NCBI GenBank assembly: GCA_030710605.1
Contig: CP092863.1
Location: forward strand, 137,610,994 to 137,674,993
DNA: 64,000 bases
Reading direction: 5' to 3'
DNA from: Cordylochernes scorpioides
Taxonomy: Eukaryota; Arthropoda; Arachnida; Pseudoscorpiones; Chernetidae
Program-made: the position numbers and the translations under genes
Notes under the pieces: model-generated
The model's database searches: none
The model's input: the letters and a program-made list of their open reading frames with translations, nothing else
Told to the model about the DNA's origin: nothing
Shown here: piece after piece, positions 1 through 64,000 of the stretch
How positions within the stretch are numbered: position 1 is the first letter of the stretch
Layout of the letters: each line of letters begins with the position of its first letter

Positions 1-85
1 ATAGCTCTGTGTACCTCTATTCGTTTAAAGCGACAATATATATCATTTTTGGTCGTTAATTTATTGTACCTTTAGTGTTTTGTAT

Positions 86-290
86 TTATTATTATTATTA
101 TTCCTAGTACACGCGTGGTAAGGGCCATGATAATCATGGTGGGTAGGCAACTATTTTTTTTACTATAAGTGCACCACAGGTAGAAATCAGTTCGAATTTT
201 GTACTTAAAAATGTTCCAGAGCCCCGTTTGGTGACCTGCACTCACTCGTGGGGTTGGAATTTTGAAAGAATCGGAGAGAGCATAAAAGCA
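86..290 (-). mobile_element. tRNA-derived SINE (family E), 5'-truncated
   Basis: On the minus strand this matches the body and tail of the family E SINE whose complete copy lies at 9956-10260. Shared landmarks are the palindromic CCATGATTATCATGG block, the conserved GTGCACTTA stretch and an ATT/AAT microsatellite tail (87-102). The tRNA-like head with the B box is missing, so this is a 5'-truncated copy, as expected of reverse-transcribed SINEs. Confidence 0.7.
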
Positions 291-535
291 TTTTCTTTTT
301 AAATTAGAAAAAAAAATCAATGAAAATACTTAAAGATAATCAAGAGTATATGTCTCTATTTAGGAAATTAAAATGAATTGACACTCTTTAAAGAGGATAA
401 TATTTAAGTTAGAAATAAACATTTAAAAAGGTTAAAATATATTGTCAATGTTGAGAATAAAGATAAGAAAATAGAGGCGAGAGATAGTAAACCCCAATGT
501 AGGCATTGTTTACAAAATCTACTATGAATAATACT

Positions 536-868
536 ACCATTTTTTGACGGGAGAGGCGACCCGTGTCTCTTTAGATTAATTTCCTCCCGGCAAAATTTCC
601 ATCTATATTTTAGCCATAGATTTGGCCCAGTCACTTTGCCAGCTAAACACCTCTTTGGCAGATTGTCAAGATTCCTTTAGATCCAGTGTGGATCTCATGG
701 AATAAAGTCCGCGCTAGACCGACGAGGGCCATTAGCCCGAAACCATGGTCTCTAGATGGACGCTTTTCTGTTGGCCAAAGCTGGTGTTGTGGCTTTGTCA
801 CTGACCCGAGGTCGCTAGTTGTAGACGTCTATTTTGACGCGAGAGGCGACCCTTGCCTCTTTAGATAC
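536..868 (+). mobile_element. Family F element with short terminal direct repeats and a hammerhead
   Basis: Inserted into the first 192-bp unit; units 2 and 3 provide the uninterrupted sequence. Both ends carry a related block of about 30 bp containing GAGAGGCGACCC (551 and 841, exactly 290 bp apart) and CTCTTTAGAT. A second copy, single-unit, lies at 57267-57530 and relics at 2170-2270 and 38170-38335. It contains a hammerhead-like fold at 707-761. The layout (a unit of about 290 bp with a repeated end and one ribozyme) resembles animal retrozymes or partly tandem Penelope-type copies; that assignment is inference. Confidence 0.6.
707..761 (+). ncRNA. Type I hammerhead ribozyme, one core substitution
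   Basis: Order on +: outer stem I GTCC (707-710), inner stem I CTAGA (714-718), core CCGACGA (719-725; consensus CTGANGA, so U4 is C), stem II GGGC(CATTA)GCCC (726-738), GAAA (739-742), stem III ACCATGGT (742-749), C17 (750), inner stem I TCTAG (751-755), outer stem I GGAC (758-761). Both stem I segments pair perfectly and leave an internal loop, as in natural type I hammerheads with tertiary loop contacts. The predicted cleavage is after GTC at 750. The U4C change probably lowers or abolishes activity. Confidence 0.65.
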
Positions 869-1254
869 GATAATAGTGTTATAATACACTAAAATAATAT
901 AATAGAGGTAATCAATTTAAAATGGTATTCTTTCAGTTAGAAATAAACATTTTTAAAAAGTGAAAATATATTGTCAATATTGAGAATAATTTTAGGAAAA
1001 ATAGAGTCGAGAGATAATAAACACATATGTAAATAGTTTGTTTACAAAATCTATAATGACCATTACTACGATAATAGTTATACTGAAATAATAGTAAAGG
1101 CAAATTAATTAAAATAGTAATCTTTAAGTTAGAAATAAACATTAAAAAAAGTGAAAATATATTGGCAATGTTGAGAATAAAGATAGGAAATAGAGTCGAA
1201 TAGATTTTGTAAACAATGCCTCTATTTACATATATATTTACATACCTATTTATA

Positions 1255-1500
1255 TGCCTTTTTTATTTAAGATTTATTCATATTTGAAACTATTATAGAC
1301 GCGTATGATTCTTTTGAAAATTAAACAATTTCTACTGTCCTTACTGCAATATATTTTTATTATTGTATGTAATTCTACTGTCCTCAAAGCTTATGTCCAT
1401 AGTTCATCTAAAATACCCATTCCAAGAGTCTAGCATCAGTATCACTATAAAATGAAGTTCCGAAAAATGCAATATAACAGCGGTATGGTAATAGATTTAT
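1255..1500 (+). repeat. Family D foldback repeat, partial
   Basis: Contains the D landmarks ATTATAGACGCGTATGATTC, TTTCTACTGTCCTTACTGCA and AAGCTTATGTCCATAG found together in the fuller copies at 19530-19935 and 34746-35040. The central GGGAGGG hairpin and the second arm are missing. Confidence 0.6.
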
Positions 1501-1584
1501 TTATGGATTGCTCTATTTACATATGTAAATAGAGGCATTGTTTACAAAATCTATACTACAATAATAGTTATACTAAACTAGTAT

Positions 1585-2015
1585 ATAACTAGGGTTGTAT
1601 AGAGCTAGTCAATTGGGGGATTAAGGAGTGGCGAAGGGATGTATTTAAGAAGGGTAAATTCGAGGATTACCCTCGTTGTCCAAACAAGATTAGTCTGTGC
1701 AGAAGACAGTCTACTTTAATCTTCTGCTCACTTTTTTAAAAGCCATTTCTTTTATTATTATTATTACTTTAAAATAGACCATGTTCGTATAATATATTTA
1801 TTATATGTGTCTAAATCATATATATTCAAATTTTAAAATCATTCCTATTTTTTTTTATTTATTCCTTATTTACATATATATATTGTTTGGCAGACGATAT
1901 TTAAATCTATTGGTAATATTTACATTTTAGAACTATTTTTCAAAATTATAGCAATATTTAGTAATAAATAATAAGATAATAAACTGAAAAAATATATGTT
2001 ATATTTAATTAAAAA
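1585..2015. other. Unassigned, AT-rich
   Basis: A short, more GC-balanced island (1600-1720, with GAGGATTACCCTCGTTGTCC) is followed by low-complexity AT sequence. No repeat partner in the window and no convincing reading frame. Confidence 0.4.
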
Positions 2016-2019
2016 GGTA

Positions 2020-2150
2020 TTGGATCAAAATATAATTTATTTACCAATATTTCAGTTGGCTGAACGCCAACCTTTTTCAAGATATTAATCCAATATATGC
2101 CTTTTTAATTAAATATCTATTTATGGATTGCTCTATTTTAAAAATATATA
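2020..2150 (-). repeat. Family B repeat copy
   Basis: Carries both B ends (AAAGGTATTGGATC and GGATTGCTCTATTTT) and, read on -, a centre GTTGGCGTTCAGCCAAC followed by TGAAATATTGG. This is the diverged ribozyme-like hairpin discussed for the copy at 41540-41720. The segment before stem II (TTGAAAAAGG) is far from the hammerhead core, so this copy is a relic. Confidence 0.6.
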
Positions 2151-2154
2151 TATT

Positions 2155-2300
2155 TATATATCTAAAGAAACAAGGGGCTCCTCGGCCGTCAAAATAGACG
2201 TCTAAAACCAGAGAAAACCTAAAAACCATGTTTCTTTAGATCAATTTCCACCCGGCAAAATTTTCATTTATATTTATATATATTTTTTAAATAAGATTAT
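2155..2300. repeat. Fragments of family F in both orientations
   Basis: Contains an inverted piece (CCGTCAAAATAGACGTCTA, complement of 825-840) and a direct piece (TTTAGATCAATTTCCACCCG, compare 573-595). No hammerhead remains. Downstream to 2850 is AT-rich sequence in which I see nothing recognisable. Confidence 0.45.
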
Positions 2301-2852
2301 TTACATATAAAGGGTATTAAAAATATAATGAGCAGACGAAAAATTTAGATTAATATCTTTATTTGATTAATATATTAAAAAATGGTTCTAAATAATTATA
2401 ATCATTATTAATTATCTTTTATTAACATTTTTCAACATGTAGATCATATCATCATAGTTTTCAATGAATTTAATAATATTTAAGATGGTCAACACGTAGC
2501 TTTTTGTAACCATTTTACCATATTTCATATATAAGCGACTAAATATTTTCATATCAGAGTAGAAATTCCTTTTAAATAACCATTTGGATTCCCATTTTTA
2601 AATATGAAAAGAAAAACCTATTTGTGGATCTAGTTAACTGACCGCTCTCTAATTCTGAAATGGCTTTGTCAATAAATCAATTTATTTTAGAAGTGGCGTA
2701 TAAAATCATTTATCATTTTTCTTTATAGCTAAAAAAATTGACGCTTTGTTTTTAAGATATCTAGTGCTTTGCAAATAGTTATTTTATATTGTCTACATTT
2801 TAAATTCCTGTTTATTTCTAACAGTAGTTTTATTCTATTATCAATTAAGATT

Positions 2853-3135
2853 CACTCATGGACAAAACTTAAGTAAGTTGTACCTTTTAAAATGTATATC
2901 GGGATTGAGACAATAACTCTGAAAGATATTACAGTAACCTTTATTGAAGACACACGAGATAACCAAGTGTGAACAAAACTTAAGGAAGTTGTACCTTTCA
3001 GAATGTATATCGGGATTCAGACGATAACTCTGAAAGATATTACAGTGACCTTTATTGAAGACACACGAGATAATCAAGTGTGAACAAAAACAAACGAACG
3101 GCGAAATCAAAGACTTCCCACTTCCTTAAGTGTTG
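2853..3135 (+). mobile_element. Family A mariner-type MITE, two internal units
   Basis: Starts with CACTCATGGACAAAAC and ends with a degraded inverted copy (CTTCCTTAAGTGTTG). The internal unit that begins GAACAAAACTTAAGG occurs at 2971 and 3082, spacing 111 bp. The family has 22-24 bp inverted ends and TA flanks, which places it with Tc1/mariner-derived MITEs. It encodes nothing. Confidence 0.75.
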
Positions 3136-3139
3136 TCTC

Positions 3140-3630
3140 TCTCTCCATATAAGATAATGTATATATGTAATAATTATTAAAAAGAGATAAATTAAAGATG
3201 TTTTCGACAAGTAATTTTGTATATCGATAGATATTTTTTTCGTATAGGGAAATATCATTATTGGAAAAGTGTGGAGGTATCGATTTAAGTGTTTCTTTGA
3301 TGTCGGTGAAATCAAACTTATCAACCAAATATATTTTGTCCAAATATTTCTGTCTCATTCAAAGAGAGATATTGGGTGAAATATTCCCACAATATACTTA
3401 CTTTACATAACTTAGAAATGTAATTTTCTTACAGACTGCTTCAAATATGTGGCTATTTCTTCTTCAGTTTCTCTGTTTATTGGCAGGTCGTGATGTCCAA
3501 TGACGTAATGCTTATTTCTATCTATTTAAAAAAAATAGTTTTCTTACAGAAGATTAATCTAATTGTTATTCTTTCCTAAGTTCAAATTCAATTCATTTAC
3601 AACTTTCTTTATCAATATATTTTTCTCTCA
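3140..3630. other. Unassigned
   Basis: AT-rich sequence between two family A elements. Overlapping minus-strand frames at 3052-3358 run through unrelated repeat ends and have no recognisable domain. I see no gene here. Confidence 0.4.
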
Positions 3631-3635
3631 ATATA

Positions 3636-4240
3636 CACTCATGAACAAAACTTAAGGAAGTTTTACCTTTCAGAGTGTATATAGGGATACAGACAATAAC
3701 TCTGAAAGATATTACAGTGACCTTTATTGAAGACACACGAGATAACCAAGTGTGAACAAAACTTAAGGAAGTTGTACCTTTCAGCATGTATATCGTGATT
3801 CAGACAATAACTACACTGAAATATATTACAGTGACCTTTATTGAAGACACACGAGATAACCAAGTGTGAACAAAACTTAAAGAAGTTGTACCTTTTAGCA
3901 TGTATATCGTGATTCAGACAATAACTCTGAAAGATATTACAGTGAACATTATTGAAGACACACGAGATAACAAAGTTTGAACAAAACCTAAGGAAGTTGT
4001 ACCTTTTAGCATGTATATCGTGATTCAGACAATAACTCTGAAAGATATTACAGTGACCTTTATTGAAGACACACGAGATAACAAAGTTTGAACAAAACCT
4101 AAGGAAGTTGTACCTTTTAGCATGTATATCGGAAACTCTGAAATATATTTGATTATAATGGTCTGTACCATTTATGTGTACTAGGGATAATAATAAAATA
4201 AAAAGTCTTATTGAGATTTGAACAAAAAGCGGTTGAATCA
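3636..4240 (+). repeat. Family A MITE with amplified 111-bp tandem units
   Basis: A normal left end with TA flank (TA 3634-3635) is followed by units starting at 3643, 3754, 3868, 3979 and 4090, with spacings of 111, 114, 111 and 111 bp. The right end is diverged. The array keeps one minus-strand frame open for 192 codons because the unit length is divisible by three. The resulting repetitive peptide (CVFNKGHCNIFQSY repeats) is an artefact of the tandem repeat and not a protein. Confidence 0.85.
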
Positions 4241-4244
4241 AAGA

Positions 4245-4495
4245 GGTTCTACTGTACAGTATCTTCCATTCTCTTATCCAAGCTGACAGAAGACAGTTAT
4301 GTAAGACGTGGGGATAAAGGAAGACGGTGTAAAAGACTTATGCCATCACCTGTGACATCTGTCTGTCTGTCCGGCTAGGGTGTATCACACTAGCGTGACA
4401 AAGATATCCAACCCAACCTTTACCTCTTTTTCCATTCATTCCGCCAACTCTCTATGGATTATGACAAATCACTTTGATTAAATATCTATTCATGA
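4245..4495. other. Unassigned, more GC-balanced
   Basis: A stretch with CTGTCTGTCTGTCC and TCACACTAGCGTGA. No domain in any frame and no second copy seen in the window. Confidence 0.35.
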
Positions 4496-4499
4496 TGCA

Positions 4500-4870
4500 T
4501 TAGCATGCCATCTGTTATCAAAATTCGAAATTATTATAGACGCGTATGATTCTTTTTAAAAATAAACGGTTTCGATGGGAGGGTTCGCCACTGATGAGCC
4601 AAGCCTTCCCATTATTTTTTCCATTGCAATAAGGACAGTAGAAATTGTTTATTTTTAAAAGAATCATACGCGTCTATAATAGTTTCAAATCTCTATTTAC
4701 TTTCTTTGATGGAACCGCTGAGAGGGTTCACCACTGATGAGCCAGGCCCTCCCAATATTTTTTAAATCGTAGTAAGGACAGTAGAAGTTTTTGATTGCTG
4801 TGTAAAAGAAAAATACGCGTCTTAATCTTTACATTTTCTGTAAATAGAGAGATGGCGCATTATTGTTTCA
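4500..4870. repeat. Two adjacent family D copies
   Basis: The first copy (4500-4690) is a foldback: the left arm with ATAGACGCGTATGATTC is mirrored at 4660-4690, around a centre CGCCACTGATGAGCCAAGCC. The second copy (4703-4860) has the centre CACCACTGATGAGCCAGGCC and ends in AGATGGCGCATTATTG, the terminal motif of the family. Confidence 0.7.
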
Positions 4871-4929
4871 TATTAAATCTTTATTTCCCTATTATTTCTA
4901 TACCCATATTGACATGGTAGTCAAACACA

Positions 4930-5175
4930 TAACTACAACTTTATTAAGACCACCAGTCTTATACATATTCATCACAGGAAGGAAACATAGATGGAGCTCC
5001 TATACTCAAGGCAGCACAGAACCCAACAATATTTGATACACACATACAGCTATAATAAGACCACCAGTCTTATACAGATTCACCACAGGAAAAAAGAAGC
5101 ATAGATGGAGCTCCTATACTCCAAGCAAGCACAATCAAACAACAGCCTCCAGGTCCAACACATGTCCATAGATTA
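4930..5175 (-). mobile_element. Family H retroposon 3' end, two tandem copies
   Basis: The block AAGACCACCAGTCTTATA occurs twice about 108 bp apart. On - each reads GTATAAGACTGGTGGTCTTAA followed by TAAAG and often GTGTGT, i.e. a stem-forming 3' end of a short retroposon. Other copies are at 25425-25490, 27090-27200, 57545-57640 and 60385-60435. Confidence 0.6.
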
Positions 5176-5179
5176 CACC

Positions 5180-6135
5180 GTATCAAGGTTAGAGGATTTT
5201 GACATGGTAGTCTATTAAAAAAAATCAGAGAATTCATTGGAAGAAACATATAAAGAAGACCCCCATGTACTAGATTTGTAAACCAACCAAAGAGAAAAAC
5301 CAGAAGACAACATCTTAAACCCTAATTATCAACTATGGATAGATCATTTTAGCAAATCTTAAAATTGAAAGGTCACATGTCAACCTCTTAGAATTATTCC
5401 ACCTAACTGATATACTAAGAAAAAGCATATATCTTTAAAATACGATATAATCTCTCTCCATTACTTTTATTATATATGTTTTAGTTTGCTGAGAAAGAGC
5501 TTGTCCGAAAGCTACTCTAATCAATTAATAAAAAAGCTGCGGTGTCTTGTTGTCGGTAGGTTGGGAATACCCATAGAGACAAAGACAGAAGCCGCCTATG
5601 GGACAAAGGTTAGGGAGATTATATAAGCTGTAAAGACATCCATAAATCTAATGGAGAGGGTCTCGATCCATAAACTTCATCCCATGGCGAATTCATTTAA
5701 ACCGTCTGAATAACACCTTTTTTGTTGTTTTTTTATCCTTGGTGGGTTTCTGTGGAACGACTTCGTGGAAGTCAGGGTGGTGTCTGGACTCTATCCAAAC
5801 CAATCGTCGGACACAGCGCCACACCAGGAATAGGCTCTTGCAAAAATAGTGGAACCACGTGTATAGATGTCATGTACGTGTTTAGCACGATTTGGCAAAT
5901 TGTTTTGGAAACTTCGAATTACTTCCTTTCTTCTTCTTTATCATTGATATCATAATTTCATATATACATCTTGAAACTAATCACATTTGACTCTTTTTTA
6001 TAAAAAGTATGTATATAAGTATGTATGTAAGTAAAAGGTAATGTATATAAATAACTACAATACAGCATAGTTTCCTTTTCTTAAACCATTTCCTGTAGAA
6101 GGGTTTTTTTAAAAGCCGAAAACTTGTTAAAAGTG
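5180..6135. other. Unassigned; weak family P relic at 5470-5525
   Basis: GAGCTTGTCCGAAAGCT at 5490-5506 resembles the P-family centre at 46570-46605. A more GC-rich part (5540-5900) has no recognisable frame. A 20-bp segment near 5840-5870 is similar, in the minus direction, to 7665-7690 (see findings). Confidence 0.35.
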
Positions 6136-6140
6136 TAATA

Positions 6141-6346
6141 ACTCATGGACAAAACTTAAGGAACTTGTACATTTCAGCATGGATATCGGGATTGAGACAA
6201 TAACTCTGAAAGATATTACAGTGACCTTTATTGAAGACACACAAGATAACCAAGTGTAAACAAAATTGCCTGTCTCCTAAAAAAAAAAAATTAGACGACC
6301 GGCGATATCAAAAACTTTGCACTTCCTTAAGTTTTGACCATGAGTG
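6141..6346 (+). mobile_element. Family A MITE, near full-length single-unit copy
   Basis: About 206 bp, the unamplified form. The left end ACTCATGGACAAAAC (first C lost, TA 6139-6140) and the right end GTTTTGACCATGAGTG are inverted copies. The interior has one 111-bp unit plus an A-rich tract before the second half-terminal repeat. Useful as a reference for the ancestral element. Confidence 0.8.
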
Positions 6347-6349
6347 TCT

Positions 6350-7065
6350 AATCTAACAAAATATTATGTAGATAGACACGTCTGTTTACTTCCTAGATGT
6401 GTTTAAAAGAGTCTTTCGCTTATTGCCTGTTTTTTTCATCTTTTTAATCGTATGTATACTTTTTTAAAAGTCCCGCAAAAAGATCCACGTGTTTAAAATC
6501 ACTAGCTAATCAGTTGTAAATTATATATTATATTCTTTTTTTTTTCAAATCTTCTGATTTTTCAAAACAATTTTTAACCTCTAAGGTGTATAGAAAAGCC
6601 ACGTGTACATACATGTACGTGCATGTTTAAAAAGGCATATGTTCGAATTTTACATCAACATGTTATTGAAAAAAGAAGAAGCATATGAACAAGTCACGTG
6701 TTCATTTGGCAGATACATCTGTTTACGACTAAAAGGCTCATTATATTTCTTTTAATTGGTCCATTTAATTCGAATTTGTATCTCCCCAAACGATTAAAAA
6801 ATGCCACGTGGCTGTTAAATCATCGTTTTATATTCGTATGTAAGTTTTTTATTGATTTATTTATTTTTCATAGTTTGTTTTGAAGGTCTTAAAAAATATG
6901 AGGAAATAAACTTTGTTTTTAAATTAGAAATACTTCGTTTTATGTAGATAGCTTTGTTTATATTTACATTTATATCTATTTCATGCATACATGTGATGCG
7001 CACATTGTGGAATAAAAAACATTTATTTTTAAAACTATTACAAAATTTTGAAATTACTCTTGGAT
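6350..7065. other. Unassigned, with several CACGTG palindromes
   Basis: CACGTG occurs near 6487, 6600, 6695 and 6805, each in a similar AAA/GCCACGTG context and spaced about 100 bp. This may be a decayed tandem repeat. CACGTG is also a bHLH E-box, but nothing else suggests a promoter. No gene seen. Confidence 0.35.
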
Positions 7066-7067
7066 CA

Positions 7068-7320
7068 GATGGACATTTCCTCATCGTGCAACTAGAAGTT
7101 TCTAATGGTTTGCGCCATCTGACAGAATAAATATCAACTATAGTCGTTGATTTTTTTTTCAATTATTCCATAATGTTAGCCGAATACCCTATCTTGATTG
7201 GCTAAAAAAAAAGCCAATCGCGTACGCGTTTCGGGTTGTTGGCCCCCTTCAGCGTGGTGCAGGCTGTATAACGAAGATCAAAGTCTTTGAGGCTTCCAGA
7301 AAAAAATGAAGGGTATTTAA
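7068..7320 (-). mobile_element. Family C element with degraded hammerhead (7219-7260)
   Basis: One arm (7078-7165, GCAACTAGAAGTTTC...GCGCCATCTGACAG) is followed by the ribozyme-bearing half. On - the centre reads ACCACG, CTGAAGG, GGGCCAACAACCC, GAAA, CGCGTA. Compared with 15759-15812, A9 is G, stem II has one mismatch and stem I no longer pairs, so the ribozyme is probably dead. Confidence 0.6.
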
Positions 7321-7324
7321 GGCC

Positions 7325-7890
7325 ATAAGAATACGTGAGAACACTTCTGTACTATTTTTATTCATAAAAGTGATTTCATTTGTCGAAATATAGAAGGCAA
7401 ATACTATTTTTTTTATAATGAAAATGCAACTTTTTGGAATGTCATTTTCTATGGATTACGAGAAACTAAATGTTTATCTTCAGCACCTATTCTCCTTTGT
7501 CTATGGAGTATTTCCTAGAAGCCACATGTTTCCTACGACCAGAACGTGTCCATTCCTTCAAACTGCTTCATTTTGTAAAGTTGCGACATCAATGTTAACA
7601 CGTTGGTTATTGTGTTGGTTGATATTTCTGTCCTCTTCCTTTATTTGCATAGACACATTCTCTGGTGGAAATAATGGAACAACGTGTGTGTAGATGACAA
7701 TTTGGATTATAGATATAAGACAACAAGATTACATACAAATGATTTATTCAGTATTATTCTCTGTAGATGGTATTTTTGTCTGTATTTTCCCAAACTGGTG
7801 TTGTGTCCCATTCCTTATCACAATTAATAGGATAATAAATATAATTCATTGTGTTCTAATGTACAAAGAAAAGGAAGGTGATTCTTTTGG
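7325..7890. other. Unassigned; small open frames of unknown meaning
   Basis: A + frame at 7418-7693 (91 codons, hydrophobic, Cys/Phe-rich) and a - frame over 7575-7700 are both open. The minus frame has the more protein-like composition (Glu/Asn/Gln-rich, VVPLFPPENVSMQIK) but no start or splice context I can identify. Not called as a gene. Confidence 0.25.
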
Positions 7891-7896
7891 TATATA

Positions 7897-8068
7897 CAGT
7901 CGAACTTGGATAATTCGAACCCCAAGGGACCATAAAAAAATTCGAATTATCCAAAAATTCGAATTAAAAACGGAAATTATATATATAGGAAATTCTAGGG
8001 ACCAAGATAAATATTCGAATTAAAGAGGTTTTCGAATTAAAGAAGTTCGAATTATCCAAGTTCTACTG
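7897..8068. mobile_element. Pogo-like MITE (172 bp) with TA target duplication
   Basis: Inverted ends CAGTCGAACTTGGATAATTC and GAATTATCCAAGTTCTACTG, flanked by TA at 7895-7896 and 8069-8070. The interior repeats the ATTCGAATTA motif. Pogo-superfamily elements use TA targets and CAG-type ends. Too short to encode a transposase. Confidence 0.8.
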
Positions 8069-8084
8069 TATATAGTTTTGAAAA

Positions 8085-8465
8085 TAGAGCAATCCATACT
8101 TAATTCATTAGATAATAAAAGGCATATATTGGATTTAATAAAATTAAGCATGGATTGCTCTATTTTCAAAGGCAAAATAAATATTTTATTAAATCCAATA
8201 TATGCCTTTTATTATCTAATGAATTAAGTATGGATTGCTCTATTTTCAAAGGCAAAATAAATATTTTATTAAATCCAATATATGCCTTTTATTATCTAAT
8301 GAATTAAGTATGGATTACTCTATTTTTAAAGGCAAAATAAATATTTTATTAAATCCAATATATGCCTTTTATTATCTAATGAATTAAGTATGGATTGCTC
8401 TATTTTTAAAGGCAAAATAAATATTTTATTAAATCCAATATATGCCTTTTATTATCTAATATATA
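8085..8465. repeat. Family B end amplified as 80-bp tandem repeat
   Basis: GGATTGCTC or GGATTACTC landmarks start at 8152, 8232, 8312 and 8392: four units of 80 bp. Each unit holds the B end (CAATATATGCCTTTTATTATC) but not the ribozyme-like centre. A short inverted copy (8085-8145) sits at the left edge. Confidence 0.85.
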
Positions 8466-8581
8466 TAGTTATTTATTTAACTGTATTCAACATAAAGTTT
8501 CGGAAGGAAGATATTCATGTGCCAAAATTAAAGGGAGAGATGCTTCTTTTGGCACATATAATAAAATATATATTGTATATA

Positions 8582-8859
8582 CACCTATCCCCCGATTTAC
8601 ACGGTAGATACGTTCCTGAGAAAAACGTGTAAATCGAAAAAAAAAAGAATGTCTTATTTTAAATCTTTCAAACCAGCCATGATTTGCCAAAAAATTTGGC
8701 TTCTTTTCAGTTGAAGAAGAAGATGGCAATTGCTCTACAATTTTTTCGTATAGTATTTCGTTAGTATAGTGTGATAAAAACAAAAACAAAAATTATTTGG
8801 AAAACCGTGTAAAAGCGAAAACGTGTAAAACAAGTACCGTGTAAATCGGGGGACAGGTG
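8582..8859 (-). mobile_element. Tigger/pogo deletion derivative, 278 bp
   Basis: Inverted ends CACCTATCCCCCGATTTACA and the complement of TGTAAATCGGGGGACAGGTG, flanked by TA at 8580-8581 and 8860-8861. CGTGTAAA sub-repeats lie just inside both ends. The inside retains part of the transposase (next entry), so this is an internally deleted copy of an autonomous Tigger-type element rather than a simple MITE. Confidence 0.85.
8639..8789 (-). pseudogene. Tigger transposase fragment, CENP-B-type helix-turn-helix
   Basis: The minus-strand frame includes the peptide FLANHGWFERFKIRHS (8646-8693). This is the hallmark of the second helix-turn-helix in CENP-B, Jerky and Tigger transposases (usual form F.AS.GW...F..RH). 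A Ser-rich stretch and Glu-Lys-Lys precede it. The DDE catalytic domain is absent and the frame runs out into the element's inverted repeat, so this is a non-functional remnant of a DNA-binding domain. Confidence 0.75.
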
Positions 8860-8861
8860 TA

Positions 8862-8945
8862 TAATGAAAATCAACGAGAATAATTGATATGTATTCCGAT
8901 AGATGGTGCAAGTCATCAGCAACTTTCATTTGCACGATAAAGAGA
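8862..8945 (+). repeat. Family C arm fragment
   Basis: AAATCAACGAGAATAATTGATA...GATGGTGCAAGTCATCAGCAACTTTCA matches the arm of family C seen at 40160-40250. No ribozyme centre. The following 8950-9350 is AT-rich with a short GT tract (9018-9031) and nothing recognisable. Confidence 0.6.
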
Positions 8946-9354
8946 TGCCGTTTTCATAACATATAACTATGTACGAAAAAAAATTCTAAACTCTTTCTAT
9001 TATTATCTATTATAAAGTGTGTGTGTGTGTTCATATGGAGTCCCTTAGATAAAAATTTAACTCTATTTATACAGTTTTTTTTCCACACTCTAAGACACAC
9101 ACACTATCTTAAGAAAATATATTTTAAAATAATTAGATTAGGTAAAGAAGAATTATCGACAATTATTTTTTAACATCTCCATTCTATTCAAACAAAATGT
9201 AAAAAACAAATTTTAAAAAGAGATTTAATGAAATATCAATATTGACACTCTCTGTTAATACACGCCATCTATCGATTTTAAAAGGAATTAAACCCTAAAA
9301 ATAGAAGAAGAAAAAAAAACACACTTTGAAAAAAAATTCTTCAATATATATATA

Positions 9355-9462
9355 TACAAGTTGAATCAACGTTTAGTTGATTCTTATTCCACTAGATGGC
9401 GCTCTCTGCCATCTAAAAATACTCATGAGAGCGGTCAGGATATGCTCTTTTTGTTATATATA
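9355..9462 (+). repeat. Family K repeat copy
   Basis: Contains the family signature: a hairpin around AACGTTTAGTTGATT, then CCACTAGATGGCGCTCT, GCCATCTAAAA, GAGCGGTCAGGATATGC and TTTTT. Other copies lie at 36478-36585, 41300-41460 and 61878-62005. Confidence 0.65.
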
Positions 9463-9464
9463 TA

Positions 9465-9567
9465 CAGTTAAACCTGTCTATAGCGCCCCCTCTAAATAGC
9501 GCCTCCCTCTCTATAGCACCCTATTTTGGTGAATCCCAAGAGGGAACGCTATAGACAGGTTTAACTG
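9465..9567. mobile_element. Pogo-like MITE (103 bp)
   Basis: Inverted ends CAGTTAAACCTGTCTATAGC and GCTATAGACAGGTTTAACTG with TA on both sides (9463-9464, 9568-9569). The interior repeats TATAGCGCC/TATAGCACC. A second copy of the same family is at 48012-48155. Confidence 0.85.
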
Positions 9568-9579
9568 TATTTATATTTA

Positions 9580-9935
9580 ATTTAAAAGGCGTATATTGGA
9601 TCAAAATATCATTTATTTTACCAATATATCAGTTGGTTGAACGCCAACCTTTTTCAAGGAATTATAACCTATTAATGTGTTCAGTTAACTGAAATAGAAA
9701 AAAGGTCAGGTGTTGATTTTAAAACTAAAAAAGATGAATTCCCTGACTGTGCGTGTTCAAATGAGCATTTCTAGATGGCAGAGCGCCATCTAGTAAAACA
9801 AAAATAAACTAAACGTTTATTTTAACTTTTCAGTGATATTTGAGCAACCCAAATATGTGTTTGTTTGTGAAAGCGTTGATATTAAAGACCAAAAAGGGGG
9901 GTGTAAGTGTGGTCAGGATATGCCTTTTGTGTTTT
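9580..9935. repeat. Family B relic followed by two family K pieces
   Basis: 9580-9665 holds a B half with ATCAGTTGGTTGAACGCCAA. 9740-9800 holds K in the minus direction (AGATGGCAGAGCGCCATCT, a small palindrome) and 9895-9935 ends in GGTCAGGATATGCCTTTT. The two K pieces face each other, so this may be one foldback copy. Confidence 0.5.
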
Positions 9936-9955
9936 TAATATATAATATTGTTTTG

Positions 9956-10260
9956 AGGGGGGTCAGTGGAAGGATGGTCTAAATCATTGGTTTTCGACCG
10001 CTACGACCCGGGTTCGATTCCCGCATTGGGCACTTTTTTCTGATTATAAAAATAAATAAAATGCTCTGATGGCCGCCGATTCTTGCAAAAGTCCACACCC
10101 ACCAGCGAGTACAAGTAACCAAACGGGGGTCTGGCACATTTGTAAGTGCAAAGTCGAACTGTTTTTCACATGTGGTGCACTTACAGTAAAAGTAGTCGCC
10201 TACTTCTACCCACCATGATTATCATGGCCTATACTACGTGTACTAGGGATAAGCAAAGAA
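9956..10260 (+). mobile_element. tRNA-derived SINE (family E), full length
   Basis: The head is tRNA-related: an A-box-like segment (CAGTGGAAGGATGGTCTAA, 9964-9982) and a perfect RNA polymerase III B box GGTTCGATTCC (10011-10021), ending in GCAC. The body contains AAGTCCACACCCACCAGCGAG, GTGCACTTACAGTAAAAG and CCACCATGATTATCATGG, and the 3' end is A-rich. It does not fold as an intact tRNA, so it is a SINE and not a tRNA gene. Transcription by polymerase III would start just upstream of the head. Confidence 0.85.
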
Positions 10261-10269
10261 AAAAAATAT

Positions 10270-10445
10270 TGTTTTGAAAATAGAGCAATCCTTAAATAAA
10301 TCTTTAATTAAAAAGGCATATATTGGATCAAAATATTTATTTTACCAATATGTTATACACCTTGATAAAGGTTGGCGTTCAGCCAACTGAATTATTGATA
10401 AAATAAATAATATTTTGATCCAATATACGCCTTTTTCAATAAAAT
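10270..10445. repeat. Family B foldback copy with altered centre
   Basis: Both ends point outward (AATAGAGCAATCC at left, AATATACGCCTTTTT at right). On + the centre reads CCTTGATAAAGGTTGGC, GTTCA, GCCAACT, GAATTATTG: the GAAA of the ribozyme-like core is GAAT here. Confidence 0.65.
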
Positions 10446-10449
10446 AAAA

Positions 10450-10860
10450 AATATATATGTTATATACGAATATTATTTTATTTAAAATTATATTTCATAG
10501 ATTCAAATATTCTGTTTATATCTACCACCAGATGTCGGGACTTTCCCTATATAAAACCGATTGTTGTTGTTTCCCGATGGCCGACTCAAACCTTTTGCAC
10601 ATTATGTAAATAAGTTTTTCATTTTTAAGATTCTTACGCCTCAAGTCAGGCATACCTTTCTCAAATTATGTTTTATATATTCCATAAGCTCAATTAAAGC
10701 TATTTCTAATATTCACTATTTTTTAATTATACTTTCAAGATTTTAACCACGACTGCATTACCATAGCATAATCCTCAAGTTAATCAAAATCATCAGAAAA
10801 TCTTATTTCCTAATAAATCTATATAAAATCCTTTCAAATCAACAGAAAATCTTTTTTCGT
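10450..10860 (+). repeat. Family L interspersed repeat
   Basis: Landmarks: TTCATAGATTCAAATA, a GATGTCGGGACTTTCCC segment, ATTGTTGTTGTTTCCCGATG, AAGTCAGGCATACC and CATAGCATAATCCTCAAG. Further copies are at 11160-11530 (-), 52800-53180 (+), 60640-60900 (+, partial) and 61060-61375 (-). No coding frame is conserved between copies. Class of element unknown. Confidence 0.65.
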
Positions 10861-10874
10861 AGTATATATATATA

Positions 10875-11160
10875 TATTAGAAAAGGCATATATTGGATTT
10901 AATAAAATATTTATTTTGCCAATATTTCGGCTGGCTGAACGCCAACCTTTATCAAGGCATTACATTTTTGTATACACAAACTCAGCGCCGCATAGTGATA
11001 AAATATCACAGTTGAAATCATTTCAAATACAAAGTAGGTGGGGGAAATTTGTGCATGAAAAAATTAATATAAAAATTACAATCAAATATGTTAAATATCT
11101 TAAAATATTAGAGGAAAAATGAATTAAATATGGATTGCTCTATTTTCAAAACAATATATA
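10875..11160 (-). repeat. Family B copy with ribozyme-like centre
   Basis: Read on -, the centre is CCTTGATAAAGGTTGGC, GTTCA, GCCAGCC, GAAATATTGGC. It is followed by a unique 150-bp insert and the far B end (GGATTGCTCTATTTTCAAAA). It sits exactly between two inverted family L copies. Confidence 0.65.
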
Positions 11161-11530
11161 TATGTTATATTATAAATAAAAATGGAGATTTCTGTTTGAT
11201 TTTTGATTAACTTGAGGATTATGCAATGGTGAGCAGTTGTGGCAATAATTAAATTAAATTAGTTATCAAAAATAGCTTTAATTGCGCTAAAGGAAAATAT
11301 AAAAACATAATTTGGTAAAAGTACTGCCTGGCTTAGGGCGAGTAGAAAAAGGAAAACAAAAGATTATTTACATAATGTACAAAAGATTTGAGCCGGCCAT
11401 CGGGAAACAACAACAATGAGTTTTTATAGGGGAAGCATAACCTCTGGCGGTCAATTTAACAGAGTATTTGAATCTATGAAATATAATTTTAAATAAAATA
11501 ATATTTTAATATAACATATATATATAATAT
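11160..11530 (-). repeat. Family L repeat, inverted copy
   Basis: Reverse complement of 10450-10860 with scattered differences. Together the two make an inverted pair of about 1.1 kb around a family B element. Confidence 0.65.
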
Positions 11531-11534
11531 TATG

Positions 11535-12395
11535 ATCGAATATAATTGTTACATATAGTTAAGTAGTAGAGATAGAAAAGATATATTTTAAGAAATGATA
11601 GGTAACATAATACAAGAACGTGTGTGTCGAGAGAAGGCGGCCTAGCAGCGGGTAAACACGGTTGCCATAGTAACCACTCTGTCAATAAAACAGGATGGTG
11701 GTGTTACGCGCCCTTGAGTTGGCGGGTGAAAAATGATTTTTAAAATGTCCACCTCCTTCAACTGGTGTGGGACAACAAAACAATTTCTTTTTCCACCTGT
11801 AGATGGCGCATATTGTTGTTATTTGTTTATTGTTTTGTATTTATTAGGATTATGTAATGAGGTATTTTTTTTCTGAAATATTGTAAGATTGTTATTGTTT
11901 TTATAAGGTTGTCCTAAAAGTTCGTGTGTTTTCTTATAACTGTTCTCAATTTTCTTTACACATACAAGATTGAGAAAATCCTTATATTTTTACAATTTTT
12001 GTTTAAAAAAAAAAAAGAGGGAAGTGTTTCCTTAGCATTCATGTATAAACATGTAATAGGTATATAGTACATATTTACTTGAAGTTACCATGATTATCAT
12101 GGGGTTTGTAGAGTATGTAAACGAGGAAGCTGTGAGACAAGATGTCATTTAGTGAGTGAAATCTAAGGCATTCCTATGGATCGAGGTCACCAGGATCTAC
12201 CAATAAATGTGTTCATGGCATTCCTCAGCTGACCTCGTTGCTGATTGGTTCATTAAGTGGGAATCCTGTTGTGGCGTTTCCCCCATTCAGCTGTCTCTTT
12301 ATATGGACATGGTTCCTCCCCTAGAGCCTCCTCCTGGTGGAGTAACCGATTACCCACCTTACAACATATTTTATACTTTTATTTGAGTATCCCAA
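11535..12395. other. Unassigned, mixed composition
   Basis: Holds a GC-richer part at 11620-11780 (GTTGCCATAGTAACC, AGATGGCGCATATTG) and another at 12100-12360 (GCATTCCTCAGCTGACCTCG). CATGATTATCATGG at 12088-12101 is the palindrome also used by SINE family E. No gene recognised. Confidence 0.35.
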
Positions 12396-12397
12396 TA

Positions 12398-12655
12398 CAG
12401 TAGAACCTCCCTTTAGCGGACACCTCTCCACAAAGAACAATTTTCATTTGCAAAATTACAATTTTTACTATTTAGTAACTCTCCGGTAATAGGAAATCTC
12501 TCCCTAAAAGACACTTTGGCTCTGTAACTAGGTGTTGTCCTTTACAGAGAGGTAGATCTACTGTAGCAACTTTCTGGTAATAGGACACCCTCCCTAAAGG
12601 ACACTTTGGCTCTGTAACTAGGTGTTGTCCTTTACAGAGAGGTAGTTCTACTGTA
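12398..12655. repeat. Pogo-like MITE ends with 90-bp tandem duplication
   Basis: Starts after TA (12396-12397) with CAGTAGAACCTCCCTTTAGC. Two right ends (GGTAGATCTACTG at 12563 and GGTAGTTCTACTG at 12653), each followed by TA, lie 90 bp apart. The 90-bp unit (12476-12565, 12566-12655) contains GGACACTTTGGCTCTGTAAC. A third partial unit follows to about 12700. The long minus frame here is repeat-derived. Confidence 0.7.
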
Positions 12656-12793
12656 GCAACTCTCTGGTAATAGGACACCTCTTCCTAAAGAGGATACTTT
12701 GAAATTTACAAACTTCTTTCTGATATTGACCGATAAAAGCGTTCTCTACTTATATAACCAGTTTAGATTTCACAGTAACTAACTCAAAATATA

Positions 12794-13292
12794 CACCCAT
12801 GAACGAAACTTAAGGAGGTTGTACCTTTTAGCATGTATATCGGAACAATAAATCTGAAAGATATTTGATACACAGTGACCTTTATTGAAAACACAGGAGA
12901 TAACCAAGTGTGAACAAAACTTAAGGAAGTTGTACCTTTTAGCATGTATATCGGGATTCAAACAATAACTCTGAAAGATATTACAGTGACCTTTATTGAA
13001 GACGCACGAGATAACCAATTGTGAACAAAACTTAAGGAAGTTGTACCTTTTAGCATGTATATTGGGATTCAAACAATAACTCTGAAAGATATTACAGTGA
13101 CCTGTAAGTTTTGTGAACAAAACTTAAGGAAGTTGTATCTTTCAGCATGTATATCGGGATCGGGACAATAACTCTGAAAGAAATTTGATACATAGCGACC
13201 TTTGCCAAGTGTGAACAGACTCTGTCTCCTTGAAAAAACAGACGACGGGCGTCATCAAAATATGAAATTTCCTTAAGTTTGGTCCAGGATTG
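12794..13292 (+). mobile_element. Family A MITE with four internal units
   Basis: Flanked by TA (12792-12793, 13293-13294). Units start at 12801, 12912, 13023 and 13114, the last shortened. The right end is diverged (CCTTAAGTTTGGTCCAGG). Encodes nothing. Confidence 0.8.
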
Positions 13293-13639
13293 TATTTTCA
13301 TTCCTTTTGGTCCCTGCTATTCTCTAAATGTAAAAAGTATTATTTTTTTCAAAAATATAGTTCGAATTTAGCAAAGAATATTTTTAATATAGCTATAAGA
13401 AAATGAAAATTTGTATTGGGTGATAAGAGAACTGTGGTAAAATTAGATTAGGCAAGGATTATGTAATGGAGCTATAGGATGTGTGTAAAAACTGAAAGAT
13501 AAAATTACTTATTCACAAGAGCTTTTGTATTTAAATCACTAATTGCAATTTTTTTTCTGTCAACTTTTAATGGCGAGTATCGGCAGCAAATGGCCGTTTT
13601 TATCTGTTGGTAAGAGTCTTGCCAAACTCCATACGTCTT

Positions 13640-14890
13640 GACATTTTGTGTTTCAAAGGTCGTGTTTCAAAACCCTGTTTTAAAACCATGTTTGGAAGCC
13701 TTTGTTTTCAAAACTAAAGTTTCAAATCTATTGTTTTCTCAAAACAAAATTTTTTTTAAAGCCGTTTTCGAAACCAATGTTTCAAAATCTACATTTTTAA
13801 AAACACAATGTTTCAAAACCATTGTTTTCAAAACACAATGTTTCAAATCCATTGTTTTTAAAACCATGTTTGGAAGCCATTGTTTTTAAAACTAAAGTTT
13901 TAAATCCATTGTTTTCAAAACACAATGTTTCAAATCCATTGTTTTTAAAACCATGTTTGGAAGCCATTGTTTTTTAAACTAAAGTTTTAAATCCATTGTT
14001 TTCAAAATTGTTTCAAATCCATTGTTTTCAAGACTAAAGTTTAAATAAAAGCCATTATTTTCAAACCCAAGTTTCAAATTCATTGTTTTCTCAAATCTAT
14101 TGTTTTCTCAAAACAAATTTTTTTTTAAAGCCGTTTTCGAAACCAATGTTTCAAAATCTACATTTTTAAAAACACAATGTTTCAAAACCATTGTTTTCAA
14201 AACACAATGTTTCAAATCCATTGTTTTTAAAACCATGTTTGGAAGCCATTGTTTTTAAAACTAAAGTTTTAAATCCATTGTTTTAAAAACTAAAGTTTCA
14301 AATCCATTGTTTTTAAAACCATGTTTGGAAGCCATTGTTTTTTAAACTAAAGTTTTAAATCCATTGTTTTCAAAATTGTTTCAAATCCATTGTTTTCAAG
14401 ACTAAAGTTTAAATAAAAGCCATTATTTTCAAACCCAAGTTTCAAATTCATTGTTTTCAAGACTAAAGTTTTAAAAAAAGTCATTGTTTTCAAACCCAAG
14501 TTTTAAATCTATTTTTTTCAAGACTAAAGTTTCAAACACATTGTTTTAAAAACAAATGTTTCAAAGCCATTGTTTTCAAAACACAATGTTTCAAGTTCAT
14601 TGTTTTCAAAACACTTGCTTCTAAGCCACTGTTTTCAAAACTAAAGTTTCAAAGACATTGTTTTCAAATCCAAGTTTTAAATCAATTGTTTCAAAACTTA
14701 AAGATTCAAATCCATTCTTTCAAAACCGAAGTTTCAATACCATTGTTTTCAAGAGCCATGGTAAAATGCTCATGCTTCAGAGCCATCGTCTTAAAATCCC
14801 ATATTTCGAAGTCATTGTTGAAGAAGCCACTGTTCTTAAATCGATTGTTTTAAAATATTCTATTTCATAACTATTATTTCCACAGTATCC
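13640..14890 (+). repeat. Minisatellite with ~30-bp units and 369-bp higher-order repeat
   Basis: Degenerate units built on CCATTGTTTTCAAAAC, ACAATGTTTCAAAT and ACTAAAGTTTCAAAT. A larger block repeats at 369 bp: CTCAAAACA lies at 13738 and again at 14107, and TTTGGAAGCCATTG near 13868 and 14238. The end decays gradually after 14700. Open frames here reflect the repeat only. Confidence 0.85.
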
Positions 14891-14894
14891 ATAT

Positions 14895-15595
14895 TTTAAA
14901 GTATTTTTTCATAACTAATTTTATAAAATACTTTATATCCAGGAGCTCATGCTCAAAACCCCATGAGATCTCCAAAAGCTATATATTTTAAAATCTTATA
15001 TATTTCTAAATTTATATCTATATAGTATTTCTTTTAATGATATATATTTAAATTTAGAAAGAATTCTGAATATAGTATTAAAATAAAAATCCTGAAAACA
15101 TTTTTCATAATCATATAACTGTTTAGAAAACACACCAAAAAAAGGTTTTTTTAATGAATATAACAAATTTTTATTTTTATATGTTCAAAACTATTTTGAA
15201 AGCGTCAAATTATTCTTAATCAAATAATATGTATATATATTTCAATGACAAAAAAAAAAAGAATGAAAATGAAAAATATCAACACAAATTTCTATAGTTC
15301 GTTATATAGATTTATATAACTAGATATTTTCAACTATATAAAAATACTTATACAAAATAAAGAATAAAATAAAGGAGAATATCGCTATTTTAACATTAAA
15401 AGTTAATAAAAAAGATATAAGTGAATTTTAAAAAGCGTCACAATATATAGTGATGTTTTTTTCATTAGGTTCGACTATCTTTTGTCATCAAATTGTCTTT
15501 TCCTTCACATCTGGTATAGCTGATTGGCGTGTATTAAATCCTGATGGGAATTTAATACCATCCAAGAAATTTAAAGAGAAAAGTTGAAAATGATA
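14895..15595. other. Unassigned, extremely AT-rich
   Basis: Low-complexity A/T sequence; nothing recognisable in either strand. Confidence 0.5.
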
Positions 15596-15599
15596 TTTA

Positions 15600-15935
15600 G
15601 TGAGATACCGAGATATATTAAGAAAAAGGCATCTCCTTATTGTGCAACTGAAAGTTGCTGATGGCTTGCGCCATCTATTGAAATAAATATCAACTATTCT
15701 CGTAGATTTTTAATTATTCCAGAATTGGCCAAATACCCATTCTTGATTAATCAAGAAAAGCTAACCACGGACGCGTTTCGGGCTGTTGGCCCTCATCAGC
15801 GTGGTGCAAGCTGTATCTCAACGACCAAAAAAACTGGTCCTTCAGGCATCCTAATGCCTGATGCCTTTTTCTTAATTTATGCACCTTATCCCAGTACAAT
15901 ATCACATTTGTACTATTTTTCCCACCGAGATATAT
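15600..15935 (-). mobile_element. Family C element with intact hammerhead core
   Basis: An arm (GCAACTGAAAGTTGCTG...GCGCCATCTATTG, 15640-15690), the ribozyme centre (15759-15812), a spacer with a small inverted repeat (GGTCCTTCAGGCATCC) and an end block (GCACCTTATCCCAGTACAAT). Related copies at 31180-31590, 38421-38466, 40060-40320, 55530-55640 and 60920-61010 mostly lack the centre. No protein coded; mobilisation would need enzymes in trans. Confidence 0.7.
15759..15812 (-). ncRNA. Type I hammerhead self-cleaving ribozyme
   Basis: Read 5' to 3' on -: outer stem I AGC, internal loop TTGC, inner stem I ACCACG (15805-15800), core CTGATGA (15799-15793), stem II GGGC(CAACA)GCCC (15792-15780), GAAA (15779-15776), stem III ACGCGT (15776-15771), C17 (15770), inner stem I CGTGGT (15769-15764), loop TA, outer stem I GCT. 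Every conserved core base is present, the cleavage triplet is GTC, and both stem I segments pair perfectly. Stem III is a palindrome with no loop, so the active form may be a dimer, as known for newt satellite and some viroid hammerheads. Confidence 0.82.
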
Positions 15936-16096
15936 ATCAACCTTCAATACCGAATCTGTTAAATTTCAGAAATGATCAATAGATGGCACTCAACTTCTAT
16001 GTGTTGGAAATAGCTCATTTTACTGCTGGAAGAATTGATATTAGTTTAACGTTACATATGATGAGTCAAGTCCTACCATAATTTCTCATAAAGAGG

Positions 16097-16121
16097 TCAG
16101 TGTGTGTGTGTGTGTGTGTGT
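16097..16121 (+). repeat. GT microsatellite
   Basis: Alternating GT tract just downstream of the family C element. Confidence 0.9.
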
Positions 16122-16289
16122 AAATGGGAAAATAAATTGCAGTGTCAAATAATGAGTACTTCACGATTACATAAAGCGCTGAAGAATTCTATTACTCTAT
16201 TTGTAAATAAAAAAAAATAACAAATAAAATAATGAAGATTAAATTATCGTAAAGATAGAGGCTGCCTAGCCGGCGGCTTTCATATTTCT

Positions 16290-16376
16290 TGAAAAAATAG
16301 ATACTTCAGCCAGTAAAAGGTTTTATTTTCTTAACGTGTCAATAAAAACCTTTTGTCTTCGTCAGGAGAAATAAAT
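16290..16376 (-). repeat. Family N relic (hammerhead-like, core lost)
   Basis: On - it reads CTCCTGACGAAGAC followed by AAAAGGTTTTTATTGACACG. The first half matches the family N ribozyme at 24911-24965 (CTGACGAAGAC), but the GAAA half is gone. Also contains a short inverted repeat AAAGGTTTT/AAAACCTTTT. Confidence 0.45.
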
Positions 16377-16483
16377 AAAAAATAAAGCATTTGGCAAGGC
16401 GTTAAAATTTGAAGATTGAATTGGGTAATAAAAATGATGAAAAAGGTCTTTTATTCCAATATTTGTAAATAATAAATATTGAC

Positions 16484-16858
16484 ACGTGGAAAATTAGATG
16501 TCCCTATAGATACGACGACAAAGCCGCTCTTCACGCCGCAAGAAAAAAGACGCAAAGGTACTGGGGACAAAGTTCCAATACTTCGATGAAATCCTTGGCA
16601 GAAGCACGTCAGATCCATGTCAGTATCTACAATAATTGCTAGCTGTGGGTCACAGCTCCCAAAGGGAAGGAGCTATTAACAAAGTATTTATTTATTAGAA
16701 GAGTATTATTTTTATGTTTATATTTTGTTATACTCTGTACACTTCTCTCATTGCTTATATTTTGTTTATCACTCATAGTTTGTTCTTGCCTTAAATAAAT
16801 TGCTGTGTCACGCCTAAGTTGTCTTCCCTAATCTTCCACGTGGCAATATATTGAATTT
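16484..16858 (+). mobile_element. Family R element with inverted ends
   Basis: Ends CACGTGGAAAATTAG and CTAATCTTCCACGTG are imperfect inverted copies. The right half (TTTGTTATACTCTGTACAC...CTTAAATAAATTGCTGTGTC) recurs at 43735-43890 (+) and 55995-56175 (-). The left half is GC-richer and unique. No transposase seen. Confidence 0.55.
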
Positions 16859-16864
16859 AGTTTT

Positions 16865-18730
16865 TATTTCTTTCCTTAGATAGAGTAAATTATTCACAAC
16901 CTTAAGTTGTGCTGATTCATGATCAAAAAGGTATTTCAAAAACATAAAACAATCTTCAGTTGCTGGTGCATAATAGAAAAGTCTTTAATAAATATATAAA
17001 TCTAGAATAATATATCAATTACAAGTTAAATAGAAAATATTAATACTCTATCGTTGAAAATGGAATAAAATTATTTCATTTAAAAATGCCAAACTTCCTA
17101 TTTAACTAGAAATTATCCGAGCAAAAAAAAAAAGAGATAATACCAATAATAAAGACAGAGTTAAGTTTATTAGTTTGAAATAACATCAGTTACAGCATTA
17201 TATAAAAAGATTTACACATCTCTTAACAATTTACAAACCTAACACTCAATCTAAAATGATGAAATAAGGGGATTATGCCAAATGGAAAATTAAGCATATT
17301 GCCTGAAGCCTTTTACCATTAGAATTTAAACGTAAGCCTTTTATGTAAATGTAGAAAACGAATGCATTATCCTTGAATAATTTACAATAGGTCCTCTAAT
17401 TGTAAGATCCACTATATTTTCACAGAAGGTTCTTCTGTAAATGTTTGATTTGATACTTTTGTTTATATAAATATATTGCCATTTCGAAAATATATAAATA
17501 AACTTTTATTATCTTCATAAAATCTCGAAATTTTTAAATATGTGTCTGATGATATTTATTCATGTGAATATTATAAATATTTAAAACAATAATTTTTATA
17601 TTTTATATATATAACCCGTTTTAAATGCGTTTATATATAATATATATAAAAAGGTATTTAAAAATGTATTATAACACATTTATATCGTAAATAAAAATAT
17701 GTATAAATAATTAATTTAAATTATTTTAATGCTTTTTGACCATCTGTTTTTTAAAAAAATATTTCGTATAATATAGATATTATTATATTTTGATTGCACA
17801 GAATATAAAAATTGAATTGATATTATAATAACTTTCTAAATTTTAATACATTTTGTTTATTTAAATACACGCATAATGAAAGATTACAAAGATAGAAACT
17901 GAAAATTTGAAGAATAAATGTAAGCAGAATATTTAATCAAATAATATATCCCCCAATATTATAAATGATTAAGATATTTTGACATTCGATAATTGTACTT
18001 TTAAAATATTAAATTATCTCAAAAAATGTAGAAATATAATATTAAATGAATCTAATATCTTTATATATATATATTGTATAAAATAAAATTTGAAAAAAAT
18101 TATATAATTGATTCATTCAAGTTATATAAAATGTAGATTCGTTTATAGGTACTGAGAATGTTTATATTTTTAAAAATGTATTATGTATATTTTCTACATC
18201 TATTAATAATTTTACATATTATAAATTGTTTGGGTATTGTATAGTATATTCTTAATAAATATTATTTTATTTTATTTACGATATATGTTATTACTTTTGA
18301 TAACCATTTATAAACCAAAAAAAAAAAAAAGATGTTAACAATAATTTAAAACGTTTTAAAATTAGAGACATTAAATAAATGTTTTTTTTTCTAAATTGAA
18401 AATACGACCGTTTAAAAATTATGGCTAAAAAATTTCAGGAAGAAGGATTTATAATATTAATTTTTATATTTATTCAAAATTTTATCTTTTCACTTTTTTG
18501 ATAATTTTAAGATTTCTCTATAATATGAAATTTATAATATGGCGTCGAAATATTAAATTTTTATAGACAATAATATTAGCATTTATGTGTATATATATAA
18601 TGAAAATAGTCTTCGTTCAAACATATCTATATAGTTAAAGTTTTTAAAATTTCAAAATAAGAAACAGATTGATAATTATGTTTGATATATATATAAGAAT
18701 CTCTATTCATGATAAAATTGTGAAAAAGTT
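16865..18730. other. Unassigned, extremely AT-rich
   Basis: About 1.9 kb of A/T-dominated sequence with many TATATA runs. No repeat of the families defined here, no RNA gene and no frame worth reporting. Confidence 0.5.
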
Positions 18731-18732
18731 TT

Positions 18733-18868
18733 AAAATTACAAATATTTTCTCACAATGATATAAAGTTGATATCATTAGTAAGCCCGTTGAAGAGCGATT
18801 ATCGCTTGAAAGCTAGCGTTTTTCAATAAAAAGAAACTCATTGTGAGAAAATATTTGTAATTTTAAAA
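18733..18868. repeat. Family M foldback with hammerhead-like loop
   Basis: Arms AAATTACAAATATTTTCTCA (18737-18756) and its complement TGAGAAAATATTTGTAATTT (18842-18861) pair over about 30 bp. The loop holds CCCGTTGAAGA, GCGATTATCGC and TGAAAGCTAGCG, the same order of elements as a hammerhead (core, stem II, GAAA) but with C3 changed to U and extra bases before GAAA. Confidence 0.5.
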
Positions 18869-18869
18869 A

Positions 18870-19525
18870 TATAGGAATATTTAAAACGCGCATTCCTGAA
18901 TTTTTTTTTTTTACAATAATTTTAGAAAATATATATATATATATATACTTAAATTATACTTACTTGTTAAATATTTAAAAATCTATATTAATTCGTTTGC
19001 TTAAATGAACGATTAAAAATATTTATCACAATTAGGTTCAAAATTTTTAAAAATATATTTTCCTTACAGACGAGAGAAGTGGTGTGTACCTCGAAAAAAA
19101 AGGGGAGCGTGTTAACAGGAAGAAAAGTATGATGAAATGTGATGGAGCAGACGCGCTTAATTCTTGACCAACCGAAGAAAAGCGCGGGTAGCCACGTGAT
19201 CTAATGGAAGTTTGATTGAATTCAGCCCTTGACATGATAAATGGCTTGTTGAGTAACCAGGAAATTCAGGGAGGGGTGCTTTTTTAATTACTTCCGAAAG
19301 TACAAAATACTCTGAGACGTACTCTTAGATATTATATTTTATATTTATAGTATTCAAATTTTATTTAAGATATCTTGTTTTGAAATACGATATTAAATAT
19401 TTCGAATTTATCTATATTTTCTTCTCACTTTATATATATCAAAAGTATCCTTTGAGAGATTTTTTTAAAGTTTTGAATGTATGGTAAAAATTATTATAGC
19501 ATGCTTATTTATTTGTTAACACAAA
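18870..19525. other. Unassigned
   Basis: AT-rich except 19070-19280, a GC-balanced island with GACGAGAGAAGTGGTGTG and AAAGCGCGGGTAGCCACGTG. A minus frame of 62 codons covers it but has no recognisable domain. Confidence 0.35.
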
Positions 19526-19529
19526 GCAA

Positions 19530-19935
19530 TAACGCGCCATCTATACATATAAAATGAAAGGATTTAAAAGCGCGAATGTTTCTTTTATACATAAAACGAA
19601 CTTCTACTGTCCTTACTGCGATGAAAAAATATATATTGCTCGAAGCAAATATTTGAATGTAATTCTACTGTCCTATAAGCTTATGTCCATAGTTTACTTG
19701 AAAACCATTTCTAAGATTCCATCCTTCAGTGTAGCATATAAAAGCAGAATGATCCAATATAGTATTAGAGCTCTGAGAAGCGGTCTGATGGATTAAATTG
19801 GCGAAACTGCTGGGAGGGTTCACCACTGATGAGCCAAGCCCTCCCAATATATTTTTTCATCGCAGTAAGGACAGTAGAAGTTCGTTTTATGTATAAAAGA
19901 AACATTCGCGCTTTTAAATCCTTTCATTTTATTTA
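19530..19935. repeat. Family D foldback, best-preserved copy
   Basis: Arms of about 90 bp: 19552-19640 is mirrored at 19843-19932, from AAATGAAAGGATTTAAAAGC to TGCGATGAAAAAATATA. The centre contains TTGGCGAAACTGCTGGGAGG and CACCACTGATGAGCCAAGCC. The left edge has GCGCCATCTATA, the terminal motif of the family. Open frames across it on both strands are consequences of the palindrome. Confidence 0.8.
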
Positions 19936-19939
19936 TTTG

Positions 19940-21215
19940 TATTGGAATCTTTTTAAAATATGGTAAACTTTGGTATATTGGTATATGGCACACTTGGTAA
20001 ACTTTGGCAATTGGAAACGCTCAATGAAATAAAATATATTCATGTAAAATTTACGAAACCCTTAATAATGCAGAAAAAGTATGGTAAAGTAAAAATAATA
20101 TAACTATTCCAGTATTATTTAATAGAACTTCCCATGAATAGTTCTGGTATCTCCTTGAGGAATTCTTTAATTGGAAGCTGGATTAGATAAACAAATGTCT
20201 TCTTTTTTAAAAAGTGGTCGTTCTGCGAGGTAGTCTTTTATGGGAAGTTTTTAGTCTTTTTTTTTTCCGTGTTTGCATTTAACTCTTATCTTCTAATTTT
20301 GTGTCAAAATATTTAAAAATAAAATCCTGCCTTTAATATTTCTATAAACGAAATTCCCATAATTGCATATTGATTCTAACGCTATTCAAATTCTATTGTG
20401 AATACAGCCAATATAGAGACATTCAAGCAGAATTTAGCCTAATATTAAAAAGACTGGATTCCATTAAGCTTCAAGGATATGACGATGACTTCAGAGAAAT
20501 AAAGTGATGAAGAGCTCTAAAAGAAAAGTATAGGGGTGAACTACAAACCTGACCTTAAAACGACACCATCTTTTTTAGTCTTTGTCAATTCTCTATCAAC
20601 CAGTTTGACAGCTTCGTGTTTAGCCAGTATTATACAACATCTTACCTTCCTCTTCTCCCGTGATTTGTTTGCATTGATGTCTTATGTAAATAGGATCGTT
20701 TGAAAATAGGTTGTTTCCTAGAGGTCACTAAGCGGGTTTACGACGCCAATTTTGTACGATGTCTTTATAAATTTATTTGAATCTTGAAGTGAACAGGTTT
20801 TAGGTAGCCAAAGAGATTGATAATACCTAACTATTATGACTATATAACCAGGCCGAATAGTAAATAAACTATTAAATAATAATAATGAGAATGGAAAACC
20901 TAGATTTAAGAAAAAGATAGGCCAAACTAGTTTGTAAGAATAACAATTCAATATATATCAATAGCATAAAGCTAGGTCAGTAGCTAGCTTATCCATGGCA
21001 TCAATTTTTCCAATTATCTTCATTACGTTTGACCTCTGCATTTTTTTTGGGGGTATTTTCAGAAGTAGAATTTCCTTTTTTTTTTTTTTTTAATGGTAAA
21101 ATAAGTAATGCTCTCTTGGAAAATAGATACTGAAAAAAGAATAAAAGATTAAAATAAAGTACATATTTAAAAAATGAGATGATGAAAGAAAATATGTTCT
21201 TTTTATCGAGAGAAA
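19940..21215. other. Unassigned
   Basis: Moderately AT-rich. 19965-20000 repeats TGGTAAACTTTGG/TGGTATATTGG. Nothing else recognised; a 77-codon minus frame at 20718-20951 has no domain I know. Confidence 0.35.
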
Positions 21216-21219
21216 ATCA

Positions 21220-22020
21220 AGAGCTAGAATCCAAGTAGGAGCAAAAATGATAAACGATTAAGGTAAATCGATATGAAGGAAAAGTGAAATCGTAGTGAAT
21301 GTATGATAGAAAGATTGGAATACATGGAAGTCACTAGGTGTGAAAAGAATAGAAGAGCATATAAACAATAGTAATGAAGGGGATGTGAAAGGTACAAAGG
21401 AAACAGGTAGGGCGATCGAGGAAATGGAAGCAAAGAGCTATGAAGGATGAGGAGGTAGGCATCCGGTGAAATTGAAAGCTGCCACAGTCCAGATGGAAGG
21501 AAGGAAGGAAGAGTCCAGCTGATGGATGACTCTTGCCCAACAAGGCTGAGGCCCATCCAGCTGTCCAGCTGTCTAGACTCGACCATCTCTACGGGAGGCC
21601 AGAATTCCAAGACGGGCATTGCTACAGATGGAATCAACTAACTAATCTACAGAAAATCTAGGGAGTATCTCATAAGTCACGTTTACAATTAAAAATAATT
21701 ATTCCTACGTATGTGTGATTACATGATGTCATGAAGATTCGTTGTGTTTTCCATAATTTGTTAAGGATTGTGGTATAAATTCTGCCTAGTGGCCATCCAT
21801 CCAAGAAAGAAGATATTCTAACGCTGTATATTGCATATGGTACCAGTTGGGAAGATCCTTATTCCGCCTTCAAGTTTGATTTGTCTAGTATACCCCGTTT
21901 TAGACGGTACAAGCACGAGGCATCTCCACTGGGCAAGTTGAAATTGATGATCTTCCCCTGATCTCTCAGGAAAGGCTCTGAAAAGCCGTCAGTGAGGCTA
22001 AAGAATCCCTCCTTCAGTTC
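21220..22020. other. Unassigned, purine-rich
   Basis: 21240-21640 is purine-rich and GC-balanced (GGAAGGAAGGAAGG at 21497). The 137-codon minus frame (21224-21637) owes its length to this bias; its peptide is dominated by Ser, Leu, Pro and Phe with no domain. Confidence 0.3.
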
Positions 22021-22375
22021 AATGCAGCTTTGGATTATAAGACCATCTATGGATGGATAAGAATTCCTAGGTGGAAAGATTGTCGAGAACTTGAGACTGA
22101 TTTAAAGATTTTAAAGTAAGATCTTAATAACGAGAGAGAGAGAAAGATTTAAACCAGAATCGAGGTTGTTAATTCAACTTTGGGTTATAAGACCGTTTAG
22201 AGTTGGAAATAAATCCCTAGGTGGAAAGACTGTCGGGAACTTGAGACTGGTTTAAAGATTTAAAGTGAGGTCTTAATAGCGAGAGAGAGAGAGAGATGTT
22301 AAACCAGAATCAAGGTTGTTAATTCAGCTTTGGGTTGTAAGACCGGTTAGAAAGGGCTTAAGCGCCTAGTTAGTC
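22020..22375 (+). repeat. 150-bp tandem repeat, about 2.3 units
   Basis: CTTTGG followed by TTATAAGACC (or TGTAAGACC) starts at 22028, 22178 and 22328: period 150 bp exactly. Each unit has CCTAGGTGGAAAGA, CTTGAGACT and a GAGAGAGA tract. Confidence 0.85.
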
Positions 22376-22494
22376 CATAAGTCATTATACCATAAATTCG
22401 GAAGGTACATTTCAAAGTGCAGAATACGCATGTATATATTTTATCTATGATAATATAGTCCTATTTGACCTTTCTTTAATCAATAATATTGTTC

Positions 22495-22685
22495 TCGATT
22501 ACTTGCATATAAGATTATGCCAAGCCCTTTCTTTCTTTTCCTTCTTATTTGATACATTGTAAATAACATTACTGATTATTGCTGCTATTACTGTTATTCT
22601 GTATATACCCTTTCTACTCGGAGAATCTGTATAAGATCAAAAGGTCTAATAAACCTTTTTGTTGTTTCTGTTATAAATAATATAT
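22495..22685 (+). mobile_element. Family S retroposon-like repeat
   Basis: AAGCCCTTTCTTTCTTTTCC, TAAATAACATTACTGATTATT, ATACCCTTTCTACTCGG and AATCTGTATAAGATC match 39520-39760 read on -. The 3' end (CTGTATAAGA...CTAATAAACC) is related to family H. Confidence 0.55.
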
Positions 22686-22689
22686 CTTA

Positions 22690-24450
22690 TGCATAGCATC
22701 AAATGATAATTTTATGAAAAGAAAGACTATTGCTTAGTGAATAAGTGAATGTATATAAATATTAACGCAGGAAAACCAACCCTTTTTTGATTTATTATAT
22801 TAAATTTAATGTTTAAATACTAACAATGAAATAGAGAATTTAGACTAAATATATAAATTAAATAGTTTAGAAAACAAAGGAATCGTTAGGTTTAATGAGC
22901 CAACTAATGAAGTGTAATAAATTAAAGCAGAAGATACTTTGTTTTCCCCGCTCAATATTGACGCCATTATTTAACCCTGAACAATAATAAATTGAATATA
23001 TTTTTACGACGCGTTAAATTTTAAAGTGTCTTAAATGTTTAAGGAAAATATTTCAATATAATTTTTTAAAATAATATCTATAATTAAGTAATTGAAAACG
23101 TTTTATTTTTAACAAAGTAAATACGTTAAATAATAGAAAATACTTGAAATGTGATCGATTTGAATAAAAATATATTGAAAGCATAAAATTCTGGTAATTA
23201 GCGTTAATCTTTAAAAAAACATATATCGTATAGCTTCTCTCAATATTAGATTTTAAATAAGAAATTTCAATTAGATGTCATTCATCAAATATTGCCATTT
23301 TTTATCTTTTAATAAAATCGACAGTTTCATTATAGTGTGGATACCGCACGCTTTATTTAGTTTCTCACAGAGTGTGATTAGTTTTGGAATCTGGCAACAC
23401 GGTTTATATTAAAATTCCGTTTAATAAGTACACTTTTAATCGCGGCTACTGCATTTTATTGGGATAAAAATAGAAATAAATTTTTACATATGAAAATGTT
23501 TTTATTGAAATAAAGTCAAATATTACAAAAAAATAGATTTTCACAGAACAAGGTGTTCAGTGAATACCGAATATGATATGAAATATATCAATTGTTGAAA
23601 TTCGCTTATGAAATTCATTTTATAAAGTATTCTAAAATAAAAAAAATGCTAATCTATATAATCAAATATAAATTATAATTTTTCCAATAAAAATAATGCC
23701 ACTTATAATGAAAAAACATACTGTAAATAACTACCTCGCGATTTCTTCTATGTTGTTTAATGTATATGTTTATTTAATGCTCTTTTTTCTTAATTGTTTA
23801 TTTTCTTTTTGATAATTCTATTACCTACTCTGCCTCCATATGAATTATTGTAAATAGTTTCACGCGCAATTATCCAGATCGGATATAGCGGGTTTTGTAA
23901 TTGCAACTGGTAATAAATAAATTGGAAAAAATAATAGAACACTAATATCTAGGTCAAAATAATAAATAAATACATTCGAATATATATAATATCAGAAATA
24001 TATATATATAATATAAATAACACACACTTCTTTCTGAATATTTAGCCAGACGAACAAGAAATACTATTCTATGCCATGTTGTTCTCTCTCTGGCCACCCT
24101 GTACATTAGAGATCGTGTTCGCAGACGCTTTATATCCATCTTCTGCTGAAATATTTATCTTGTATTTACTTTTCCATTTACCATCCTTTCTTATTAACGT
24201 ATATGCATTTCTCTTTTTATTTCTATATTATTAAATTATATATATTTACTATTTGTCTATTTTTTAGGTTTTACTATATCTTTGTTATTTGTATTACTCC
24301 TTTTTATATAGCTATGTTTAATAATAAATATTTATTTAATATTTTATATAGAGAGGGGTTAAATAGAAGAATAAATATATTCTCATAAATATATATTTTG
24401 TCACGTTATTATATTATTAATAATACTGCTTGTACCTGATATGAATGCGT
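22690..24450. other. Unassigned, AT-rich
   Basis: Small islands at 23330-23460 and 23860-23920 are less AT-rich. No repeats from the defined families. Minus frame 23954-24139 includes RVARERTTWHRIVFLVRLA, which I do not recognise. Confidence 0.4.
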
Positions 24451-24454
24451 GCAT

Positions 24455-24775
24455 AATGGAGATTGTATGTAATTCTACTGTCCTATAAGCTTATGTCCAT
24501 AGTTTTCTTGAAACCCATTTCTGAGATTCCATCCTTCAGTGCTGCGTATATAAGCAGAATCGTCCAATACAGTATTAGAGCTCTGAGTAGCGGTCTGGTG
24601 GATTAAATTGGCGAAATCGCTGGGAGGATTCACCACTGATGAGCCAAGCCCTTCCAATATATTTTTTCATCGCAGTAAGGACAGTAGAAGTTTGTATTAT
24701 GTATAAAAGAAACAGTCGTGCTTTTAAATCCTTTCATTTTATGTGTATAGATGGCGCGTTATTGCTTTGTGTTAA
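24455..24775. repeat. Family D copy
   Basis: Very similar to 19665-19935: AAGCTTATGTCCATAG, TTGGCGAAATCGCTGGGAGG, CACCACTGATGAGCCAAGCC, TCGCAGTAAGGACAGTAGAA and AGATGGCGCGTTATTGC. The left arm is missing. Confidence 0.75.
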
Positions 24776-24910
24776 TAATGGAGATTGCCTGGCTAGCATT
24801 CATAACTTCTCAGAAAATAGAACATCTTAGTAGAGAAAATCTCTATTTTATCGACGATTGAGCAAAAGTCGTTTACTCTCGTCTGCATGAAATTGATATG
24901 TTTGCCAAAT

Positions 24911-24965
24911 GTTTTAATTGTCCTGACGAAGACACAAGATTATAGTCGAAATGTCGAAATTTTGT
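24911..24965 (+). ncRNA. Hammerhead-like ribozyme, family N, one extra A
   Basis: Order on +: partial stem I (TTTTAATTGTC), core CTGACGA (24923-24929), an extra A (24930), stem II GAC...GTC (24931-24947, loop ACAAGATTATA), GAAA (24948-24951), minimal stem III A-TG-T, cleavage triplet GTC (24953-24955), then GAAATTTT. Stem I pairs TTAATT with AAATTT imperfectly around a bulge. All invariant core bases are present, but the extra A between A9 and stem II departs from the consensus. Confidence 0.45.
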
Positions 24966-24969
24966 TAAA

Positions 24970-25420
24970 AAATTTACTCTGTGTGTTTTATATTTCTTAT
25001 GAATGTTAAGAACGATATGTATCATGAAAATATCATTAATTTTATTTACTTTTGTCTAGAAATTTAATATATTGTGGGGTTGTGTTTTTTATATGATACG
25101 ATGGGTTAATCGTTTATACAATAATCATTTTTGCATATCGCACACGACAATAGCATCACTATCGCACAATATACTTTTCCCGATATATATTTTCTTTCCC
25201 TGAAATATTTATTGAAAAAAATCTCTTGTCTGCTTTTCACGCGCTTTAACCTTTATGTCTAAAGAGGTATAAAACGTCGTAATTGAAATTAAATATAAAT
25301 ATTTAACACACACTATGCCAAAAATATAGTCATTTGGAACGACTATTATCTATATTTTTTTGTATAAAAAGAGCAAGGTTAAATATAAGGATGAGAACAA
25401 AAATAAAACTTCCATTAGAC
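24970..25420. other. Unassigned, AT-rich
   Basis: No feature recognised. Confidence 0.4.
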
Positions 25421-25424
25421 ACAC

Positions 25425-25495
25425 ACAAAGCTTTATTAAGACCACCTGTCTTATACAGATTCACCATAGGAAGAAAGGAATCATAGATGCACCTG
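25425..25495 (-). mobile_element. Family H 3' end
   Basis: AAAGCTTTATTAAGACCACC and GTCTTATACAGATTCACC; the minus strand reads as the stem-forming 3' end with TAAAGC. Confidence 0.6.
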
Positions 25496-25499
25496 TATC

Positions 25500-26265
25500 T
25501 TCTGTTATATAATTGAAAGAAATATAATGACTTTCTACTCTCATCTTACTGAGGTGAAAATTGCTGGGGGAGTCTTGCTCATTAGTGAATGATTTCTTAA
25601 TTTGAATTCTCATATATATTACACATATTGATGAAATGATACTTTCATATTCGATAGAGGGATAGAATGCCTTTTTCATAATGAGTAGATATAACTGAAT
25701 ATATTTATAGATGTAAGATATTTCTATGATGACCTTATATAAATAAGATACATAGTTAAGAAAGCAATATTAACTATATATTACAAGTATATATATATAT
25801 ATATACCTATAAAAAGATTTTAAAAATCAAGTGATGTATCAAGTAGCGGTGTTACTAGATAGCTACTGGAGTTATGTAAATGGGTGCCTCAAATGTTTAT
25901 GGCGAAGAGCCATAATTGCTTTCAAAGTGGATTTCGTAAAGCTTGTCTCAGATGTCACTGAATCATCCAAACTGGCTGACTGAAATTCTAGCCGTTTAAA
26001 TAACCTTTAAGGAATTCTTTAACATATCACATATGGTAGAGATGGCTTTAGAGATTTTTACCTATCTCTCGATTTTTAATTTAGTTGAATACAATACACT
26101 TAAAGGCCTAAGTAATTGGAAAGTGCCTGATGTATCGATAGAGTAACTTGAATCCTAACATATCCTTTGTTAAAATAAGTGTGTTTATTTGAAGGCAGGG
26201 TGCTAATTTTTCATATCATTATGAACCTATCTACCTATGGATTTTTTATCACGTAATCGATAAAC
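25500..26265. other. Unassigned
   Basis: AT-rich; 25840-26000 is less so. From about 26150 it grades into the 150-bp tandem repeat downstream. Confidence 0.35.
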
Positions 26266-26269
26266 GGCT

Positions 26270-26930
26270 ACTGAATAGCTACTGAGATATGAAAATGTTG
26301 TCTATTGAAGTTTGAATCATCAATAGTGAAACAAATATAGTAATTTTATTCGTTAGTGGGAAGTGACTACATTTCTGAGGGTGTTATAGATTCAACATGT
26401 AATAGTTAAAAATGAATCGACTACTGAATAATTGCTGAGAAATGAAGATTTTTATTAGTGAAACCTGGCTCATCAATAGTGAATCAAATATAGGTTATTC
26501 GTTAGAGAGAGGTGGCTATATTTCTGAGAGTGGTATAGATTCAACAGGTAATCGTTAAAATTGAATTGACTACTGAATAGCTGCAAAAATATGAAGATTT
26601 TCAATATTAAAGTTTGGATCATCAATAGTGAATCAAATATAGTTATTTTATTTGTTAGTGGGAAGTGGCTACATTTCTGAGAGTTTTATAGATTAAAAAT
26701 GTAATTATTGAAGATAAAATATGCTATTTCATTGTTTCTGAGATATGAATATTTTGACTATTGAAGTTTGGTTCAACAATAGTGAATCAAATATAGTTTA
26801 TTCGTTAAAGAGAAGTGACTACAATTCTGAAAGTGGTTCAATGTATGGTTATGTTATGGCTCCATGCAATGGTTAAAAATATTTACTACTAAATAGCTAC
26901 TGAGAGAGTCTAATTCCTCAGTAGTGACTA
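26270..26930 (+). repeat. Degenerate ~150-bp tandem repeat, about four units
   Basis: CATCAATAGTGAA or its variants start at 26318, 26471, 26620 and about 26772: spacings 153, 149 and about 152 bp. Each unit also has TAGATTCAAC, GACTACTGAATA and GGCTACATTTCTGAGAG. Unrelated in sequence to the 150-bp repeat at 22020. Confidence 0.75.
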
Positions 26931-27089
26931 TCCTCTTTTTTATTTAGTCAGTTTATACGCTAAGTGACTAGTATTTTATAGAAAGAGATACGAGAAGGAA
27001 GTACAAATGATTCTAAAATATATGTAACCTAGAAAGTCGGTTGAAAATCTCTTATATAAATGTTTTCAACTGTCTATGTATTGGAGATA

Positions 27090-27200
27090 TCACCAGGAGA
27101 CTGTTGTTGGCTGCCTGGAGTATAAGAGCTCTATCTATTATTGCTTCCTGTCGTGAATCTGTATAAGACTGGTGGTCTTAATGAAGCTGTATATTGTTTT
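27090..27200 (+). mobile_element. Family H retroposon 3' region
   Basis: GGAGACTGTTGTTGGCTGCC, GAGTATAAGAGCTC, then GAATCTGTATAAGACTGG and GGTCTTAATGAAGC. Sense-strand counterpart of 4930-5175. Confidence 0.6.
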
Positions 27201-27375
27201 GAAAATAGAGCAATCCATATTTAATTCATTAGATAAAAAAGGCATATATTGGATTTAATAAAAGATTTATTTTGCCAATATTTCGGCTGGCTGAACGCCA
27301 ACCTTTATCGAGGCATTACATCTTTGTATACACAAACTCAGTATATGTATATATATGTGTGTGTGTGTGTCTATT
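27200..27375 (-). repeat. Family B copy plus GT tract
   Basis: Left end AATAGAGCAATCC; centre on - reads CCTCGATAAAGGTTGGC, GTTCA, GCCAGCC, GAAATATTGGC, identical in core to 41626-41672. It ends in a TATGTGTGTGTG run (27351-27370). Confidence 0.65.
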
Positions 27376-27668
27376 GGAGATATCTCATTGTAGATATATT
27401 ATTATGCAATATAAATATTATTTTAAAAATATCAAACGTGTGATTATTATGGGATTAAATAGTATAATGTTATAAATATGGAACAAGGATCCTATAGAGA
27501 CCGAATTCTGGAGAGCTGATACAAGATTTGAAGGAAGAAATGATGGTGGTCATCCATGGGTGAAGATTTCAAGCAGGTACGTTGATATTGCTTTATTTTA
27601 TATCAAAATGCGCTTATAATACACCAGTGATATATTTAGAAATAATTCTAAAAATAACAGATAATATA

Positions 27669-27979
27669 CACTCATGGACAAAACTTGAAGAAGTTGTTTA
27701 TTTTAGCATGTATATCGGGATACAGACAATAACTCTGAAATATATTACAGTGACCTTTATTGAATACACACGAGATAACCAAGTGTGAACAAAACTTAAA
27801 GAAGTTGAACATTTTAGCATGTATATCGGGATTCAGACAATAACTCTGAAAGATATTTTATTGAAGACACACAAGATAATCAAGTGTATACAAAATTGCT
27901 TTGTCTCCTTAAGAAAAAAAAAAAACAGACGGCCAGCGACATCGAAATATGAAACTAAATTAAGTTTTGTCCATGAGTG
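27669..27979 (+). mobile_element. Family A MITE with two internal units
   Basis: Perfectly bounded by TA (27667-27668 and 27980-27981). Ends CACTCATGGACAAAAC and GTTTTGTCCATGAGTG. One of the best copies for defining termini. Confidence 0.85.
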
Positions 27980-28489
27980 TAAATTTTCCCTTAATTTAGT
28001 AATCGACCCTATAACCTAAAAAAGTGGAATTATTTTTTTAAACAGACTATATTTGTGTGTGTGAATACCTATATTCCTTATTTACATATATATGTGTATA
28101 TACTGTTTCAGAACTATTTACTTAAAGAATAAAAATAATTTTGTCTTCTTTTTTGATAAAGGATAGGCTTTTGAAAAGAATTGTGTCGCTGCAAAAACTA
28201 AATGCAAATATTTTAAGAGATGGAAAAATAAAACGAAAAAAAAAAATAGGCATCTTGGTATTTTATCATTTACTTATTAGATAGTAAAATAAACTCATCG
28301 GAGAAAAATATGAAATTAATTATTTTTAACAATTTCAACACCTCTTCAGTATAGATAAAAAAAAAAGCAGACGATAGAAAACATAATGTTTACAATTAAA
28401 ATGGCGCGATAATGCATCAAATTAATAAGTATAAATATTTGATTATTTGAAAAAGTAAAAATAAATATCAGGTAAAAAGTTTCTTTTAA

Positions 28490-28555
28490 TTTAAATTTGC
28501 AAGCTTTCGAGCAAATATACTGTTCTTCAACGGGCTGATATTCTATGTACAATCT
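28490..28555 (-). repeat. Family P hammerhead-like relic
   Basis: On - reads CCCGTTGAAGAAC, AGTATATTTGC, TCGAAAGCTTGC. Same order as the loop of family M (core-like TTGAAGA, stem II, GAAA, GCTT). C3 is U and stem II is partly lost. Confidence 0.35.
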
Positions 28556-28559
28556 CTAA

Positions 28560-30375
28560 ATAATATTTATACAAAATAATTGAAAACTTTTGTTATTGGC
28601 ATGTGCTCTCGCGGGCGTGCATCAGACTGTTTCCAGCTAAAGTAATATATATTATATTGGGATAAAATATATATACATTCCAATAATTATTTAGATAATT
28701 AGTCAGGGATATTGTTATATTGGGTTGGGAGGTCAAATTTTCTATTGAAGTGCTTCCAGGAATAATCGTTGTTGCTTGCTTTCTTTGTCGTGATTATGCT
28801 TTTAGCTGTTGTTTCTGCTAGATAAATACTATATTTACATATTTAACTCTATACATCGAAATCTTCATCCAATCAGCTATTGATCTGCTGCAAGAAAATG
28901 TTGGAAAGAAGTATTAACGCATAAATGAGAGCAGAAGATGAGGCATTTTGGACGTAAGAAGAATCTCAGGGGAGAAAAGAATACAGCTTGGAGAGAGAGA
29001 GAGAGTAATGGAGAGAAGTTTCCCCAGGTGAAGGTCGAAGAAAGGAAGATTTATCACGCCTGGCAACAGTGGATTGTTCGTCTGCATTACCTCCAATATC
29101 TGTGAAAATAATAAGTATTTCTCTTTATTATCAATTCTGGCCATATAAAATATAAGAACATTTAAATTAATTAAATATATCAAAATATTTAAATCTACTA
29201 AAATATAGAATTAGAATTATTTCAAAATGTTTATAGGTATTTTTTCAATTATATTTTTTTATAATTAAAATATAGGTCGGCAGAATATCCTGTTTCGTTT
29301 TTTGTCTCAAATTTAAATAATTTTACTAAAAGGTATTAATTTATTTATTATTAAATAAGACGTGATATTCCCACAAGGGATGCTTGCGTCAAGAAACAAC
29401 ACTAAATTCAAATACTATATTACATAAACAATTGAATAATTACATGGCTTGAGTAGAGTTTAAAGAAGAAAATAAAGGACATTAAAATCATGCTTGAATT
29501 TACAACCACCTAATGAAATAAACACAAACAAATATACCTAGTTTGGTAATTACGGGTTTTCTCTACTAAAAGATAATAATTTTAAAGTTGTAATTTATTC
29601 ATTTCATACCATTATTGTACATGTCAATATTATATATATACTATAAACAGAACACATTTTGTATAATTAATAAGTAAAATGAATTTTAATTTATATATAT
29701 ATATAAATATAGAATAGAAAAAAGAGAGTTTTATCCAACTCTAATCTCCTTTTAATATTTTTAAAATTTCTTTTGATATTTGATTTTAATACAAAAAAGG
29801 TATTTATTTTTATTTTAATTAAAAATATTTTTAGAAAATACTTTAAAATAAAGTAAAAGTTTGGATTCTCTGAAGTAGTTTTGATTTTAGAGGAGTTTTC
29901 AAATTCTTGGCTATATTTAAATTTTTATTTGACTTTAACGTGACATAAGAGTTTTTTTATATATGTTATGAATAATTTGTTGTTGTTGTTAGATAAAGGG
30001 TTGATAAGACAAAGGATCGATAAGATAAAGGGTTGAAGGTGCAGTCGTGATAAGAAAAAGATAATTATTTACCCGTCAAGTAGCTTTTATTTTCAATTAC
30101 TTGAGGAAATATTACACATTAGTTATTTTCACATTATATAAAATTTATAAGGTTAATCCTATATTAGTGATTTAAAAGGATAGATATGTTAACTACGCAT
30201 ATTTACAACAAAACTGAAAGTCTTTCTAAAAACGATGATAACCAAAAGTAAAAATATTATTCCATTGGTTAAAAATAACATTGAATCTATATATAAATTA
30301 TATTTTTATTGCTGTGATTGACTGGATATTTTACGACTTATATATAAAAAGGATATATAAAATAAAGAATATTAT
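28560..30375. other. Unassigned, AT-rich
   Basis: Contains a GC-balanced piece at 28900-29110 (GAGAGAGAGAGAG at 28992). No gene, RNA or family member recognised. A 89-codon minus frame at 28914-29183 has no domain. Confidence 0.4.
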
Positions 30376-30380
30376 GTATA

Positions 30381-30805
30381 TACTCATGAACAAAACCTAA
30401 GGAAATGAAAAGTCTTTGATATTTATATTTTTTTAAGGAGACAGAGACAATTTTGTTCACACGTGGTTTACTTGTGTGTCTTCAATAAAGGTCACTGTTA
30501 TATCTTTCAGAGTTATTTTCTGAATCTCAAAATACATGCTGAAAGGTACAACTTCCTGAAGTTTTGTTCACACTTGGTTATCTCGTGTGTCTTCAATAAA
30601 GGTCACTGTAATATCTTTCAGATTTATTGTTTAAATCTCAATATACATGCTGAAAGGTACAACTTACTTAAGTTTTGTTCATGAGTGTATATTGGTTATC
30701 TCGTGTATCTTCAATAAAGGTCACTGTAATATCTTTCTGAGTTATTGTCTTAATCCCGATATACAAGCTAAAAGGTACAACTTCCTCAAGTTTTGTCCAT
30801 GAGTG
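30381..30805 (-). mobile_element. Family A MITE, inverted orientation, three units
   Basis: Left end TACTCATGAACAAAAC, right end GTTTTGTCCATGAGTG followed by TA (30806-30807). An additional internal terminus with TA (GTTTTGTTCATGAGTG, 30688-30689) shows that the tandem unit includes part of the terminal repeat. The + frame 30463-30684 repeats CVFNKGHCNIFQ and is an artefact. Confidence 0.8.
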
Positions 30806-30809
30806 TATA

Positions 30810-31175
30810 TTAAGAATAATATAATTTTCATTCTATTTTATATACGTGCGTAATGAAACCCCGCTATTTCATTATTTGGATGATCTGATGGGAATACCTC
30901 AAATCACACTTCCATTTCTTGTTTTTGAATTGTGTAGGATAAAATACCAGTTAGGATCTGTGGTCATTTTAGATGTCAGCTCTTAATGATGTGTGTAGTT
31001 GGATATTTGGATGATATTGGTAAATAATGGTTCAGTGATCTGGATCAATTGATTGGTCATATCATCCTGACCATCACATAAGCATTTGTAAATGGCATAG
31101 CGCCTTTTAGCTTATTCCATTTCTTGACAAATTAAGAAGAGTCAGCCAGGTTTGCACAGACACATATATATATAT
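30810..31175. other. Unassigned
   Basis: No match to other parts of the window; no domain in any frame. Confidence 0.35.
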
Positions 31176-31179
31176 GTGT

Positions 31180-31595
31180 GAAAAAAAAAAGTACAAATGT
31201 GATATTGTACTGGAATAAGGTTGATGAATTAAAAGAAAAAAGGGCATCTTCTTATCAGGTAACTGAAAGTTTCTGATATTTGGCCAATTCTGGAATAATT
31301 AAAATCAATAAGGAGATGCCCTTTTTTATAATTTATCCACCTTATCCCAGTACAATATCACCTTTGTACTGTTTTTTCACATTGTGTCGCGGTCTCACGC
31401 AAATTCTGGCCTTTAACTACCCGTTTCATGATTTTTCAGGATGCCTGAATGACCAGTTTTTTGGTCGTTGGGGTACAGCTTGCCAATTCTGGAATAATTA
31501 GAAATCAATGAATAGTTTATATTTATTATGATAGATAGTGCAAGCTATAAGCAACTTTCAGTTGCCTGATAAGTAGATCCCTTTTTTTTCTTTTA
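31180..31595. repeat. Family C foldback, ribozyme centre deleted
   Basis: Both arms are present (GATATTGTACTGGAATAAGG at 31201 and CACCTTATCCCAGTACAATA at 31340; GATAGATAGTGCAAG...AACTTTCAG at 31530-31560). In place of the ribozyme the sequence runs from GGTACAGCTTG straight into CCAATTCTGGAATAATT, so the hammerhead has been removed. Confidence 0.65.
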
Positions 31596-31599
31596 AATA

Positions 31600-32540
31600 C
31601 ATATATATATACCTAGAGAGGCATTTCTCCCTTTAATTATAATCAGAACAATATACAAATATAGGAAGAAATGCCTCTATAGGTAGACGAATATACTCCT
31701 CCCGCAACTTTATATTGTTTTATAGCCACAGAATCGGCCCTTGTCACTTCACCATCTTAAACAACTATTTGGTAAAATTGGCCAATTTCATAACTCCTCA
31801 ATTAATCAAAAATATATTTAAGAATAATATATATATTTTTAATATATACAGTGTGTATAGAAACATTTAATTAGAATAACATTGCACTTTCAAATATATA
31901 TATTCGTATATATGTGTGTGTGATTTTATATACATATATATTCTATTTATTTTTACTTGGCAGAAGAGAAATATTTTTTTCCAAATGGTCGTCTGCGTTT
32001 TCCCGCCCAGAGCAGGTGCGGCTACCAATCAGGTTATGTAACAAGTGAAGGTTGGATAATAAAACGCAAGGGAATCACGTATGCAAATGTTACTTGGTTC
32101 TGTAACAAATTTATGCAAATTTTTATTCTGAGGAAGAATATGTATTCATTCCCAAAATTATTCATCAATTGGAGGAAGATGTTTCCCCTTTATTTTTGTA
32201 CTTATTTTTTTCTCGTTAGGATATCGCATTTATATCAGGAATAGAGAGATATAAATATATATATGGAGTGATAAGCTTTTCTGCCTTTATTTTCCCTATA
32301 TTTGTAAGAAATTTATAAATAATAATGAAAGTCATAAAATAGATTGAAACAAATATTGGAAAAATGTTAGCAACAAGGACACTTTATTCTTAGAATATCA
32401 GTATGCAAAGTGTATGTATGCAAATAATTATAAGTGAATGCATCGATCAACGCTCTTCCACAAATATATTATTATATGGCTTTAGAGCGCCATCTATATA
32501 TATAAAAATAAAACTTTTTAGCACGATTTTTTTTTCCAAA
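31600..32540. other. Unassigned; weak family F tail at 31690-31770
   Basis: CTCCTCCCGCAACTTTATAT and ATAGCCACAGAATCGGCCC resemble 585-640. 31960-32250 has a 95-codon + frame without a known domain. GCGCCATCTATAT at 32488 is the shared terminal motif. Confidence 0.35.
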
Positions 32541-32542
32541 TA

Positions 32543-32746
32543 TACTCATGGACAAAACTTTAAGAATTGAAAGGCCTTTGATGTCACCGATACTTTTTTC
32601 CCCCAAGAAGACAGAGTAAATTTCGTTCACACTTGGTTATCTCGTGTGTCTTCAATAAAGGTCACTGTAATATCTTTCAGAGTTATTGTCTGAATACCGA
32701 TATACATGTTAAAAGATACAACTTCCTTAAGTTTTGTTCACGAGTG
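32543..32746 (-). mobile_element. Family A MITE, single-unit copy
   Basis: About 204 bp, ends TACTCATGGACAAAAC and GTTTTGTTCACGAGTG, TA on both sides. Confidence 0.8.
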
Positions 32747-32754
32747 TAAAATAA

Positions 32755-32890
32755 TTCTATTGTCCTTACTGGGATGAAAAAATGTTGAAAGGCTTATTAG
32801 TGGTGAACCCTCCCAGAGGTATCGCCAATTGAAACCACCAGACCGCGCTTTTTAGAGCTTTAATACTGTATTGGACGATTCTGTTATATA
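32755..32890 (-). repeat. Family D half
   Basis: TCTATTGTCCTTACTGGGAT, GGTGAACCCTCCCAGAGG, ATCGCCAATTGAAACC and ACTGTATTGGACGATTC, i.e. the minus orientation of the D centre and left part. Confidence 0.65.
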
Positions 32891-32892
32891 TA

Positions 32893-33640
32893 TTAGTTTG
32901 TATTAAAATATTTATAAAAATAACAAAAAATAAATATGTTACAGTGCCATCTATCTAATAAATTTTGTACTTTTTGTAAAGGGTGTGTGTAAGATTTACT
33001 CGACAGAAGAAGCTCTGCATTATAATAATTAAAAGAAAAAAGAGATGAGAGAAGATAAAGATGTGTCAGAAATTGTGGGTGAGGCAATAATCTAATAGCA
33101 AGTTGATCAGTAGACATGGGATTACCTAGCGTCTGAATGGGTCCATAGGGACTTAAGTCCATTGCATGATGGCGTCCTATGGGACCTGACCTATATACCG
33201 CTTTCTCAACAACTCCCTCTCTCTCTTTATCTTCCTCCATCTCAGTGGAATGACAACCACAATTGTGGCTACCATCTACAAGTACCATCTTGGTCTTGAG
33301 GTGGGTAACGCCAATCATCATATTGACTTGCCCACTCTGTGGCAAAGAACTCTGACGGTTCATTGATGACGGAGTTTTTTCCCGCGGTGGAAGACACCAA
33401 TAAGTGATCAAGGTAGTTATCGGTAGGTCACTACATCATCTACCATTGATATGGTCACTTACAGATTAAATTAGAGAATATTTGTCCATATAGTCATCTA
33501 AAGTCGAACTCCACTTGATGGACACTAACAACAACTATTATATCTATTTGAATATTTATCAATTTTATTTGATATATTTTTCTCATATAATTTCTGCATA
33601 TTTATATCTTTATATATCATATATATATATTTGTATTTTT
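32893..33640. other. Unassigned; 172-codon minus frame, not recognised
   Basis: 33050-33420 is GC-balanced compared with its surroundings. The minus frame 32893-33411 (peptide with GVTHLKTKMVLVDGSHNC and RSGPIGRHHAMD) is the longest not explained by a tandem repeat. I find no domain, no splice sites I would defend and no second copy. It might be a piece of an unknown gene or transposon. Confidence 0.2.
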
Positions 33641-33645
33641 TATCC

Positions 33646-34125
33646 CTAGTATACGTGGTATAGGCCATGATAATCATAGGGGGTAGTTAGTGACTGATTT
33701 TACGGTAAGTGCACCAAATGTACCTCAACATCAAAAGATTCTGGTCATAGTTAAAGAGTATTTTAAAGATGAAGTCAAATATCGAAAAAAAAATAATAAA
33801 AGTTCAATTTTTTTCATGCACACAAACTTGAATATAAAAATAAATTTAATAAGATAGATAGTCATATAAAGGAGGGCATATATCTATATTATGCTGGAAT
33901 CTATATAACCTTGAAGTCTTTTTTTTATTATTATAGGAAAATGTATGTAGAAAACAGTTCGACTTTTTTAAATGTGTGCCAGATCCTTGTTACTTGCACT
34001 CACTGATGGGTTTTGGTTTTCTGCAATAATCGGAGGGCCATTTGACCAATTTTGATTACTCTAGAAAAAAGTGTCCAATGCGAGATTCGATCTCGGGATG
34101 TTGATGTAGAGAACGGACGGTTTAT
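33646..34125 (-). mobile_element. SINE family E, split by a 230-bp insertion
   Basis: SINE tail half at 33646-33722 (CCATGATAATCATAGG, GTAAGTGCACC) and head half at 33953-34125 (AACAGTTCGACTTTTTT, GCACTCACTGATGGG, GTGTCCAATGCGAGATTCG). The insert 33723-33952 is family T, also present at 34631-35155. Confidence 0.7.
33723..33952 (+). mobile_element. Family T element, uninterrupted copy
   Basis: From TACCTCAACATCAAAAG to TTATTATTATAGGAAAATG. Matches 34631-34742 plus 35043-35155. This copy lacks the D insertion, so it is the empty-site reference. Coding status unknown; the left part could be read as a short transposase-like peptide (HQKILVIVKEYFKDEVKYR) but I cannot assign it. Confidence 0.65.
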
Positions 34126-34404
34126 ATCACTCTCCTAATGAAGAAGGAATAATTTCCAATTTGAAGGATTTTTGTTAAAACATTGGGAAAGTACGGGAAG
34201 CATGCAAGCGCCTATCTACCCAAAAGATAAACAAGCCAAGATGACAACGCAAGTGTTACCAGATTTTTCTATATATATATACTCCTGCGTTACCCAATCT
34301 GTGAGTGTGCAACTCAGTGAATAAGTTTCATTTAGTGGAATGCTGGTTGGTAGAATAAATACTCCATTTAAAAAAAATTAAACAAGAATAAGATTATTTA
34401 TATA

Positions 34405-34630
34405 GGACAAAAGTGAGATTGTACTGGGATCAGATAAGTAAATTAAGAAAAATACATCTAAATATTGTGTAAATTGAAAGTTATTGATGGCTTTCGCCAT
34501 CTATCAGAATAAATATCAACTAATCGTTGATTTTTTAAAATAATTCTAGACAATACAAGTGTTCTTGATTAAATTTAAAAGAGTCAACCACATTTAAACT
34601 CTTGGCCTTCATAAGCGTAATAGAGGCTGT
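34405..34630. repeat. Family C copy with unreadable ribozyme relic
   Basis: Arm 34405-34540 (GAGATTGTACTGGGATC, GGCTTTCGCCATCTATCAG). 34575-34628 aligns with 15759-15812 but the core is lost (CTCTTGGCCTTCATAAGCGT). Confidence 0.5.
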
Positions 34631-35155
34631 ACCACAACATCAAAAGATTCTGGTCATAGTTAAAGAGTATTTTAAAGATGAAGTCAAATATCGAAAAAAA
34701 AATAAAAGTTCAATTTTTTACATGCACACAAACTTGAATATAAAAAAAGAGCGATTGCTCGAAGCATATTATATATTTATAATTATATTTAATTCTGCTG
34801 TCCTAAAAGCTTATGTCCATAGTTCTTCTAAAATACCCATTCCAAGAGTCTTACAACAGTCACCTATAAAAGGAAGTTCCAAAAATGCAATATAACAGCG
34901 GTATGGTAGATTAAACTGGCGAAACCGCTGGGAGGGTTCACCACTGATGAGCCAGGCCCTCCCTTTAATTTTTCCATCGCAGTAAGGACAGTGGAAATTG
35001 TTTTATTTTAAAAATAATATTACGCCTCTAAAATAGTTTTATAATTTAAAAATAAATTTAATGAGATAGATATTCATATAAATGAAGGCATATATCTATA
35101 TTTTATTGGAATCTATATAAACCTGAAGTATTTTTTATTATTATAGGAAAATTTA
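34631..35155 (+). mobile_element. Family T element split by a family D insertion
   Basis: T sequence 34631-34742 and 35043-35155 flanks a D element (34746-35040). The D insert has AAGCTTATGTCCATAG, CTGGCGAAACCGCTGGGAGG and CACCACTGATGAGCCAGGCC. The insertion site in the other T copy is ATATAAAAATAAATTT. Confidence 0.7.
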
Positions 35156-35159
35156 GATA

Positions 35160-36470
35160 TTCGTGTTATTTTAGTTGAGTTTTTCCGCGTAAAAAGAATC
35201 CACGCCATCTATCGACCAGTTTTAAAACCATAGATTACGTATTTGACAAAGAAATAGCTAAAGACATTGTGGAAATAAGGTTTATGTTTCTATAATAGTT
35301 TGAATTTAGCCTTCCCTCTTTTTATTTTCATGTGTAATATTCTAAAATACTAAATCATTTATTTGCGCTATTAAATGGATTCATTTTAAAATAATTTATA
35401 ACAAACATTTGAATACAATAGGTTTTTAGCACATTTATAAGCGTGGAATATAAATAAACATATTTTATATTTACTCTCTGCTTAAAAGCGAGCTCAGGAT
35501 ATCAAAATAGGCCAGAAATTTAGCGTTTATATTTACACGAAATGAATAACCAACAAAGGATAACATTTTTCAGTACAAATGACTTTAAAACAACAGGGAA
35601 TATATCTATAGGCAGGTATAAATCGTTTCAAAAGAATTTAAAAAGGTTAAATTTGACCAAAAGAGTATACGGACGTATTGTAAGCAGACGCGCCACCTTT
35701 CGATCGATAGACAAGTCGTAAAGACTGTCTGGATTCCTAAATCGATTAGGCTTAGGTCAGGTGAAAAAGGCGGGAAACAACAACTCTCATCGTTTGGTGG
35801 CGTTTGCATTTTAAAGCAGGCGAGGTTTTTGAAAGGATTCCTTAAATTATAATAAGACCATTTAATATTTTTGAATTTCTTATTTGTATTTCATTAGATT
35901 AAAACTTGCTTATATATTTATATATTGGTGTTTTTTTTTACTGTGGTGATAAAAATAATGAATTGTTCTAATGCATAAAGATATGGGTGCCTCTTTTGGT
36001 ACATATTTAAGCTTATAGAATTTGGATATTCAATCAATATAGCATTTTCTTCTGCTTTCAAAATTCTGTACTTTGAATACCTATACAATTTATTCTATAA
36101 ATATGTTTTATCTTGAAGTTTTTGTGAATTTTCAAACAACCTTTTGAGAGGGATGGCGCATTCATGTGCGAAATATTAAGAGAAAGAAATTACCTCTAAA
36201 TTTAAAATGCACAAAAAAAAACAGCTTTGCATTTTCCTTACGCAAACTGTACAACTTTAAATCTTGGCAAATATGACACAGATTCAGGCAAAAAAGGCAT
36301 ATTTTTAGATTATAAAAAAAGGATTTAATTGCCAATATTTCGGGTCCAAGTGCAATAACGAATTTATTTTGTATTAACTTTATTGGTAAATTAATCTTTT
36401 TTTTTTAATCCAATGTCTTTTTAGTATTTAAAGATTTAATTATTATAGAATAAAATTAAATATATTATGG
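35160..36470. other. Unassigned; degraded family B piece at 36285-36360
   Basis: 36335-36352 reads GCCAATATTTCGGGTCC, the B stem start with a different continuation. The minus frame 35606-35809 contains PPFSPDLSLIDL, which loosely recalls the SPDL motif of mariner transposases but is not supported by flanking sequence. Confidence 0.3.
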
Positions 36471-36477
36471 AACAAAC

Positions 36478-36585
36478 CTGAATAAACGATTAATTTATTT
36501 TTATCCCACTAGATGGCGCTCTGTCATCTAAAAATGTTCATGTGAGCGGTCAGGATATGCTCTTTTTATTATTATTTATCATGCC
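36478..36585 (+). repeat. Family K copy
   Basis: AAACGATTAATTTATT, CCCACTAGATGGCGCTCT, GTCATCTAAAAATG and GAGCGGTCAGGATATGC. Confidence 0.65.
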
Positions 36586-36589
36586 GTAT

Positions 36590-36915
36590 TATAATTTGAT
36601 ATATTTTTGAATAAATAAAATAATCCAAATTATAATACCCCCATATATCACGCCTATGATTACAAGCTATAGAGGTTATATAAGGTAAGGTATAAAGCTG
36701 GAAGTCAGGAAAACAATAAAAAAACAAGGTATCGTCTGCCTTGAATATAAATTGGCGGGAAATTACGACATGGCATACGGGTAGCTGGCTCTACATGTTG
36801 AGTACTTCCGTAGTGTGTGTTATCTACAGTTCCTTCTTTTTTTATTATTATTATACCTCCTCACTCAATATAATCCTAGCATACTAACTGGTGTTTCCCG
36901 GGTGTTGTATGCTTC
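36590..36915. other. Unassigned
   Basis: Nothing recognised; no frame worth reporting. Confidence 0.35.
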
Positions 36916-36919
36916 TGTT

Positions 36920-37300
36920 CATATTAAACATTTATTTGTAAAACGACATTTGACAATTATCCCGCATGTGTCTCTTTTGAACGAAAAATCAAAATTTATT
37001 TAAAGGAGAAATAACGACTATTTCTTATCTTAGGGATGAGGTATGAAAGGATGAATTGTGAAGAGTAATGATAAACGGAAAAATGAAAGTGTTCAGGGAT
37101 GGGAAACGAACCCACAGTGTTCGCGTTACCGGGCAGATGCCATGTCCATTTATTTTTCCGTTTATCATTACTCTTCACAATTCATTCTTTCATACTTCAT
37201 CCCTAGTATTAGAAATAGTCCTAATTTCTCCTTAAAATAAATTTTGATTTTTCGTTCAAAAGAAACTCATGCGGGATAATTTTCAAATGTCGTTTTACAT
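36920..37300. repeat. Family I foldback with a tRNA-like segment in its loop
   Basis: Arms 36943-37080 and 37150-37297 are complementary (AAACGACATTTGACAATTAT...TGATAAACGGAAAAATG). The loop (37085-37145) on - contains GTGGGTTCGTTTCCCAT, a tRNA T-arm or polymerase III B-box-like block. The same frames read on both strands are a consequence of the palindrome. Related copies: 39890-40040 (one arm), 51760-51960 (both arms). Confidence 0.7.
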
Positions 37301-37424
37301 TCACAAGCCGAATTATATTGTATTGTAAATTAAATTTTATTGCATCTATCGTTAAAATTTTACACAAATAAATTTATTATAATAATTGTATTGTAATTAT
37401 AAAACATTTATTTCATGATGCATT

Positions 37425-37615
37425 AGAGCGCCATCTGTTATGAAAATTTGAAACTATTATAGGCGCGTATGATTCTTTTTGAAATTAAACAATTTCTACT
37501 GTCCTTACTGCAATGGAAAAATTATAGGTAGGGCATTATTTTTACATTTCAGTAAGGGCAGTAGAAATTGTTTAATTTCAAAAGGAATCATACGCGTTTA
37601 TAATAGTTTCCAACA
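37425..37615. repeat. Family D short foldback
   Basis: GCGCCATCTGTTATGAAAAT, then arms ATTATAGGCGCGTATGATTC and GAATCATACGCGTTTATAAT around TTTCTACTGTCCTTACTGCA and its mirror. The central hairpin is deleted. Confidence 0.75.
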
Positions 37616-37619
37616 TTTA

Positions 37620-38165
37620 TTTAATGACTGTTTAATATTGGATGGTCACCATTATCTCCCGTGTGTGATTTTGTAGGTAAAACGCGATATTTCACAATAA
37701 AATGCTTATAAGTAGAAAATCCATTATAATTTCTTTATACTCGCATACATATTCTACTCTATAGAGAACTTTAGAGAATTGCTTTAAATATAGAGAAAAT
37801 ATTTTAGAGAATTTTGTATTAAAGAAAGAGATATTAGGATAATTGTGACTATTTTTGTTGGGAAAATGATAGATTCGTAGAGGAAGAGAAAGATCCTTAA
37901 TACTTGAAGGTATAAAACAATAAAAGAAGGACAAATTATATGTACATCAGCAGCTCACGCCGGCCTGTCCTATCCAATAACCACTAGCCAACCAACAATC
38001 CAACAAAGCCGCGCTATATAGGCAGATATATCAATTTGCATAGACAATACTGAAATTCTATGCAAATATCTGCATATCAAATATCGTAGAAAATATCTGA
38101 AATTGTCAATTTCAACAATTTTATGAAACCTTTGTGTATGACGTGAAAGCCTGTAAATGGAATAT
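37620..38165. other. Unassigned
   Basis: AT-rich with AGAGAATT motifs around 37765-37815. 38030-38120 shows a small inverted pattern around TTTGCATAGA/TCTATGCAAA. Confidence 0.35.
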
Positions 38166-38169
38166 AAAT

Positions 38170-38335
38170 ATAAGAGGTGTATTAGTCCGAAATCATAATC
38201 TCCAGATTGGCGTTCTGAATTTACCAAATCTGGTGTTGTGTATCCGAACCATGTTCACTCAATTGCAAAGACGGTCAATAGATGACGCATAATTTGTGCG
38301 TCTATTTTGACAGGAGCGGTGGACACTTTCGTTTT
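38170..38335 (+). repeat. Family F relic with decayed hammerhead
   Basis: 38178-38202 reads GTGTATTAGTCCGAAATCAT followed by AATCTCC, aligning with the F ribozyme at 57355-57380 (CCATTAGCCCGAAACCATAG). 38223-38330 continues with the F body (CTGGTGTTGTG, AAAGACGGTCAATAGATGAC, CTATTTTGACAGGAG). The CTGANGA half is lost. Confidence 0.5.
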
Positions 38336-38420
38336 ATTAGATATATATTTTTCAAGAGATCACTTTTTTTTTATTAAAGATATTTTCAAATATATATTTC
38401 ATAATATAAATAAACAAAAC

Positions 38421-38466
38421 GTATCACATACGCGTTTCGGGCTGTTGGCCCTCGTCAGCGTGGTAC
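38421..38466 (-). ncRNA. Type I hammerhead ribozyme, complete core
   Basis: Read on -: stem I GTACCACG (38466-38459), core CTGACGA, stem II GGGC(CAACA)GCCC, GAAA, stem III ACGCGT, H17 A (triplet GTA), stem I TGTGATAC (38428-38421). Stem I pairs with one G-U and one C-A mismatch. All invariant core bases are present. It stands almost alone: the family C arms are missing around it, so it is an isolated centre of a C element. Confidence 0.7.
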
Positions 38467-38499
38467 AGGGTTTAGATATTAAACAAAGTGATCTGAGGT

Positions 38500-38808
38500 T
38501 CTAATAAATCAAGTTATATTTTGGCCAGAATGTCGTGAAACTACTAAAATTTAACAATGGGGAGCCTATACATTGAAGGTATGAAGGAATCAAAAAGAAA
38601 AGAAATAAGGAAGCTTTCGTGCTGATATCTTAGCAGCTACCAGTACGTAAGAAACCACCTGTCACAGTAGCAGCTGTGGCGGTATTTAAATGCCTTCCTA
38701 TTGTTTCTTCCTGGCTGGAATTTGGCCTGGAGGTTTTGAACATAGAGGACTATTTTGATAGAAATGTATATATAGATAACGTACTATAAGGTACTTTAAC
38801 AATACATA
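38500..38808. other. Unassigned
   Basis: No known repeat; 38620-38700 is GC-balanced (CAGCTACCAGTACG, CAGTAGCAGCTGTGG). Confidence 0.35.
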
Positions 38809-38810
38809 CA

Positions 38811-39016
38811 CACTCATGGACAAAACTTAAGGAAGTTGTACCTTTTACCATGTATATCGGGATTGAGACAATAACTCTGAAATATATTCCAGTGACCTTT
38901 ATTGAAGACACACAAGATAACCATGTGTAAACAAAATTGCCTCTGTCTCCTTCTAAAAACTCAGACGACTGGCAACATCAAAGACTTTCCACCTCCTTAA
39001 GGTTTGCTCATGAGTG
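38811..39016 (+). mobile_element. Family A MITE, single-unit copy
   Basis: 206 bp, ends CACTCATGGACAAAAC and GTTTGCTCATGAGTG; TA at 39017-39018. The left flank has CA between the TA and the terminus. Confidence 0.8.
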
Positions 39017-39104
39017 TATTTTATTGAGGCTTTCGGGTATTGTCCTTTCTCAATTTATAATTTAAATGAATGCAGGATGCAATGATAAACGGTGGTGGTG
39101 GTAC

Positions 39105-39410
39105 ATATCCCAAGTACACGTGGTTACAGGCCATGATTATCACAGTGGGGAGTTAGCAATTGATCTTACTGTAAGTACACCACATGTCTATACATGAAAA
39201 GCAGTTCGAATTTTGTACTTACAAGTGTGTCAGAGCCCTGTTCGGTTACTTGCACTCACTGGTGAAGTTGGACTTTTGCAAGAATCGGGAGCGATTGAAA
39301 CAATATTTTCTTCAGCAATAAAAAAAGGTGTCCAATGCAGGATTCGATCCCGGGTCCTGACTGTCTAAAATCAACGATTTAACCACTCTGCCACCGTCCG
39401 TCATGCTATA
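39105..39410 (-). mobile_element. SINE family E, full length
   Basis: Tail side CACGTGGTTACAGGCCATG, body GCACTCACTGGTGAAG, head GTGTCCAATGCAGGATTCG and ATCCCGGGTCC, ending in AACCACTCTGCCACCG. The B box on - (GGATCGAATCC) has one change from consensus. The head fits a tRNA acceptor-to-T-arm layout. Confidence 0.8.
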
Positions 39411-39519
39411 AGGTATTATACCTCATATTTATACCTCCCTGTAACTTCCATTCATTATAACTACAGGTTGAATGACAAAGTACAATGCCTTGAAAGATAG
39501 CGATAAAATGTATATAACA

Positions 39520-39760
39520 ACAACAAAAACTTTATTAAGATATTTTAGTCTTATACAGATTCTGCAAGCACAGAAATGTAGGATACATGCAAGAATAACA
39601 GTAATAACAACAAGAAAAGTCCCTGTTATGTACCTTTGGTCTTATACAGCTTATCCAAGTAGAAGAGGGTATATACAATAGTTACAATAATCAGCAATGT
39701 TATTTACTATGTGCCAAATAAGGGGGAGAGAAGCAAGAAAGGGCTTGCTGGGGAAGCTAT
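39520..39760 (-). mobile_element. Family S retroposon-like repeat
   Basis: Minus-strand match to 22495-22685 (AAGCCCTTTCTTGCTTCTC, TATACCCTCTTCTACTTGG, AATCTGTATAAGAC). Contains two CTGTATAAGAC-type blocks, the 3' signature shared with H. Confidence 0.55.
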
Positions 39761-39889
39761 ACATAAATCAACGACCGAAGACAAATGACAAATAACACAG
39801 CCCTATTGACGTTCCGTCAAAATATAGGCAAAAGTGCGATAAAATATATACTCGTATATATATATATATATTTTTTTTAAATCATGTAC

Positions 39890-40040
39890 CCTGGACACTT
39901 TATTTTTCCGTTTATCATTACTCTTCACAATTCATCCTTTTATACTTCATCCCTAAGGTTAGAAATAGTCGTTATTTCTCCTTAAAATAAATTTCGATTT
40001 TTCGTTCAAAAGAAACATTTGCGGTATAATTGTCAAATTT
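39890..40040 (+). repeat. Family I single arm
   Basis: TTTTTCCGTTTATCATTACT, CTTCACAATTCATCC, AATAGTCGTTATTTCTCC and GATTTTTCGTTCAAAAGAAA. Corresponds to the right arm at 37150-37297. Confidence 0.65.
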
Positions 40041-40059
40041 ACTTCTACAGTATAATATG

Positions 40060-40320
40060 AAAAAGGCATCTCCATATCGTGCAACTGAAATTTGCTGATG
40101 GCTTACGCCATCTATCGGAATAAATATAAACTATTCTTGTTGAATTTTAATTATTCCAGAAGGAAAACAAAATCAACGAGAATAGTTGATATTTATTCCG
40201 ATAGATGGCGCAAGCCATCAGAAACTTTCAGTTGAACGATAAGGAGATGCTTTTTTTCATAATTTATGCACCTTATCCCAGTACAACATCACATTCGTAC
40301 TATTTTTTTCACAGTAAAAT
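40060..40320. repeat. Family C foldback without ribozyme
   Basis: Arms 40066-40155 and 40165-40255 (ATTTGCTGATGGCTTACGCC and its mirror) joined by a 20-bp spacer, ending in CACCTTATCCCAGTACAAC. The compact form may result from deletion of the centre. Confidence 0.7.
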
Positions 40321-40324
40321 ATTT

Positions 40325-41295
40325 TTATATAATTTTCAATCAACATGTTTATTCCATAGTTGCAAGATTTTGAAATAGTTACTGAGTAGAATGACACGTT
40401 CGAAGCCAGACACGCTGCCATCTGTTGTTAGTTAGTGCCGCTACCATAGACTCGACCCAGATACCAGCATTATTTTCAAATCCCCTATACATATATGGCT
40501 GCAGATACAACAAGGTAAAACCACAGTTATTGTTACTCTCATACATTAAATTCTAGTTGAAATACAATACAGCTTGAACCATAATAATACATGTTGAAGC
40601 TTGAATCACGCACTAGCGTGTTATACACTCCTGATAAAAGGGTTCCTAATCACGCGTTAAAGCGTGATCGACAGCGAGAGAGTGATAAAGGTTTTTTAAA
40701 AAAGTTTTATTTAAGATACTTTTTAACAATCGTAAATAATTAAACATGTTAACTTCTCTAAAGTAACGAAAATATTAAATCCATCTTCTACCTTTTAAAA
40801 TATATATATAAAATTACAATTTTTTTATCACAAAATGCAATCTGGTCATATCGAATGAAGCGATCTGATTGGTAGATTATAATAACAGACGATCAATAGC
40901 AGGGTGACCAGTGAATACAATTAGATATCGACACCACCAGGTCAACTATAGTTACACCACCTCTATGAATTACATATTTCACATCTAACCATGATAATTA
41001 AATTTGAATATTTCGATAAAAGAGGTGGTTTCCTAATTTACATATTCAAAATAATATATTTGGCGGTAACCATTAAATATAGCACACAAATCTATATTAT
41101 TATATTAGGTTGAATTGTTAATGGTTTTTATAATGAGAGAGAGAGTGTTTTAACTCTCTTTTAATATTTAGATTTTAATTTTTTATATAACCAGTATTTT
41201 ATTGGATATCAAAGTGACGACAATAAATTTATGTAGAAATCAACAATTTAACATTCGATAAGTAAATTCAAACGCTTTAAAAAAAATTATATATT
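40325..41295. other. Unassigned
   Basis: 40610-40670 has inverted TCACGCACTAGCGTG/CACGCGTTAAAGCGTG motifs. Otherwise AT-rich with nothing recognised. Confidence 0.35.
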
Positions 41296-41299
41296 CAAA

Positions 41300-41460
41300 A
41301 TTGAATGGCTTTTCTTGATTGATCAAGAAATTGGGTTGGCCAAATATCACGGAGCAAGTTAAATAAACGTTTAGTTTATTTTTGCTCCATTAGATGGCGC
41401 TCTGCCATCTAAAAAGCACATGTGCTCGTGGTCAGGAGATGCCTTCTTTATTTTTAATAT
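41300..41460 (+). repeat. Family K copy
   Basis: CTTGATTGATCAAG palindrome (41319-41332), AAACGTTTAGTTTATTTT, CCATTAGATGGCGCTCTGCC and GTGGTCAGGAGATGCC. The CTTGATTAATCAAG palindrome is also next to the C hammerhead (15743), so K and C share parts. Confidence 0.65.
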
Positions 41461-41509
41461 TCAAAATTATATATAGTAAATTAGAATTATATTATTTTTT
41501 TTAAACATT

Positions 41510-41539
<30 letters not shown>

Positions 41540-41540
<1 letters not shown>

Positions 41541-41720
41541 TTGTTTTGAAAATAGAGCAATCCATACTTAATTCATTAGATAATAAAAGGCATATATTGG
41601 ATATATAGTGTATACAAAAATGTAATGCCTCGATAAAGGTTGGCGTTCAGCCAGCCGAAATATTGGCAAAATAAATATTTTATTAAATCCAATATATGCC
41701 TTTTATTATCTAATATATAT
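41540..41720 (+). repeat. Family B, reference copy with ribozyme-like centre
   Basis: Both ends are intact (GAAAATAGAGCAATCC; ATATGCCTTTTATTATC). Centre on +: stem I-like TGCC (41626-41629), TCGATAA (41630-41636), an extra A, stem II GGTTGGC(GTTCA)GCCAGCC, GAAA (41657-41660), TATT, then GGCA. The layout equals a type I hammerhead with C3 to U, U4 to C and G8 to A. Other copies have U4 (TTGATAA). In the hammerhead fold C3 pairs with G8, so U3-A8 would keep a pair. Activity is doubtful. Confidence 0.4.
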
Positions 41721-41864
41721 ATATATATAAATGTCGCTAAATTTTAGAAAAGTTTGATTTGATTGTGAAATATTTATCTTTAGATTTTTTTTCGTCTTAC
41801 GATACACGCAACGCGCATGTGCAGATACATATTTGATTTTATAAATAATCCACTTTCCTCTTTT

Positions 41865-41925
41865 AGCTTTGCTAAGCCAGTAGAAGATCCTTTATGCTCG
41901 AAACCTAGCTTGTTTTTTTTATATA
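41865..41925 (+). repeat. Family P hammerhead-like relic
   Basis: AGCTTTGCTAAGCC, AGTAGAAGATCC, TTTATGCTCGAAACC, TAGCTTG: flanking AGCTTTGCTAAG and a GAAA-bearing hairpin as in other P copies. Core bases largely lost. Confidence 0.3.
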
Positions 41926-42047
41926 TAATAGTTATTATTATGAGTGACAATTTTATTTTTAGTTTTAAAATTAACTAGCAGGAGAACTCTTAGTATTCAC
42001 CTAGCTACATCTAAACATGAAATTAAAAAATATTCTTCAATTATTTT

Positions 42048-42345
42048 TCTTAGTATACACGTGGTAAAGGTCATTATAGTCATGGTAAGTAGTTAACGAC
42101 TGCTTTTACTGTAAGTTCAACACATATCTACACTTGTGGAAATCACTTCGAATTTTTCACTTATAGGTCTGCCAGAGCCTTATTTGGTTACTTGCACTCG
42201 CTGGTGGGGTTAAACTATTACAAGAATCAAATGGGTTTGGAGATTTTTTTTTACAGAAAAAAAGAAGTACCCAATGTGGGATTCGAACCTGGGTCATTGT
42301 TGTGGAAATTCAACTGTTTATACCACTCCTCCACCGACCCTCATT
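42048..42345 (-). mobile_element. SINE family E, full length with perfect B box
   Basis: The head on - includes GGTTCGAATCC (complement of GGATTCGAACC, 42279-42289), a perfect polymerase III B box. Body GCACTCGCTGGTGGGG, tail ATACACGTGGTAAAGG. Preceded by a TCGAA/AACC tRNA-like arm at 42300-42345. Confidence 0.8.
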
Positions 42346-42385
42346 ACAAACTTTAATACGTTGAGAAGAGGTGGTAGTAGTTTAT

Positions 42386-42601
42386 ACTCATGGACAAAAA
42401 TTCATGAATTGGAAAGTATTTGATGTCGCCGGTCGTCGGTTTTTTTTTTTTTTTTTTTTAAGGAGACAGAGGCAATTTTGTTCACACTTGGTTATCTCAT
42501 GTGTCTTCAATAAAGGTCACTGTAATATCTTTCAGAGTTATTGTCTCAATCCCGATATACATGTTAAAAGGTACAACTTCCTTAAGTTTTGTCCATGAGT
42601 G
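42386..42601 (-). mobile_element. Family A MITE
   Basis: Ends TACTCATGGACAAAA and GTTTTGTCCATGAGTG with TA at 42602-42603. Contains a long T tract (42441-42459). Confidence 0.8.
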
Positions 42602-42604
42602 TAT

Positions 42605-43235
42605 ATTTTTAAAATAGAAGTTATGTTCCGCATATATATCAAATCAAAGTTCCGCATATTTTAAATCAATGTATAAATCTTTTCTACCAAATAAAATATT
42701 GAAAAAAAACCCCAAACTGATAAAGGTTTTAGGAATTTCCAACAGACCCAATGACGAAGTGGGGAAATATTATCATAGCCTCCCCTCCTTAACTCTGACA
42801 AGATCTTCTCCCAACTCAAATCTCCCTACAAATCTGAGGGTTTTTTTATACAAAGATAGGAAAGTATAATAAAACATTCTGGAAATCCCAAAAGTACTTC
42901 TAAATGAAGCTCTAGGTGTATTACACTATGTATTCAAAGTTGCATATAACAATAAATACATATTTGCATATTATATACATATCCATCTACATCACACTAT
43001 AGGTCTCTTCAATAATTATTCTGAATTGACAAGCTTTCGAGTTGAATTTACTGGTCAAATTTGCAAAGTTATAGTGTCTACCCCTCGTATATTCTAATTA
43101 GAACTCGCTAATTTGCATAGTTCGGATCCCAGAAAATAATTATCTATTATAACAAACGTATATCTCTCATCATTAATACCAATAATTATTATAACTATAC
43201 CAATGATATTGATAAATGTCCTTCGATAAAAGAAA
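42605..43235. other. Unassigned; P-like relic near 43030-43065
   Basis: GACAAGCTTTCGAGTTG and TTACTGGTCAAATTTGC (43028-43065) form a hairpin-prone P-like block. The preceding part has no recognised feature. Confidence 0.3.
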
Positions 43236-43239
43236 AACA

Positions 43240-43520
43240 AATATTGTTTGGGGAAACATTCATTCAAAACAAAATACAGGCGAAGCCAAGTCCTTTGTCT
43301 GGTTCAAATTTCTGACAAAAGTTGCATAGCTTGCAATATGCAAATAGGTATTTATCTGAACTAGAAAGTGGTATTAATATAGTACAAATATTTTTTGGGG
43401 AAACACTCATTCGAGCAAATACAGGCGAATCCAAGTCCTTTGTCTAGTTCAAATTTCTGACAAAAGTTGCATAGCTTGCAATATGCAAATATGTATTTAT
43501 CTGAATTCGAAAGTAGTAAT
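43240..43520 (+). repeat. 145-bp tandem duplication
   Basis: TTGCAATATGCAAAT starts at 43331 and 43476. Each unit contains GGGGAAACA, AATACAGGCGAA, CCAAGTCCTTTGTCT and TTCTGACAAAAGTTGCATAG. Two units. Confidence 0.85.
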
Positions 43521-43524
43521 AACG

Positions 43525-43730
43525 CATTGCGGTAATATTCACTCCATTACAATTTCCTCCGGGTTAATTAAATTCACTCGGAATTATTATCTCATTAACT
43601 TTGTTTAATAAGCATTTTTATCCAGAACAATTTCTTCCTTTTTTTGTAGGATTATCATTTATCGCTTATTCGTCTGCTTTCGTCTCAAACAACGAATCTA
43701 TATTTTAACATTAGAGATATCTATATATTA
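43525..43730. other. Unassigned
   Basis: AT-rich; nothing recognised. Confidence 0.35.
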
Positions 43731-43734
43731 TGAA

Positions 43735-43890
43735 TGATTTTTATACAGATTATTAATTTTTATATTTTGTTACTCTGGAAACTTCCCTCATTGCTTATCT
43801 TATATATTATAAATGTTGATTTTGTGCTTGTCTTAAATAAATTGCCGTGTCATTCTGAAGTTTGTCTTTCCTGATTTTCTACGTTACAAT
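43735..43890 (+). mobile_element. Family R right half
   Basis: TTTATATTTTGTTACTCTGG, CTCATTGCTTATCTTATAT, GTCTTAAATAAATTGCCGTG and CTTTCCTGATTTTC correspond to 16715-16850. Confidence 0.6.
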
Positions 43891-43914
43891 ATTATGAATA
43901 ATATTTATAAGAAA

Positions 43915-44240
43915 TATACATTATTTTAGACGTGTATGATTCTGTTTGTATTATATACAATTTTCTACTGCCTTTACTGCAATGATAAAAAATATTGGGA
44001 AGGGCATGGCTCATCAGTAGTGAACCCTCCCAACGGTTTCGCCAGTTTAATCTACCATACCGCTGTAATATTGCAATTTTCTGTTTTCCATAGATTAAAC
44101 TGGCGAAACCAGGGTTCACCACTGATGAGTCAGGCATTCCCAATAGTTTATCATTGCAGTAAGGGCAGTAGATAATTGTTTTAATACAAAAAGAATCATA
44201 CGCGTCGAAAATAGTTTAAATTTCGTTTAACAGATGGCGC
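43915..44240. repeat. Family D foldback
   Basis: Arms from AGACGTGTATGATTCTG to AGAATCATACGCGTCG. Two opposed centres: GCTCATCAGTAGTGAACCC and GGGTTCACCACTGATGAG. Right edge AGATGGCGCTGTAGG. Confidence 0.75.
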
Positions 44241-44244
44241 TGTA

Positions 44245-44570
44245 GGTCATCATATTAATAATATTTATATAGGTGTGTGTTAATTTATATTTTGAAACCT
44301 ACATTTGTAAAAGTGTGACGTGCTATTTAACCATTGTACGGTTGGTTGGGAAAAGTCTCCTGAATGGAACCAGGAGATCATACTGGGTAATATATAAAGG
44401 TACAGATAGCTACCCGAAAAGGAGAATCTCTTTGTAAAAAAACTTGGTAAAACGCAGGACTCTCATGGAATACTCTGATTAACACTATAGTGAATAACTT
44501 AGTTCTACAAATTCAGAGTACGATGAGGACAACAGAAATGTAAATTGAAACTAGTGTAAATTGTTTTTTT
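44245..44570. other. Unassigned
   Basis: GC-balanced 44330-44480 without recognised feature. Confidence 0.35.
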
Positions 44571-44572
44571 TT

Positions 44573-44692
44573 TTGGGCTCATGTTGAATTGTATATAGTA
44601 CTTGATTTATGTTCAATTAAAACCATTGTTATACTGGGAGTATCCTGTATGGGGCTTGATCCCTAATAAAGGTCTGTGTGTGTGTGTATTTA
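44573..44692 (+). mobile_element. Family G retroposon 3' end
   Basis: TTGAATTGTATATAGTAC, AAAACCATTGTTATACTGGG, CCTGTATGGGGCTTGATCC, TAATAAAGG and a GTGTGTGTGT tail. Other copies at 56365-56465 and 56625-56735. Confidence 0.65.
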
Positions 44693-44694
44693 AC

Positions 44695-45355
44695 CATTGT
44701 AAATTTGATAATCCATAGGATTGAATAGCTATATAGTTTTGAATTTGAGATATAAATGAGATTCTATAATTGGGGTGGAATACAAGAAGGTTTTATATAA
44801 CCTTACATTATAACATTTGTATTCATTGAAGTCTATTAAGGTTTGTATAAGAGAAATAGCTTGCGAATTTATATTTATTGGAATAAATTAGCGTTAAAAA
44901 AGGTTAGTACACCAAATTTTCTCTCAGAGAATGTTTTAATTATTCAGAAATGTAAATCAACCACACATTTGAAATGTTTTCTCCAATTGCAAAAGGCCAT
45001 TTCAACATCATGGATAGCAATCCCGTTAATGAAACTCATCTTCCCAACTGCCATCCAGTTTCTATATAACGGATTAAACGTGCCTCCATTTAACTAAATA
45101 CTTCTTTTTTGTTTTGTTTTAAATGATAGCGAGTGTATAGGTGATGTGATTAAACTCTAATGAGAGTTTGGTGAAGGAGTAATTTGGCGAAACCACTGAG
45201 AGGGTTCACCACTGATGAGTTAACCCCTTTAATTCAATAATGATTGAATGATTTATGTAAAAAATAAAGACGTTATCAAATATGTATTGTTACAAATTTT
45301 ATCGATAAATGGCGATTAAATTTATAAAACGAATTTAATAAAAAAATATATATAT
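44695..45355. other. Unassigned; family D remnant at 45180-45230
   Basis: 45183-45225 reads TTGGCGAAACCACTGAGAGG and CACCACTGATGAGTTAACCC. The 84-codon + frame at 44843-45097 is not recognised. Confidence 0.35.
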
Positions 45356-45359
45356 ATAC

Positions 45360-45596
45360 ATTTGGTTATCTCGTGTATGTTCAACAAAGGTTACTGTAAT
45401 ATCTTTCAGAGTTATTGTCTCAATCCCGATATACATGCTAAAAGGTACAACTTCCTTTAGTTTTGTTCACACTTGGTTATCTCGTGTGTCTCCAATAAAG
45501 GTCACTGTAATATCTTTCAGAGTTATTGTCTGAATCCCGATATACATGCCGAAAGGTACAACTTCTATAAGTTTTGTTTTTTTTCCATAAGTGAAC
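45360..45596 (-). mobile_element. Family A MITE, truncated, two units
   Basis: Two internal units (TTGGTTATCTCGTG at 45362 and 45473, spacing 111 bp); the left terminus is missing and the right one is degraded (TTTTCCATAAGTGAAC). Confidence 0.75.
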
Positions 45597-45599
45597 TTT

Positions 45600-46285
45600 G
45601 CTGTTTATAATGATCAATGCCACAAAAATAAGGAAATTTACAAAACTGACTTAAAAGTTTCAGTTATCATCTTGTGACAATAAACAATTCTTATCAAGTC
45701 AACGATACCATCTTTTTTAATTCCAAATTCCCATTGACGACCCCTTTATCATCAGAAATGGCTAAATATAATTAAGAGATAGACATCTATAAAAAAACAG
45801 CCTTCATTATTGTTGTAAAGGAATGATATTGCGGATGTGTGGCGCTGTGACCATCGAAGTGTCCACGGCAGAAATAAGGTCGAGGAGGGGCCTTGAGTCT
45901 TATATAAAGTTTGCTGCAGATCCCGGAAGATTACATAAGTCTCTGGGTCACCTACCTAATTGCTTCTCAAATCTAATGGTCCTAGAAAAAGGTGTTGGAG
46001 GAAAAACTTGTGACCGTTGAAGATGTTTTTTTTTCTTCTTCTCGATATATGATTTGAACTGACCTTCTTTCTACTTGTTACTCATTGGGCTTTCCTTTTA
46101 GCCTCGTTTTCTTCTTCTTCTCTTTTGTTTTGTGTGTTTGTAGGTTCCTTTTGTCTTGAATGGATGGATGGTTGGTTTACCAGAATTGAGGTTTTTATTT
46201 CTTTTGGAATCTTTTTTTATGAAGGTATTGATGCCATTATGAATAGCTGGATGTCTATTTATAGGATATGAAAGGTATTAAGCAC
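45600..46285. other. Unassigned
   Basis: 45820-46020 has a GC-balanced 65-codon + frame (CGAVTIEVSTAEIRSRRGLE). It is not recognised. The rest is T-rich. Confidence 0.3.
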
Positions 46286-46289
46286 GAAA

Positions 46290-46450
46290 TATTTATTTTC
46301 CATATAAAACAAATTTTCTACTGTCTTTATTGCGATGAGGAAAATATCAGAATGACTTGGATTATCTAAGATGAGCCTTTTCAGCTGCTTCACCGATTCT
46401 ATCCAACAAAGACTGATTTAAAAGTTATAATACTGTATTGGACGATTCTT
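46290..46450. repeat. Family D diverged copy
   Basis: TTTTCTACTGTCTTTATTGC, AGATGAGCC, TGCTTCACCGATTC, ACTGTATTGGACGATTC. Confidence 0.5.
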
Positions 46451-46544
46451 CATTAACTAAATAGTTTTCTGGACTTAACATCATATGGGTTTATGAGTTC
46501 TATTACTAAAATTAAAATATAAACATTAGGCCTCCAGGAAAGTT

Positions 46545-46920
46545 TCTTTTTTATTTATAAATATCTCCAGCTTTCGGACAAGAAAGCCCTTCTACAGGAG
46601 AAAATATTTACATTGAACCGCCAATAGAATTAAAATCAAAATAAAATGGTTCGGGTGTTTACAGTTATTTGAATGCAGGATCAACGCGGGCTTCCATTGC
46701 CCGTGATTATCGACTTTGCTATTCAGAGGCGATATCTTCATTTGGAGGTTATGCGGTGGGTTCTCAGGGAATATTATATTATAAATTTCCGGAATATCTA
46801 TTCTTCTGTTAATACTATTGTGCTTTTTGGATATGGTGGATTCTATTATAAGTCTCTGTAGTCTAAATACCCTTTCCTGAAAGCTAGAGATATTTATAAA
46901 TAAAAGATTTGTAAAAAAAG
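46545..46920. repeat. Family P foldback with ribozyme-like centre
   Basis: Arms TTATTTATAAATATCTCC,AGCTTTC (46551-46577) and CTGAAAGCTAGAGATATT (46877-46894) are complementary. On - at 46603-46565 the centre reads CTCC, TGTAGA, A, GGGC, TTTCTT, GTCC, GAAAGCT, GGAG: stem I CTCC/GGAG, stem II GGGC/GTCC and GAAA as in a hammerhead, but A6 is U and H17 is G, which should be inactivating. Confidence 0.45.
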
Positions 46921-46924
46921 AAAC

Positions 46925-47140
46925 ATTTCCCTCGAGCCCTAATGTTTGTATTTTAATATTGATTCAAGAGATTATTTTATCGAGTTATATTACTGATTAT
47001 ACACAAAAGATGTTACATTTTTATGCGATATTTTAGGTATCCTCATTTTCACAAGGATTTTTATAACTTTGCTGAAAAACAAAACTAATTAGAAAATTTC
47101 AAGCTTTCACTTTATCACCCACGTAGTATATAGCCCAATA
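46925..47140. other. Unassigned, AT-rich
   Basis: Nothing recognised before the LINE remnant. Confidence 0.35.
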
Positions 47141-47143
47141 CAT

Positions 47144-47323
47144 CCAGATGGCACAAGAACCTACAGGACATACAACAACTGTCCTGGTGTGGAACCAACA
47201 CCTACCCACATATTCTCATGTCCAGCAATGGCCGCAGCCTTGTAGAAAATTGACATGGACCCACAACTTTATACACCCAAGATAGAGGACATTGCTGTGA
47301 TAGAGATGTATGGAGACATCTGA
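47144..47323 (+). pseudogene. LINE ORF2 C-terminal end (remnant)
   Basis: The frame from 47144 reads PDGTRTYRTYNNCPGVEPTP, then THIFSCPAMAAAL, one in-frame stop, then KIDMDPQLYTPKIEDIAVIE and a terminal stop at 47321. The pattern C..G.E.T..HIFSCPA is typical of the cysteine/histidine motif at the end of Jockey/CR1-type LINE ORF2. The reverse transcriptase domain is missing (5' truncation) and the stop shows it is dead. A short 3' tail with (CAA)n follows, as usual for such elements. Confidence 0.55.
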
Positions 47324-47578
47324 GGCTCTTCATTGGACACGACAACAACAACAGAAAATTGACATGGACCCAGAACTTTATACACCCAAGATAGAGAACA
47401 TTGCTGTGATAGAGATGTATGGAGACATCTGAAGCTCTTCATTGGACACGACAACAACAACAGTAAATTGAAATGGACCCAGAACTTTACACACCCAAGA
47501 TAGAGAACAATGCTGTGATAGAGATGTATGGAGACATCTGAGGCTCTTCAATGGACACAAACAACAACAACAGTATAT
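47245..47578 (+). repeat. 109-bp tandem triplication of the LINE 3' end
   Basis: Unit starts at 47245, 47354 and 47463 (period 109 bp). Each unit holds the last codons of the LINE frame (ACACCCAAGATAGAG...ATGTATGGAGACATCTGA) plus the 3' tail with ACGACAACAACAACAG. Long minus frames here are repeat artefacts. Confidence 0.85.
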
Positions 47579-47579
47579 A

Positions 47580-48008
47580 GCCCTGTCAATATATAAGTGT
47601 ATGTATGGACCAAGTATATAACATATATATATTTTATCTAACTGGATATTTATATTAAGTTATAGATAAATCTTTGAAAGAGGGGAAGTAAATAAAAATA
47701 TTCCCTATGGTTTATTTGGAGAAGAAATTGAATATTTTATTCGGGGAGGGAAAAATAGTCAAAAATATTTCACGCGTGCCAACTTTATATACAAATATTC
47801 TAAGAAATATTTTCGTTTATTATTTCTATTAAAGTTGTTTCTTCTCTTTGAAATATTCAGGAGAGAGGACCAAATTCTGTCTTTGAATTGTAGTATTTCT
47901 CAATATGTTATATTTTATATGAAACATATATATTGTTTTTAACAATCTTCTTGAAATAAGACTGATCATTATAATATTGTCGTGAAATTTGTTTAAAGTG
48001 TAATCAAA
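47580..48008. other. Unassigned, AT-rich
   Basis: Nothing recognised. Confidence 0.4.
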
Positions 48009-48011
48009 GTA

Positions 48012-48155
48012 CAGTTAAACCTGTCTATAACGCCTCCCTCTCTATAGCGCCCCATTTTAAATACGTAGTACGATGCGATTTACATTAAAAGTGACCTCTC
48101 TATAGCACCCTATTTTTGTGAGTCCCAAGAGGGGGTGTTATAGACAGGTTTAACT
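48012..48155. mobile_element. Pogo-like MITE (144 bp)
   Basis: Ends CAGTTAAACCTGTCTATAAC and TTATAGACAGGTTTAACTG; TA at 48010-48011, with CA in place of TA on the right. Same family as 9465-9567 but with a longer interior. Confidence 0.8.
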
Positions 48156-48384
48156 GCAATTGTTTATTAGTAAATATGTAAAAATACAATAGTTTGATGT
48201 TATATGAGAAATATAAATTATGTAACTGGATATATTTCTTCTTTAGATTGTTGTAAGGAAGACATTACACTCACCTTAATTACACGTACCTTAATACAAT
48301 AATAAAACCTGCTATGATAGCTCTGTGTACTTCTATTCTTTAATGGTGACAATTATTATATAATGATCAAAATGTATAATATAA

Positions 48385-48675
48385 ATAATATGTCCATAGT
48401 TTTCTTGAAAATTATTTCTGAGATTCCACCCTTCACAGTGTAGCTTATATATAAGCAGAATCGTTCAATACAGTATTAGAGCTCTGAGAAGCGGTCTGGT
48501 AGATTAAATTGGCGAAACCGCTGGGAGGGTTCACCACTGATGACCCAAGCTCTCCCAATATATTTTTTCATCGCAGTAAGGACAGTAGAAGTTTGTATTG
48601 CATATAAAAGAAACATTCGTTCTTTTAAATCCTTTAATTTTATATATATATATGGCGCGTTATTGCTTTGTGTTA
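48385..48675. repeat. Family D copy
   Basis: ATGTCCATAGTTTTCTTG, TTGGCGAAACCGCTGGGAGG, CACCACTGATGACCCAAGC, TCGCAGTAAGGACAGTAG and ATGGCGCGTTATTGC. The base after CTGATGA is C instead of G. Confidence 0.75.
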
Positions 48676-48679
48676 ATAT

Positions 48680-50475
48680 ATATAATGTTCAAGAAAATTG
48701 ATTTCTATACCAGCTAGATATAATATATTCAAAATACATTTTTAAAATTTGTAACCATTTATCTTATCAAAATTTCACATTTTATAAAACATGTTTTCTT
48801 TAATAACAAAACAACTTTGAAAATACGTGTAAACTGTGCGGAAAGCCATCGGAAAAGGAAAATAGGCTATTTTTAAACATTTATTTCCATAATCATATTT
48901 CCATCATTCCACTTTAATGTGTATTGTAGATACATGTGTTACCTCTTTGGGAAGATGTTCTAAAGAAACATTTAAAACAAGAAGAAAACTTCTCCCAGTG
49001 TTTTCAAAGAGGAATTTAGATAGAGATGAACTTTTTGTTTTTCTTCTAACAATATATAAACAGAAAAATTATATTTTCCAGTCCTGTATCATCAATTTAA
49101 ATTATTATAACGCGGCAAAACACCCGTCTTTTTTTTTTTTTTTCTTTTCAACTTGAGAATAAACGTATTTGATATTGGCAAAGCTTTCTGATAACAAAAT
49201 ATTACCCAGCTTTTTATAAAAATATATATAATCTATTTTGATATTAAATATAGTCAAATCCACACAAAAATATGTTTTGAAGTTATATCGAAGATTATGA
49301 TAAACTCTAAGAATTTTTTTTTTTTATTCTAATTTAAAGCGCTATGTCCCCCTTTGGGACACTTGCGCTGTCATACATGTATGCCATTTGTCTATACATA
49401 TATATACAATAATTTTAGGCCTTGAATAGAATAGTCATATGATGTTAACAATGAGAAAGAGAGAAAAAAAAAACGAGAAAAGAACTGGGTACAAAAGAAA
49501 GAAATGTCTAGCAATATGTACAATCAGCATAATATAAATTATCAGTTTCTTAAAAGATATTTGTTGCTATATAATTTAAAATATATCTACAAAAGGTATT
49601 TAATATACATTTCTTTACTGGAAATAAAAATACTTGGATCTGTTATTGTCGATTCTATAGTCTTGTTAGAATAAAATAAGAATAACAATGTTATCAGAGA
49701 GAGAGAGGTAAGTTAATATACATCCAACCATTTAAGACTGTGGAGAATTGTTACATATATATAATAAATTGTATTTTCAAATATAAAAAAAAACTATTTA
49801 CAGGTTAAAAAACTATCTATTAAATGTATTCTATAACATTTTGATATATATGTAAATAGGGAGTCATTAAGGAATTATAGTCTGCGGAATAAATATATTC
49901 GCTGGATCACAGTATTTATCAGTAATTGGATTTGGAGATGGCTTGTTATATATATATGGCAGAATCCTTTTATCGATATTGAACTGTGCGTCTATAATAG
50001 GCTGCCTTTCAAATAAGATTATACTTACCCTTATATATATATATATGTCGTATTTCTGGGTGGATTTTGTGAAAGCTTTGTCAACATCAAATGTACTTTT
50101 TTCTCAAGTTGAAAGGAAATAAAGGCAGGGGTGTTACCGAGGTATAATAATTTAAACTAATGATAGGAGACTGTGAAATGTCAAAATTTTTGTTTAGGTA
50201 TTGTTAGGATATTAATCAAAAAAGTTTATCTTTCACTAAAATGATCATGTAAGTTGTCGGGATATGTCTCTTCTATTTTTAATATAGCGCGTTATGTATT
50301 GCCTATTTATTTATACATATATAGCCTATTATTTATTGATATATTTGATCCGAGACACATTAATGTCTTATATTAGTGTTAAAAAATTTAGCTATTTAAC
50401 GTTTCCTATTTAAAAATAAGAGATACTTACAATACCTTGTGTTCCTTTATTTAATCCGATAACAACAAGGTTAAT
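48680..50475. other. Unassigned, AT-rich; weak K relic at 50220-50290
   Basis: Poly(T) at 49130-49143 and GAGAGAGAG at 49698. 50255-50285 (TTGTCGGGATATGTC) resembles the K end. No gene seen. Confidence 0.35.
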
Positions 50476-50479
50476 ATAT

Positions 50480-50715
50480 TTTAATTAAAAAGGCATATAT
50501 TGGATCATAATATCATTTATTTTGCCAATATTTCAGTTGGCTGAACGCGAACCTTTATCAAGGTGTTATACCATTTTAAAGTGTGTTCTGTTGTAACACC
50601 TTGATTAAGGTTGGCGTTCAGCCAACTGAAATATTGGTAAAATAAATGATGTTTTTGATCCAATATATGCCTTTTTAATTAAATATTTATTTATGGATTG
50701 CTCTATTTTCAAATA
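50480..50715. repeat. Family B foldback with both arms
   Basis: Arms 50487-50565 and 50590-50685 face each other. On - the left centre is CCTTGATAAAGGTTCGC, GTTCA, GCCAACT, GAAATATTGGC; on + the right centre is CTTGATTAAGGTTGGC, GTTCA, GCCAACT, GAAATATTGGT. A transcript from either strand would contain one ribozyme-like hairpin. Confidence 0.7.
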
Positions 50716-50719
50716 TATA

Positions 50720-51755
50720 TATATATATATATATATCAACAAAACAAACTTATGCAAAATTACCAAAAGTACAGTACTGCCCAATCATAAAGAAAAATTA
50801 AAGAATAATCAAATATTTTACACAAATAAACACAAAGCAGTTTTTTATACTATTTATATAGATGATATGTGATTTATATTGAGAGAGTTTTTGATTATTT
50901 TATTTGAACTATATAGCGGGTAGTTTTATATCATCATAGTTAATGGAAGATGGATTACACATGTACTGTAAATACACCCAATATATCTAAAACATTAGAC
51001 TTTAAACAACCATATATAAATACTATCTTTTTCATGGTTTCATAGATATATATATATTAACGAACTCTAAATTGATTTTAAAAAACCTAACGCGCTAATA
51101 GCTATAGATTTTACTTATTTTAAATATTACTTGTAGCACATGATAACCTTGACAGAGTTGATGACTCTGTTTGTACTTCTTTCAACTTTATACTTAAATA
51201 TGTTTCCCTCTCAGAGCTCTTTTTTTTGTGTTAGAATTTCCATTTAGCAAGTAAGAAAACTGTAACCGATATGTCTTCAATAGAAACTATTGATATTTGG
51301 CATTACTTAGGGTTTAAATAGTAACTTGTTTGCATAGAAATTACATTGAAACATCCAATTTTTATCATAGGGCTTACAAAACTACCAAACGATTCAACTA
51401 TATTAGAACGTAACGTAACATACAAATATAATAAACATTGGATAATAATATAAACCTGCTCCAATATTCAAATAAGGGTTTTTCCAATGTAGAAGAGCTA
51501 TAGGTAAACAAGCGAAAGTTAAAAATAAGTCTGGCAGCACGAGAAAAAATTTTGCAAATTCAGCAAAACAACAACTGGCGGCACTGGACGACTGCTTCTG
51601 ATCGTCTGGTGGAAATAGCCGATTGCATGTTTTTACGAGAACGTTTTACAACGATCAAACAATTATTTTTTATGGTTGATCATATATGATGTAAGATAAA
51701 ATTGTATATATTATTACACATTGAAATATATTATAATACAATATAATGCGGCTTA
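50720..51755. other. Unassigned
   Basis: AT-rich. 51540-51660 is less so (GGCGGCACTGGACGACTGC). Nothing recognised. Confidence 0.35.
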
Positions 51756-51759
51756 TGAT

Positions 51760-51960
51760 TGTAAAACGACATTTTAAAATTATCCCGTATGTGTTTCTTT
51801 TGAACGAAAAATTCCGTTTATCATTACTATTCACAATTCATCCTTTCATACTTCATTCCTAAGGTTAGAAATAATCGTTATTTCTCCTTAAAAATATATT
51901 TCGATTTTTCGTTTAAAAGAAACACATGCGGGATAATTTTAAAATGTCGTTTTACATTGA
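51760..51960. repeat. Family I foldback
   Basis: AAACGACATTTTAAAATTAT at left and ATAATTTTAAAATGTCGTTT at right; middle TCATTACTATTCACAATTC. Shorter than 36920-37300 and without the tRNA-like loop. Confidence 0.75.
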
Positions 51961-51964
51961 AATA

Positions 51965-52795
51965 TATAAAGAAAATGTTTTTAAAGAAGTCATTTGAATA
52001 CAAAGACATGTGTCAGCATTTAAAACAAATATTCAACATTTTAAATTTAAAACGATAATATCGTGTGTGTGATAACTAGTATTTCTCTATGATTTTAATT
52101 ATTATTTTGTCCTAAGTTTTACACACTAATTTTTACATTTAGTTAAAAAGGGGGGGAAATTATTCTTAAATATTTGGAAAAAATAAATTATTCAAACCAT
52201 ATTTATGGTATTGAAAGGAAATTAGAAAGAAAATCGAGTCTGATATATCTACTTTTTGTTCATATGTTAATTCTCCTTTGAATAGAAATAATATATTTGA
52301 ATCAAGTATTTTTGGATGTTTATTAAAAGACGTTTAAAATAATGTACTTATTTCAAGTAATTGATTTTAATTTCTCTTATATTTTATAAAGTTAATTAAT
52401 AAAATATCTTTTACATTTTTAAAAATTCCATTAAAATATATTACAGGCTTCTATGAATATTGAATGATTGAATTTAACAAGATTACTTGGCTTGCATTTC
52501 GTCGCGTATGTTTTATACGCCAATGTATATTTGTAGCAAAGTATATTTTTTTTTAGAGAAGTCATTTTTGTTGGTGGTGGATCTCAATAATTATTCTCTG
52601 TATAAAATATAAATATTCTTTATTGAAGGTAAAAAATAAGAAACATAAATTACTAAATATATCTGAGTAAACATTACTAATAAAATAACATCTCTCTCTC
52701 ACCAGAGAAAATATCTCTATTTACGGGGCTGCTAACCAAAATAAATGATTTTTGAGCCCCAAAAATCTCTAACCACAACTCTCACCTATATATAT
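51965..52795. other. Unassigned, AT-rich
   Basis: Nothing recognised. Confidence 0.4.
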
Positions 52796-52799
52796 ATGT

Positions 52800-53180
52800 T
52801 ATATAAAGGTATTATTTTAAAATTATATTTCATCGATTCAAATACTCTGTTTAAATCGACCGCCAGAGGTCACGCTTTCTCTATAAATACTCATTGTTGT
52901 TGTTCCCCTTTGGTCGGCTCAAAACATTTGTACATTATGTAGATAAGTTTTTCATTTTTTTATTCTTACGCCTTAAGCCAGGCAGTACTTTAATCAAATT
53001 ATGTTCTTATATATTACATTAGCTCAATTAAAACAATCTCTTATCAAGACCATTTTTGTTGTTATACTTTCAAGATTTTAACCACGACTGCACCGCCATA
53101 GCTTAATCCTTAAGATAACCAAAATTAAGATAATTTCACAATTCCAAAATCAACAGAAAATTTCATCTCTATTTTCTTTA
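52800..53180 (+). repeat. Family L copy
   Basis: ATTTCATCGATTCAAATACT, ACCGCCAGAGGTCACGC, TTGTTGTTGTTCCCCTTTGG, CCTTAAGCCAGGCAGTAC and CATAGCTTAATCCTTAAG. The copy lies alone, not paired. Confidence 0.65.
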
Positions 53181-53184
53181 TATA

Positions 53185-53990
53185 AGATATATACACTGCT
53201 GACACCACAGATTTTAAGTCACAGATTATTACAATCATAGAATAAAAATAATATTTGACAATAACATCCAACAATTTTGAGTTTCAACGTAATATTTGAT
53301 TTATTAAAAATCTTTCATTTACAAAAAGTGTACTATTGTAGTTACATTTATATTAACCTTTAATTATGGAGAATGTAAAATTTTGAGAATAAAAATATAT
53401 AGAGATTATCTATTCTTTTAAATATTTTTATCGTTTGTATTTATAGGTATTAAAAATATAGAGATGATATCTATACGTTTAACTGTGTTTTATCGTTTGA
53501 ATTTTATATAGGTTGTAGTAAGCCTAAAATAAATTGTATAACTTACCTTAAGTATGAAATAAAAATTTCTTATTTGACATTCCTGCAACAAAGCAAATTT
53601 TAAAATTGTTTACAATCATAACAAGAGAGAATACCATTTTATTATATATTTGCAGAAAGAATTATATGAAATAGATTAATATATTATTTATCTGTATTTT
53701 TTTATTTATAGTAAATTTTAACAAGTAATAAATAACTTCAATTTATTGTGTGTGGAAATATTGATATAAAATGGGTTAAGAATTAAATTGGAATTGTATA
53801 TATAAAATATCGATTAATAAAAAAATAATGTTTGCTAATTTTTATCTCTCACTATGTAAAAAAGAAAATCTAAAATATATTGGTTTACAATTTATTTGTG
53901 TTATATAGGGTGATCTATCTCAAATATAAAACGATTTTATTTCGAAAATACTTTACCAAATTTTGCATATGCTTATTTAACCAAATAAAA
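53185..53990. other. Unassigned, AT-rich
   Basis: Nothing recognised. Confidence 0.4.
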
Positions 53991-53994
53991 TAAA

Positions 53995-54226
53995 GTATGA
54001 AATATAGGTTTTAACTTTTAATTAGACAATATTAATTAATTTTAAGACATTTTTCATTTTTATTTAGACATTTTTCATTTTAATTTAGTATATTTCAGTT
54101 CAATTTAGACATTTTTCATTTTAATTTAGACGCATCGACTTTTCTATAAAAAGGTCATGAAATAAAATGAAAAATGTCTAAATATAAATTAAAAGTGTCT
54201 AATTAAAAGTTAAAAACCTATATATC
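53995..54226. repeat. Foldback built on TTTAGACATTTTTCATTT
   Basis: Arms AATATAGGTTTTAACTTTTA (54001) and TAAAAGTTAAAAACCTATAT (54204-54223). The left half repeats TTTAGACATTTTTCATTTTA three times at spacings of about 30-60 bp. Single copy in the window. Confidence 0.7.
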
Positions 54227-54469
54227 AAATATCATTTTCTATATACAGATAGAAAAAAGTACGAAACAATTCAAATTCAGGAAATATATATACCACTAAT
54301 ATCATTTTAAAATATTATTTTTGAATATATGTACTGTGTATATAAATATTTGAAATTACATATACATATATGTATTTTTCAAACATTTTCCCCTCTCCAT
54401 TAAGTATAGGTAAAATTATATTTTTTAAACTTAATTCGATTGACGTTATGTGGCGCTGAGTTTGTTGTT

Positions 54470-54590
54470 GACATAAACACGTTGTTATTATACCTTGAAA
54501 AAGGTTGGCGTTCAGCCAACTGAGAAATATTGCTAAATAAATTATATTTTGATCCAATATATGCCTTTTAAAATTAAATATACATATATA
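54470..54590 (+). repeat. Family B half copy
   Basis: CCTTGAAAAAGGTTGGC, GTTCA, GCCAACT, GAGAAATATTGC; right end AATATATGCCTTTTAAAATT. The core is more altered than in 41540-41720. Confidence 0.6.
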
Positions 54591-54594
54591 TAGG

Positions 54595-55525
54595 TGTTGT
54601 ATCATATAAAATATGGAATATTTAAGGTAAAAATATCAGGTTTCCATAGGGATATAAGTTTCTTAAAAATAAACAATCTGTACTCCAAAAGTTGAACAAA
54701 GGACTTTTTAAAAAGAAGCAGAAGATAGTTAACAAAGGTATTCTACGACCATTATTATTCACCCCAGTGTTGTAAAATCAATATTGGCGACCTTGAAACT
54801 TTCAACATAGCCTTAAAGCATTTATCACCCTACCCTCTCTCTCCCACTTTTTTAACAAAAAGATTTAATACAAACAGACACAAGGTCATGACTTAATCGT
54901 ATAGTAGACGAACAACTTCCTTACTTAATTATTTATCAAAAATTATTGGGGCGGGAAAAAAAAAGTTTTTACGGCGTATTCCCATTGTTTTACAATTAGA
55001 TTTTAATATATTCATGGCAGATTGTGACTAAGAAATTGAATGCAAGGGTATTAATATATGTCTAAAATGCAATTAAAAAATGGAAATTTTTAACCTTCCT
55101 TTTTTTTACTGATGGTATAACATAAGGTATCTTCTACTCTCTCTTTTATTTTTAACTGTCAGGTTTTTGAATAGAGGTTGGGTGACCTTGAAGCGTTTTT
55201 GAGCAGACGCCCCAGCTACCTACCCCCCAGACGAATGTCTACATCTGACGTAATTATACCCCCCCCCCCCCCCCCCCCCTTCCTTGTTATCCTCTATACG
55301 CACGCCCCCTCTAACTCCTCTTTTATAAAAAAAAAAAATGATATATAGTACGATATTTGGAATTTCCTCTCTTGTCTTTTCATACACCTATATTCGCTTA
55401 TCTCACTTTTTTTTTTCATAAAAGTTTTTTTAATATTTTTTTTATAGAATTCATGTTGAATTTGCTTATACTTTATTTAAAGATACTGATTCCAAGAATA
55501 TTAATCAAACATTATTGAAGAAAAA
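54595..55525. other. Unassigned; C homopolymer at 55259-55279
   Basis: A run of about 21 C follows GACGTAATTATA. 55160-55320 is unusually C-rich. No gene recognised. Confidence 0.45.
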
Positions 55526-55527
55526 TA

Positions 55528-55642
55528 GTACAAATATGATATTTTACTGGAATAAGGTGCATAAATTAAGAAAAAGGCATCAGCATCAGCTTGCGCCATC
55601 AGCAACTTTCAGTTGCACGATAAGGAGATGCCTTTTTATTAA
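55528..55642. repeat. Family C short copy without ribozyme
   Basis: ATATTTTACTGGAATAAGG, AAAAAGGCATCAGC and GCAACTTTCAGTTGCACG. Confidence 0.65.
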
Positions 55643-55644
55643 TC

Positions 55645-55990
55645 AAACATTATTGATTTACAAGAAAGAGAACAAAATATAACAGAGTAAACAAAGAGAA
55701 ACTTATCTTCTAACGGTTAGCGTCTATTTACTTGTAATCTTACATATATACTCTGTGGGGGAACAATTAATTACACTTAATATATATACAACAGTTCAAA
55801 CACAATTTCGAATTCGAGAAGTAAATAATTTATTAAGTTGAAAATATCAAGTTTTAAAAAAGAAACTTATTCCTAGAAACCTGATACTTTCAACTTAAAA
55901 GAGAATTACTCGTAATTTTGTTTATTATTAGAAAGCTTTCGGAGAATAAGTTCTTGTTCAAACTGAAAGAAAACTTGTACGAAAGAGCCT
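55645..55990. other. Unassigned; P-like block at 55925-55975
   Basis: AAAGCTTTCGGAGAATAAG resembles family P on -. No other feature. Confidence 0.3.
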
Positions 55991-55994
55991 TCTG

Positions 55995-56175
55995 ATATAT
56001 ATTGCCACGTGGAAAATTAGGGAAGACAAAAACTTCAGGATAAGACAACAAATTATTTCAGGCAAGAACAAACTATGAGTAATAAACCAAAAATAGTGCC
56101 ACGAGGGAAACTTTCAGAGTAGCAAAATATAAACATAAAAATTACCACTCTGTTAAAAATAATAAATACTTTGTT
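55995..56175 (-). mobile_element. Family R copy
   Basis: Left edge TTGCCACGTGGAAAATTAGG, then the minus-strand match to the R right half. Confidence 0.6.
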
Positions 56176-56364
56176 ACAATATATAAAGTTGCGCATTTTA
56201 ATGATCTCTTTATTTTTTAATTTTACTTTTAAAATATATATATTCGCGACAAAATAATGAATAGTAAATAGAAGAAACTGACATATGACAGAATCGAAAC
56301 ATGTTTAATCAAAAGGCGAGAAGGATGAGAAACATATGTGAATAGTTTTCCTTTTTTTGGGCTC

Positions 56365-56735
56365 ATGTTGAATTGTATATAGTACTTGATTTATGTTCAA
56401 TTAAAACCATTGTTATACTGGGAGAATCCTGTATGGGACTTGATCCCTAATAAAGGTTTGTGTGTGTATGATTCTTTTAAAAATTAAACAATTTGTACTG
56501 CCCTTACTGCAATGGAATAAATAATAATAATATTAAGGACAGTAGAAATTGTTTAATTTTTAAAAGAATCATACGCGTCTATAATAGTTTCGAATTTTGA
56601 TAACAGATGGCGCATTAATGCATCATACTAAATTGTATATAGTACTTGATTTATGTTCAATTAAAACCATTGCTATACTTGGAGAATCCTGTATGGGGCT
56701 TGATCCCTAATAAATGTATTTGTATATGTGTATTT
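56365..56735 (+). mobile_element. Two family G ends separated by a family D foldback
   Basis: G copies at 56365-56465 and 56625-56735 (CCTGTATGGGACTTGATCC; CCTGTATGGGGCTTGATCC). Between them is a short D foldback (56468-56620) with ATTAAACAATTTGTACTGCC, its mirror, and AGATGGCGCATTAATGC. Confidence 0.65.
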
Positions 56736-56739
56736 AATC

Positions 56740-56980
56740 AAAAGGTAATTGTAAATTATTTGAATAGAAATAGGTATACACGGCGAAAATTTTATTTTTT
56801 TCTTTGGAGACAAAGAGTAATATGAGGTTGTAGATCTTATTTGACTATTTTGAAGCAGGCCTATACGAAATTTGGAAATTTTACCATTTGGCAATAAAAA
56901 GGAAACAGATTCATCCCCACATTTTATTATTTTCTGTTTATCAAAGATTATTATTCTGAATATAGAGCAATCCATAATAT
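56740..56980. other. Unassigned
   Basis: A 103-codon minus frame (56673-56984) overlaps family G and is not recognised. Confidence 0.3.
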
Positions 56981-56981
56981 A

Positions 56982-57170
56982 CATCTTTTAAAAATAGGGT
57001 TTATTTTGGATTTTAATAAGATAATCTATTAATTCCAATATTTCGATGGACCAATCGTCCATCTTTTATGAGGTACCTTACCTCGTAAAAGATGGAAGAT
57101 TGGTCCATCGAAATATTGGATTAAGAGAATATCTTATTACAATCCAAAATAAACCTTATTTTTAAAAGAT
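56982..57170. repeat. Family O palindrome carrying ribozyme-like cores on both strands
   Basis: 189-bp near-perfect foldback from ATCTTTTAAAAATAGGGTTT to AAACCTTATTTTTAAAAGAT. Each arm contains GATGGA, a short loop (AGATTGG or mirror), TCCATC, GAAA, TATTGG: stem II, GAAA and the same TATTGG seen in family B. The core segment is CTCGTAAAA, well away from CTGANGA. Outer flank TATAGAGCAATCC is the B end. Confidence 0.65.
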
Positions 57171-57266
57171 TATTATAATAAGTAAAATCTCCCTCTCCCT
57201 ATTTCTATTGAAGCAATCCCATGTATTTACTTGAATAGGAAGACTAAATAAATACAATGCAAATAC

Positions 57267-57530
57267 CAGCTAAACACCTCTTTGGCAGATTGTGAAGATT
57301 CCATTAGATCCCGTGTGGATCTCATGGAATAAAGTTCGCCCTAGACTGACGAGGGCCATTAGCCCGAAACCATAGTCTCTAGGTGGACGCTTCTCAGTTT
57401 GCTAAAGCTGGTGTTGTGGCTTTGTCACCGACCCGAGGCCGCTAGTTTGCGGAGACGGTCAATAGATGGCGTCTTGTTTTGACGTTTAATTTGACGGGAA
57501 AGGAGCCCTATGCTAATTTAGAAAGCAAAT
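57267..57530 (+). mobile_element. Family F element, single unit, with intact hammerhead
   Basis: CCAGCTAAACACCTCTTTGG, ATTAGATCCCGTGTGGATC, ribozyme, GCTGGTGTTGTGGC, GACCCGAGGCCGCTAG, GGTCAATAGATGGCGTC and TTTGACGGGAAAGGAGCC. Matches 639-866. Has only one copy of the terminal block, unlike the 536-868 copy. No protein coded. Confidence 0.7.
57334..57388 (+). ncRNA. Type I hammerhead self-cleaving ribozyme, best copy
   Basis: Order: outer stem I GTTC (57334-57337), inner stem I CCTAGA (57340-57345), core CTGACGA (57346-57352), stem II GGGC(CATTA)GCCC (57353-57365), GAAA (57366-57369), stem III AC(CATA)GT (57369-57376), C17 (57377), inner stem I TCTAGG (57378-57383), outer stem I GGAC (57385-57388). 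The core is fully canonical, the triplet is AGTC so cleavage falls between 57377 and 57378. Stem III is two pairs with a tetraloop, so the monomer could fold. The internal loop in stem I is where tertiary contacts with loop II are made in known natural hammerheads. Confidence 0.85.
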
Positions 57531-57544
57531 GCGTTTATACACAC

Positions 57545-57640
57545 ACACACACAAAGCCTTTATTAAGACGTTAGTCTTATACAGATTCTCCGTACAAGGT
57601 GCAATAACAGGAAAAGAGAAGCACAGGAAACCAGTAGTTC
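57545..57640 (-). mobile_element. Family H 3' end with CA tract
   Basis: ACACACACACACACAAAGCC, TTATTAAGACGTTAGTC, TTATACAGATTCTCC. Confidence 0.6.
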
Positions 57641-57665
57641 CGCAACTATATACAATTATTAGTAA

Positions 57666-58400
57666 CTAGACGAATGGCCCGGGCAACGCCCGGGTTTTAC
57701 CCGAGTGCGAATATATTTTAAAAACGTTGTCTTGGGTGGTCGCTATAGACAGGGTGATCTGTATAGACAGGTGTATGTATCACACAGCTGATAACAGGGT
57801 TGTCTAGAGTGGCCGCTATAGACAGGGTGGTCTGTATAGACAGGTGTATGTATCACACTGCTGATAACAGGGTTGCCTAAAGTGACCGCTATAGACAGGC
57901 TGGTTTGTATAGACAGGTGAATGTAACACACTGATGATAACAGGGTTGCCTAAAGTGACCGCTATAGACAGGGTGGACTGTATAGACAGGTGGATGTATC
58001 ACACAGCTGATAACAGGGTTGTCTAGAGTGGCCGCTATAGACAGGTGTATGTATCACACAGCTGATAACAGGGTTATCTAGAATGGCCGCTATATACAGG
58101 GTGGTCTGTAAAGACAGGTGGATGTATCACACAGCTGATAACAGGGTTGTCTAGAGTGGTCGCTATAGGCAGGGTGGTCAGTGGTCGCTATTGACAGGGT
58201 GGTCTGTATAGACAGGTGGATGTAACACACTGCTGATAACAGGGTTGTCTAGAATGGCCGCTATAGACAGGTGTATATATCACGCAGCTGATAACAGGGT
58301 TGTCTAGAGGGGGGCAGGGAGGACACGTGTTCGCCGGCAGCCAATGGGCGCGCATTCTATCCGTGAGCTTCAGACAGAATAAGGCAATTATATATATAGA
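57666..58400 (-). mobile_element. Non-autonomous Helitron, complete (735 bp)
   Basis: On - the 5' end is TCTATATATATAATTGCC (TC at 58400-58399) preceded by A. The 3' end is CTAG (57669-57666) followed by T, so the insertion is between A and T as Helitrons do. Eight bases before CTAG lies a strong hairpin CCCGGGC(GTT)GCCCGGG (57678-57694). No Rep/helicase gene. The interior is mostly a 73-bp minisatellite, which is common in short Helentron-type derivatives. Terminal structure and target fit are directly visible; the subclass is inference. Confidence 0.85.
57735..58310 (-). repeat. 73-bp minisatellite inside the Helitron
   Basis: GATAACAGGG starts at 57790, 57863, 57935, 58009, 58064, 58137, 58235 and 58289. 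Spacings are 73, 72, 74, 55, 73, 98 and 54 bp. The 55-bp units lack an 18-bp internal duplication (GGTGGTCTGTATAGACAG) present in the 73-bp units. CGCTATAGACAGG recalls the pogo-like MITE ends at 9465 and 48012. Confidence 0.85.
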
Positions 58401-58404
58401 TAAG

Positions 58405-58910
58405 GAAAAGTAAGATTTAATATGAAAGGTTGACGCCATCGCCTCAAGTCTTCAATTCCATAAGCGCGGAGCAGAAATAGGAATTAAGTTAAATGCGTTT
58501 ATTATTTTTTGAAAAATCTGTTAATTTCCGATTTTAAGAATTCATTTCTCAGACATTCCAGGTAAACTCTCCCAGCGGTTTCGCCAATTTAGTCTAATAC
58601 CATATTGTTCCACGAGGTTAGCTCCAGTATCAGCAAAACAGCCCAATGAAGCTCATTTTTTAGATAGTTAATCACAGCCATTCTGTGTGTATGAGTAATA
58701 AAAGAAAGACGTAGGTTTTTTTTGTCCTTTGAAAAAGGACAATAAAAATTCCCATTATCCTAATGGCTTATTATTCCCCATCGACTTAGAAGTGTAAATT
58801 AATGGGTAATTGATTTTTTTTTTTCGATTGATGTTTTTTTTTTTTTTCCAATATGTTGATTTTTTTTTTTTTTACTAATGACAAAAAGTCAGACATGTTA
58901 CTGTTTATAA
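58405..58910. other. Unassigned; small family D piece at 58565-58610
   Basis: AAACTCTCCCAGCGGTTTCG and CAATTTAGTCTAATACC are D on -. T homopolymers at 58816-58824, 58836-58848 and 58861-58873. Confidence 0.4.
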
Positions 58911-58914
58911 TGAT

Positions 58915-59310
58915 GGTGGTAGATATCCTAAATACATATGGTACAGGTCATGATAATCATGGAGGGTAGTTAGCGACTGATTCTACTATGTCTATAACAA
59001 TGTCTATACATGTACAAAGCAGTTCGACTTTCACAGTTAAAAACATTTGGCCTGCTTTTCACATATGTATACATGTGGTACACTTACAGTAAAAGCAGTC
59101 GCCAACTTCTCCCACCAAGATTATCTTTGTCTGTACCACGTGTGTGTACTAGGTATAATAAAAAAAAGGTTTGGCGTTTTGCACTCACTGGTGGGGTTGT
59201 ACTTTTGCAAGAATCGGAGGCCAATATATGCCCAATTTCTATTTTCTTCAGAAAAAAAAAAGTGTCCAATGCTAGATTCGATCCCAGGTCATGGCTGTCG
59301 AAGCTTGACA
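58915..59310 (-). mobile_element. SINE family E with an opposite family E copy nested inside
   Basis: Outer copy, minus: 58925-59040 and 59175-59310 (GCACTCACTGGTGGGG, GTGTCCAATGCTAGATTCG). Nested copy, plus: 59045-59160 (CTTTTCACATATGTATACAT, GGTACACTTACAGTAAAAGC, TACCACGTG), lacking the tRNA head. Confidence 0.65.
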
Positions 59311-59314
59311 AATA

Positions 59315-60380
59315 AGTTTTCCAAAAATAACATGAGTAGGTTGAGCCATATAATTGACGACTAATACGTGTCAGGAAAACCGAGAGCGGAATGGGAGAAG
59401 TAAGAAAGAAGAAAAAAAATGAAGGGGAGGAGGTATAATGACGTAATAGTAAATAAGATGAAGACAAATGCCTCCAGAAAGATAATTGGTTGAAATAGGA
59501 GGGTAAGGGGGGGGGGGGGGGGGAGACAGGGGGGAAAGGAACCGTTGCTGGGTAAAATATCCCCCTCCACCCGTAAGAATTAAAAAAAAAAAAAAAGAGG
59601 GAAGAAAGAAATAAAGAAAGAAGCACACGATGATGCCATAAATAGGTACGCTAGCACGCGCGTTTTCTTTACGTGCGCGCTGAAGGGGGGGAAGAAGGTA
59701 GGGGGTGATTTCATTCAAGAAACTTCTTTTTTATCTCTCTCTCTCTCTTCTCTCAGACTCTCCTCCGCCCCATTGATCTAACCTTGCACGGTCGTCTTTT
59801 CAGAAAAACCCCTTTCGTCTCGATCCACAATCTAATCGCCTTACCAACGACGCCCTTAGACAACCAACCCATGGTAGTTGTTGGCCTTCTGTAAGATTAT
59901 GGTTTTCGGAAATGGGTTTATGTGTCATATACCTCTTTGAAGGTCAAATTTATAATCAGTTTTATGGCGAAGGTCGTGAGATAGTTTTGCTATCTTATAC
60001 GCATGACGTAATCGTTCCCCTATCTTTTTTTAATCTCACAGTTTATTCTAAAAGCAAAGATTTTTTCGGTAATTGTTATGCAATTTCTATATTCAGGTAT
60101 AACGGATATAGATCGTTTTGTTATGATTACATTTGTTGATTGTGTTTACTTGAGTACCAGTATATTGGCGAAGAAAGAGATGCTATTCTCAAAAGTAAAC
60201 AACAGCCAACTTACCTCAGTACAAAGTATTTTAAACCAGCGTCATATCAAGTCGAATGGTTGCTCTGTCCCTATACAACTTTGACAAAGCAGGAAAAAGG
60301 AACTTAAGAGTCATTGTTTTATCCTCCACTACATGATGGTGATTGATCATCGTGAGGATATCGTTGTAAGCCGGCAATGA
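59315..60380. other. Unassigned; G homopolymer and purine-rich tract
   Basis: 59390-59720 is strongly purine-rich with a G run at 59508-59523. The long overlapping minus frames (up to 180 codons, Ser/Phe/Pro/Leu) are caused by this bias. 59750-59900 is C/T-rich. No gene recognised. Confidence 0.4.
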
Positions 60381-60384
60381 GAGA

Positions 60385-60435
60385 GGAGAATCTGTATAAG
60401 ACTGGTGTGTATTAATAAAGGCTTTGTGTATGCAA
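60385..60435 (+). mobile_element. Family H 3' end
   Basis: GAGAATCTGTATAAGACTGG, TGTATTAATAAAGGC, TTTGTGTATG. Confidence 0.6.
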
Positions 60436-60639
60436 TAGTGTTCTGTTTTCCCTTCCCATATAGCTTTTCTTAAAGAGAAGAAAGTCTTTCCCTTTATAGA
60501 AGTTATAGTAGTACTTCTATTAACTATAAAACATTAGAGCGCCATCTATATTTTAAAATTGAAATAATTTAGTGCGCTTTCCGATTTCCCCCATTTTTTT
60601 TATATAAAACAATTTCCTACAGCCATTATTGCACTATGT

Positions 60640-60905
60640 CATTACTGTTTTGCACTATATAAATGCATTGTTGTTGTTTTACTTTGGCCGACACAAAACA
60701 TTTGTAAATATGTAAATACGTATTCTTTTATTTTTTCCTTCTTCACGTCTCAAGTCAGGTATTTCATCCTCAATATTATCAGTTCAATTAAATCTAATAG
60801 TAATTTGAAGTTGTTTTATTATGTTTTCCACAAAATATCACGGCTGTATGCCATTAGAATCATACTCTTGTATTCAGAATCGGCAATTTCTCTCTCAGCA
60901 ATATT
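60640..60905 (+). repeat. Family L partial copy
   Basis: CATTGTTGTTGTTTTACTTTG, AACATTTGTAAATATG, CTCAAGTCAGGTATTTC, CACGGCTGTATGCC. Diverged. Confidence 0.5.
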
Positions 60906-60919
60906 ATCATAATAAGGCA

Positions 60920-61015
60920 TTGCTGATTGTGTAACTAAAAGTTGTTATTGGCTTGCGCCATCTGTCGGAATAAATATAAACTAATCGTTATTTTTTAAAA
61001 TTATTTGATAATTTT
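60920..61015 (+). repeat. Family C arm
   Basis: GTAACTAAAAGTTGTTATTGG, TTGCGCCATCTGTCGG and AATAAATATAAACTAATCG. No ribozyme. Confidence 0.6.
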
Positions 61016-61059
61016 CATATATATGTTGTAAAAAAATGAGATTTCTGTTGATTTTGATT

Positions 61060-61375
61060 ATCTTGAGAATAATGCTATGGTAATGCAGTCGTGGTTAAAA
61101 TCTTGAAAGTATAAAATAGTAAAGATCAAAAATAGCTTTAATTAAGCTTATGGAATATATAAAAAACATAATTTGATAAAAGTACTGCCTGGCTTAAGGC
61201 GTAAGAATTTAAAAAAAAATGAAAAACTTATTTACATAATGTCAAAAGATTTGAGCCGGCCAACGGGAAACAACAATGAGTTTTATAGGGAAAGCGTGAC
61301 CTCTGGCGGTCGATTTAACAGTATTTGAATCTATGAAATATATTTTTAAATAAAATAATATTTTAATATAACATA
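61060..61375 (-). repeat. Family L inverted copy
   Basis: GTTGATTTTGATTATCTTGA, TACTGCCTGGCTTAAGGCG, TTTGAGCCGGCCAACGGG, GCGTGACCTCTGGCGG. With 60640-60905 it makes a second inverted L pair, here around a family C arm. Confidence 0.65.
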
Positions 61376-61379
61376 TATA

Positions 61380-61870
61380 TAAAGAGGCATATAAACTATA
61401 TGTTGGTAAAGTTGAGGAAAGAAATGAGGTACAAATTAATTTTGTTTCTTCTTTCCCAAAGAAAGTTCATTACTAGAAGTGTTGAGGCCATTAAGTCTCC
61501 CAGACTTCTAAATGGTTTCCCCAGTCAATACTTCCTCGCTAATGCCAACAGAACCTGTTGAAATTAACGCCTGCCCTTAAGACAAAAAGAATTTTGTAAT
61601 TTTTTCAAAAAAAATATTTTACCATATATTTATTCCGAGTTTTTTACTTGTTGTTTTCAAACTACCTCTTTTTTTGTTTATCAACAATTCCTTTTTCAAT
61701 GTAAATTTTATTTTGCATTTGTTTTTTTTGTGTGTGGTGGAAAATAATAAAAAGGTATATTTTGATGTTTTTATAAACTGGAGATTTGAATAGAAAATGA
61801 TATATTAATGGTATTTTATACAAGTTCTACTTTGGTAGATATTTTATGTGTACTGTATTGTATTTTCTAT
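61380..61870. other. Unassigned
   Basis: AT-rich; nothing recognised. Confidence 0.35.
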
Positions 61871-61877
61871 ATTTGTA

Positions 61878-62005
61878 TATACGAGGGCCAATAGACCGAA
61901 ACGCGTACCTGGTTGGCTTTATTTTATTTGATTTATGTTCCACTAGATGGCGTTCTGCCATCTAAATCATGGGAGCGGTCAGGATACGGCTTTTTATTTT
62001 TAATT
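61878..62005 (+). repeat. Family K copy with hammerhead 3' half
   Basis: 61881-61910 reads ACGAGGGCCAATAGACC, GAAA, CGCGTAC: the last core bases, stem II (one mismatch), GAAA, stem III and triplet GTAC of the C-type ribozyme. CTG of the core is replaced by TAT. It is joined to a K body (CCACTAGATGGCGTTCTGCC, GAGCGGTCAGGATACGG). Shows that K and C are parts of one larger family. Confidence 0.6.
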
Positions 62006-62071
62006 TCAAGACCTAACCTTTTTCTATTTTTCCTTATTTTTCCTTTTTCTATTTTTCCTTTGACATATATA

Positions 62072-62375
62072 TACTCATAGGGAAAGCTAAAGGAAGTTGT
62101 ACCTTTTACCATGTATATCGGGATTCTCAGACAGACTCTGAAAGATATTACAGTGACCTTTTTTGAAGATACACGAGATAACCAAGTTTGAACAAGTTTG
62201 TACCTTTTAACATATATATCGGGATTCACACAATAACTCTGAAAGATATTACAGTGACCTTTATTGAAGACACACGAGATAACCAAGTGTGAACAAAATT
62301 GCCTCTGTCTCCATAAAAAAAAATAGACAACCGGCCACATCAAAGACTTTCCACTTAAGTTTTATCGATGCGTGT
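62072..62375 (+). mobile_element. Family A MITE, two units, degraded ends
   Basis: Units with GATATTACAGTGACC at 62143 and 62246. The termini (TACTCATAGGGAAAGC; TTTTATCGATGCGTG) are diverged. The long minus frame here is an artefact. Confidence 0.75.
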
Positions 62376-62379
62376 CATA

Positions 62380-62570
62380 TTGTTGAAAAAAAAGAGCGAT
62401 CCATTTTATAATAAATAAACTGGCAAGAATTGAATCCCAGAAGAAGATGAGCGAAAAGCCTTGTAGAAATATCGGACTTTAATGATAAATACGATAGATC
62501 AAAGATAAGCTTTTATATATATTACAAAAATATATGTGTGATTATAAAAGCAATTATAATAAATATAATT
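62380..62570. other. Unassigned, AT-rich
   Basis: Nothing recognised. Confidence 0.35.
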
Positions 62571-62572
62571 GG

Positions 62573-62719
62573 ACCAAATGTCAGGATTCTCCAGCGAGCC
62601 CAGAACACATCACATCAGGCATTGCCGAACAGACATCTACACCTGCTGTGGTCATCAAGGCGATAAAGAGGCCTTCAGGATCTGGTCTAGACTTGAAACC
62701 TGGGACAAGAAATAAATAA
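62573..62719 (+). pseudogene. LINE ORF2 C-terminal end (second remnant)
   Basis: The peptide TKCQDSPASPEHITSGIAEQ resembles the C..SPATPEHIL.C motif near the end of Jockey/CR1-type LINE ORF2, with the last Cys replaced by Gly. The frame stops at 62717-62719, followed by a short A-rich tail (AAATAAATAAATAAAA). Different subfamily from 47144-47323. The call rests on motif resemblance only. Confidence 0.4.
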
Positions 62720-62724
62720 ATAAA

Positions 62725-62985
62725 AGCTATTAAGCTGTGATTATAAAACTTATAATTTACAATTTATAAAGAAGGAAAACAGCTAAGATTTTGCCATCTT
62801 CATATATTTAAATTCCCAACTAAATACAGAATAATTTCTGTTTAGCTAGAAATTCCCAATTACCAAATCCTCAACTTGGAAAAGCAAGAATTTCTCAACA
62901 AATATTTTAATGGAGTTTAAAAGGTTTCTGGCAATTGAGTCTCTTGGTTTCTAACTTTCATTTTATATTACGAGATTGCAATTTG
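62725..62985. other. Unassigned
   Basis: Nothing recognised. Confidence 0.35.
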
Positions 62986-62989
62986 ACCA

Positions 62990-63415
62990 TGAAATTAAAC
63001 TACAACTTTTTTCTACAACTAACAATTTACGCAGTCAAATCGTTTTTTTTGTTTGTTTACAAAAAGGTATTGCCTCTTATTTACCAATATGCAAATAAAA
63101 GTTCGTGTTTCTTTTTTAGTAGAATAATAATAATGAGTATTGGATTTTTAATGGTTTTAATTTTTGTTTGTTTGTTTACAAAAAGGTATTGCCTCTATTA
63201 ATCACCTCTTATTTATTAATATGTAAATAAAAGTTGGTGTTTCTTTTTTAGTAGAATAATAATAAGGAGTATTGGATTTTTAATGGTTTTAATTTTTTTT
63301 TTGTTTACAAAAAGGTATTACCTCTTTTTATTGCCTTTTTTACCGATATGCAAATAAAAGTTGGTGTTCAGTTTTTAGTAGAATAATGATAATGAGTATA
63401 TTGTAATTTTAATGG
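62990..63415 (+). repeat. Tandem repeat of about 119-128 bp, three units
   Basis: CAAAAAGGTATT starts at 63060, 63179 and about 63307. Units share ATATGCAAATAAAAGTTGG, TTTTTAGTAGAATAATAAT and GAGTATTGGATTTTTAATGG. An 88-codon frame across it is repeat-derived. Confidence 0.85.
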
Positions 63416-63419
63416 TAAC

Positions 63420-64000
63420 ATGGTCAAATAGTATTATTTTTAATCATAGAGGAGAGTGCAAAACAAGAGAAGTCTTTTTTAACCTGTAAGTTTTTGTTTT
63501 CTGAAGATAGAATGCTGTAATGGACCAAATGTTGAATCATCACTCTGTGAGATCTATTTCCGACTACTTCCGAATATTTGACACCACTGTTATTCTTTCC
63601 AGTATCTTCTTTCGTTTTTTTTTTTGTTGAGACTTCCGTACTCATTCTTACTCTCTCTATCTATCTTCAGCTGAAGAGGTAGGTAGGCATAGCTTCTTAT
63701 CCTCACACCATATTTATCTTTTCTGTGAATATTGAAAATATATTTCTACTGAATTTACTAATCGAGCATGTATTACTCTGTATTTTTGTGAGCAAATACA
63801 CAAATTATATTAAGACGTGATTTATCTTTAAGGTACTCTTAAAAACTTTTTATCAAAGTATACTATTTTCATTTCTTGTATAAATACACTAATGGATATT
63901 ACTTAAGGAAATTTCTTATTTCAAATTTAAGCATAAACCACTCCTTATTTGCTTATATAACGGTGGATTTCCCATATATGTATATTTGAATCCCCGAGGA
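63420..64000. other. Unassigned
   Basis: A 73-codon minus frame (63424-63645, MSTEVSTKKKTKEDTGKNNSGVKYSEVVGN) is lysine-rich and unrecognised. The rest is AT-rich with no feature. Confidence 0.3.

Follow-up and report, generated by a model that had tools for sequence, protein, structure and literature searches.

A hammerhead ribozyme (HHR) motif in the genome of the pseudoscorpion Cordylochernes scorpioides is likely, on our reading, to be a type I HHR in one copy of a high-copy, non-coding, metazoan-type non-LTR retrozyme that inserts in the manner of Penelope-like elements (PLEs). The motif lies in a window of 64,000 nucleotides from contig CP092863.1 (assembly GCA_030710605.1), and the repeat that holds it is here called family F. 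In animal genomes, retrozymes house most of the classical type I hammerheads, and the enzyme that moves animal retrozymes has only been proposed, with PLEs as the strong candidate (PMC7229834; this paper, PMC11167929 and PMC3846280 are cited from excerpts throughout). The insertion pattern of family F is of main interest because it bears on which enzyme that is.

The hammerhead motif

Every part of the motif is found, on direct reading, where the initial annotation had placed it (Table 1). The core comprises CUGANGA, GAAA and NUH with stems I to III, and stem I is open. Mussel HHR motifs lack most nucleotides of the loop-loop tertiary contacts (PMC7229834).

Table 1. Hammerhead motifs and family F pieces in the window (motif parts read from sequence).
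Feature	Position	Strand	Remark
Type I HHR motif	57334..57388	+	predicted cut between 57377 and 57378
Outer stem I	GTTC 57334-57337 / GGAC 57385-57388	+
Inner stem I	CCTAGA 57340-57345 / TCTAGG 57378-57383	+
Core box CTGACGA	57346-57352	+
Stem II, GGGC(CATTA)GCCC	57353-57365	+
Core box GAAA	57366-57369	+
Stem III	A57369-T57376 and C57370-G57375	+	loop CATA 57371-57374
Cleavage triplet GTC	57375-57377	+
Family F copy F57 (the window copy), carrying the HHR	57266..57524	+	from unit coordinate 208 (5') to site A (3')
Candidate target duplication GCAAAT, left half	57259..57264	+	9 bp, AATGCAAAT, in sister L010
Candidate target duplication GCAAAT, right half	57525..57530	+
Family F copy F06	542..866	+	slightly more than one unit; HHR 707-761, core U4 -> C at 720
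Family F remnant F02	2160..2274	.	two short head-to-head arms, ending at sites A and B respectively; HHR lost
Decayed family F copy F38	38174..38315	+	core lost
F2 HHR	15758..15811	-	stem III ACGCGT, intact core
F2 HHR	38417..38470	-	intact core
Further F2 site	7211-7264	-
Further F2 site	61871-61919	+

A strict descriptor that requires CTGANGA, a stem II no shorter than 4 bp, GAAA, a 2-bp stem III, NTH and a stem I again no shorter than 4 bp matches the window three times, at this motif and at 38458 and 15799 on the minus strand, and has no match in 1000 dinucleotide shuffles; about 0.001 matches per window are expected from base composition. The claim that the motif is unlikely to have arisen by chance is thus borne out. 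A looser HHR score is less decisive, giving the motif 10.2 and the best of 30 shuffles 9.4 and 8.4.

The window also holds a second hammerhead family, F2, with the palindromic stem III ACGCGT. The initial annotation had named the lack of a significant covariance match as a refutation, and for Rfam that outcome is seen at the window motif: the Rfam hammerhead models give no match there at the gathering score, nor at E up to 5-10. Hammerhead_HH9 (RF02275) matches an F2 motif at 15750-15815 with 26.5 bits, below the cut-off of 52 bits, and does not match the window motif. By contrast, a covariance model built from nine F2 motifs, three of them in the window and the window motif excluded, finds the latter at 24.2 bits (rough E 5e-6) and the HHR of copy F06 at 22.1 bits (rough E 2.7e-5). 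Because the strict descriptor beats the shuffles and the F2 model finds it, we regard this HHR as real as a motif, with catalysis only predicted; the absent Rfam match probably reflects the Rfam library rather than the motif. Its placement as a type I HHR within a repeat family is backed by the descriptor, by the F2 model and by the number of cores in the genome, and the label "fully canonical" suits the core and helices but is overstated as a whole.

The 2.62-Gb genome (24 contigs) contains 9,970 exact HHR cores, 4947 on one strand and 5023 on the other, and the control pattern, the core read backwards, does not occur in it. The 14 HHR core positions are less variable than other positions of the element, with a mean minor share of 0.003 vs 0.044, although conservation of the 55-nt motif as a whole is unexceptional, with 42 of 195 windows of the element as low.

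Self-cleavage of the window-copy monomer, which the initial annotation proposed, is possible in the fold models but less favored than was claimed. The best predicted fold, at -19.9 kcal/mol, is not a hammerhead, and the hammerhead fold reaches -12.0 kcal/mol (these energies, and those for dimers below, leave out tertiary contacts). This best fold, the lacking Rfam match and the loss of core or motif in two of the three other family F pieces in the window would all suit a chance or relict match with no catalytic role; set against the empty shuffles, the 9,970 genomic cores and the low variability of the core positions, such a match is highly improbable.

Copies, unit and folds of family F

The window copy consists of a single arm and keeps its core intact, and its sister copy L010 duplicates the same insertion. 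Copy F06 is 92% identical to it over 182 bases, and the flanks of F06 align to an uninterrupted paralogue at about 935-1150 (boundary by eye), which looks like the empty site of that insertion.

Two samples of the genome underlie the counts that follow. The first DNA search went through 4466 candidates, 40 of which were scored, and 39 loci were fetched around scored matches; they were chosen for likeness to the window copy and so form a biased sample, with duplicates among them (L010 of F57, L033 of L023 and probably L048 of L024). The second sample consists of 100 listed places among the 9,970, which all fall within the initial 32 Mb of contig 1, selected by the core alone with no further likeness to the window copy. 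Core and stem II are kept in 38 of the 49 HHR regions that were located by their flanks in the 39 fetched loci.

From locus L025, which spans more than a single unit, the unit is measured at 319 nt with a GC content of 0.49; that of the window copy is 0.48. When arms are aligned to repeats of this unit joined end to end, 22 of 86 exceed its length, and start points are permuted. Same-strand neighbors within 1.5 kb occur just twice among the 100 listed places, each time at a spacing of exactly 319 bp. Arms longer than a unit, permuted starts and neighbors at 319 bp are as expected of copied circular or multimeric RNA. No ORF of at least 100 aa lies over the window copy.

Metazoan non-LTR retrozymes have units of about 170-400 nt, also found in tandem, with a GC content given as <50% in the text and <45% in a legend of the source; one family of the class, from mussel, measures 350-390 bp and has about 5000 HHR copies (PMC7229834). 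Family F agrees with them, and notably with the mussel family, in its type I HHR with a short stem III, and shares with the class the size of its HHR unit, short non-coding units that are permuted or in tandem, thousands of copies, GC below 50% and target duplications longer than 4 bp (PMC7229834). Unlike the mussel retrozyme (about 350-390 bp), it has a unit of 319 nt with a GC content of 0.49 and is described here from genomic DNA. We take it to be a new family within a known class, the metazoan non-LTR retrozymes.

Stem III of the window copy reads ACCATAGT, with the loop CATA, which is rare: 1 of the 100 listed genome copies has it, as do 3 of the 38 intact motifs in the fetched loci. Among the 100 listed copies (of 9,970), 91 have a stem III that reads ACCATGGT or the loop equivalent CATG, giving an 8-nt palindrome. 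Two CATG copies are computed to pair eight bases and form a double hammerhead. For a CATG copy of the L012 type this structure reaches -46.8 kcal/mol, and the best dimer fold, at -51.6 kcal/mol, is a variant of the same layout; for the window copy it reaches -27.8 kcal/mol vs -42.6 kcal/mol for the best dimer fold, and the CATA loop is predicted to weaken it. Because most listed copies have a palindromic stem III, dimers may be the form in which the family F HHR works best. For axolotl motifs with a short stem III, cleavage is reported to be better in dimers, and HHR_Amex1 has a palindromic loop (PMC7229834). Family F resembles HHR_Amex1 and HHR_Amex2 in its very short stem III but differs from them in sequence and host, and activity, shown for the axolotl motifs, is computed only for family F (PMC7229834).

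A 258-nt family F copy folds with a z of -5.1, and counts of base-pair changes in the family gave its helices no support beyond controls. In the competing monomer fold, one pair has both of its bases changed between F57 and F06, which at first seemed to favor that fold; this argument was dropped because, in 24 family F copies, the loop base varies without its partner.

Two patterns specific to family F had no match in viral contigs. A looser pattern picked out one viral contig (IMG/VR IMGVR_UViG_3300032237_000390), in which a hammerhead-like motif of other sequence lies around 10220-10290 on the minus strand, with a long stem III hairpin and a 6-bp stem I (GGTTTA/TAAACC); Rfam gave no match to this motif at E up to 1. 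Prokaryote genome contigs gave no match.

Other repeats lie around the window copy and elsewhere in the window. Just upstream is a long, near-perfect fold-back (56974-57179; 42-nt arms with 3 nt between them and 60-nt outer arms). Rfam microRNA-family matches in the window, including one to this fold-back, were set aside: all are below cut-offs, and the four alignments viewed lie on inverted repeats. Just 3' of the copy (about 57545-57595) is a dispersed repeat of roughly 50 bp, with six more at 5038, 22677, 25419, 27186, 39511 and 60432, and further downstream a tandem array (57726-58271) has a 73-bp unit with 55- and 25-bp spacing variants. Another tandem repeat, with a length of about 101-111 bp, occurs on both strands in at least six places (2862-3089, 3642-4131, 12800-13103, 30451-30796, 45358-45578 and 62097-62296). 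Fragments of F2 also form inverted pairs (40051-40267), and F2 is present in several of the fetched loci.

Insertion sites and head-to-head pairs

Family F inserts end at two preferred places. Among 73 outward 3' ends, 36 fall in site A (unit positions 125-151, most often 141) and 28 in site B (170-183, most often 177), so that 64 of 73 lie in one or the other and nine elsewhere; the two sites are 36 nt apart. The reference unit has two occurrences of the word TCTAT, whose last bases, 141 and 175, are next to A and B. Inserts commonly consist of two arms placed head-to-head, and these combine the two sites: 21 of 30 such pairs are A+B, one is A+A, none is B+B and eight have an unclassifiable end. 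The sole A+A pair, L027, has a masked right flank. The ranges of A and B were defined after the first 20 loci had been viewed; the 19 loci fetched later (L030-L048) hold 17 pairs, of which 11 are A+B (10 without L048) and six unclassifiable.

The same orientation appears in the sample chosen by core alone, where neighbors within 1.5 kb of the 100 listed places are head-to-head in eight cases, tandem in two and tail-to-tail in none. Counter to the pattern, four fetched loci (L020, L023, L025 and L033) carry an additional tail-to-tail fragment, and these fragments are perhaps separate insertions. In L047, the flanks of the insert are reverse complements of each other, as in a larger inverted duplication or an assembly fold-back.

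A word of at least 8 bp is common to both flanks in 25 of 45 inserts; when the flanks were re-paired 200 times, this held for 5.3 inserts on average and for 11 at most. Part of these matches are AT-rich simple repeats, some of them (TA)n; the shared words of L011, L013, L017, L020, L021, L030, L038, L041, L045 and L046 are not simple TA repeats. The target duplications measure about 9-14 bp and flank entire head-to-head pairs, for example in L011, L013, L020 and L021. Because the duplications enclose the whole pair, they argue for one insertion event per pair.

Duplications of this length would suit LINEs too, and we considered whether a LINE-type enzyme moves family F in the manner of a SINE, with inverted copies arising by twin priming. 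In twin priming, the internal point at which the inverted arm starts varies, whereas the head-to-head arms of family F end at the fixed sites A or B, and 21 of the 22 fully classed pairs have one of each. ARAGORN found no tRNA head in family F. We consider movement by a LINE-type enzyme decidedly unlikely. A scan for A and B boxes with three mismatches allowed gave weak, scattered matches only. Head-to-head inserts with two fixed 3' ends are not described for retrozymes in the excerpts of PMC7229834, and no report joining retrozymes with head-to-head inserts was found in the literature searched.

Penelope-like elements as candidate partner

In PLE inserts, an inverted pLTR lies adjacent, one inverted pLTR bears a 31-bp tail at its 3' end, and the TSD measures 8-10 bp (PMC3846280). 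In assays with a purified PLE protein, AT-rich DNA is cut on both strands, and reverse transcription starts at two adjacent internal sites, the interval between them being the tail (PMC11167929). Family F carries these marks, namely two start sites separated by a few tens of nt, a tail on one of the inverted ends and a TSD, and is further like PLEs in its head-to-head copies, the shortness of its TSDs, its AT-rich targets and the position of its HHR upstream of the starts (PMC11167929, PMC3846280). Unlike PLEs, family F lacks an ORF and has a looped stem III, and it shows no similarity to the sampled GIY-YIG-bearing loci.

Those loci come from the same genome, in which a search for GIY-YIG coding stretches gave 146 matches among the 150 that were scored of 17,015 candidates. 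From these, 33 GIY-YIG-bearing loci (L050-L082) were examined, 30 of them taken with about 1.5 kb on each side, and two, L081 and L082, have ORFs with RVT_1 and a C-terminal GIY-YIG. In the PLE family to which these two belong (17 loci), 13 of 38 piece ends fall at reference 695-720, 10 at 735-760 and 15 elsewhere; L081 has one end in each cluster, and both sampled ends of L082 lie in the second. Shortly upstream of the ends, 9 of the 17 loci have a minimal HHR (CTGACGA, a long stem II, GAAAC and GTC, with no stem III loop), and L053 has a decayed version of it. The order of HHR, first start, tail and second start is common to this PLE family and family F.

A further locus, L080, has an 810-aa ORF (1248-3680, minus strand) with an N-terminal GIY-YIG and no RVT_1 match, within a large inverted repeat. 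This ORF may resemble PLEs with permuted domains; a PDB search with it gave no match.

With PLE end marks present, family F might itself consist of solo pseudo-LTRs or fragments of an autonomous PLE that lies outside the sampled loci, rather than being an independent retrozyme. Published PLEs have HHRs near the junction of pLTR and ORF (PMC11167929), and the common stem III of family F, ACCATGG, would be a good start-codon context. However, blastn to E 0.1 found no similarity to family F in the 33 GIY-YIG-bearing loci, which are a small part of the 17,015 candidates; the 319-bp tandems have no ORF, nor does the window copy, and no ORF with RT and GIY-YIG lies inside a family F element in the window copy or in L050-L082. 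The particular form of this explanation in which family F is a pLTR with an ORF starting in the HHR is unsupported by the sampled loci and is retained as a rival. Taken together, we judge an origin of family F as solo pseudo-LTRs or PLE fragments to be unlikely.

By analogy with these elements, we infer that PLE machinery moves the family F retrozyme. In the version to which we incline, with modest confidence, the PLE protein would cut both strands of an AT-rich site and start on circular or multimeric ribozyme RNA at A and at B, which would give head-to-head pairs with exactly one tail; the retrozyme would imitate the PLE start signal downstream of its HHR. Insertion of PLEs in vitro is independent of HHR cleavage (PMC11167929), and for this reason the family F HHR probably serves RNA processing.

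The cycle that we propose runs as follows. Tandem family F copies would be transcribed, and the HHR would cut the multimer into units, best as the computed double hammerhead formed through the palindromic stem III. The units would then be ligated into circles, as has been published for other retrozymes. A PLE RT/GIY-YIG protein, to which published PLE biochemistry and the resident PLE family point, would cut AT-rich DNA on both strands, and reverse transcription would begin at either internal site, A or B, 36 nt apart, and proceed along the circle or multimer. Finally, the cDNAs of the two strands would join head-to-head, as the observed pattern of ends suggests.

If this account is true, family F inserts record the integration of a metazoan retrozyme and identify PLEs as its autonomous partner. 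Because this genome contains PLEs alongside thousands of family F insertion scars, and the scars examined bear the marks of PLE insertion, the question of the partner is directly testable in this family.
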